Shown here: piece after piece, positions 1 through 35,868 of the stretch | Position numbering within the stretch: position 1 is the first letter of the stretch | How the letters are laid out: every line of letters begins with the position of its first letter | Source of the DNA: Bacillota bacterium | GTDB lineage: Bacteria; Bacillota; Negativicutes; Sporomusales; CTSoil-080 | Assembly (NCBI GenBank): GCA_017889625.1 | Contig: JAGGAD010000041.1 | Span: forward strand, 1 to 35,868 | DNA length: 35,868 nucleotides | Direction: 5' to 3' | Translations under genes and position numbers: made by a program | The notes under the pieces: model-generated | Told to the model about the DNA's origin: nothing | Seen by the model: the letters and a program-made list of their open reading frames with translations, nothing else | Database searches by the model: none

Positions 1-1076
1 TTTTAGCGGTAGTTTTATATTTTGGATTATATAAGATTGTTGGTGGCTTTGGAGCAGGAGTGTTGGTAGATTATATTAATGAAAACATTTTTGGGGTTGT
101 GACACCGCTGGTTATGTATGCGGCGGACCAGTACTTGCCGTGGGCATGGATGAAGACATTATTAGTGGGGCAGTTTGGAATGTTTACCTTTGGTCTGCGT
201 TACGCTGTTGCCATCATCTTGCCAGTGGTGGGAACATTTTTTATTGTTTTTGCAGTGCTGGAGGATTCGGGGTATTTACCGCGGTTAGCGATGCTGGTGG
301 ATGGTTTGTTTAAAAAGATTGGCCTCAATGGCCGGGCCGTTATTCCGATGGTGTTGGGGCTGGGCTGTGGGACAATGGCCGTCTTTGTTACTAGGACGTT
401 GGAAACCAAACGGGAACGGATTTTGGCTACTTTTTTATTGTCGTTGGCTATTCCCTGTTCGGCGCAGCTTGGGGTGGTATTGGCGCTGCTTGCACATAGC
501 AAGATGGCGCTATTTATGTGGACTGGTTACATTATGGTTGCGTTTGGGTTGGTCGGCTGGCTGGGCGCAAAAATTTTACCGGGGCGGCGCAGTCCGTTTT
601 ATATGGAATTACCACCCTTGCGCTGGCCCAGGCTTGGCAATGTAGTGATGAAGGCGTATACACGAATGACCTGGTATTTTGTAGAAATCATCCCAGTATT
701 TATTTTGGTTAGCGGACTTTTGTGGTTTTGTGACCAAACGGGAGCGCTGACATATATTATAACAGCCGCACAGCCGATTATGGTTTCACTCGGTTTGCCG
801 CCGGAGGCGGCGCAGACTTTTCTGCTGGGATTTTTCCGGCGGGATTATGGCGCGGCAGGTTTGTATGATTTAACTGGGCAGGGGCTATTGGATGATCGGC
901 AGTTATTAGTAGCGGCGGTGACGCTAACACTATTTGTGCCATGTGTGGCGCAATTGATGGTTATGATAAAAGAGCAAGGCAGTGGAATTGCGATCACGAT
1001 GATGACCCTCATTGCGCTGAGCGCCTGGTTGTCCGGTTGGCTGATGCTAAAGCTTTGTGGCCTGGTTTTTTTCTGA
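1..1076 (+). CDS. feoB: Ferrous iron transport protein B, C-terminal part (cut by window edge)
   Basis: The reading frame is open from the left edge, so only the membrane part of FeoB is present; the N-terminal GTPase domain would lie upstream. FeoB is the inner-membrane Fe(II) permease. Visible are several hydrophobic segments and the two Gate-type blocks: a GLGCG motif followed by TRTLE and later IPCSAQLG, then GFFRRDYG and FVPCVAQ near the C-terminus. The two Cys-containing membrane motifs (LGLGCG and IPCSA) are typical of FeoB pores, though GLGCGTMA differs from the common GFGCNVPA form. It ends 16 bases before a feoA-like gene, so the pair is probably one operon. Family assignment is firm; metal specificity is inferred. 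Confidence 0.93.
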   Translation, partial: LAVVLYFGLYKIVGGFGAGVLVDYINENIFGVVTPLVMYAADQYLPWAWMKTLLVGQFGMFTFGLRYAVAIILPVVGTFFIVFAVLEDSGYLPRLAMLVDGLFKKIGLNGRAVIPMVLGLGCGTMAVFVTRTLETKRERILATFLLSLAIPCSAQLGVVLALLAHSKMALFMWTGYIMVAFGLVGWLGAKILPGRRSPFYMELPPLRWPRLGNVVMKAYTRMTWYFVEIIPVFILVSGLLWFCDQTGALTYIITAAQPIMVSLGLPPEAAQTFLLGFFRRDYGAAGLYDLTGQGLLDDRQLLVAAVTLTLFVPCVAQLMVMIKEQGSGIAITMMTLIALSAWLSGWLMLKLCGLVFF

Positions 1077-1092
1077 AGAAAGGTGGGGCGTT

Positions 1093-1320
1093 GTGTCTGA
1101 AAGGCTGTCATTAGCCTGTTTAACCACAGGGCAAAAAGCGAAGATATCCGGTATGCCAACCCACGCTGAAACTTTACGTAAACTTATGGTATTTGGTCTG
1201 CTGCCAGGGGGCGAGGTCGAAGTTTTGCAACATTCCCCTAGCTATGTTTTAGCAGTGGGAAACACATATTTGGCGTTGGACCAGGATATAGCAAAACTTA
1301 TTTTTGTAGTTTTATGTTAA
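1093..1320 (+). CDS. feoA: FeoA-like domain protein
   Basis: This small 75-residue protein has the FeoA SH3-like fold pattern: a short N-terminal leader with LTTGQKAKI, a helix with LRKLMVFGLLPG, then EVEVLQ and a C-terminal YLALDQDIAKLIFV. FeoA proteins are cytoplasmic partners thought to regulate FeoB. The GTG at 1093 is chosen because AGGTGGGG lies at 1081-1088 just upstream and because the FeoA domain begins there; longer starts would overlap feoB. A hairpin directly after the stop codon ends the operon. Confidence 0.85.
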   Translation: MSERLSLACLTTGQKAKISGMPTHAETLRKLMVFGLLPGGEVEVLQHSPSYVLAVGNTYLALDQDIAKLIFVVLC

Positions 1321-1357
1321 GTTGTATTCCATTCTGGAATACAACTTAATTTTTTCT
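1319..1357 (+). terminator. Rho-independent terminator after feoBA
   Basis: A perfect 13-bp stem (1319-1331 with 1335-1347, 3-nt loop) overlaps the feoA stop codon and is followed by AATTTTTTCT. The stem is AT-rich. Confidence 0.75.
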
Positions 1358-1416
1358 AAAGTCAGGAACTGGTTTATTAGCTTTAGTTTCAATAAATAAT
1401 ACAAAAAAAATAATAC

Positions 1417-1455
1417 AAAAAAAGACCGGGGCATAGACCCTGGCCTTTTTTGTTT
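1417..1455. terminator. Bidirectional terminator hairpin
   Basis: An A-run, GACCGGGG, a 6-nt loop, CCCTGGCC and a T-run form a stem that works on either strand. It lies about 70 bases downstream of the minus-strand YjcZ-like gene and 100 bases after feoA, so it probably serves the minus-strand gene. Confidence 0.65.
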
Positions 1456-1524
1456 AGGGGTAACAAATAACAAGGGGTTAGTGGCTTGAACTGTTTAAAT
1501 TGCGTGAATGCTGGGGTTATGTGT

Positions 1525-1641
1525 CTAGATTGATGAGGAACTTTCTTCTCCCCAGAATAACAGAAGAAGTATGATGATTATGATGACAATAGCAATAGAG
1601 CCACCGCCACCCCCGCAACCGCAAAAGCGACCAAATCCCAT
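1525..1641 (-). CDS. YjcZ-like 38-residue glycine-rich membrane micro-protein
   Basis: The reading frame encodes 38 residues: MGFGRFCGCGGGGG, then a hydrophobic run (SIAIVIIIIIILLLFW), then an acidic/serine tail (GEESSSSI). A Gly-rich head followed by one short transmembrane helix resembles the YjcZ/YrhC-type sporulation micro-proteins of spore-forming Firmicutes. A very strong AGGAGG sits seven bases before the ATG, which argues that this short frame is translated. A terminator hairpin lies downstream at 1417-1455. The two cysteines in the Gly-rich head are unusual. Membership of the family is by pattern only, so the function is unknown. Confidence 0.7.
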   Translation of the reverse strand: MGFGRFCGCGGGGGSIAIVIIIIILLLLFWGEESSSSI

Positions 1642-1760
1642 ACTAATGCCTCCTTCTAGTTTCATTACCTGTGTATCCTATGCATAGCGGTTACCATTTG
1701 CTACTGGAAAGAGCGGTCGTGTTTTTAGTGTTAATAGCAGGAACTGCTGGGACTGTGAGG

Positions 1761-1789
1761 TTTACAGTGATTGGCTGGTATGGTACAAT
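1761..1789 (+). promoter_or_regulatory. Sigma-A promoter for the YitT-family gene
   Basis: TTTACA (1761-1766) and TACAAT (1784-1789) are separated by exactly 17 bases. The site lies about 68 bases upstream of the ATG at 1857. Confidence 0.6.
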
Positions 1790-1856
1790 TAATGCTAAGG
1801 TGGAGGCGTCGTTAGCTTGCACCTTTTATACTATACGTAATTAAAGAGGTGGTTTG

Positions 1857-2720
1857 ATGGTGCAAAAAAGGTGGAAGATAATTGAAAGAAATATAGCAAA
1901 ATATTTCTTTATTTTTTTAGGATCGATACTCGCGGCTATCGGGTTAGAAATATTTCTGGTTCCGAACCAAATTATTGACGGTGGTATTGTTGGGATTTCC
2001 ATATTGCTTAGTTATATAACAAAATTGCCGTTAAGTGCGTTTATTGTAGTGCTTAATTTGCCGTTTTTGTATATTGGCTATAAGCAAATCGGTAAAACTT
2101 TTGCGATATCAACAATGATTGCCATTGCTTCACTTTCATATTGGGTTTCGGTTTTTATTCCAATTCCTGAGTTGACCAATGATTTTTTCCTGGCGGCCGT
2201 GTTTGGCGGAATTACGGTAGGGGTAGGAGTCGGTTTGATTATTCGTTATGGCGGCTCGACCGATGGTACAGAGATCATTGCGATTATTCTTGACAAAACG
2301 ACAGGCTTCTCAGTCGGTGAAATTGTCATGTTTTTTAATTTATTTATTTTAGCCAGCGCCGGGTTTGTGTTTGGCTGGGATAAAGCAATGTATTCGTTGG
2401 TTGCTTATTTTATTGCCTATAAAATGATTGATATTACAGTAAGTGGTCTGGACGAATCCAAAGCGGTTATGATTGTTTCGGATCATTCGCTCAAAATTAG
2501 AGAAGTGCTTATCGCGCGATTAGGCCGTGGAGTAACAATATTGCATGGTGAAGGCGGCTGGTCAGGAGCGCCTAAAAAGGTGCTTTATTCCGTTGTTACC
2601 CGGCTTGAGATTGCCAAACTTAAGTCAATTGTTAATGAAATAGATGAAACAGCTTTTGTAGCGATAAATGATGTTCATGATGTGATGGGTGGACAAGTTA
2701 ATAAAAAATCGATTCACTAA
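1857..2720 (+). CDS. YitT family membrane protein (DUF161 + DUF2179)
   Basis: This 287-residue protein has five or six hydrophobic segments in residues 15-195 (YitT/DUF161) followed by a soluble C-terminal domain (about 205-285) with GEGGWSGAPKKVLYSVV and VHDVMGG, the DUF2179 signature. The family is widespread in Firmicutes and its function is not known. The ATG at 1857 follows AGAGGTGG at about 5 bases; an in-frame TTG three bases earlier is less likely. The gene is monocistronic: a sigma-A-like promoter precedes it and a long hairpin follows. Confidence 0.93.
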   Translation: MVQKRWKIIERNIAKYFFIFLGSILAAIGLEIFLVPNQIIDGGIVGISILLSYITKLPLSAFIVVLNLPFLYIGYKQIGKTFAISTMIAIASLSYWVSVFIPIPELTNDFFLAAVFGGITVGVGVGLIIRYGGSTDGTEIIAIILDKTTGFSVGEIVMFFNLFILASAGFVFGWDKAMYSLVAYFIAYKMIDITVSGLDESKAVMIVSDHSLKIREVLIARLGRGVTILHGEGGWSGAPKKVLYSVVTRLEIAKLKSIVNEIDETAFVAINDVHDVMGGQVNKKSIH

Positions 2721-2784
2721 GCTAAAAAGGATATAAAAAGAGGCAAGGATCAATAATCCTGCCTCTTTTTATATCCTTTTTAGC
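2721..2784. terminator. Long bidirectional terminator shared by convergent genes
   Basis: The 24-base arm 2721-2744 is perfectly complementary to 2761-2784, extended by a further 5 bp (AGGAT/ATCCT) after one bulged A. A-runs and T-runs in the arms allow termination both ways. It begins right after the YitT-family stop codon and contains the stop codon of the minus-strand DUF1858 gene. Confidence 0.85.
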
Positions 2785-3007
2785 AACCGCAGCCGCAACC
2801 GCAACCACCTTCAGATGCAGCAACTTTATTCAAATCAGCGATCAGTGCTTCCACGTCTATGCCGTGAGCCAGTGCGCCCTGTTCGATATTTTCATAGCGG
2901 GCGGCAGCGCACCCGAAACATCCCATGCCGTAGTTACGGAATACATCGGTAGTTTGTGGGTATTTCTGAACGACTTCAATGATTCCCATTTCTTTAGTGA
3001 TAACCAT
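2780..3007 (-). CDS. DUF1858 redox-disulfide domain protein with Cys-Gly tail
   Basis: This 75-residue protein has a DUF1858 domain (the family seen beside hybrid-cluster/prismane proteins): residues 8-60 include YPQTTDVFRNYGMGCFGC, with a CxxC at Cys30 and Cys33, and end in ALIADLNKVA. The protein finishes with alternating GGCGCGCGC, giving four more cysteines, which suggests metal binding. Such domains are proposed to take part in redox or metal chemistry, but no reaction is established. AAGGAGG lies 7-8 bases before the ATG. The gene converges on the YitT-family gene through a shared terminator. Confidence 0.88.
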   Translation of the reverse strand: MVITKEMGIIEVVQKYPQTTDVFRNYGMGCFGCAAARYENIEQGALAHGIDVEALIADLNKVAASEGGCGCGCGC

Positions 3008-3048
3008 TAGTTGTCCTCCTTTCAGGAAAAGTATAACAAATCAATAAT

Positions 3049-3077
3049 ATTATAGCATGGCAAGGATAATTTGTCAT
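3049..3077 (-). promoter_or_regulatory. Sigma-A promoter for the DUF1858 gene
   Basis: Read on the minus strand, ATGACA and TATAAT are 17 bases apart. The -10 box is about 42 bases upstream of the DUF1858 start codon. Confidence 0.6.
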
Positions 3078-3097
3078 TGCAGTAGTTTTAAAAATAG

Positions 3098-3500
3098 TAA
3101 AAGAGCCCGTAATGATCTACGCTACAGCCAACGCTCATCCCTACATACCTATACGCAATCTTTCGACTACGCACAAGCATTACGCAACAAACGTTGACCT
3201 TTGCTCGACAACCAAGAGTACTTATGAAACCTACCGCAATCTCTCGACAACGATAGACCTCTAGAAGATTTCCGGACAATCTACGGAACCCTTGATAGTC
3301 TTAGCTCGACCATTACACATCCCTTTTGACCACACGACAACAGTTGGGCTGCCGTACAGCCTTACAAGACATATAATGATCTGCCCGCCGACCAATACCA
3401 AGCCGGGCCGACCTGATACTGATCTTTGGCCGACTGATACCCAACCTCAAGAAATCAGATACCAATCTTGGCTCGACCATTACGAACCCTTATGCTCATA
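3098..3500. repeat. Non-coding region with a degenerate repeat of about 21 nt
   Basis: The 604 bases between the DUF1858 gene and lgt hold no convincing gene. From 3098 to 3500 a degenerate unit recurs. CGAC occurs at 3164, 3206, 3245, 3307, 3389, 3409, 3431 and 3474, at distances of 42, 39, 62, 82, 20, 22 and 43 bases, all close to multiples of 20.7 (an off-phase copy is at 3335). Better matches include CGCAATCTYTCGACWACG around 3154-3171 and 3235-3252, and CTCGACCATTAC at 3305 and 3472. C is much commoner than G on the plus strand. The short open frames here have no family resemblance. Confidence 0.5.
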
Positions 3501-3562
3501 GTATGTATTTTTTTTGGGGCATTATACAAAATCCTGCTGGCTATTTGATTTTTTTAGAGTTA

Positions 3563-3577
3563 CAATACTAAGTATTG
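3563..3577. promoter_or_regulatory. 7-1-7 palindrome upstream of lgt
   Basis: CAATACT-A-AGTATTG is a perfect palindrome 35 bases before the lgt start, in AT-rich DNA with several poor -10 matches. It could be an operator. No regulator can be named from the sequence. Confidence 0.35.
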
Positions 3578-3611
3578 ATAATATATATTTTTTTGGCTTT
3601 TAGGTGATGTA

Positions 3612-4394
3612 ATGGGTGAAATTGCTTTTTCTATAGGACCAATTGCCTTTTATTGGTATGGTCTTATAACGGCGCTGGCAATAGTGGCGGCTGCCGGGAT
3701 AACTGTTTGGCAGGCGAAGTTGTTTTTTGAACCGGTGTTGCCGATTGTTGATTTGTTCATTTTTACGGTACCGGTTTGTATTATTTTTGCCAGACTTAGC
3801 TTTGTTGTAATGGATTGGGAACTTTATAAGAACAATATGGTCGAAATACTGCGGCTGTGGCATGGTGGAATGTTTTTCGGCGGGGCACTTATCGGCTTTG
3901 CGGTTGCTTTTTACGTTTATACCCGTATATTTGGGTTGGCGTTTTGGCGGTTGGCAGATTTATTGGCACCTGGTGTGGCCCTAGGACAGGCGATTGGGCA
4001 ATGGGCTAACCTGATGAATCAGGAAGCATTCGGCTTTCCAACTGCGTTACCCTGGGGAATTTATATTGACTTTTTATTACGCCCACTGGGTTATGAACAA
4101 TTTGATTTTTTCCAGCCGTTATTTTTGTATGAATCAATTTGGAATATTGGTTTATTCATAGTATTAATGGGTTTTTCTTATTTAATGCTAAAAATTAAAT
4201 GGCTAAAGCCCAAAGGCTTTTTGTTTTTGGGATATGCTTTCTTTTATGCGGTGGGTCATTTTTGTTTTGACACATTCCGATTGGATGGTCTGGCAACTGG
4301 CGTGGTTCATTCCAGTCAAATCATTTGTTTAGCGGTTGGGGCGGTTGTTGTAGTACTGACGGTTGGGCGGATTGTTGAAGCTAAATTTCGGTAA
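3612..4394 (+). CDS. lgt: Prolipoprotein diacylglyceryl transferase (divergent signature)
   Basis: Lgt is the inner-membrane enzyme that moves a diacylglyceryl group from phosphatidylglycerol to the lipobox cysteine of prolipoproteins. The 260-residue length, about seven hydrophobic segments, WHGGMFFGGALIG at residue 83 and NQEAFG near residue 135 place it in the family. It departs at positions studied in E. coli: the signature G-R-x-G-N reads GQWAN, so the conserved Arg is Gln130, and the His of FHGG is Gly90. The C-terminal FDTFRLDGL Arg is kept. The ATG has GGTGATGTA upstream, a modest ribosome site. A deacetylase gene follows after 30 bases, probably co-transcribed. Confidence 0.88.
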   Translation: MGEIAFSIGPIAFYWYGLITALAIVAAAGITVWQAKLFFEPVLPIVDLFIFTVPVCIIFARLSFVVMDWELYKNNMVEILRLWHGGMFFGGALIGFAVAFYVYTRIFGLAFWRLADLLAPGVALGQAIGQWANLMNQEAFGFPTALPWGIYIDFLLRPLGYEQFDFFQPLFLYESIWNIGLFIVLMGFSYLMLKIKWLKPKGFLFLGYAFFYAVGHFCFDTFRLDGLATGVVHSSQIICLAVGAVVVVLTVGRIVEAKFR

Positions 4395-4424
4395 AGCTAG
4401 AACTAGACAAGGGAGGAGGCTGCT

Positions 4425-5237
4425 ATGAGTCGGCGTCAGGTTGTTGTAAAATGTATTGCAGCTGTAATTCTTATATTGCTGTTGGCGGTGTCAGTTGCGG
4501 GAACAAGAGCGGTAGCGGGGCGGCAGTATCCTGCTGACAGGCTGACTGAGGTGCCAGTGCTTAACTATCACATGGTTGAAGACCTAAACATTTCATTGGC
4601 GCTTTCACCGGAGCAATTTGAAGAGCAGATACGTTATTTAGCTGAAAATGATTATCACACAATAACGCCGGATCAATTGCTTGATTATCTGGAGAATGGC
4701 ACAAGTCTGCCGGATAAAGCCGTGATGATTACTTTTGATGATGGCTATCTGGACAATTATACCAAAGCGTATCCTATCCTCAAAAAGTATGGGTTTACAG
4801 CAACTATCTTTGTTGTTACCAGTATGGTGGGAACCGATCCGCGGTTTTTAACTTGGGACGAGATTCGGGAAATGCAGCAGAATGGGTTTGTTTTTGGTTC
4901 GCATACCGTAAATCATGTAGCGGTTACGACAATATCTTCTCAACAGGTGTTAACTGAATTGGTGGAATCGAGTAAAGTTATTGAAGCTGAGCTTGGTGCT
5001 AAACCAAAATATTTTGCTTATCCGACAGGGGCATATAATCGGCAAACAGCACAATTGGTAAAAACGGCCGGATATAAGGCTGCTTTTACTATCCGTTATG
5101 GGCGGGCTGGGGTCGAAAGTGATCATTTTGCGATTGAACGTATCCCAATTTTTCGAAGTGCAAAGACTTTTCGCAGTTTTTATTACCGATTGACGGCGGC
5201 ACCGTTATTAGAACGGCTGGGAATCATTCGAAATTAA
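4425..5237 (+). CDS. Exported polysaccharide deacetylase (NodB domain, CE4)
   Basis: The first 30 residues form a signal anchor (a basic start, then VILILLLAVSVAG). The rest is a NodB-type deacetylase: VPVLNYHMV, then ITFDDGY with the catalytic and metal Asp pair near residues 103-104, SHTVNH with the two metal His, and AYPTGAYN as motif 3. Such enzymes remove N- or O-acetyl groups from cell-wall or surface polysaccharides outside the cytoplasmic membrane. The true substrate cannot be read from the sequence. The ATG follows GGGAGGAGG at a good distance. It forms a probable two-gene unit with lgt, closed by a terminator. Confidence 0.9.
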   Translation: MSRRQVVVKCIAAVILILLLAVSVAGTRAVAGRQYPADRLTEVPVLNYHMVEDLNISLALSPEQFEEQIRYLAENDYHTITPDQLLDYLENGTSLPDKAVMITFDDGYLDNYTKAYPILKKYGFTATIFVVTSMVGTDPRFLTWDEIREMQQNGFVFGSHTVNHVAVTTISSQQVLTELVESSKVIEAELGAKPKYFAYPTGAYNRQTAQLVKTAGYKAAFTIRYGRAGVESDHFAIERIPIFRSAKTFRSFYYRLTAAPLLERLGIIRN

Positions 5238-5247
5238 TAACCAAAAT

Positions 5248-5284
5248 AAAAAAAATCCTTCTAAAAATTGAAGGATTTTTTTAT
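5248..5284 (+). terminator. Rho-independent terminator after the lgt-deacetylase unit
   Basis: AAAAATCCTTC (5251-5261) pairs with GAAGGATTTTT (5270-5280) over an 8-base loop, followed by more T. It separates the deacetylase from the dcw cluster. Confidence 0.8.
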
Positions 5285-5303
5285 TTTGCCACGAACAGTA
5301 CTA

Positions 5304-5330
5304 AAAGTGGTTCAAAGTGGTGCAAAGTGG
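5304..5330 (+). promoter_or_regulatory. MraZ operator: three AAAGTGG direct repeats
   Basis: AAAGTGG occurs at 5304-5310, 5314-5320 and 5324-5330, exactly 10 bases apart (one helical turn), 32 bases before mraZ. Known MraZ proteins bind tandem GTGG-containing repeats of this kind upstream of their own gene, so autoregulation of the dcw cluster is expected. Confidence 0.8.
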
Positions 5331-5361
5331 ATGGCTAAACCTAAAAGGTGGTGGTGACGCC

Positions 5362-5793
5362 GTGTTTATGGGGGAATATCTGCATACCCTAGATAATAAG
5401 GGGCGTCTTATTTTTCCCGCGAAATTTCGTGAAATGCTGGGAGAAGTTTTTGTAGCTACCAAAGGTTTGGACAATTGCTTATTTGTATATCCCCAGGCAG
5501 AGTGGGCTATTCTAGAAGAGAAGTTGAAAAAGTTACCGATTGCCAAACCTGAAGCCAGAGCCTTTGTCAGGTTTTTCTTTGCTGGTGCGGCTGAGGTTCA
5601 ATGTGATAAACAAGGGCGGGTGCTATTGCCGCCTAATCTCCGGGAACATGCTTCTTTAGATAAGGATGCTATCGTGATCGGAGTGTCTAACCGGGTTGAA
5701 ATTTGGGATAAAGCGGCTTGGGACGCATACAATAGCCAAATTGGCCCGGAAGTTACTAAGATAGCCGAAAATTTAGTAGACTTGGGGATTTAG
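5362..5793 (+). CDS. mraZ: Transcriptional regulator MraZ
   Basis: MraZ is an AbrB-like DNA-binding protein, two SpoVT/AbrB folds per chain, that controls the dcw cluster. The product has 143 residues, the usual size, starting [23 protein letters not shown] and carrying the second copy near residues 80-125 ([17 protein letters not shown]). The GTG at 5362 is chosen because it reproduces the usual (M)FMGEY start and follows AAAGGTGGTGG; an ATG two codons later is possible. Three MraZ boxes lie immediately upstream. rsmH begins three bases after the stop codon. Confidence 0.93.
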
Positions 5794-5796
5794 GCG

Positions 5797-6729
5797 ATGG
5801 ATTTTGAACATGTAAGTGTACTTTTAGCCGAAACGCTTGACGCGCTGGTAACTAACCCGGAGGGAATTTATGTAGATTGTACATTGGGTGGTGGTGGACA
5901 TGCATCGGCACTGGCGGCCCGGTTAAATTCTGATGGCTGGATTATTGGTCTTGACCAGGACCCAGCGGCGTTGGCGGCTGGAAAAGAACGGCTTCAACAA
6001 GCGCGTTGTCGGGTTGATGTGGTACATAGCAACTTCCAACACTTTACCAGGGTTTTGGATGAATTAGGTATTGATAAAGTCGATGGTGCTATTTTTGATT
6101 TGGGGGTTTCGTCGCATCAGTTGGATATTGCCGAACGTGGTTTTTCCTATATGCAGGAGGGGCCGCTGGATATGCGAATGAATCCGGCTCAGAAATTATC
6201 GGCGTATGAGGTTGTTAACGAATATAAAGAAGAAGAACTTGTTAAAATAATTTTTGGCTATGGTGAGGAACGTTGGGCAAAACGAATTGCCCGGGGGATT
6301 GTCCAGGCCAGAGCCGTCGGACCAATACAATCAACAACTGAATTGACTGAGATTATTAAACGGTGTATTCCTGCCGCTGCCAGGCGGGAGGGGCCGCATC
6401 CGGCCAAACGGACGTTTCAGGCTATTCGTATCGAGGTTAATAATGAATTAGGTATTCTTCGCGATGCTTTTATGGCGGTGGTTGACCGGCTGAAAGTTGG
6501 TGGCCGGATATGTATTATTACGTTCCACTCACTTGAGGATCGTATTGCTAAAAAGACATTGCAGGAGTTGGCCAAAGGGTGTATCTGTCCCCGCGATTTT
6601 CCGGTGTGTGTTTGTAATAATACTCCGAACATTAAAATTGTTAGTAAGCCGGTAGCCCCATCGCCGGCAGAACTTGAGGTTAATCCCCGTTCGCGCAGTG
6701 CCAAGTTGAGAGTGGCAGAGAAACTATAA
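5797..6729 (+). CDS. rsmH: 16S rRNA (cytosine(1402)-N(4))-methyltransferase RsmH
   Basis: RsmH (MraW) methylates N4 of C1402 in 16S rRNA using S-adenosylmethionine. The 310-residue product shows the family start HVSVLLAETLDAL, the SAM-binding VDCTLGGGGHA at residues 25-35, GLDQDP, IFDLGVSSHQLD and the C-terminal FHSLEDRI and RSRSAKLRVAE. It is second in the dcw cluster; the tight spacing after mraZ and weak ribosome site suggest translational coupling. Confidence 0.96.
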   Translation: MDFEHVSVLLAETLDALVTNPEGIYVDCTLGGGGHASALAARLNSDGWIIGLDQDPAALAAGKERLQQARCRVDVVHSNFQHFTRVLDELGIDKVDGAIFDLGVSSHQLDIAERGFSYMQEGPLDMRMNPAQKLSAYEVVNEYKEEELVKIIFGYGEERWAKRIARGIVQARAVGPIQSTTELTEIIKRCIPAAARREGPHPAKRTFQAIRIEVNNELGILRDAFMAVVDRLKVGGRICIITFHSLEDRIAKKTLQELAKGCICPRDFPVCVCNNTPNIKIVSKPVAPSPAELEVNPRSRSAKLRVAEKL

Positions 6730-6771
6730 TCGGGCAGTATTTTGTTCTAATTTCCAGGGAGGGTAAATACT

Positions 6772-7197
6772 ATGTTAGTAGAGCGCAAACAAGAATGGAC
6801 TGAGCTCGCTGAGCAAGAGCCACAAAAACAACCTCAGTCTAACCGTCGCAAGCGGCCTCAGCCCAATTGGCAGCTTAGAAGTAAGTGCCTAAAATTGGTG
6901 GCGGTGGCTATTATGGCGGCAATGGTGGTTACTTTGCATAGCGAAGCTATGGTGCGATCTGGCTACAGTTTGGTTCAAATGAAGAAAGAAGCCGCAAAAC
7001 TGGAAAAAGAAAACGATTTACTTCGTCTGGAGATCGCAAAACTTAAGTCACCGGAACGAGTTGCCAAAATTGCTACTAGTGAGCTAGGTTTGGTTAAACC
7101 TAAAAATGCATATTTTGCGGATGGTTATGCGCCGGGCGCTGCAACGCTAGCGCAGGAACCCGCAAAGAGTATGGTTGCGGCGAAAGTAAAAAATTAA
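6772..7197 (+). CDS. ftsL: Cell division protein FtsL
   Basis: FtsL is a bitopic divisome protein that forms a complex with FtsQ/DivIB and DivIC. The 141-residue product has a basic, Gln-rich cytoplasmic head, one transmembrane helix around residues 40-60, and a leucine-zipper-like coiled coil (MKKEAAKLEKENDLLRLEI) that leads into the family motif SPERVAKIATSELGL. Sequence similarity in this family is low, so position between rsmH and the PBP gene is an important part of the evidence. The ATG has GGGAGGG upstream. Confidence 0.88.
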   Translation: MLVERKQEWTELAEQEPQKQPQSNRRKRPQPNWQLRSKCLKLVAVAIMAAMVVTLHSEAMVRSGYSLVQMKKEAAKLEKENDLLRLEIAKLKSPERVAKIATSELGLVKPKNAYFADGYAPGAATLAQEPAKSMVAAKVKN

Positions 7198-7226
7198 GTT
7201 TTTGATTGTCGATGGGGGAGAAGCGT

Positions 7227-9311
7227 GTGACATCAGCTTCACATGTTACAATCAGAAAAAGGGCGGCATTGCTTTTCCTTTTTGTCACGGTAGTAATGCT
7301 GGGCCTTGTTGGTCGGTTAACCTATCTTCAGTTTATAAAAAGTGAGTGGCTTAGAGAAAATGCCACTGACCAGAGAGTGCGCGAGATACCGGTCGAGGCC
7401 AAGCGGGGAATTATTTATGACCGTAATGGCCGGGAACTGGCGGTAAGTGTAAACACCGAGTCGGTGTATGCCATACCTGCAGAAATTGTTAACGCCGACG
7501 AAACAGCAGCCAAATTGGCTGCTATTTTAACATTAGACGCTGATAAACTGTCGCTTAAACTGAAACGAAGACAATCGTTTACCTGGGTTAAACGTAAAAT
7601 TACGGAATCTGAGGCGTTGGCGCTGAAAAACATTGATTTACCGGGGATTGGCTTGACCCAGGAAGGTCGCCGCCAATATCCGTATGACAATCTGGCTTCA
7701 CATGTATTGGGGTTTACCGGGATTGACAGCCAAGGCCTTGATGGGGTGGAATTAACTTTTGATAGTTACCTAAAAGGGCACCCGGGGGGAATCGTTATTG
7801 AATATGATGCCCGGGGGCAGGAAATCCCATATGTGAGTCACCGGTATGTACCACCAGTCGATGGGCAAAATATCTACTTGACCATTGATGTGGTGATTCA
7901 GCAAATTGTCGAACGGGAATTGGATAAGGCCCTGCGTGAGACTCAGGCAAAGTCTGTATCGATAGTGGTAATTCAGCCTAAAACCGGCGAAATTTTGGCA
8001 TTGGCGAATAAACCTGATTATAATCCTAATAACTTTGCCGAATATCCGCCGATACTGTGGCGTAATGGTGCGATATCGAACGCCTATGAACCTGGTTCAA
8101 CTTTTAAAATTATTACTACGTCAGCGGCGTTAGGTGACAATGTCGTAACGCCTGAAGAAAAATTTTTTGATCCAGGCGAGGTTGAGGTACAGGGCCGCTT
8201 TATCCATTGTTGGAAGGCGGGCGGGCATGGCAGTCAGACTTTTACCCAAGTCGTGCAAAATTCTTGCAATGTAGGTTTTGTCAATGTCGGGCTAAGGCTG
8301 GGGGCGGAAGCGTTTTACCGTTATATTCAAGCCTTTGGGTTTGGCAGGGTTACTGGCATTGACCTTCCTGGCGAAGCTAAGGGAATTATCATTAATCAAG
8401 AGAAAGTTACGCCAATAAATATCGCTACAATGGCAATGGGGCAGAGCATTGCGGTTACTCCGATCCAGCTAATTTGTGCCGCCGGAGCGATAGCGAATGA
8501 CGGCAATTTACTTAGACCGCAGATTGTCAGGGAAGTTAAAGAGAAAGATGGCAATGTTATTCGGCAGTTTCAGCCTGATAGTGTGGGAAATGCTATTAAT
8601 GACAAAACTGCTCAAACGGTAAAAGGAATTTTGGAAAATGTTGTGGAAGAAGGATCTGGAAGAGGTGCCTCTGTTGAAGGCTTCCGAATTGCCGGCAAAA
8701 CTGGGACGGCGCAAAAGGTAGGAAGCGGCGGTTATGTTGCTGGCAAATATGTGGCGTCTTTTGTTGGATTTGCTCCGGCTGATGATCCGGCATTCGCCAT
8801 GTTGGTGATTATTGATGAACCGGTAGGTCCGTACTATGGTGGGGTTATCGCTGCCCCGGTGTTTAATGCGGTTGCCAAGGATATTTTTCAGTATATGAAA
8901 CTGATTCCAACGGCTCAAAAAAACCCGGATCAAGTGGAACATCCGCATGTCATTGTGCCGGGAGTGATCAATCACCTGGTCGCTGATGCGGTGCAGGATT
9001 TGAAGAAAGTTCAACTTCAAGCCCGGGTTGAAGAAACTGGCGACCGGGTCGCGGATCAGGTGCCGAAGCCGGGAAGTCGTGTTCCGGAAGGATCTTTTGT
9101 TTTGCTTTATACTTTGACGCCGCGTTACGCGGTGGGCAATATTACGGTTCCTGATCTAACTGGTAAAAATGAACGGGAGACTGTGGACATTTTGGCAGAA
9201 CTTGGCCTGTTCATCCAGCCTTTTGGACATGGAATCAACGCTGTTAATCAAAATCCTGCGCCAGGCAGTAAGGTGCCGCCAGGGACAACGGTAGTAGTTT
9301 TCTATGAATAA
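7227..9311 (+). CDS. spoVD: Class B penicillin-binding protein with PASTA domains (SpoVD/FtsI type)
   Basis: This is a septal peptidoglycan transpeptidase. An N-terminal membrane anchor (residues 10-30) is followed by a dimerisation domain with AKRGIIYDRNG, and a transpeptidase domain with active-site Ser291 in STFK, SCN at 346 and KTG at 491. Two PASTA repeats close the protein (about 570-694: the VIVPGV and ITVPDL starts, ending NPAPGSKVPPGT). Only one PBP gene is here, so it may serve vegetative division (FtsI/PBP2B), spore cortex (SpoVD), or both; two PASTA repeats fit PBP2B slightly better. GTG 7227 is preferred because GGGGGAG lies six bases before it; the in-frame ATG at 7212 lacks a ribosome site. 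Confidence 0.92.
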   Translation: MTSASHVTIRKRAALLFLFVTVVMLGLVGRLTYLQFIKSEWLRENATDQRVREIPVEAKRGIIYDRNGRELAVSVNTESVYAIPAEIVNADETAAKLAAILTLDADKLSLKLKRRQSFTWVKRKITESEALALKNIDLPGIGLTQEGRRQYPYDNLASHVLGFTGIDSQGLDGVELTFDSYLKGHPGGIVIEYDARGQEIPYVSHRYVPPVDGQNIYLTIDVVIQQIVERELDKALRETQAKSVSIVVIQPKTGEILALANKPDYNPNNFAEYPPILWRNGAISNAYEPGSTFKIITTSAALGDNVVTPEEKFFDPGEVEVQGRFIHCWKAGGHGSQTFTQVVQNSCNVGFVNVGLRLGAEAFYRYIQAFGFGRVTGIDLPGEAKGIIINQEKVTPINIATMAMGQSIAVTPIQLICAAGAIANDGNLLRPQIVREVKEKDGNVIRQFQPDSVGNAINDKTAQTVKGILENVVEEGSGRGASVEGFRIAGKTGTAQKVGSGGYVAGKYVASFVGFAPADDPAFAMLVIIDEPVGPYYGGVIAAPVFNAVAKDIFQYMKLIPTAQKNPDQVEHPHVIVPGVINHLVADAVQDLKKVQLQARVEETGDRVADQVPKPGSRVPEGSFVLLYTLTPRYAVGNITVPDLTGKNERETVDILAELGLFIQPFGHGINAVNQNPAPGSKVPPGTTVVVFYE

Positions 9312-9374
9312 TTGCTCCGGTTAATTTTGTAAACTATGGTAATAATATCAGTAGAATACCCAGGAGGGACGGCT

Positions 9375-10868
9375 ATGGGCAAGAGTATACGTGAAATAAT
9401 TTTGCAAATACCTCAAGCTGAGGTTCAGGGAGACTCTGATAAGTTAGTTACGACAATTACCCAGGATTCGCGTGCTGCTAAGCCTGGTGCATTATTTGTA
9501 GCATTAAGTGGTAGTAAGGTAGATGGACACGATTTTATCAATGCCGCTTGCGAGCAAGGTGCGGCGGCGGTGTTGGTAGAAAAGGAGGTTCAGACAAGGC
9601 CGGGCGTGACAGTGATAAAGGTTCCGGATACCAGGGCAGCTATGCTGGTCATTGCGCCGTATTTTTATGATTATCCCAGCCGGAAGTTGCGGCTGATTGG
9701 AATAACGGGTACGAATGGCAAGACCACGACTACCCATTTGCTAAGAGCCGTATTAATGCAAGCCGGTTTTCGCACCGGGCTTATTGGAACTATTCACAGT
9801 CTGATTGATCAGCGGGTTTTGCCGATGAAAAATACTACCCCGGATGTGATTGAATTGCAGGCACTGTTCGCTGAAATGGTGGCTGAACAGGTAGAGTACG
9901 CGATAATGGAAGTTTCCTCCCATGCGATTGCGTTAAGGCGGATAAGCGGCTGTGAGTTTGATGTAGCTGGATTTACGAATTTGACCAGAGATCATTTGGA
10001 TTTTCATATTACTTTAGAAAATTATTGTCAGACTAAGGCTAATTTATTCGGTATGCTGGGAGCAGACGATTCAGTCAAAACAGGTAAGTCGGCAGTAGTA
10101 AATGTTGATGATCCTGCGGGCGAGGCAATGTTACAAAAGAGCAAAGGCAGTCGGACCATTACCTATGGTGTAAAGTGTCAGGCTGACATTATGGCTCAAA
10201 ATATTAAAGTTCGATCCGATGGGGCGGCATTCCGGGTTATTGGGCCGTTTGGCGTAATAGATTTGGATTTAAAAATTACCGGGGTGTTTAATGTTTATAA
10301 TGTATTAGCCGCTATTGGTATTGCTTGGGCTGAAGGCGTAAATATCAGCTCGATTAAGGCGGCGCTGGAGTCATTCACCAGCGTGCCGGGGCGGTTTGAA
10401 TTGGTTGATGCCGGTCAGCCGTTTGCTGTAATTGTCGATTATGCCCACACCCCTGATGGACTGGAAAACATATTAAAGACAGCCCGGCAGATCGCGGAGA
10501 ACCGGATTATTGTTGTGTTTGGCTGCGGCGGTGATCGGGATCGTACTAAGCGGCCAATTATGGGTAAGCTGGCGATGGAGTATGGGGATGTGGTAATTGC
10601 AACCTCAGATAATCCTCGCAGTGAGGATCCGTCCGGTATACTCCAGGAGATTGAAGTTGGACTAAAAGCTGGTCAGAATGGCGGCAAGGGTTATGAGATT
10701 GTTATTGACCGACGGGAGGCAATTACCAAGGCGTTAGGTATTGCAAACCCGGGCGATGTTGTAATTATTGCCGGGAAAGGCCATGAGACTTATCAGATTC
10801 TAAAAGATAGAACAATTGATTTTGATGACCGGGAAATAGCTCGGCAAATTATTTGGGAGATGAGGTAA
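9375..10868 (+). CDS. murE: UDP-MurNAc-L-Ala-D-Glu:meso-diaminopimelate ligase MurE
   Basis: MurE adds the third residue of the peptidoglycan stem peptide in the cytoplasm. The 497-residue product carries the Mur ligase P-loop TGTNGKTTTT near residue 112, the substrate-binding TTPD, and DNPRSEDP near residue 412. The DNPR motif is the hallmark of enzymes that use meso-diaminopimelate rather than lysine. The ATG at 9375 follows CAGGAGGGAC. The murF start codon overlaps its stop codon by one base. Confidence 0.96.
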   Translation: MGKSIREIILQIPQAEVQGDSDKLVTTITQDSRAAKPGALFVALSGSKVDGHDFINAACEQGAAAVLVEKEVQTRPGVTVIKVPDTRAAMLVIAPYFYDYPSRKLRLIGITGTNGKTTTTHLLRAVLMQAGFRTGLIGTIHSLIDQRVLPMKNTTPDVIELQALFAEMVAEQVEYAIMEVSSHAIALRRISGCEFDVAGFTNLTRDHLDFHITLENYCQTKANLFGMLGADDSVKTGKSAVVNVDDPAGEAMLQKSKGSRTITYGVKCQADIMAQNIKVRSDGAAFRVIGPFGVIDLDLKITGVFNVYNVLAAIGIAWAEGVNISSIKAALESFTSVPGRFELVDAGQPFAVIVDYAHTPDGLENILKTARQIAENRIIVVFGCGGDRDRTKRPIMGKLAMEYGDVVIATSDNPRSEDPSGILQEIEVGLKAGQNGGKGYEIVIDRREAITKALGIANPGDVVIIAGKGHETYQILKDRTIDFDDREIARQIIWEMR

Positions 10869-12232
10869 TGGCTGAGTTCACAATTAGTGAAGTAGTGGCG
10901 GCGACCGGCGGCAGCTTGGCGGGGGCGGCGTGTGCGAAGCCTTTCACCGGCGTTTCCACCGATACCCGGACGATTAAGCCGGGTAATTTGTTTATTGCGC
11001 TTAGCGGCGAAAATTTTGATGGCCATAATTTTATTAACCAGGCCGTTGCGCAAGGGGCTGGCGGGGTTATTATCAGTAAACAAGTTACTTTGAAATCCGA
11101 AAGTGTGGCTGTTATTACGGTTGGTGATACGCTCAAGGCTTTGCAGCAATTGGCTGGCTTTCATCGCCAGCGGTTTACGATTCCGGTAATTGCGATTACT
11201 GGGTCTAATGGGAAGACCACAACAAAAGATATGATTGCCACAATGTTGGCCGGTGATTTTAATGTTTTAAAAACTGAGGCTAACTATAATAATGATATTG
11301 GTTTGCCGCTAACACTGCTAAAGCTTACGCCGGAGCACCAAGTGGCTGTTGTGGAAATGGGCATGCGGGGCCGTGGCGAAATAAAACGGCTGGCGGAAAT
11401 TGCGCGGCCAACGGTTGGAGTAATTACCAATGTTGGTGAAACTCATCTGGAACTTTTGGGAACGATAGAAAATATTGCTGCGGCTAAAGGTGAATTAATT
11501 GAGATGATTAGTCCCGGCGGTACGGCAATATTGAATACAGATATACCCTTGGTAAAAGGTATGACGGCTTTAACCCAGGGAAAAGTAGTACTATATGGGT
11601 TAAATTCAGGGGCTGCTGTGCGGGCCGTTAATATTCAGGCCAACAGTCAGGGGCTTAAGTTTGATTGCGTTTGTCCAGACGGTCAGGTTGCTGTGGTACT
11701 GGAGGTTGTCGGAAAACACAATATTTATAATGCCTTGGCGGCGGTTGCCGTTGGGCGGGAACTAGGACTTAACTTGAACAAAATCGCCGATGACCTAAAA
11801 AAATTTGTGGCTGGGTCAATGCGTTTACATATTGAAACCAAGGGCGAATATACCATTATCAATGATGCGTATAATGCCAGTCCTTTATCGATGCAGGCGG
11901 CGATTGAAACCTTGGCCACTGTCGCTAAAGGCCGGAAAGTAGCCGTACTTGGCGATATGCTGGAGCTAGGGGAGGCTGCGGTAGAGGCACATCGTCGTAT
12001 TGGCAAAAAATTAGCGGCCGAAGGGGTTCAAGTGGTTATTACCCTAGGAGAACTGGCTCGAAACATTGCTAATGTGGCGCTAAAGGATCGCATCTCAGTT
12101 ACGGTGGCCTGCAAGAATCATGAGGAAGCTAAAGAAGCGCTGAGTAAACTTATTCGGCCTGGTGATACTGTCTTGTTGAAGGGGTCACGAGGGATGCGGA
12201 TGGAAAAAATCCTAGAAATATTTAAACCATAA
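10868..12232 (+). CDS. murF: UDP-MurNAc-tripeptide:D-Ala-D-Ala ligase MurF
   Basis: MurF adds D-Ala-D-Ala to complete the UDP-MurNAc-pentapeptide. The 454-residue product has the MurF N-terminal domain (DTRTIKPGNLFIAL), the P-loop ITGSNGKTTTKDM, EMGMRGRGEI, and the C-terminal NDAYNASPLSM and GSRGMRMEKI. The start sits in a TAATG overlap with murE and uses the GAGATGAGG just upstream, a sign of translational coupling. Confidence 0.96.
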   Translation: MAEFTISEVVAATGGSLAGAACAKPFTGVSTDTRTIKPGNLFIALSGENFDGHNFINQAVAQGAGGVIISKQVTLKSESVAVITVGDTLKALQQLAGFHRQRFTIPVIAITGSNGKTTTKDMIATMLAGDFNVLKTEANYNNDIGLPLTLLKLTPEHQVAVVEMGMRGRGEIKRLAEIARPTVGVITNVGETHLELLGTIENIAAAKGELIEMISPGGTAILNTDIPLVKGMTALTQGKVVLYGLNSGAAVRAVNIQANSQGLKFDCVCPDGQVAVVLEVVGKHNIYNALAAVAVGRELGLNLNKIADDLKKFVAGSMRLHIETKGEYTIINDAYNASPLSMQAAIETLATVAKGRKVAVLGDMLELGEAAVEAHRRIGKKLAAEGVQVVITLGELARNIANVALKDRISVTVACKNHEEAKEALSKLIRPGDTVLLKGSRGMRMEKILEIFKP

Positions 12233-12264
12233 ATTTTGCTGTATTGTGTAACGGAGGGGTTTTT

Positions 12265-13257
12265 ATGCAACTAACGCAGGAGTTATATTATGCTGCGGCT
12301 GTAGCTTTTTTTGTCGCTATTGCCTTGGGACCGGTAGTAATCCCGATCTTAAGACGGCTTAAGTTTAGGCAAAGTATTCGGGAAGAAGGTCCCAAGCGTC
12401 ATTTGGCCAAAGCTGGAACACCCACAATGGGAGGGATTATTATTTTGGCGGCGCTGACGGTGTCAGTGCTATTCTTTGCCGGTAAAAATGCTGAGGTTTG
12501 GCTGGCGTTGTTTGTAACTTTAGGCCATGGCCTTATCGGCTTTTTGGATGATTTTATTAAAGTTGTACTTAAACGCAATTTAGGCCTTAAAGCTAAACAG
12601 AAACTTCTCGGTCAGATTATTATGGCGGTTGCGATGGCGTATATTGCCACGACATATTTTGGGCGGGGGACTGAAGTGTGGTTTCCAGTGATTAATATCA
12701 CGCTTGATTTTGGGGCCTTGTATTATATCCTTATTTTTCTGGTGCTTGTCGGTACTACTAACGCGGTCAATTTAACGGATGGGTTGGATGGTCTGGCGGC
12801 TGGGACTGTTACGATTGCGGCGTTGGCTTATGCAATCATTGCGTTCAGTTTGGCTAAGTTACCGTTGGCGATATTTTGTGTGGCGCTTGCCGGTGCGACC
12901 TTAGGTTTTCTCCGATATAATGCGCACCCCGCAAGAATTTTTATGGGAGATACCGGATCGTTAGCTATTGGTGGAGCACTGGCGGCAGTGGCGGTTATGA
13001 CAAAAACCGAACTGCTGTTAATTGTTGTCGGTGGTGTTTTTGTCATTGAAGCTTTGTCGGTGGTCATTCAGGTTGCTTCGTTTAAGTCTACCGGTAAGCG
13101 GGTTTTTAAAATGAGCCCGATTCATCATCATTTTGAGTTATCAGGCTGGTCGGAAACAAAAGTTGTTAAGGCTTTTTGGCTGGCTGGATTTTTATTTGCG
13201 ATTGTTGCGTTGATTATACTTGTAGCTGGCAAGGGAGGTCTTGGCGTTGGAGTTTAA
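12265..13257 (+). CDS. mraY: Phospho-N-acetylmuramoyl-pentapeptide-transferase MraY
   Basis: MraY is the polytopic membrane enzyme that makes lipid I from UDP-MurNAc-pentapeptide and undecaprenyl phosphate. The 330-residue product has about ten hydrophobic segments and the family motifs: KRHLAKAGTPTMGG, FLDDFIKV, NAVNLTDGLDGL, FMGDTGSLAIGG and SPIHHHFE. The ATG at 12265 is five bases after GGAGGGG. Its 3' end overlaps murD by 11 bases. Confidence 0.96.
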   Translation: MQLTQELYYAAAVAFFVAIALGPVVIPILRRLKFRQSIREEGPKRHLAKAGTPTMGGIIILAALTVSVLFFAGKNAEVWLALFVTLGHGLIGFLDDFIKVVLKRNLGLKAKQKLLGQIIMAVAMAYIATTYFGRGTEVWFPVINITLDFGALYYILIFLVLVGTTNAVNLTDGLDGLAAGTVTIAALAYAIIAFSLAKLPLAIFCVALAGATLGFLRYNAHPARIFMGDTGSLAIGGALAAVAVMTKTELLLIVVGGVFVIEALSVVIQVASFKSTGKRVFKMSPIHHHFELSGWSETKVVKAFWLAGFLFAIVALIILVAGKGGLGVGV

Positions 13258-14602
13258 GGACAAAAAGATACTTGTATTGGGAGCAGGCATCAGTGGTATT
13301 GCTGTGTCTGGTATCCTCAAGGAATTGGGGGCTAGAGTTACGCTAAGTGATGCTAAGCGTGAGGAAGATATAAAACATGATTTAACGGGCATTGTTAATG
13401 CTGGTGTTGCGTTGGCTATGGGCCGTCAGGATGAATCTTTGCTGGAAGCCGTTAATTTGATAGTATTATCGCCGGGAATTTCGATATACAATCCGCTGGT
13501 GGAGTTAGCTAAGGAACGGGAAATTACCGTGATAAGCGAAGTTGAAGTAGCATATCAATTATGCCAGGCCCCGATTGTGGCGGTAACAGGAACTAACGGT
13601 AAAACGACCACTACAACATTGATTGGCGAAATGCTCAAGGCTGCCGGACTTGAAACAGTCGTTGGCGGTAATATCGGCTTGGCCTTGTCGGAGGAAGTAC
13701 GAAGTGTCAAAAAAACAGGAGTAGCCGTAGCGGAAATTTCCAGTTTCCAATTGGAAGGAGTTCTAGAATTTAAGCCGCATGTGGCGGCAGTCTTAAATCT
13801 TACGCCCGATCATATTGACCGGCACCGTTCAATGGAAAACTATCAGTTAATGAAAGAACGCATTTTTACCAAGCAGACCGGGGATGATTATGTAATTCTA
13901 AATTACGATGATCTGGCTGTTCGGCATATGGGTGACCGGGCCCCATCTCAGGTGGTCTATTTCAGCCGGCTGAGGGATTTGCCGTCGGGTCTTTTTGTTC
14001 AAGACGGTGTAATAAAAGTTAGCTGGAATGGCGATGTCACGGAGATATTGCCGGTTGCGGATATTAAGATAAAAGGCGGCCATAACGTCGAAAATGCATT
14101 GGTTGCCTGTGGTTGTGCATATTTTATGGGGGTTACGGCTGAGGTTATGGCTGAAGTTCTTAGAAATTTCGGCGGGGTAGAGCATCGGATTGAGCCGGTA
14201 ACTGAAGTTAATGGAGTTTGGTATTATAACGATTCAAAAGCTACAAATCCAGAGTCGGCAATAAAGGCGTTAGAGGCATTTGATGGTCATATTATTCTCA
14301 TTGCGGGCGGCCGGGATAAAAACACTGATTTAACTGAGTTTATGACATTAGTTAAAGAAAAAGTCGATCATTTAATTTTGTTGGGCGAGGCTAAAACGCG
14401 ATTTGCTGAGGCGGCTTGCGAGGCTGGAATCAAGTCTGTGCGGCAGGTGGATGATTTTGGGGCAGCTGTTAAGCTCGCCCGTAGTTTAGCTAAAGCACCG
14501 CAAGTGGTGCTTTTGTCTCCGGCATGTTCCAGCTATGATTTGTTTAATAACTATGAGGAACGGGGACAGGTCTTTAAAGAGATGGTACACCAGTTGCGGT
14601 AA
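13247..14602 (+). CDS. murD: UDP-MurNAc-L-Ala:D-Glu ligase MurD
   Basis: MurD adds D-glutamate to UDP-MurNAc-L-Ala. Seen are the N-terminal Rossmann motif LVLGAGISGIA, the P-loop VTGTNGKTTTTTLIG, EISSFQLE, LNLTPDHIDRH and the C-terminal YNDSKATNPES and LSPACSSYDLF. Start choice: TTG 13247 lies eight bases after AGGGAGG; the in-frame TTG at 13241 is only two bases from it and is less likely. Both overlap the end of mraY, consistent with coupling. Confidence 0.93.
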   Translation: MEFKDKKILVLGAGISGIAVSGILKELGARVTLSDAKREEDIKHDLTGIVNAGVALAMGRQDESLLEAVNLIVLSPGISIYNPLVELAKEREITVISEVEVAYQLCQAPIVAVTGTNGKTTTTTLIGEMLKAAGLETVVGGNIGLALSEEVRSVKKTGVAVAEISSFQLEGVLEFKPHVAAVLNLTPDHIDRHRSMENYQLMKERIFTKQTGDDYVILNYDDLAVRHMGDRAPSQVVYFSRLRDLPSGLFVQDGVIKVSWNGDVTEILPVADIKIKGGHNVENALVACGCAYFMGVTAEVMAEVLRNFGGVEHRIEPVTEVNGVWYYNDSKATNPESAIKALEAFDGHIILIAGGRDKNTDLTEFMTLVKEKVDHLILLGEAKTRFAEAACEAGIKSVRQVDDFGAAVKLARSLAKAPQVVLLSPACSSYDLFNNYEERGQVFKEMVHQLR

Positions 14603-14615
14603 GGAGGGGAATGGC

Positions 14616-15719
14616 TTGGCGGTAAGACCCAAATCTCCTGACTTTATCTTGTTTTTTGCAGTTGTGGTTCTTTTAGGTCTGGGTGTAGTCATGGTTTATA
14701 GCTCCAGTGCAGTTTCGGCTCAGGCCAACTATTCAGATAGCTTTTACTTTCTTAAACGCCAGCTCATTTGGTCGGTGCTGGGAATACTGGCGATGCTATT
14801 TACAATGCATGTGGATTATCATGTTTGGCGCAAACTTGCCAAACCGATAATGCTGGCTACGTTGGTTTTATTGGTGATGGTGCTTATTCCCGGTTTGGGG
14901 AAAGTGGTAAATGGCGCCCGGCGGTGGTTGGGGGTTGGGTCACTATATTTGCAGCCTTCGGAGATTGCCAAATTAAGCATGGTGCTGTTTAGTGCTGATA
15001 GCTTGGCCAAAAATCAGAATAAACTAGTGAGTTTTACCAAAGGACTGCTTCCTCAGCTATTAGGACTTTTGATTGTTTTTGGACTGATTTTAAAGGAGCC
15101 TGATCTTGGAACTGCATTAGCCATTGGCGGGACAATTTTTGTCTTATTGTTTACTGCTGGTGCGCAAGTATCACATCTTGTTTATCTAGGGTCAGTGGGA
15201 GTGGCGGGAATTGTTGCTGCAATTATTCTAGAACCTTATCGCTTAAAACGGCTGTTGGCGTTCAGCGATCCGTGGTCTGATCCTCTTGATACCGGGTATC
15301 ATATTATTCAGTCGCTCTATGCCATTGGTTCGGGGGGCATGTTTGGGGTTGGGTTAGGACGGAGCCGGGAAAAGTTTCTTTATTTACCGGAGCCTCATAC
15401 TGATTTTATTTTTGCTATTTTGGGTGAGGAACTTGGGTTTATCGGTACGGCTGTAGTAATTATTCTTTTTTTCCTGTTTGCTTGGCGGGGACTTAAAATT
15501 GCGATTGCTGCTCCGGATATATTTGGCAGTATGCTGGCGACAGGTTTGACAACGATGATTGTTGTGCAGGCGTTAATGAATATTGCAGTTGTTACTGCGT
15601 CAATGCCGGTTACCGGTATCCCGTTGCCATTTATTAGTTTTGGCGGTTCTGCGCTCATTTTTACGTTGACTGGTGTGGGGATATTGCTCAATATATCCCG
15701 CTATGTGGACTATAAATAA
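14616..15719 (+). CDS. ftsW: Peptidoglycan glycosyltransferase FtsW (SEDS family)
   Basis: FtsW polymerises lipid II at the septum together with the class B PBP encoded upstream. The 367-residue product has about ten membrane segments with SEDS signatures: YSSSAVSA near the first helix, RRWLGVGSLYLQPSEIAK, KEPDLGTAL, the loop PEPHTDFIFAILGEELG, and GIPLPFISFGGSAL near the end. TTG 14616 follows AAGGAGGGG at six bases, inside a 13-base gap after murD; a closer ATG is in another frame and stops after four codons. It could also be called SpoVE; only one SEDS gene is present here. Confidence 0.93.
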   Translation: MAVRPKSPDFILFFAVVVLLGLGVVMVYSSSAVSAQANYSDSFYFLKRQLIWSVLGILAMLFTMHVDYHVWRKLAKPIMLATLVLLVMVLIPGLGKVVNGARRWLGVGSLYLQPSEIAKLSMVLFSADSLAKNQNKLVSFTKGLLPQLLGLLIVFGLILKEPDLGTALAIGGTIFVLLFTAGAQVSHLVYLGSVGVAGIVAAIILEPYRLKRLLAFSDPWSDPLDTGYHIIQSLYAIGSGGMFGVGLGRSREKFLYLPEPHTDFIFAILGEELGFIGTAVVIILFFLFAWRGLKIAIAAPDIFGSMLATGLTTMIVVQALMNIAVVTASMPVTGIPLPFISFGGSALIFTLTGVGILLNISRYVDYK

Positions 15720-15731
15720 GGAGCCTTGTGT

Positions 15732-16850
15732 ATGCGGATTATTATTTCTGGCGGTGGCACTGGCGGGCATATATATCCTGCGGTGACTATTGCAAAAGCT
15801 ATTCAAGCCTTAGCTGCGGATAGTGAAATTTTATTTGTCGGAACTAAGCTTGGGATGGAAGCTGATATTGTGCCGAAGGAAGGGTTCAATTTTGCGGGGA
15901 TAGAGTCGCGAGGGTTTGAACGTCATCTTTCTTTGGATACGGTGCGGACTGTGTTTACGACGATGAAGGGCCTGGGGCAGTCAATAGGTGTCGTCCGGCG
16001 GTTTAAACCGGATATTGTTATTGGCACTGGCGGGTATGTTTGTGGGCCGGTACTGCTTGCGGCGAGTCTAATGGGTATTCCGACAATGATTCAGGAACAA
16101 AATGTTATTCCGGGAGTTACTAATAAAATACTGTCCCGATTTGTAAAAAAGGTCGCGGTAGGTTATCCGGAAGCAGCTAAATTTTTTGGTAAGCAACAGG
16201 ACAAGGTGGTCGTTACCGGCAATCCGGTTCGTCCGGATGTAATATCAGCTAACCGTAATGGGGGAATTAAGGAATTAGGGTTGGCTGATGACAAATTGAC
16301 GATTTTGGTGGCTGGGGGGAGTCGCGGAGCGCGGGCGATAAATAAGGCCATGGTAGAAGTTTATCGTTCGCTAGCAGGCCGGAAAGATATCCAAGTATTG
16401 CATGCTACAGGACAAAGCGAGTATAATAATATGGTTGGTTTTTTGGAAGAGGCTGGTATAGATGTTGACAAAGCTGGAAATATTAGTGTTGTTCCCTACC
16501 TGTATAATATGCCGCAGGCTTTAGCCGTGGCTGATGTTGCAGTGTTTAGGGCCGGGGCTGTTGGCTTAGCTGAACTTACGGTCAGAGGAATACCGGCTGT
16601 ACTTATTCCATATCCTTATGCCGCTGAAAACCATCAGGAATTTAATGCTAGGGTGTTAGAAAGCCATGGGGCGGCAATTGTCATTAAAGATTCTGAGTTA
16701 ACTGGTGGCAGATTGGCTGAAGTTCTTGATAAGCTGGTGAATGACCGCGCAAGGCTTGGAGAAATGTCGGCATTAAGCAGGCAAATGGGACAGCCTGAAG
16801 CGGCGGCGACTATTGCACGCTTGGCGGCTAAACTCGCAGATTCACTATAG
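15732..16850 (+). CDS. murG: UDP-GlcNAc:lipid I N-acetylglucosaminyltransferase MurG
   Basis: MurG makes lipid II on the cytoplasmic face of the membrane. The 372-residue product has the N-terminal glycine loop SGGGTGGHIYPA, GTGGYVCGPVLLAA, MIQEQN, VAGGSRGARAIN and the donor-binding FRAGAVGLAEL with IPYPYAAENHQEFNA. The usual RSGA-type motif reads RAGA here. The ATG follows an AAGGAG that overlaps the ftsW stop codon. Confidence 0.96.
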   Translation: MRIIISGGGTGGHIYPAVTIAKAIQALAADSEILFVGTKLGMEADIVPKEGFNFAGIESRGFERHLSLDTVRTVFTTMKGLGQSIGVVRRFKPDIVIGTGGYVCGPVLLAASLMGIPTMIQEQNVIPGVTNKILSRFVKKVAVGYPEAAKFFGKQQDKVVVTGNPVRPDVISANRNGGIKELGLADDKLTILVAGGSRGARAINKAMVEVYRSLAGRKDIQVLHATGQSEYNNMVGFLEEAGIDVDKAGNISVVPYLYNMPQALAVADVAVFRAGAVGLAELTVRGIPAVLIPYPYAAENHQEFNARVLESHGAAIVIKDSELTGGRLAEVLDKLVNDRARLGEMSALSRQMGQPEAAATIARLAAKLADSL

Positions 16851-16934
16851 AGAGAATGTAACACCCTTGTCGCTTTGCGCATACAATAACATTGCGTTAG
16901 AAGGGCGCTGGCGGCAGGGAAGGGGGAGAATTAA

Positions 16935-18311
16935 TTGCCTAATAATATTACTAAATTTCACTTCATTGGAATTGGCGGTGCTGGTATGAGCGCCATTGCC
17001 CAAGTCCTGCTGCAAAAAGGCTACACTGTGACGGGTTCTGATATTGCTAAGTCGGAAGTTGTCCACCGGCTGGAACGTCTTGGGGCCAAAATATTTATCG
17101 GTCATTGCCGGGAAAATATTGAAGGTGCTGAGGCGATTGTGGTATCGACAGCGATTGCTGCTGATAATCCGGAGGTGCTTGAAGCCCGGGCGCGAGGTAT
17201 TAAGATATTTCATCGGTCGGATATAGTAGCAATGTTGCTTAATGCGGTTCAAGGCATTGCGGTAGCTGGGGCTCATGGAAAGACAACGACTACTTCGATT
17301 GTTGCCCTTATGCTGGAAAAAAACGGGATTGATCCAACGATTATTATTGGCGGGGATCTTGACTACTTAAACGGCAATGCTAAATTGGGCCATGGCAAAT
17401 ATTTGGTAGCGGAGGCCGATGAAAGCGATGGTTCTTTTGTTAAATTAGAACCATCTATCGCGATAGTCACCAATATTGAAAATGATCATATGGATCATTA
17501 CGGTACAATGGAGGCCATTTTACAGGCATTTAAAACATTTTTGTCAAAGCTCGATCCGCAAACCGGTTTAGGTGTATTATGTTTTGATAATCACTATGTG
17601 AGAGATATTGCGGCTGAGGTTGATAGAAAAATTGTTTCTTATGCCCTCGATAATGAGGCCGACTATATGGCTAAGGACATTGTGGTACGCGGTACCACCA
17701 CAACTTACAATGTATACCACAAAAACACCAATTTGGGCACTATTGAAATTAACGTTCCTGGGCGGCATAATGTGGCTAATTCACTGGCCGCAGTAGCTGT
17801 TGGGATGACAGTAGGTCTTAGTTTTCAGCAAATTGCTGAAGGGATTGCTGTCTTTAGGGGCGTTAAGCGGCGCTTCCAAACCAAGGGGCGGGTTGATGGA
17901 ATCTGGGTTGTTGATGACTATGCTCACCACCCTACTGAAATAGCCACAACCCTTAAGGCAGCTCGTGGGGTAGCTCCTAAACGGCTTGTCTGTGCTTTTC
18001 AACCACATCGGTATACCCGTACCAAATTTTTGGCAAAAGAATTTGGCGGAGCATTTGGAGATGCGGATATTTTAATTCTCACTGATATTTATTCTGCAGG
18101 TGAAGAACCAATCGCAGGGATAAGCGGTGAGCTGATTAAGGAAGAAGTTGAGCGGCAGACCGGCAAGAAAGTGATGTATATTCCGGATAAAGCTAATGTT
18201 GCTCGCTATCTTGCTGAAATTGTTGAATCAGGAGATCTAGTGATGACGATGGGGGCTGGCAATATTTATCTTGCCGGCGAAGAATTGGTAGAAAAATTAG
18301 TAGAGAGATAA
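16935..18311 (+). CDS. murC: UDP-MurNAc:L-alanine ligase MurC
   Basis: MurC adds the first amino acid, L-Ala, to UDP-MurNAc. The 458-residue product has FHFIGIGGAGMSAIA at the N-terminus, the P-loop VAGAHGKTTTTS, AEADESDGSF, IENDHMDHY, DDYAHHPTEI and AFQPHRYTRT. The TTG start is supported by AGGGGGAG six bases upstream and because MurC proteins begin just before this glycine loop. The 84-base gap after murG holds nothing recognisable. In many Firmicutes murC is followed by murB; here murA follows instead. Confidence 0.95.
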   Translation: MPNNITKFHFIGIGGAGMSAIAQVLLQKGYTVTGSDIAKSEVVHRLERLGAKIFIGHCRENIEGAEAIVVSTAIAADNPEVLEARARGIKIFHRSDIVAMLLNAVQGIAVAGAHGKTTTTSIVALMLEKNGIDPTIIIGGDLDYLNGNAKLGHGKYLVAEADESDGSFVKLEPSIAIVTNIENDHMDHYGTMEAILQAFKTFLSKLDPQTGLGVLCFDNHYVRDIAAEVDRKIVSYALDNEADYMAKDIVVRGTTTTYNVYHKNTNLGTIEINVPGRHNVANSLAAVAVGMTVGLSFQQIAEGIAVFRGVKRRFQTKGRVDGIWVVDDYAHHPTEIATTLKAARGVAPKRLVCAFQPHRYTRTKFLAKEFGGAFGDADILILTDIYSAGEEPIAGISGELIKEEVERQTGKKVMYIPDKANVARYLAEIVESGDLVMTMGAGNIYLAGEELVEKLVER

Positions 18312-18374
18312 TAAATTAGCAGAAATATTATTTTATGATTTGCGGGTGGTTGTACTTTTCTGGGAGGGAAGACG

Positions 18375-19628
18375 ATGGAGAAATTTATCGTCAAAGGAGA
18401 AGTACAATTAAACGGTAATGTGAAGATTAACGGCGCAAAAAATGCGACGTTGCCGCTTATGGCGGCGACGCTTTTGTGCTCGGGCGTAAGCGTTCTTCAT
18501 GGGGTGCCAAACTTGCGCGATATAGTCATGATGCAGGATATTATGACTATGCTTGGCGCAAAAATTACTCGTGAAGGCGATACGCTTAGTATTGACACTA
18601 CCGGTGTTAGCAAGGCTGAAATACCGGAGCATCTTATGCGTGAAATGCGGGCCTCAGTTTTTTTAATGGGTCCGCTGCTGGGACGTTTTCGTAAAGTCCG
18701 CCTGTCACATCCGGGAGGATGTGACATTGGTCCAAGGCCAGTTGATTTACATATCAAGGCTTTGGAACGGATTGGAGCCATTGTTAATGACAAATTTGGC
18801 TATATTCAAGCTGAGGCTTTAGAACTTAGTGGCGGGGAAATTTATTTAGATTTTCCCAGTGTCGGGGCTACCGAGAATGCCATGATGGCGGCGTCGGTGG
18901 CTGACGGCACTACCATTATCCGCAATGCGGCGCGTGAACCCGAAATTTGGGATTTAGAATGTTTTCTCAATAAGATGGGAGCCAAAATCATTGGTGCTGG
19001 CAGTGATGCTGTTAGAGTAACTGGCGTAAAGCGTCTTAGTCCAGCGGAACATACCGTAATTCCTGACCGTATTGAAGCTGGGACGTTTATTCTGGCGGGA
19101 GCAATTACCGGTGGTGATGTCGTTGTAGAAAATGTCATACCTGAACATCTTTCGGCTGTTACTGACAAGTTGCGGGAAGTCGGCGTTAAAATAATTAACG
19201 GTGATAATTACATTAGAGTTCGGGCAGGTTCTTTTCGTGGCGTAGATATAAAGACATTGCCGTATCCGGGGTTTCCCACTGATTTGCAGGCACCGCTGTT
19301 AGCGATGTTAACGCTAGCTAGGGGAACAAGTATTATTACAGAAACTATTTTTGAAAATAGATTTAAACATGTTGATGAACTGGCACGTATGGGAGCTAAG
19401 ATTAAGGTAGAAGGACGCACGGCGATAATTAGGGGTGTATCTAAACTCAGCGGGGCTCCGGTTGTCGTGCATGACCTTAGGGCTGGGGCCGCAATGGTTT
19501 TGGCTGCTCTGGCGGCTGAAGGTACTTCAGAAATTGAAAATGTCTTTCACATTGACAGGGGCTATGAAGCACTGGAAGTTCGGATACAAGGTCTTGGTGG
19601 TAATATTGTGCGGTGTGGTTCAAATTAA
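18375..19628 (+). CDS. murA: UDP-N-acetylglucosamine 1-carboxyvinyltransferase MurA
   Basis: MurA transfers enolpyruvate from PEP to UDP-GlcNAc, the first committed step of peptidoglycan synthesis. The 417-residue product shows NGAKNATLPLMAA at the N-terminus, the active-site loop HPGGCDIGPRPVDLH with the PEP- and fosfomycin-reactive Cys116, and DLRAGAAMVLA near the end. The ATG follows GGGAGGG. The placement between murC and ddl, where murB might be expected, is noteworthy. Confidence 0.95.
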   Translation: MEKFIVKGEVQLNGNVKINGAKNATLPLMAATLLCSGVSVLHGVPNLRDIVMMQDIMTMLGAKITREGDTLSIDTTGVSKAEIPEHLMREMRASVFLMGPLLGRFRKVRLSHPGGCDIGPRPVDLHIKALERIGAIVNDKFGYIQAEALELSGGEIYLDFPSVGATENAMMAASVADGTTIIRNAAREPEIWDLECFLNKMGAKIIGAGSDAVRVTGVKRLSPAEHTVIPDRIEAGTFILAGAITGGDVVVENVIPEHLSAVTDKLREVGVKIINGDNYIRVRAGSFRGVDIKTLPYPGFPTDLQAPLLAMLTLARGTSIITETIFENRFKHVDELARMGAKIKVEGRTAIIRGVSKLSGAPVVVHDLRAGAAMVLAALAAEGTSEIENVFHIDRGYEALEVRIQGLGGNIVRCGSN

Positions 19629-19640
19629 GGGGGACTGGTT

Positions 19641-20579
19641 TTGAAAAACAAGCGCATTGCTGTGCTTATGGGAGGGCCATCGGCGGAGCGGGAAGTGTCG
19701 CTTAATACCGGGAAGGCCATTCTGGGGGCGTTAAAAGAGAAAGGCTACAATGCAGTAGGTATTGATTTAGAACCACAGAATTTTGTAAAACAATTAGCTG
19801 GGATTGAGGTAGTTTTTAACGCCATTCACGGTAAATACGGTGAGGACGGAGTTATTCAAGGAGCTTTGGAGTTATTGGGTATTCCTTATACTGGATCCGG
19901 TGTCCTTGCGAGTGCAATAGCGATGGATAAGGGGATATCAAAACGCCTTTTCTTAGAGGCTAAAATAAGTACTCCAAAATCTTGTTATTATGCCAAAAGT
20001 GCTGCTGATAGCAATTTGTCAGAGGCTATTCTCGCTGAATTTGGCCTTCCGGTGGTTGTAAAACCAGTTACTCAAGGCTCGAGTATTGGGGTAGTTATTG
20101 TTGAGAAGCGAGATGATTTGCCAGCCGCTTTAACCGAGGCATTTGGTTATGGCGATATATTGATTGAAAAATTTATCGCTGGCCGTGAATTAACGGTAGC
20201 TGTTTTGGAAGCGGATGAACCGAAAGCGCTGCCGGTAATTGAAATAGTTCCGCACAACGGTCGCTATGACTATCAGTCTAAATATACTAAAGGTGCCACT
20301 GACTATATCGTGCCGGCTAAATTGGATGAAACTGTTGCTCAGCGGGTCAAGGCAGAGGCAGTAGCGGCGTTTAAAGTATTAGGCTGCCGCGGTATTGCCA
20401 GAATTGATGTTATGCTTGGCGATAATAATAATACTCCGTATGTGCTTGAAGCGAATTCTATTCCCGGTATGACTGCAACTAGTTTGGTGCCTAAAGCGGC
20501 GGCTGCCGCTGGAATAGCGTTCAATGACTTATGTGAAATGATCCTATTGAAGGCAACCTTGGATAGCAGTGCGATGTGA
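19641..20579 (+). CDS. ddl: D-alanine--D-alanine ligase
   Basis: Ddl is an ATP-grasp enzyme that joins two D-Ala for MurF. The 312-residue product has VLMGGPSAEREVSL, AIHGKYGEDG, the ATP-grasp KPVTQGSSIGV and EKFIAGRELTVAVL, and the C-terminal LEANSIPGMTATSLVPKAA. A TTG start is used, with AAGGGGG about eight bases upstream. A 211-base gap to ftsQ with a long palindrome and a promoter follows. Confidence 0.95.
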   Translation: MKNKRIAVLMGGPSAEREVSLNTGKAILGALKEKGYNAVGIDLEPQNFVKQLAGIEVVFNAIHGKYGEDGVIQGALELLGIPYTGSGVLASAIAMDKGISKRLFLEAKISTPKSCYYAKSAADSNLSEAILAEFGLPVVVKPVTQGSSIGVVIVEKRDDLPAALTEAFGYGDILIEKFIAGRELTVAVLEADEPKALPVIEIVPHNGRYDYQSKYTKGATDYIVPAKLDETVAQRVKAEAVAAFKVLGCRGIARIDVMLGDNNNTPYVLEANSIPGMTATSLVPKAAAAAGIAFNDLCEMILLKATLDSSAM

Positions 20580-20623
20580 TTTTTAGTAAAAAAATCGCCT
20601 GCCGGGATGGGTAATAACCCCAT

Positions 20624-20694
20624 AGCTGTTAAGTAAACTAGACGCCTAGTGTACTAATTAATTGTACAATAGGCGTCTGGTTGCTTTAACAGCT
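20624..20694. repeat. 71-nt imperfect palindrome between ddl and ftsQ
   Basis: AGCTGTTAA (20624-20632) pairs with TTAACAGCT (20686-20694), TAGACGCCTA pairs with TAGGCGTCT plus a G-T pair further in, and GTGTAC pairs with GTACAA near a short AT loop. Three mismatches interrupt the stem. There is no T-run, so it is not a standard terminator; it might be a processed or attenuating RNA hairpin or a relic of a small inverted-repeat element. Confidence 0.6.
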
Positions 20695-20725
20695 TATATT
20701 TATTTAAATTGGTCGTATTTTTATG

Positions 20726-20754
20726 TTTATTTGGCTGTCAGGTTGGTGTATAAT
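20726..20754 (+). promoter_or_regulatory. Candidate sigma-A promoter for ftsQ
   Basis: A perfect TATAAT (20749-20754) lies 36 bases before the ftsQ ATG. The -35 at 17 bases spacing (TTTATT) is weak, so this is only a candidate internal promoter. Confidence 0.4.
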
Positions 20755-20790
20755 TACCTGGTGAAGGCGAAGTTAGTGGGAGTGAAAGAT

Positions 20791-21399
20791 ATGCGGACTT
20801 ATGAACGGCAGGAAAGAACTTCGCGGCCTAAACGGTCAATTCAGACGTCTCGGGTCATTTTTTTATTGATTGTATTGATGATTCTTTTAGCGGCGTTTTT
20901 GTTTATCAACTCAAACTTCTTTCAAGTCGGGTCGGTAGTAATCGAGGACAATAAATATATGTTAGCGGATGATGTTTCCCGGGCCGCTGGTGTTCCGGAA
21001 CGAATAAATATATTTAGGCTGGATACGGCTGAGATAAAAAGCCGTCTGTTGCGCGACCTTAGGATTAGTGAAGTAGAGGTTTTCCGACGTTTTCCGACGA
21101 CTATTGTTATTAAAGTTAAAGAACGCGTTGAATCTGAACAAGTCAAACTTGTGCTGGAGTACTTGACGGCGCTGGATGAAGCTACGCTTAATGAACTTTC
21201 GGAAGTTAATATTAATTCTTCCGGAGAACTGACCGCTTATACGGTTCAGTCGGCAACTATCAGGCTGGGAGCGGGGGGGAGACTGGCAGAAAAGGCTAAA
21301 ATGACTGGAGATATTCTTCAGGACATTGGAAATCGAAAAGCGGCAGTTGATTATATCGATTTAAATTATGCTTCACCATATATAAAATTCCGTCAATGA
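20791..21399 (+). CDS. ftsQ: Cell division protein FtsQ/DivIB, short form
   Basis: FtsQ is a bitopic divisome protein. The product has a basic head, a transmembrane helix (residues 25-42), and a POTRA domain starting FFQVGSVVIEDNKYM and ending with RRFPTTIVIKVKER near residue 110. The following stretch, where FtsQ proteins normally continue with 35-45 residues (a beta segment and a G-rich turn), appears missing: VKER runs straight into VESEQVKLVLEYLTALDE. At 202 residues it is shorter than the usual 230-260. The frame stays open, so this is not a simple frameshift. The ATG at 20791 follows GGGAG; several in-frame GTG codons upstream are less likely. Confidence 0.85.
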   Translation: MRTYERQERTSRPKRSIQTSRVIFLLIVLMILLAAFLFINSNFFQVGSVVIEDNKYMLADDVSRAAGVPERINIFRLDTAEIKSRLLRDLRISEVEVFRRFPTTIVIKVKERVESEQVKLVLEYLTALDEATLNELSEVNINSSGELTAYTVQSATIRLGAGGRLAEKAKMTGDILQDIGNRKAAVDYIDLNYASPYIKFRQ

Positions 21400-21418
21400 A
21401 GTGGAGTGGAGGAGAACA

Positions 21419-22114
21419 GTGGGACACATTAAACAGGGACAAATTGCAATAGCACTTGTCTGTGTGGTTTTAGGCATTATGTTAGCGGTGCAATATCGTA
21501 CAACCCAGGATATCAGGTCGACAATTCCTTATCAACGGGTCGAGGATTTGGCGCAACGGCTTACTCAAACCGAGAAAGAACGGGATTCTTTAGCTAAAGA
21601 AGTTGAAAAACTGCGTAAGAATGCGAGTTCTGGGGAGATGAGTCATGAATTAGAATTGATAAAAATGGGGGCAGGTACAATCGCGCTTACCGGGCCGGGC
21701 GTAGTAGTTACCATTGATGACAGTAAGCGTCCGTCAAAACCGGGTGAAAATCCAAATTTATATCTCATTCATGATGATGATATATTAAAAGTAATTAATG
21801 AATTAAGGGCTGCCGGGGCTGAAGCTATTGCCGTAAATGACCAGCGGCTGATAGCGACTTCGGAGATTAGATGTGCAGGTCCCACGCTTTCGGTAAATAA
21901 TGCGCATTATGCTCCACCATATGAAATTAGAGCAATTGGTGAAGCGCAAACAATGGAAAATGCGTTACGGCTTCGCGGCGGGGTGGCTGAGACTTTGCAA
22001 TTCTGGGGTATTCAAGTGACGATTAAAACGGAGGATAAGGTTGATATTCCAGCGTATAAAGGGTCGTTCCGCTTTGATTATGCTAAGCCGGTGAATGGGG
22101 AGGTTAAGCAATGA
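21419..22114 (+). CDS. DUF881 family protein
   Basis: This 231-residue protein has an N-terminal signal anchor (IAIALVCVVLGIMLAVQYR), a coiled-coil stretch (about residues 40-70), and a DUF881 domain with GPGVVVTIDDS, ELRAAGAEAIAVNDQRL and the GPPY-like APPYEIRAIG. DUF881 genes sit beside divIB and sbp in many Firmicutes; their role is unknown but is presumably linked to division or envelope. GTG 21419 follows GGAGGAG. The gene overlaps sbp by four bases (ATGA). Confidence 0.9.
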   Translation: MGHIKQGQIAIALVCVVLGIMLAVQYRTTQDIRSTIPYQRVEDLAQRLTQTEKERDSLAKEVEKLRKNASSGEMSHELELIKMGAGTIALTGPGVVVTIDDSKRPSKPGENPNLYLIHDDDILKVINELRAAGAEAIAVNDQRLIATSEIRCAGPTLSVNNAHYAPPYEIRAIGEAQTMENALRLRGGVAETLQFWGIQVTIKTEDKVDIPAYKGSFRFDYAKPVNGEVKQ

Positions 22115-22440
22115 TACTGCCGATTTTCGGACTTATTATAGGAATTATTATCGGAATTTCTTTTCCCGGCAGTGTGCCTTCTGAATATGCTAAGTATATG
22201 TCGATTGCGGTATTAGCGTCGCTTGACTCGGTTTTTGGGGGACTAAGAGCTGGAACTGAGGATAAATTTGATAATATAGTATTTACCAGTGGATTTTTTA
22301 CTAATGCGTTGCTTGCGGCCGGGCTGGTATATGTCGGCGACCGGTTAGGCATTGATCTTTATTATGTGGCACTGTTAGCCTTTGGACTTAGAGTGTTCCA
22401 GAACTTGGCAATAATCCGGCGATACTTTCTTAAAAAATAA
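22111..22440 (+). CDS. sbp: Small basic protein (DUF1290)
   Basis: This 109-residue protein has three hydrophobic helices and the DUF1290 motif MSIAVLASLDSVFGGLRAG. The gene corresponds to sbp of the Bacillus divIB region; no biochemical function is established. Coupling to the DUF881 gene by an ATGA overlap suggests they act together. It is the last gene of the dcw run; a terminator follows after about 100 bases. Confidence 0.92.
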   Translation: MILPIFGLIIGIIIGISFPGSVPSEYAKYMSIAVLASLDSVFGGLRAGTEDKFDNIVFTSGFFTNALLAAGLVYVGDRLGIDLYYVALLAFGLRVFQNLAIIRRYFLKK

Positions 22441-22754
22441 GGCTGGCTGTTAAGGCCGCTGAAAAAGTAGCACTTTTATAGAACGGGATGATTTTGGACT
22501 TCCGCGGCAATTCGCCTTACTATGAAATTGTAGATTTTTAAAACGTTCTCATGGGGACGTTTTTTTGTTTTATGGAGAATATTGACCGATTGGATGTAGC
22601 TATATTAAATGGGCGCACAAAACCATGCTAGAATTAATATACTTATAAGTAGATAGTTATCACCAGGGAGATGGCTTGTTGGTAATGGAAAAAATGTATC
22701 GCTCGCCTGAAGTAAGAGCGCCGGGTTCGGCGGTAAAAAAAATGGAGCTAAGCT
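22441..22754. other. Intergenic region after the dcw cluster
   Basis: This 314-base stretch holds a terminator (22540-22570) and a possible 27-29 residue leader frame (22679-22768). A TTGACC at 22582 could be a -35 box but no good -10 box follows it. The 100 bases before the terminator show nothing recognisable. Confidence 0.5.
22540..22570 (+). terminator. Rho-independent terminator of the dcw cluster
   Basis: AAAACGTTCTC pairs with GGGGACGTTTT (including two G-T pairs) over a tight loop, followed by TTTTTG. It marks the end of the long run of cell wall and division genes. Confidence 0.65.
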
Positions 22755-22768
22755 ATGAATTTTATTGA
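22679..22768 (+). CDS. Possible leader peptide (27-29 residues) overlapping the I42 gene
   Basis: A short frame starts at TTG 22679 or ATG 22685, eight bases after GGGAG, and reads MEKMYRSPEVRAPGSAVK and onward. Its stop codon lies 14 bases inside the next gene, whose own ribosome site (GGAG) is weak. Translational coupling is plausible, but the peptide has no known family and the frame could be chance. Confidence 0.3.
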   Translation: MVMEKMYRSPEVRAPGSAVKKMELSYEFY

Positions 22769-23078
22769 TGTTTATGAAAATGATTCGGGCAATTTAATCG
22801 ATTTGCCAGTTGCTGCCACTTTAAGAGTAATATTGGAGGAGAATCCTTCAACAGGATATCGTTGGAAGGTGGAAGATCAAAGCAGCGGCTGTCTGGAAAT
22901 GGTTTCCCATGAATTTTATATAAATAACGATCATATTGTGGGGGCGGGAGGCTTAGTAGTTTTTTACTTCCAACCGATGAAACCGGGACGGTGTACGCTA
23001 TACTTAAAGCTGGGGCGACCTTGGGAAGGCGATAAAGCGATTACTAAGCGGTTTCGCATAGCTGTGTTTATCCGATAG
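22755..23078 (+). CDS. Chagasin-like peptidase inhibitor (family I42)
   Basis: The 107-residue product has the three inhibitory loops of chagasin-type cysteine protease inhibitors in the right order and spacing: NPSTGY (residues 30-35), GAGG (63-66) and RPW (88-90). Members bind papain-like cysteine proteases. There is no signal peptide, so unlike many bacterial homologues it appears cytoplasmic; its target is unknown. The ATG has only a weak GGAG upstream and overlaps a possible leader frame. It converges on the minus-strand amidase gene through a shared terminator. Confidence 0.88.
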   Translation: MNFIDVYENDSGNLIDLPVAATLRVILEENPSTGYRWKVEDQSSGCLEMVSHEFYINNDHIVGAGGLVVFYFQPMKPGRCTLYLKLGRPWEGDKAITKRFRIAVFIR

Positions 23079-23101
23079 AGGGACATTGCCTATCTAAATA
23101 C

Positions 23102-23134
23102 AAAAGCCTGACAAATTTTTGTCAGGCTTAGTTT
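23102..23134. terminator. Bidirectional terminator between the I42 and amidase genes
   Basis: AAGCCTGACAAA (23104-23115) pairs with TTTGTCAGGCTT (23118-23129). It touches the amidase stop codon. The stem is nearly identical to the terminator after recA. Confidence 0.75.
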
Positions 23135-24092
23135 ATCGTTGCCAATAGGCTAACGTTTGTTCTCGAATTACTGGCAGCAATTCATAGAGAGATTTGCCGG
23201 GGCAAAGGGTTAGGTTTAAATCGCGATGCCCAAGGAGGGTGGAGTCATCGGGAGATAAATTGTAAATATGGCACAGGGCGGCTATTAATTTTGCGGCTGA
23301 TTCGAGTTGCGGGGTGGTAGGGGTTGCGTCTTCAAAGTTGCCAATGAGGTTAATCCCAATCGATTGGGCATTATAGTGCTGCGTATGGGCGCCTACCGCT
23401 TCGCGGGGACGGCCGCGTTCAATACTGCCGTCTTTATGAATGACATAATGATAACCAATCCCGGACCAACCATTAGCTAGATGCCAGCGATGGACTTCGG
23501 CAGCAGTTACCTCATCATTGGTTAGTCCGATATGGTGGATTACGAATAAAGTTGTTGCCTCACGAGTATCCAGCGGACCGAAGGTTAGATTAGTTTCTTT
23601 AATGGCTAAATCGGCTTCCTTTATTGCGGTTGGCGAGCTAAATGTTCCAATATCAACTTTTAAACGATAAGCCCCAAGAGAAAGAAGGCGTGGGATCAGG
23701 GCATAGCGCAATTCTGAGTAAGGGTTGTTGTCGTTTAAGCGAAAGCTAAGGCGGCAGTCCTGCTTTGTGATTTGTTTGATTTCAAGGCGTTTGACAAATT
23801 GATTGTTACAGGGGATATTTCCTGCTAATGGGCCAACTTTGGTATTTTTTAAGATAAAATCAATCTGTTGGGTAGACTGTTGCTCAATGATCTCACATTG
23901 AGCGGAAATGTAAAATTCAATGGAAAAATAGGTTTGGTTATCATTAGTCATAACGGTAGATCCCTTGCTGATATAGGTAATGGCCGGGGCTTGGCTGGCA
24001 GCTAAAGCGCTGCAGCTAGAAAGTAAGTTTTGTCCCAGCCATAAGGTTGAACATACGCCAAATGATTTTAATAAAAACTGTCTTCGCTTCAT
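23133..24092 (-). CDS. Exported N-acetylmuramoyl-L-alanine amidase (amidase_2/PGRP type)
   Basis: The 319-residue product starts with MKRRQFLLKSFGVCST, a twin-arginine-like leader (RRQFLLK) with a hydrophobic stretch and an ALAA cut site around residue 32. Residues 40-150 look like a beta-rich AMIN-type wall-binding domain. Residues 175-310 form the amidase_2 zinc hydrolase: FVIHHIG, GWSGIGYHYVIHKDG, INLIGNFED, LLGHRDLN and CPG, giving the His, His, Cys zinc ligands. It should cleave the MurNAc-L-Ala bond of peptidoglycan outside the cytoplasmic membrane. The ribosome site (TTGGTGA) is weak. Confidence 0.88.
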   Translation of the reverse strand: MKRRQFLLKSFGVCSTLWLGQNLLSSCSALAASQAPAITYISKGSTVMTNDNQTYFSIEFYISAQCEIIEQQSTQQIDFILKNTKVGPLAGNIPCNNQFVKRLEIKQITKQDCRLSFRLNDNNPYSELRYALIPRLLSLGAYRLKVDIGTFSSPTAIKEADLAIKETNLTFGPLDTREATTLFVIHHIGLTNDEVTAAEVHRWHLANGWSGIGYHYVIHKDGSIERGRPREAVGAHTQHYNAQSIGINLIGNFEDATPTTPQLESAAKLIAALCHIYNLSPDDSTLLGHRDLNLTLCPGKSLYELLPVIREQTLAYWQR

Positions 24093-24189
24093 ATAAATTC
24101 ACCAATCTGCATAATTTATTGTTATCATTCAAAATTCCACATGAAAAATAGTTTTCCTGTAGTAAAAAAATAACAGGGCTGAGATATTA

Positions 24190-24229
24190 AAAATAGAACC
24201 GGTTAGCGTCTGCTGGCCGGTTCTATTTT
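24190..24229. terminator. Orphan terminator-like hairpin
   Basis: AAAATAGAACCGG (24190-24202) pairs perfectly with CCGGTTCTATTTT (24217-24229) over a 14-base loop. It sits upstream of both neighbouring divergent genes, so no present gene needs it; it may mark the end of a lost gene or act in a leader RNA. Confidence 0.5.
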
Positions 24230-24315
24230 GCTGATTTGCGGCTCTATGGTGGTATGTACTTAATGAAAGTCATAAAAAACATAAATATGGCAGAAAAATG
24301 GAAAAATTTATCTTA

Positions 24316-24471
24316 ATGAAAAAGGAAATTTATAACATTAATGGAATTAATATATATAAAATTCAAATATATGTAATTACTGTAGCGGTATTCATTAGAC
24401 TTCTTATCGAGGCAGCGATTGTTGATAATCTTGGTCTGAGCATATTAAAAGCTGCAGATAGAAGGGGGTAA
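24316..24471 (+). CDS. Possible 51-residue small protein
   Basis: An open frame starts MKKEIYNINGINIYK, continues through a hydrophobic part (VITVAVFIRLLIEAAIV) and ends ILKAADRRG, 61 bases before the autotransporter. It has only a weak A-rich ribosome site and no known family. It could be a chance frame in AT-rich DNA. Confidence 0.22.
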   Translation: MKKEIYNINGINIYKIQIYVITVAVFIRLLIEAAIVDNLGLSILKAADRRG

Positions 24472-24532
24472 AAAAGCAGAATTTTGTTAATTTTTTAAAA
24501 GCAATAAGGAGAAAGCGAAAGAAGGTTGGAAA

Positions 24533-25693
24533 ATGAAAAAAAAGAAAATGAAAAAGCTCCTGATAGGAGGCGTGGCCACTGCGACCCTAATGGGGCTATC
24601 TCCGATATCCGCGTTTGCTGCGGATACAATGACTGCTACATATGATGGTGTTACTGTCGAATCAATGATTAAGGCCGTAGACTACTATAATGATGGCGGG
24701 ACTTATACTTCTGATGGGGAGACTATAGATACTACGGTCGATAATACCTCTGCCGTTTATGCTGAAAACAGCGGCACCAATGTGACGCTATCAAATGTGA
24801 CGATTACAAGCAGTGCAAATGATAGTACGGGGTATGATTGTGAATTAAACGGTGGCTCTGGGTTAACTGATGCCCTCGGGTCCCAGTATGGCCTTGACGC
24901 TGCGGTATATGCTAACGACGGTGGCACAATAACCATTACTGGTAACTCGTCAATAACTACCTCTGGCCTTATTGGGAACGCGGTATATGCCACTTATGGC
25001 GGTACAATCTATTTAACTGGTACCGCCGATAGCCCTATTACGATAACAACAAGCGGACTTAATGCTCATGGGGTGGATGTAACCTATGGTGGCACGACCT
25101 ATCTTACTTATGTAGACATCACAACTACAGGCGCCCATGCCTCAGCGATTGCTACCGACTTTGGCGGCGGCACCGACTATGTCTATAATTGTACCGTAGA
25201 TGCCGAGGGTACAAAATCAGCCGGGATTTACTCTTGCGGGTACAATGAAGGTTACATTTACGTTGAAGATTCAACGATTGTTTCTGCACTAGATGCTGGG
25301 GCGGCGGTAGCATCTGGCGGAAAACTTGAAGTTTACAACTCATCAATTACTGGGGTAAATGCGCTTAGTGTAATGTTTGGCGGCGACTCGGCAGAGGAGA
25401 CTGATCCCATCATAATTGATGGCAGTTCACTAACATCAACCGGCGGGGCGGCTATTATCTGGAAAAATGGTAACAGTACTGTGACCTTGCAGAATGGGAC
25501 GACAGTTACGGCCTCTAACGGTATTTTGGCGGAGGCGGGAGACTTCTTTGGTGATGACCCCAGCGAAGCGACTCTGGTTTTGAGCGATGAAACGTTAACC
25601 CAGGGCTACGAATTGCTTGCCGACAGCGGCAGCACGCTGGCAACTTACTTGGAAGACTATGGATATCGATTCCACCAGCACCTGGAATGTTAG
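24533..25693 (+). CDS. Autotransporter, passenger part (gene broken by a frameshift)
   Basis: The 386-residue frame starts with a basic N-terminus and a signal peptide (LLIGGVATATLMGL, ending SAFA at about residue 29). Then comes a Ser/Thr/Gly-rich passenger with many repeated segments such as VYANDGGTITITGNSSI and VYATYGGTIYLTG, the right-handed beta-helix pattern of pectin-lyase-like autotransporters. After about residue 375 (TYLED) the sense is lost and the frame stops at 25693; the missing half continues in another frame (next entry). It should have been exported to the cell surface. Codon choice has more C-ending codons than the dcw genes, which may reflect high expression or transfer. 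Confidence 0.85.
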   Translation: MKKKKMKKLLIGGVATATLMGLSPISAFAADTMTATYDGVTVESMIKAVDYYNDGGTYTSDGETIDTTVDNTSAVYAENSGTNVTLSNVTITSSANDSTGYDCELNGGSGLTDALGSQYGLDAAVYANDGGTITITGNSSITTSGLIGNAVYATYGGTIYLTGTADSPITITTSGLNAHGVDVTYGGTTYLTYVDITTTGAHASAIATDFGGGTDYVYNCTVDAEGTKSAGIYSCGYNEGYIYVEDSTIVSALDAGAAVASGGKLEVYNSSITGVNALSVMFGGDSAEETDPIIIDGSSLTSTGGAAIIWKNGNSTVTLQNGTTVTASNGILAEAGDFFGDDPSEATLVLSDETLTQGYELLADSGSTLATYLEDYGYRFHQHLEC

Positions 25694-27002
25694 CGCCGAT
25701 TCAACTGTGACGAGTTTAACCAATAGCGGCGGTACGGTGAACCTGCTGTATTCTGACGGCACCTATTATACTCTTACCGACACCGGTAATTTATCCGGCA
25801 GCGGCACCTTTAAAATGAATGTTGATCTTAGCGATACCTCATTGCTCAACACAATTACAGTCGACGGAACTGCTAGTGGTACCTATGCAATATATTTTAC
25901 TGGTCAAAACGCGGCTTACTTAGCAACAAACTCGCTTACCAGCCCAATAAAGGTACTTTCTACTGGAACTAGCACCGCAACGATTACCGGCGGTGGAGAC
26001 TTTGGCGCTTATCGCTGGTCGATTGCTGCAGGATCAACCTTATCTTCCTCCTACAGCAGCTCTGACTATTATCTTTACAATACGTATACGCCATCTACCC
26101 CTGCCTACGCTGCCATTGACACTACCGCGTCTAACGTTGCCGCATGGTATGGTGAAATGAACGAGATTGCAAACCATATGAATGAACTGCGGGTGGCTAG
26201 CAAATATAACGATGATTTCTGGTCCCGTACGTATTCCAATAAATTCACCGTTAAACCTAATGGCGGCAAATCCTTTACTGAAGTAATGAGCGGTGTTGAA
26301 GTAGGTAAAGATAACGCCAGTTTCTTCGACGGCGGCAAGAAAGTAACCGGTTTTCTCGTTGGGGCAGGTAAGGCGGACAATTCCTTCAGTACTGGTGGCT
26401 CAGGCAGTGTCGATAGTTATTATGGTGCTGCTTACAGTAGCTGGATTAAAAACGATGGTTCTTACTTCGATCTCATCGGCAAATACAACTCCTTCAGCAA
26501 CGACTTTTCCGCAACCCTATTAGGTGGTGAAATCACCGATACTGCCTCATACCACAGCAATAGCTTTGGGCTATCCGCACAAATTGGGAAACGCCTGGAA
26601 AAGGGCAACGGTGTTTTCATCGATCCACAGGCCTCGGTGACCGTCCTTCGGTCAAATTCGGCTGACTATACAAGTACAAATGGCCTGGCTGTTAGTTTAC
26701 CGGCTAATACCTCAATGCAATTCAAGCTGGGAGGTACCTTCGGAAAGAAGACAACTGACAGCAATGGAGACAGCCGTCAGGTTTATGGCAAGTTAGCCTG
26801 GGTACAGAACTCCTCTAGCGACAGCAAAACCATCGTTGACGAGGCCTCTTTCGATTCCAACCTGAAAGGCAGTCAAGTAGTTACTGGGATAGGCTTTATT
26901 CAGGAAGTCGGCAGTCACGAAATCTATATCAATGTAGAAAAATCTTGGGGCAATGATCTTAACTACTATGGCGGCAACCTCGGTTACCGTTGGAAATTTT
27001 AA
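25617..27002 (+). pseudogene. Autotransporter, C-terminal part with beta-barrel (frame-shifted continuation)
   Basis: This frame continues the passenger from about 25659 (MDIDSTSTWNVSADS) and ends in an outer-membrane autotransporter barrel: NEIANHMNELR, FWSRTYSNKF, SYYGAAYSSWI, and alternating beta strands to a final GYRWKF with the terminal Phe typical of BAM substrates. It has no proper ribosome site or signal peptide, so it is not expected to be made alone. Joining it to the upstream part needs one base removed (or two added) near 25651-25662. No homopolymer run lies there, so phase variation by slippage is unlikely; mutation or a sequencing error remain. The barrel implies an outer membrane. 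Confidence 0.85.
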
Positions 27003-27060
27003 ATAACGATTTTTGTAAGTTAAAAAAAAGACCTGTTTATCCTAAAGCGATCAACAAATC

Positions 27061-27101
27061 AAGAGGCGCACCGCTCTTACAAGAAAGAGGGTGTGCCTCT
27101 T
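27061..27101. terminator. Hairpin downstream of the autotransporter
   Basis: AAGAGGCGCACC (27061-27072) pairs with GGTGTGCCTCTT (27090-27101) including one G-T pair, with CTCTT/AAGAG pairing inside. There is no clear T-run after it, so it may be an RNA 3' end stabiliser rather than a standard terminator. Confidence 0.5.
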
Positions 27102-27229
27102 AATAGTTAAGTAATAGGCCGTTAGTCCTAACTTGGCACTTGAAATTAGAGACCTGAGTCTCAAGGAATATTATGTACAAATAGGTAATTATGCCCATAT
27201 AAGATTTAAAATGGTTCATTATATAAAAA

Positions 27230-27257
27230 TTAACTTGTTTAAAATTTACGATACAAT
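27230..27257 (+). promoter_or_regulatory. Candidate sigma-A promoter for the zinc-ribbon gene
   Basis: TTAACT and TACAAT are 16 bases apart, about 140 bases before the GTG at 27396. Confidence 0.4.
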
Positions 27258-27395
27258 AGTTTATAGAATTATTGTCGGGAATACCATGTATAGCGAAAAA
27301 ACTTTAGAGAGTAAGCCTGAAAGATTCCGTATTGAAGGTACAGATTCGGGAAAACCTGCACTTTTACGTAAGAGCGGAATGGAAAGGATTTAAAA

Positions 27396-27671
27396 GTGCC
27401 AATTGTTAATGAGGGATCTTACGAAACTCAGTTAGGATTAGAAGAAGAGGTCAGACTTTTCTTATTTAAAAAAAAGATATGTCCGTTATGTGGTGGATCC
27501 ATGAGAAGGAAAAAAAAATTTGTTAGTACAAATGAAGAAAAGAACATCTTTTTTCATGCCCAATTCTATTTCAAAAAATATGATCTGCAATTATTCTACA
27601 TATGTCATAAGTGCGAGAAGCTATATTTATTAACGGTGCGGCCTGAACTGATAAAGGAGAAGCTCGATTAG
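27396..27671 (+). CDS. Small zinc-ribbon protein of unknown function
   Basis: The 91-residue product has two CxxC pairs, CPLCGG near residue 34 and CHKCEK near residue 75, about 40 residues apart, a typical zinc ribbon. The rest is lysine-, phenylalanine- and tyrosine-rich. No family is recognised. The GTG start follows AAAGGATTTAAAA; the gene is closed by a good terminator. AT content is higher than in the cell wall genes. Confidence 0.65.
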   Translation: MPIVNEGSYETQLGLEEEVRLFLFKKKICPLCGGSMRRKKKFVSTNEEKNIFFHAQFYFKKYDLQLFYICHKCEKLYLLTVRPELIKEKLD

Positions 27672-27701
27672 CCCCTAGTTGGGTGATTGTATTGACGATA
27701 T

Positions 27702-27745
27702 AAAAAGCCAGAAGCGGCGGATTATCGCAGCTTCTGGCTTTTTAC
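27702..27745 (+). terminator. Rho-independent terminator after the zinc-ribbon gene
   Basis: AAAAAGCCAGAAGC (27702-27715) pairs perfectly with GCTTCTGGCTTTTT (27730-27743). Confidence 0.8.
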
Positions 27746-27822
27746 TTGTAAAGGTATTATTTATGGTTGATGAAACTTGCTAACGTAAAGGAAAATGCAC
27801 GCCTCCAGGGCTAAACAATTAG

Positions 27823-27872
27823 TTTACAGAACTAATGTTTGGTTATATAATGAAATCAAACATTAGTTCTGT
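27823..27872 (+). promoter_or_regulatory. recA promoter with two mirror-image LexA-like boxes
   Basis: TTTACA (27823-27828) and TATAAT (27846-27851) are 17 bases apart, an excellent sigma-A promoter. The arm ACAGAACTAATGTTTG (27826-27841) lies in the spacer and its perfect reverse complement lies at 27857-27872, over the expected start site. Each arm holds GAAC-N4-GTTT, close to the Gram-positive LexA/DinR box. SOS control of recA is therefore likely. Confidence 0.75.
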
Positions 27873-27885
27873 GGGAGGGATAGTA

Positions 27886-28962
27886 ATGGCAGAAAAGACT
27901 ACCGGGACTGAAATAGATAAGAAAAAGGCGCTTGACAAGGCGATGACTCAAATTGAAAAAGATTATGGTAAAGGCGCGATTATGAAATTGGGCGCAGCAG
28001 TTGCTAACATGAATATTGAAGTTATCCCGACGGGAGCGTTATCATTAGATATTGCTCTTGGTGTGGGTGGCATTCCTCGTGGCCGGATTGTTGAAATATA
28101 CGGCCCGGAATCATCGGGTAAAACAACTGTTGCGTTGCACATAATTGCTCAAGCCCAGAAAAAAGGCGGGGTTGCCGCCTTTATTGATGCCGAGCATGCG
28201 CTTGATCCAACTTATGCTAAAGCTCTGGGGGTAAACATTGACGAATTACTTGTTTCTCAGCCGGACAATGGTGAACAAGCCTTAGAAATTGCGGCAGCTT
28301 TAGTTAATAGTAATGCAGTTGATGTAATTGTTGTTGATTCAGTAGCTGCGTTAGTACCTAAGGCAGAGATAGAGGGGGATATGGGCGACTCGTATGTTGG
28401 TTTGCAAGCTCGGCTAATGTCACAAGCGATGCGTAAATTAACGGGTATTGTCAGCAAGGCTCGAACGACTATTCTTTTTATCAATCAGCTTCGTGAAAAA
28501 GTCGGTGTTATGTTTGGAAGTCCGGAAGTAACTACTGGCGGTAGGGCGCTGAAGTTCTATTCATCGGTTCGGCTGGATGTCCGAAAAAGTGAAACCATAA
28601 AACAAGGAAATGATGTGGTTGGGACGCGCACCAGGGTTAAGGTAGTTAAAAATAAAGTTGCTCCGCCGTTCAAACAAGCTGAATTTGATATTATATATGG
28701 CCAAGGGATTTCTCACGAAGGAATTTTGGTTGATTTAGGTACAGAAATGGAAATCATCGAAAAAAGCGGTTCGTGGTATTCGTATGGTGAAAACCGTTTA
28801 GGACAAGGCCGGGAAAATGCAAAAGATATGTTGAAAGAACAGCCAGAAATCGCAAAACAAATCGAGGCAAAAATCCGGGAAATTATTAGTATGAACAAGG
28901 CAAAGCTGCAAGCAGGTGCAGATGCGTCAGATATACAGGAAGAAAGCCAAATAGTAAATTAA
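27886..28962 (+). CDS. recA: Recombinase RecA
   Basis: RecA is the strand-exchange ATPase of homologous recombination and the activator of LexA self-cleavage. The 358-residue product has the Walker A motif GPESSGKT at residues 73-80, [21 protein letters not shown] (Walker B), the L2 region [16 protein letters not shown], and [15 protein letters not shown]. The ATG at 27886 follows GGGAGGG; in-frame codons further upstream would place the operator within the gene. It is a single-gene unit between an SOS-type promoter and a terminator. Confidence 0.98.
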
Positions 28963-29279
28963 TCCACCTTTCAATATAAAAGCCTGACGAATTTCGTCAG
29001 GCTTTTATATTTGGCGAAGAGGTTAGACGATGGGGTGGCTTGCTGGGGTAGGAAATATTTGGATAAACCAAGGCGCTGCCTAGTCCGGGTGGTGGTTAAT
29101 TAATAAGTGAATTTTATCTTCGCTTTGACTTATTGGTAAGTAAGTTTTTGTTTTGGGGGGCTATCGGGAAAATAGGGAAGGATTTTGCTCACCTCCATGG
29201 AAAAATATAACAAACAATATTTGGTGAGGCTATACTATCAAACTGGTAAATGAATTTCGAGAAGAAGGATGAGGTTAGC
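28963..29279. other. Intergenic region between recA and the SMP-30-like gene
   Basis: It contains the recA terminator at its start. The rest (29011-29279) has no gene, no strong promoter and no clear repeat; TATACT at 29231 is a possible -10 box but lacks a good -35 box. Confidence 0.5.
28976..29010 (+). terminator. Rho-independent terminator of recA
   Basis: AAAAGCCTGACGAA pairs with TTCGTCAGGCTTTT and is followed by ATAT. The stem core resembles the terminator at 23104-23129. Confidence 0.8.
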
Positions 29280-30320
29280 GTGAAGCAAAAGACTTGGAGA
29301 AGAGTTGCCATAATCCTGTTGGTCGTAGCGAGTTGTATTTTTCCCTCTGTGATCATACTAGCTGAGGGGATGGGGGATAGCTCATTATCACAAGGGCGGC
29401 CATTACCGCCTGAACTTCAAAATTTGCCGACAATCGTGGCCGAAGCTTGGCTTGAGGTCGATCCCGATCCACAAAATACCGTGTTAGAGGGACCGGCCTT
29501 TGACAAAGGGGGGAATTTATACGTTTGTCGCAATTCACCAGCGTCGCCTGAGCAAAAGATCTTAAAAATCGCACCGGATAAAACTATTACGACTATTTGG
29601 CAAGGCAAGGCTGTTCCTACTGGGTTAGCCTTACATAAAGATGGCCGGTTATTTGCGGTTTGCTTAACCGGAGAAATTTTAATTATGCAACCGGACGGTA
29701 CGATGCTGGAAACACTTACGCCGAAATATAATGGCTCGTCAATGGTTGGAAATGATTTAGTTTTTGACAAAGCCGGAAACTTATATTTTACAGATTTTAA
29801 GGGGCTTTTTACAAAACCGATTGGCGGAGTATATCGACTAGATGCCGCGGGAGGCTATACTAAAATCACGCAGATCATTAATAATTTAGCCTTGCCGAAT
29901 GGGATATCGCTTTCGCCGAACGGTGATGTATTATGGGTTGCCGAACTTGGCCAAAATCAAATTCTTCGGGCCAAATTGACGGCTGAGGGGAACCTGGTCC
30001 CTTTTGCCGGGGTGGCAATTACTTATCGAAATACCGGCGATGATGAAACAGATTCAAACCGAGTAGACGCTGCTGGCAATTTGTATCAGGGAATGATGGG
30101 GGGCGGAAGAATCCTTGTTTTAAACAAGCATGGCGTTCCTGTTGCTAATATTGTTGTTCCCCGACGGGATGAAGATAGGAATATTATGACGCCGAACCTG
30201 GTGATAAAACCTGGAACTAATGAAGGATATATGATGGTTGCCGGGATTAAAGGAGAAGGAACCTGGATCTACAAGTTCACAGCCTTGGCCGAGGCGGAGC
30301 AACTGTATTCTCATCAATAA
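29280..30320 (+). CDS. Exported SMP-30/gluconolactonase-like beta-propeller protein
   Basis: The 346-residue product begins with a signal peptide or anchor (basic KQKTWRR, then VAIILLVVASCIFPSVIIL). The rest is a six-bladed propeller of the SMP-30/lactonase type: EGPAFDKGGNLYVC, PTGLALHKDGRLFAVC, NDLVFDKAGNLYFTDF, PNGISLSPNGDVLWVAE and DAAGNLYQG, including the Glu, Asn and Asp positions expected for the single metal site. Relatives hydrolyse lactones, but the substrate here is unknown. GTG 29280 is preferred since GGATGAGG precedes it; the ATG at 29250 has no ribosome site. It converges on the AarF gene with nine bases between. Confidence 0.85.
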   Translation: MKQKTWRRVAIILLVVASCIFPSVIILAEGMGDSSLSQGRPLPPELQNLPTIVAEAWLEVDPDPQNTVLEGPAFDKGGNLYVCRNSPASPEQKILKIAPDKTITTIWQGKAVPTGLALHKDGRLFAVCLTGEILIMQPDGTMLETLTPKYNGSSMVGNDLVFDKAGNLYFTDFKGLFTKPIGGVYRLDAAGGYTKITQIINNLALPNGISLSPNGDVLWVAELGQNQILRAKLTAEGNLVPFAGVAITYRNTGDDETDSNRVDAAGNLYQGMMGGGRILVLNKHGVPVANIVVPRRDEDRNIMTPNLVIKPGTNEGYMMVAGIKGEGTWIYKFTALAEAEQLYSHQ

Positions 30321-30329
30321 GGGGAGACA

Positions 30330-32006
30330 CTAGAGTTTTCCCGAGCGCAATATTGCATATATTACCCATACAAACATTAGTATTGCAACCAAAAAACCAA
30401 TTTCGACGCTGGGAAAGTGCCCTAAGATGGAGTATTGCCCCATTATCGATGAACTAATAATGATGCTCCCCATAATAATGCTAAACGCTAATAGAATTAT
30501 ACTTACGGCTAGGCGATTGCTGATTCGATCGAGATGGCTTAAAAAAAATTCCGTTTCAGCCAGAGCTATGTTTATATGAAACCGCCCCTGATTTACCAGG
30601 GTACCTAACTTTTTGACGTTTTTGGGAATATTGTTGAAAATATCGCCAAAATCAATTGCAGTTTTCCAGAGATATTCAGCAATTGCTTGAGGCTGGATTC
30701 TTTCTAATAATAGTTTTTCGCCAAAAGGCTCAACAAGATCAAAAATACTTAACTTAGGGTCAAGTTTTTTTACAATGCCTTCTACCGTCAGTAAGGCCTT
30801 GCCGACCAATACTAAGTCAGCGGGAATTCGTATCATATGTTTCTGGGCGATGAGAAAAAAATCGGTAATTGCTTCGCCAATACTGATTTTACTTAACGGG
30901 ACGCCATAATAAGTATCGATTAAAAGATCAATATCATCTTGTACTTGCCGGAGATTTACTTGGGGTGGAACAATGCCGATTCGGAGCAGTGCTTTGACTA
31001 AATCATCGCTACTATTACGTTTAAGGCCAATCATAAGTGCAGACAAGCAATTTTTCATCTCGGGGCCAAGTCTTCCGACCATACCAAAATCTAAAAAACC
31101 AATAACCTCATTAGGTAGCACAATGACATTTCCCGGATGGGGGTCGCCGTGGAAAAATCCGCTGATAAAAATTTGCTGGAAAATCCCTTTAGCAAAGCGA
31201 CTTGCGACCAAGAGAAGGTTAGAACCTTGCTGTGTAAGGATAGTACTTTGGTTGATCTTTACGCCTTGAAGAAATTCGGTTGTAAGGATTTTTTTTGTAG
31301 AGTAATCCCAATAGACCGTAGGAATATAATAATCCTTCTGATTTTTTAGCTGAATAGAAATTTTCTCGGTATTGCGGGCTTCGATAGTGTAGTCGAGTTC
31401 CTTACGAAGCGACTTGGCAAATTCATCGACCATATCAACAATCTGATAGCGTTTGGCCCAGGAAAACCGATTCTCAACAGTTACCGCTATCTCAAATAAA
31501 ATTTCCAAGTCGGTTTGAATCGTGGCAGCAATGTCGGGGCGTTGGATTTTTACCGCTACTTTTTGTCCGGTTGTTAAAGTTGCCACATGAACCTGGCCAA
31601 TTGAAGCCGCCGCTAAGGCCTGGGAATCAAAGTCCAGAAATAGTTCCTCAATGCTAGTGCCCAGTTCTTCGAGGATTAACCGTTGGACTTGTTCGTAGGG
31701 AAACGCCAATACTTCGTCCTGCAATTTTTCCAAGTGAACAATGATTTCTCGCGGTAAAATATCTGGTCTAGTACTGGCGATCTGACCTAACTTTATATAA
31801 GTAGGACCTAATTGCTGCAGGGCGAGTCGAATCCTTTCGCCAACATCGGTCGGGTTTTCGGAGGGTGGTTTTATCCATAGACGTTCATAATAAGGAAACT
31901 TTTGGACTAGATCCATTCCTTCGATAAGATAGCCAAACCCTTGGTTGGCTAACACCGTAGCAATCTCACGATAACGTTTTATATGCCGAAATTGTTTACC
32001 AAACAT
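30330..32006 (-). CDS. AarF/UbiB (ABC1/ADCK) family kinase-like protein
   Basis: The 558-residue product belongs to the atypical kinase family of UbiB/ADCK: PPSENPTDVGERIRLALQQLGPTYIKLGQ with the KxGQ motif, AAASIGQVHVA (the Ala-rich nucleotide loop), FFHGDPHPGN (catalytic loop) and VIGFLDFGMVG (DFG equivalent). Two hydrophobic helices near the C-terminus (residues 505-555) anchor it in the membrane. UbiB supports ubiquinone synthesis in proteobacteria; the role in a Firmicute like this is unclear, perhaps lipid or quinone handling. CGGAGAA precedes the ATG. No terminator separates it from the convergent SMP-30-like gene. Confidence 0.92.
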   Translation of the reverse strand: MFGKQFRHIKRYREIATVLANQGFGYLIEGMDLVQKFPYYERLWIKPPSENPTDVGERIRLALQQLGPTYIKLGQIASTRPDILPREIIVHLEKLQDEVLAFPYEQVQRLILEELGTSIEELFLDFDSQALAAASIGQVHVATLTTGQKVAVKIQRPDIAATIQTDLEILFEIAVTVENRFSWAKRYQIVDMVDEFAKSLRKELDYTIEARNTEKISIQLKNQKDYYIPTVYWDYSTKKILTTEFLQGVKINQSTILTQQGSNLLLVASRFAKGIFQQIFISGFFHGDPHPGNVIVLPNEVIGFLDFGMVGRLGPEMKNCLSALMIGLKRNSSDDLVKALLRIGIVPPQVNLRQVQDDIDLLIDTYYGVPLSKISIGEAITDFFLIAQKHMIRIPADLVLVGKALLTVEGIVKKLDPKLSIFDLVEPFGEKLLLERIQPQAIAEYLWKTAIDFGDIFNNIPKNVKKLGTLVNQGRFHINIALAETEFFLSHLDRISNRLAVSIILLAFSIIMGSIIISSSIMGQYSILGHFPSVEIGFLVAILMFVWVIYAILRSGKL

Positions 32007-32179
32007 AGCGTTCTCCGATTTAGCGATAATTACATGAAGTAAAGTAAGCGAGCCTAGCGGTATAGACCCTGGTGAGCTATTGACAATAGTATAACTGATA
32101 ATAGGTATTTTAATTAAGTTGTACGGCGGAGGCGTAATCCCTTGCTATCAGTTTTTCATTATACTTCTCAATAACTAAA

Positions 32180-32530
32180 GGGCTGTTGCACTAAGTAGAA
32201 ATTTACCAGTCCTATTCCTGTTTGGGGAAAAATCAGCCAGCCCTAAGACTGATGCTCAAGATTTTAGTTTACGCCTATATGAATAGTATCTATTCTTCCC
32301 GCCAGATTGAGCTTGCCTGTAGACGCGATATCAATTTTATGTATCTGCTTGAAAATGCTACGTCACCAGATCATACAACCATTGCCCGATTTAGGTCGCT
32401 GCATTTTGCACCTTTTGCGATTCAGATCATGCCGCAGACTCCAATTAATTGTTTACTTAACTAAATGTGAAATATGCCGAGAAAACCAGCTAAGCCGTGT
32501 CGATACCTTGGTTGTCCCAACTTAACCTAC
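32180..32530 (+). mobile_element. Remnant of an IS1182-type insertion sequence
   Basis: GGGCTGTTGCACTAAGTAG (32180-32198) resembles the terminal repeat of IS1182/IS5-like elements, and a transposase fragment follows directly. No matching right end is visible, and the middle and 3' parts of the element are gone. The right boundary given is approximate. Confidence 0.6.
32222..32464 (+). pseudogene. IS1182 family transposase fragment
   Basis: The frame reads MLKILVYAYMNSIYSSRQIE, then LACRRDINFMYLLENA and PDHTTIARFRSLHFAP, which is the N-terminal (DUF772-like) helical domain of IS1182 transposases. About 50 N-terminal residues are missing upstream, and after HFAP the sense degenerates; a trace (CEICRENQ, like the usual GEISRENIF) continues in another frame at about 32464-32490. 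The catalytic DDE region is absent, so it is dead. Confidence 0.75.
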
Positions 32531-32626
32531 GCATCTTATTGCAAAAAACAACTGGTCATATCATAAGCACCGAAATCATGGAGCAAATCACGAGGACGAT
32601 ACAGATATAAATCGGGGTTGAGAAGT

Positions 32627-33196
32627 TTATGTTTGTTTTCTAAAAGGCTTTATATATGGCATGAGTAGAGGAATATAATCTTTTGGAAAAAGTGAGATCG
32701 CAATTTCCGTAATTTCTGGAGGCGATTCTTGCATGCTGTTATCCATCCATAAAAGTAAGAAATTGTAAATTCCTCCTGCGTGGTAATATATTCGAAATTT
32801 TTCTTTTTGGTTAGAAATTTGATCGCAAAGTGTTTTTTCAAAATAGGCGTTAACGACTTCTAGAAGCAAATATGATAACCCATTTCTTTGGATAAGCAGC
32901 AACTGCGACTTATATCTGTAAAAATGACAAAAAATAATATTTAGGTAATTTTTAGAGTCGGTATACTTCGAGTCCTTGAACTCTGAAATATATGAAAACA
33001 GGATGTTTTCCAATGAGAACTTTAAAACAGCTTCTTTCGATGCGAAATTGCGATAGTATGTTGAGCGATTAACGCCTGCTTTTTTTGTAATCTCACTTAT
33101 GGAAATGTCGTTATAATTTTTATTTACCATCAGTAATAGCAGCGCTTCAGAAATATATTCTTTTATCAATTGGGTAGAAACATTTTTCCTTTTCAT
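32627..33196 (-). CDS. TetR family transcriptional regulator
   Basis: The 189-residue product has a TetR-type helix-turn-helix in residues 8-55: ISEALLLLMVNKNYNDISISEITKKAGVNRSTYYRNFASKE-like order, with GVNRSTYYRNF as the recognition helix. The C-terminal ligand domain is of the TetR_C-type with YYHAGGIYNFLLLWM. It is divergent from the metallo-beta-lactamase-fold gene, with repeated TTTAAGCAACAAA sites between them, so it probably represses itself and that operon. Its inducer is unknown. AT content is higher than in the main cluster. Confidence 0.88.
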   Translation of the reverse strand: MKRKNVSTQLIKEYISEALLLLMVNKNYNDISISEITKKAGVNRSTYYRNFASKEAVLKFSLENILFSYISEFKDSKYTDSKNYLNIIFCHFYRYKSQLLLIQRNGLSYLLLEVVNAYFEKTLCDQISNQKEKFRIYYHAGGIYNFLLLWMDNSMQESPPEITEIAISLFPKDYIPLLMPYIKPFRKQT

Positions 33197-33232
33197 TTAA
33201 GCAACAAACCTCCATGTTGTGTTGCAATTTAG
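33196..33232. promoter_or_regulatory. Operator-like site at the TetR gene start
   Basis: TTTAAGCAACAAA (33196-33208) abuts the tetR start codon, and an imperfect inverted copy (TGTGTTGCAATTTA) ends at about 33231. The same 13-mer recurs at 33281. Confidence 0.5.
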
Positions 33233-33252
33233 GTATCATAAAGTTTTTGTTC

Positions 33253-33306
33253 TTGAATACTAAAAAATGTAGAAGTATAATTTAAGCAACAAATGTCGCT
33301 TAAATT
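33253..33306 (+). promoter_or_regulatory. Promoter and operator of the MBL-SfsA operon
   Basis: TTGAAT (33253-33258) and TATAAT (33276-33281) are 17 bases apart. The palindrome AATTTAAGC-N10-GCTTAAATT (33279-33306) overlaps the -10 box and start site and contains the repeat TTTAAGCAACAAA. This layout fits repression by the adjacent TetR protein. Confidence 0.7.
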
Positions 33307-33346
33307 ATATAGCGGACTTGTAATTAAGTCAAAGGAGAAATGATAT

Positions 33347-33985
33347 ATGAACCTGATTTATAACGATTTGTACCAGTTTTCTATTCATATACCGCCTATG
33401 CAGTTTACCATTCATCAGTATCTACTCATGTGTGCTGACCCAATCCTTGTTTCAACAGGTACTATGCAGCAAGCAGAGCATATTTTGCCAGAGATAAAAA
33501 AATTGTTAAAAGGACAGACATTGAAATATATTCTTGTTTCACATATGGAATCGGATGAATGCGGCGGTCTCATCGCTTTTCAGAAAGAGTATCCTGACGT
33601 TATTACTGTTTGTTCTCAGCTTTGTGCAAGAGAATTGCCTGGCTTTGGCTATAATGGGAAAATACTCGCTAAAAAACAGGACGATTTGCTTGACGGAAAC
33701 GGATTTTCTTTAAAATTCATTGATTATCCTTCTGAAGTTCATCTACAGAATGGCCTTGCCTTTTATGAAGAAAACAGCAAAATTTTCTTTAGTGGAGATT
33801 TGATGCTGCGTTTTGGTGATGCGGTCGGAAAAACCATGGATAGTTTCTGGAAGGAGGAAATTGCCGCCATTGACTTGGAACGCATTCCAAATGCTGAAAA
33901 GCTTGAAGTTTTGCAGAAAAGTTTGTTGCAACTTAATCCGGATTTAATCGCAGTAGGACATGGCTTTTGCATTAAGTGCAAATAA
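33347..33985 (+). CDS. Metallo-beta-lactamase-fold protein (ODP di-iron type)
   Basis: The 212-residue product has the MBL fold with motifs SHMESDECGG (residues 65-74), FFSGDLM and VGHGFC. HxExD rather than HxHxDH places it near the oxygen-binding di-iron (ODP/flavodiiron) branch, but the usual next His is Glu and there is no flavodoxin domain. It may bind iron and sense or reduce oxygen or NO; this is inference. The ATG follows AAAGGAG, and the gene leads an operon with sfsA under the TetR-type promoter. Confidence 0.82.
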   Translation: MNLIYNDLYQFSIHIPPMQFTIHQYLLMCADPILVSTGTMQQAEHILPEIKKLLKGQTLKYILVSHMESDECGGLIAFQKEYPDVITVCSQLCARELPGFGYNGKILAKKQDDLLDGNGFSLKFIDYPSEVHLQNGLAFYEENSKIFFSGDLMLRFGDAVGKTMDSFWKEEIAAIDLERIPNAEKLEVLQKSLLQLNPDLIAVGHGFCIKCK

Positions 33986-33987
33986 TC

Positions 33988-34737
33988 ATGATGAACATGA
34001 AAAAGGATGCACTTATATTTGAATCACCTTTGACAGAAGGTGTTATTCAGAAAAGAAAAAGCCAGTTTACAATGATTGTTGAAGTATGTGGGAAAATCCT
34101 CAGTTGCCATTGCCCGACCACGGGAAGAATCGGTAATCTTGATATAAGTGGCAGACCGTGCCTTTTATCCAAAAGCAGTGATCCTAATCGGAAAACACTG
34201 TATACGGTAGAGGCGATCTCCTTAAATCGGCCAGAAGATAAAAATAAATCTTGGATCGGTATTAATCAAAATGCCGCAAATCGTTATGTGGAACATTATC
34301 TTGTAAATGGTGGTTTTGAAGATATGGTCGGACAGGGTAATATAGTCCTTAGAGAACAATTTATCGGCATTTCAAAATTGGATTTTCTTGTTGGAAATAC
34401 ATATATTGAAGTGAAGACGCCGCTTCAGCATTTACAAATTGAGTATCCAGATTATATAAGAACAAAAAAGAACATGCCGTTTTCTTCAACAGCGCGTTTT
34501 GTAAAGCACATTACAGAGTTGACTAATAGCTTGCAGAACCATCAAAGAGCAATTCTATTAATTTGCTTTATTTACGACAACCCCGGTTTTCGAATAATTG
34601 AGAGAAGCATTAATTACGAACAGGTAAAAGAGGCGGTAAACAGAAGTACGAAAAAGGGAGTTGAATCGTGGCAGGCAAACTTCAAGATTAATCAGTCGGG
34701 TATAACTCTTGAGAAATATTTCAGATTAGATATTTAA
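33988..34737 (+). CDS. sfsA: SfsA family protein (DNA/RNA nuclease fold)
   Basis: The 249-residue product has the SfsA N-terminal OB-like part (CHCPTTGRIGNL) and a PD-(D/E)xK core, GISKLDFLVG followed by TYIEVKTPL, with the Asp and EVK expected for a nuclease active site. SfsA was named for sugar fermentation in E. coli; its true role is not settled. The start is uncertain: GTG 33976 overlaps the upstream gene, ATG 33988, 33991 and 33997 are in frame, and no ribosome site is strong. Tight spacing implies co-transcription with the MBL-fold gene. Confidence 0.82.
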   Translation: MMNMKKDALIFESPLTEGVIQKRKSQFTMIVEVCGKILSCHCPTTGRIGNLDISGRPCLLSKSSDPNRKTLYTVEAISLNRPEDKNKSWIGINQNAANRYVEHYLVNGGFEDMVGQGNIVLREQFIGISKLDFLVGNTYIEVKTPLQHLQIEYPDYIRTKKNMPFSSTARFVKHITELTNSLQNHQRAILLICFIYDNPGFRIIERSINYEQVKEAVNRSTKKGVESWQANFKINQSGITLEKYFRLDI

Positions 34738-34801
34738 AAATCTGTTAGCGGGAATGAGTCGGCATACACGGTTAGCGTTTTTTATTTGAAATAGCGTTAA
34801 G

Positions 34802-34894
34802 CTGCATACAGATGATCGTGAAAATGCGTATGAGCGTGGATATAGTAGTCAGTGGCAAACAGCGCGTAAGCAGTATCAGGAGTATTGCTTCTAG
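34802..34894 (+). pseudogene. HNH-endonuclease-like gene fragment
   Basis: A 30-codon open stretch reads DDRENAYERGYSSQWQTARK and then QYQEYCF before TAG. RGYxSxWQxARKxY is the segment that normally precedes the zinc-binding HNH core in phage-type HNH endonucleases. No start codon region or HNH core is present. It looks like an excision scar of a larger gene or prophage. Confidence 0.4.
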
Positions 34895-34921
34895 AAAGAT
34901 TAAATTATGATGGTGTCACTC

Positions 34922-34978
34922 TCGACAATTGCCGTACGTCATATTATAATACATGTAAGATTTCTTACTTCTTACATG
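34922..34978 (+). promoter_or_regulatory. Promoter and palindromic operator of the AbrB-RelE module
   Basis: TCGACA (34922-34927) and TATAAT (34945-34950) are 17 bases apart. Directly after lies CATGTAAGA-N9-TCTTACATG (34952-34978), a perfect 9-bp inverted repeat just before the antitoxin ribosome site, the usual place for antitoxin autorepression. Confidence 0.7.
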
Positions 34979-34989
34979 GAGACGATATT

Positions 34990-35328
34990 ATGACCGAATA
35001 TGATATGACGGTTAGCAGTAAAGGGCAATTCGTTTTGCCGAAGGAAGTTCGTGAAAAATTTAAGCTGTCGGCAGGCAGCAAGGTTAAACTTATAGTCGAT
35101 GGAGAACAGATCATTATAAAGCCGCATACCGTAGCAGACCAACTACAAGACATTATTCGTGCTGATCTTGCTAAAGAAGGTAAGACTGTAAATGAAGATA
35201 CTGTAAAAGAATATCAGGCAAAAATAGCACAAGCCGTAGACGCTCTTGTTGTTGAAGCTGATAGAGAATATAATGCTAAACAGTATATTACGTTAGCTCA
35301 GCTAAAAAAGGAAAACGCCGATGTATGA
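34990..35328 (+). CDS. AbrB/MazE-type antitoxin
   Basis: The 112-residue product starts with a SpoVT/AbrB swapped-hairpin DNA-binding domain (VSSKGQFVLPKEVREKFKL, then GSKVKLIVDGEQIIIKP) and continues in a charged helical tail that would wrap the toxin. ATG 34990 is chosen because the domain begins there and GGAG precedes it; a longer in-frame start has no ribosome site. It overlaps the toxin start by eight bases. It should bind the palindrome upstream and the toxin, but the toxin gene is broken. Confidence 0.85.
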   Translation: MTEYDMTVSSKGQFVLPKEVREKFKLSAGSKVKLIVDGEQIIIKPHTVADQLQDIIRADLAKEGKTVNEDTVKEYQAKIAQAVDALVVEADREYNAKQYITLAQLKKENADV

Positions 35329-35605
35329 ACTTATCATTCTTAATTCAGCGGCAAAAGAACTGCGAAAATTGGATAAACCCGTTCGGGAGAAGCTCATAAG
35401 AACCTTTGATAAATTAGCAGAAAATCCTTATATTGGTGAAATACTAAAAGGTGATTTGACAACAATCTATTCGTATCATTTGAAGGTATCAAAAGTTGAA
35501 TATCGTATTGCTTACCAGATTAAATAGCAAGAAGTTGTTGTTATTGTAATGCAGATTGGAAGAAGAAAGAATTTCTATTCTGAACTAAAAAAACGGCTAA
35601 AATGA
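35321..35605 (+). pseudogene. RelE/ParE-type toxin interrupted by an in-frame amber codon
   Basis: The frame MYELIILNSAAKELRKLDKP, then FDKLAENPYIGEILKGDL and YRIAYQIK is a RelE-family toxin. It meets TAG at codon 69 (35525-35527). Reading on in the same frame gives QEVVVIVMQIGRRKNFY and SELKKRLK before TGA at 35603, exactly the expected C-terminal strand and helix. The full length would be 94 residues; the truncated 68-residue product lacks the C-terminal Arg/Tyr positions that RelE toxins use on ribosome-bound mRNA, so it is probably inactive. Confidence 0.8.
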
Positions 35606-35640
35606 AAAACAGGCTAGTGTAATTCAGCCTGTTTTTGTTT
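35605..35640 (+). terminator. Rho-independent terminator after the toxin-antitoxin module
   Basis: AAAACAGGCT (35606-35615) pairs with AGCCTGTTTT (35626-35635) over a 10-base loop, followed by TGTTTT. It begins at the end of the full-length toxin frame, which supports that frame as the ancestral gene. Confidence 0.75.
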
Positions 35641-35642
35641 TG

Positions 35643-35682
35643 TGATGACATGGGGGTACGGTTCTGATTTGTCACAAAAGTG
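35643..35682. repeat. REP-like palindrome
   Basis: TGACA (35646-35650) and TGTCA (35670-35674) flank GGGGGTACGGTTCT. Palindromes with a GGTACGGTTCT-like core often accompany Y1 (REP-associated) transposase genes in Firmicutes, and a transposase tail follows here. Recognised by pattern only. Confidence 0.35.
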
Positions 35683-35760
35683 ATAGATGGATTATTGATT
35701 CGGCAAATCCAACGAGCAACCGGAGTAGCAAGGGGACGTGGCAAAAAGCTGATAAAGTAG
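35680..35760 (+). pseudogene. C-terminal tail of a REP-associated (Y1) transposase
   Basis: The frame GLLIRQIQRATGVARGRG before TAG at 35758 matches the helix-turn-helix tail (SIRQIxRxTGxSRG) that ends many REP-associated tyrosine transposases. The catalytic part is absent, so this is a relic. Confidence 0.4.
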
Positions 35761-35815
35761 GATCGACACTTTCGCAGTAAAATTCATAGAAGCAAGACGG
35801 TTGCGTCTTGTCTTA

Positions 35816-35848
35816 CAAAAGATTGGCGATAAGCCAGTCTTTTTTGTT
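35816..35848 (+). terminator. Terminator hairpin near the right edge
   Basis: AAAAGATTGGC (35817-35827) pairs with GCCAGTCTTTT (35833-35843, one G-T pair), followed by TTTG. A second hairpin, CAAGACG-GTTG-CGTCTTG (35793-35810), sits just before it. No gene ends here, so it may terminate a leader or small RNA. Confidence 0.55.
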
Positions 35849-35868
35849 TGCAAGCCATTTCATCGCCA

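Follow-up and report, generated by a model that had tools for sequence, protein, structure and literature searches.

At the right end of the contig, a TetR-family regulator gene is divergent from a two-gene unit that encodes a stand-alone di-iron protein of the ODP family and a diverged SfsA protein. As originally predicted, shared sites accompany the regulator, and they do so in five loci. Local TetR control through GCAACA sites is well supported by this conservation, the binding itself and the promoters being predicted from sequence. We tentatively explain the block, at somewhat less than an even chance, as a patchily inherited, probably mobile and self-regulated stress operon, in which a TetR switch governs a di-iron protein acting on O2 or NO and an SfsA protein acting on nucleic acid.

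The locus and its putative operator sites

The window, by which we mean the whole stretch of DNA analysed, is an entire contig of 35868 bases from a genome of 3.3 Mb in 113 contigs, whose class we read as Negativicutes. The predicted arrangement of a TetR gene divergent from a two-gene unit was confirmed: all three frames are open and all three genes have Pfam support above or at the cut-off. The features of the block and its flanks are listed here.

32222-32464: IS1182 transposase fragment, left flank of the TetR-ODP-SfsA block
32627-33196, minus strand: TetR-family regulator of 189 aa (Pfam TetR_N 1.5e-7, TetR_C_8 9.2e-6), divergent from ODP-SfsA
33201-33225, no strand: O2, inverted repeat GCAACA-N13-TGTTGC of 25 nt, covering the TetR leader and a Shine-Dalgarno-like GGAGG
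33253-33281, plus strand: promoter-like site for ODP-SfsA, TTGAAT-17-TATAAT, consensus 10/12
33276-33309, no strand: near-perfect palindrome with O1 inside, between two opposed -10-like hexamers
33286-33299, no strand: O1, short palindrome GCAACAAATGTCGC, immediately behind the -10-like box of ODP
33304-33332, minus strand: promoter-like site for tetR, TTGACT-17-TATAAT, consensus 11/12, overlapping the ODP-SfsA promoter-like site
33347-33985, plus strand: ODP-family (PF19583) di-iron MBL-fold protein, stand-alone, 212 aa
33991-34737, plus strand: SfsA-family protein of 248 aa with OB and PD-(D/E)xK domains, ATG at 33991
about 34993-35527: MazE/AbrB-like and ParE/RelE-like pair, right flank of the block

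Alternative in-frame starts of SfsA are ATG 33988 and GTG 33976; with either ATG the gene begins 2-5 nt behind the ODP stop, and with GTG the two genes overlap. The module genes are ordinary in codon likelihood and stand out only by a lower G+C content, 0.32-0.38 compared with 0.38-0.49 for the other genes measured. The block had been placed among IS and phage relics, of which the first are represented by the one IS1182 transposase fragment, and no clear phage relics were found in the ten window proteins scanned, although some matches are ambiguous. In that PHROGs scan none of the ten matched any structural family; the hits were to lysis families for an amidase at 23136-24092 (9.7e-35), to phrog_14982, whose function is unknown, for TetR (9.5e-26), and to 'moron' families for the antitoxin-like and RelE-like genes. 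As a candidate defence system the region was rejected, the sole PADLOC match being a partial one to LmuA (0.004).

Relatives of the regulator with 40-43% identity lie beside ODP genes, and divergent to them, in L012 (a MAG named Massilimicrobiota), L014 (genome G066) and L015 (genome G298). The fifth TetR, 41% identical, comes from G312 (91% complete), a search of 350 class genomes having given four with a match. Its contig stops about 0.5 kb behind the TetR gene, and the ODP search of this genome yielded no stand-alone ODP, the one match lying in a 408-aa frame of flavodiiron size. The residues A40, G41, V42, R44, Y47, Y48, R49 and F51, which we take to lie in the recognition helix, are invariant in all five proteins. 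Plasmids gave no TetR relative at 1e-15. Two phage records had a TetR match, and the one examined (33% identical) shows just one half-site upstream, while none of the ORFs listed around the match is an ODP.

The 13-mer TTTAAGCAACAAA had been reported at both promoters. Two exact copies do exist (33196-33208 and 33281-33293, within 14-nt repeats 85 bp apart), but the upstream copy coincides with the start codon and leader of TetR rather than with a -10 box. There is no third place in the window at one mismatch or fewer; allowing up to three mismatches gives 27 matches, as many as in shuffles (mean 27.15), and therefore only the exact copies are meaningful. The palindrome described as perfect over the -10 box is only near-perfect, with 16-nt arms that are 94% complementary and a spacer of 2 nt, but it does hold the -10-like hexamers. 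TATAAT is present on both of its strands, and both copies have a -35-like hexamer at a distance of 17 nt, so that the promoters, provided that they are real, overlap and are directed at a single site. Promoter-like sites are not in excess in the region as a whole (11, compared with 9.9 in shuffles).

Shared repeats are indeed conserved among the loci, but the conserved unit is GCAACA/TGTYGC and not the 13-mer. O1, conserved as GCRACANNTGTYGC, lies directly behind a -10-like hexamer in the TetR-ODP intergenic regions of the window, L012, L014 and L015; it is exact in the window, L012 and L015, has one mismatch in L014 and G312, and in the window occurs at no other place within one mismatch. O2, conserved as GCRACA-N12/13-TGTYGC over the TetR leader, is present in all five related TetR loci, including G312, where it stands upstream of TetR together with the one-mismatch O1. 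Among 21 ODP genes whose upstream 400 nt were searched, the four TetR-linked ones all have O2, with O1 exact in three and one base off in the other, and neither O2 nor O1 (up to one mismatch) was found at the 17 ODP genes without a related TetR, seven of which are plasmid copies, some of them near-duplicates.

The 8-mer GCAACAAA occurs nine times in the four TetR leaders outside the window, a number that none of 5000 dinucleotide-preserving shuffles reached (mean 0.12), though the motif was chosen with L012, L014 and L015 already seen and the count is to that extent not blind. The G312 leader was found after the motif had been named, and it contains two copies of GCAACAAA, a count reached by none of 5000 shuffles (mean 0.03); the looser GCRACA occurs there three times, which 13 of 5000 shuffles also reached. 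A strict O1 is found at one place in the window's own genome, and so is a backward control pattern; the single place is therefore no rarity and means only that there is no second strict site.

Could O2 work as RNA? Rfam gave no match up to E 0.1 across 32000-35868. When the TetR leaders were folded against 200 shuffles each, those of L012 (z -4.2) and L014 (z -3.5) beat all 200, the fold in L014 deriving from the O1 palindrome itself, and those of the window (z -1.1) and L015 (z 0.4) did not. This inconsistency among loci favours a DNA operator over an RNA element, and O2 is preferably read as a DNA operator, which may in addition have a role in RNA. The conserved sites thus predict exactly the position at which the regulator would be expected to bind.

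ODP, SfsA and their neighbours

The assignment of the first gene of the unit to the ODP family was borne out by Pfam, by profile searches and by the ligand residues. PF19583 matches at 4.3e-14 (53.3 bits, gathering cut-off 27.2) as a single domain over residues 21-206 of the 212-aa protein, in which Pfam finds no flavodoxin domain; Lactamase_B also matches, at 2.2e-6. With this protein as query, a profile search of the PDB gave flavodiiron proteins at 4e-12 and ODP at 1.7e-8, and all NCBIfam matches were below cut-off, the best being flavorubredoxin (1.2e-7). The HxExDE motif named in the original prediction is present as HMESDE at residues 66-71, and none of the predicted metal ligands H66, E68, D70, E71, H132, D151 and H205 varies among the 18 aligned ODP rows; the alignment leaves out partial and duplicate sequences and a 24% identical relative from Shinella, which also has HxExDE. 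All seven flavodiiron-size relatives examined have HxExDH, as opposed to the HxExDE of the 18 ODP rows. The structural comparison is based on an AlphaFold2 model made from three sequences, with a pLDDT of 77 (the other four models reached 43-55); the first 28 Foldseek ranks are all flavodiiron, diflavin or ODP chains, at TM-scores of 0.56-0.66 by query length and rmsd above 5 A, and PqsE and hydrolytic lactamases follow after them. The di-iron family assignment is therefore well supported, the iron itself and the reaction being predicted from it, and with Glu71 standing where HxExDH ends in His, iron binding and turnover may differ from those of flavodiiron proteins.

The second gene had been described as a PD-(D/E)xK protein of the SfsA type, and its domains and motif residues check out. 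Pfam SfsA matches at 7.9e-15 (55.3 bits, cut-off 22.8) and SfsA_N at 6.6e-14 (52.2 bits, cut-off 25), and the NCBIfam equivalog sfsA (TIGR00230) scores 82.4 bits, below its cut-off of 126.45. In excerpts of PMC1189080 an ID...EVK motif and nuclease activity are predicted for the SfsA family. D131, E140 and K142 of the window protein agree with this motif, and D131 and E140-V-K142 are invariant in four of four aligned sequences.

The diverged SfsA subfamily (E up to 1e-30) is rare, being found in three of 379 class genomes and, among 396 phylum genomes, only in the window's own. In each of the three class genomes it lies directly downstream of ODP, and the pair thus recurs: G298 has all three genes, and G005 has ODP-SfsA under a WYL regulator, which also stands upstream in L043. 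If placement were random, the chance of finding all three SfsA genomes among the seven ODP genomes of the class would be about 4 in a million. Shared ancestry or joint transfer could explain this co-occurrence, and joint function is not proven by it; the recurrence of the pair is what points to a possible link between SfsA and gas or redox stress. The gap between the two genes is about 12 nt in G298 if ATA is the start, and 125 nt in G005, where a strong hairpin lies between them and a related TetR is absent. Between the window and G298 the SfsA proteins are 72% identical, the best of the three, and the other two proteins 53% and 43%.

Across the 13 ODP genomes found in the class and phylum searches, diverged SfsA is present in three and PF03749 in nine, and in eight of these nine an SfsA that scores high (127-171 Pfam bits) lies elsewhere; G005 and G298 have both kinds, and the window's own genome has the diverged one only (56.6 bits). 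SfsA does not accompany ODP everywhere: G066 has TetR-ODP without SfsA beside ODP, and the L012 genome has no SfsA match, which is a weak negative in a MAG whose contig ends just behind ODP. A Rhizobium plasmid (47%) and Bacillus phage SP-15 (40%) carry members of the diverged subfamily without ODP nearby. A word search of the literature gave no paper combining SfsA with TetR and metallo-hydrolase, none joining SfsA or sugar fermentation stimulation with metallo-beta-lactamase, and none with MBL fold metallo-hydrolase, qnrS1 and plasmid; SfsA and flavodiiron occur together in one paper, in the excerpts of which they are named apart.

A comparison of the ORFs of the loci with the three window proteins, and a second one with SfsA, TetR and the FMN-binding protein, showed that other ODP relatives have a different partner. 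A 123-125-aa FMN-binding protein of the Desulfovibrio structure family 1axj/1flm (3.4e-46) adjoins ODP in four loci, downstream on the same strand in L036, L039 and L041 and divergent in L040; L036 is a conjugative IncX3 plasmid, and L039 and L041 belong to one genus. This suggests that some ODP relatives could form, with the FMN-binding protein, a two-protein split flavodiiron reductase of O2 or NO. Such neighbours occur only outside the TetR clade; the window's own genome encodes an FMN-binding protein (52% identical) away from ODP, at C2:36554-36925. Six of the 13 ODP genomes have one and seven, G298 and G066 included, have none at 0.01, so that a split reductase is not general unless other flavoproteins serve.

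Distribution and competing explanations

ODP relatives are patchily distributed. They occur in seven of 380 class genomes at 1e-25 and, in the phylum set, in seven of 398, the window's own included in both, and also in two MAG contigs of genome_contigs; the genus neighbour G001 (65% complete) and the family neighbour G002 have none at 1e-25. At 1e-8, 368 of 72,556 plasmid records carry a relative, chiefly from Klebsiella, Escherichia and Salmonella and often annotated merely as 'MBL fold metallo-hydrolase'; in a sample of 50 plasmid rows taken from all along the ranking, identity is 41.6-48.6% in 47 and the other three are weaker. Eight plasmid stretches were read, and six of them have resistance genes no more than about 10 kb away from the ODP relative. 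Two scans of viral_contigs found no relative of ODP or SfsA, and the phages collection gave one partial ODP match (26%). The transfer suggested in the original prediction is made likely by the patchy distribution together with the lower G+C. In a tree of 23 ODP rows, which has two long-branch rows and nine open forks, all four TetR-linked ODPs fall within one group of seven rows with support 100/100. This group also includes L013 and L021, both without a related TetR, and L023, a contig that breaks off where ODP begins and so gives no view of a TetR gene. SfsA-linked ODPs are found both inside the group (window, L015) and outside it (L005), and SfsA has therefore been gained or lost more than once.

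In the stress operon that we prefer, as we infer it from sequence, TetR would bind the GCAACA half-sites; at O1, between the overlapping divergent promoters, it would shut both, and at O2 it would limit its own expression further, until some ligand or stress releases it. ODP would be a flavodiiron core without the flavodoxin domain, most likely reducing or trapping O2 or NO at its presumed iron site, with electrons coming from a separate flavoprotein, for example the FMN-binding protein encoded elsewhere in the genome. The diverged SfsA, which keeps the residues predicted for a nuclease, would probably act on nucleic acid under the same stress. The original observation is real and goes beyond chance, and its interpretation agrees with ours in outline; the small stress- or oxygen-linked unit for processing nucleic acid that it proposed is a reasonable guess.

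Whether SfsA belongs to this pathway at all is the point on which the most serious alternative differs. SfsA could be a passenger, joined by chance or by shared mobility to a functional unit of TetR and ODP, and we regard this as doubtful, though it is the alternative to be taken most seriously. It is in keeping with TetR-ODP without SfsA in G066, with the wide, hairpin-bearing gap and missing TetR of G005, with the subfamily members that have no ODP nearby and with the two positions of SfsA-linked ODPs in the tree; the lack of an SfsA match in the L012 genome and the genomes without FMN-binding protein also tilt the balance slightly towards it. Against it, SfsA stands downstream of ODP in all three class genomes that have it, follows within a few nt in the window and perhaps about 12 nt in G298, and is the best conserved of the three proteins between these two. 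The tight coupling in the window and G298, and the site residues kept in both ODP and SfsA, would also fit ODP as a sensor rather than an enzyme, at whose di-iron site O2, NO or iron switches the SfsA nuclease, by analogy with ODP and chemotaxis in Treponema; stand-alone PF19583 ODPs are known as oxygen sensors according to excerpts of PMC7666581 and PMC7785958. We consider this unlikely, since the FMN-protein neighbours of some relatives point to turnover, and since only three of the 13 ODP genomes have the diverged SfsA that such a sensor would act on.

A reading that leaves the family chemistry behind is that ODP is a hydrolytic metallo-enzyme which inactivates a xenobiotic sensed by TetR. 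The resistance genes near most of the plasmid relatives read, the hydrolytic MBL structures further down the Foldseek ranking and the Lactamase_B match fit this reading, and so does the general knowledge that TetR control is typical of drug response. We find it improbable nevertheless, as the motif is HxExDE and not HxHxDH in all 18 rows, the closest proteins in the structure and profile searches are di-iron oxidoreductases, and the resistance genes may just happen to sit on the same IS-rich plasmids. We would give a similarly small chance to the wider proposal of a gas- or iron-gated nuclease, in which a mobile HxExDE di-iron sensor would control SfsA; in sister lineages the module would instead be wired to the FMN protein to make a split flavodiiron reductase, which a conjugative plasmid carries as well. 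If it were true, O2, NO or iron would decide when nucleic acid gets cut. The locus offers a setting in which SfsA can be tested, its nuclease activity being a prediction in excerpts of PMC1189080, and it draws attention to a stand-alone HxExDE di-iron subfamily whose neighbours, FMN protein or nuclease, are interchangeable.

Likeness to known systems

The closest counterparts of the window ODP are the ODPs of Treponema denticola and Thermotoga maritima (PF19583), which are likewise stand-alone MBL-fold proteins without flavodoxin, and whose structures (6qrq/6qwo and 6qnm) were matched both by sequence profile and by Foldseek, at about 20% identity over the model. Excerpts of PMC7666581 and PMC7785958 describe stand-alone ODPs as oxygen sensors, together with the flavodiiron ligands. 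The T. denticola ODP gene is coupled to a chemoreceptor homologue (PMC7666581, in part), and T. maritima ODP is reported to have a Gln at motif 5 that replaces the missing His (PMC7785958, in part). In contrast to these chemotaxis sensors, the window ODP, with its HxExDE, has TetR and SfsA as neighbours and no adjoining chemoreceptor gene.

The flavodiiron proteins (FprA, ROO, NorV) share the di-iron core and give the best profile matches, but the window ODP differs from them in having no C-terminal flavodoxin domain and in carrying Glu71 where they have the last His of HxExDH. From the hydrolytic metallo-beta-lactamases, whose zinc motif is HxHxDH, it is set apart by H66-x-E68-x-D70-E71. The Desulfovibrio FMN-binding protein represents a family that stands beside four ODP relatives but not in the window operon. 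With SfsA (COG1489, PF03749), the downstream protein shares the OB plus PD-(D/E)xK architecture and the predicted catalytic residues, as a member of a diverged subfamily. Finally, the locus resembles TetR-regulated divergent operons, in that the inverted-repeat sites between regulator and target are conserved here too.

Plasmid-borne ODP genes, and IS1182 sequences nearby

The search of the plasmid collection recovered 368 plasmid records carrying relatives of ODP, the stand-alone di-iron MBL-fold protein, and their hosts include Klebsiella (140), Escherichia (88), Salmonella (72) and Enterococcus (12). In six of the eight plasmid stretches that were read (L031-L038), resistance genes such as qnrS1, aminoglycoside resistance genes, erm(B), narAB or sul3, among others, lie within about 10 kb of the ODP relative. 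On the IncX3 plasmid the ODP relative is followed by a gene for an FMN-binding protein. IS1182-family sequences occur near the window module as well as on two Enterococcus plasmids, and IS1182 is possibly the vehicle common to the module and to these two plasmid ODP genes.

ODP-bearing plasmid copy and IS1182 features
L036 8983-10088, example stretch on the IncX3 plasmid, ODP relative with FMN-binding protein gene next
window 32222-32464, IS1182-family fragment near the TetR-ODP-SfsA module
L031 10743-12371, annotated IS1182 transposase gene adjoining the ODP gene on one side, Enterococcus plasmid
L032 8052-9680 and 10800-12428, annotated IS1182 transposase genes flanking the ODP gene on both sides, Enterococcus plasmid

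Expression and integrity of the module and its neighbors

The gap between ODP and SfsA in G005 (L005 2134-2262), where the pair stands under a WYL regulator, folds at -38.5 kcal/mol vs -19.7 for shuffled sequences (z -5.8; none of 200 shuffles as stable), and this structure is perhaps an attenuator or terminator. In G298 (L048 2230-2247), which has all three genes, the SfsA frame lacks ATG, GTG and TTG from the ODP stop to residue 28, and an in-frame ATA is found 8 nt after GGAG; therefore, either a rare start codon may be used or the OB domain may be partly missing.

Downstream of the window module lies a toxin-antitoxin-like pair:

window 34993-35527, MazE/AbrB-like antitoxin gene, then ParE/RelE-like toxin frame

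The toxin frame stops at an in-frame TAG (35525) before the end of the profile, and the gene looks broken.

Relatives in other settings

Bacillus phage SP-15 carries, among small phage genes, an SfsA-family gene (L064 4992-5717) with 40% identity to the window SfsA. In G102, at L021 6112-7356, an ODP relative has a small ORF on each side, and the products of these two ORFs resemble GG-motif leader peptides of the Nif11 type.
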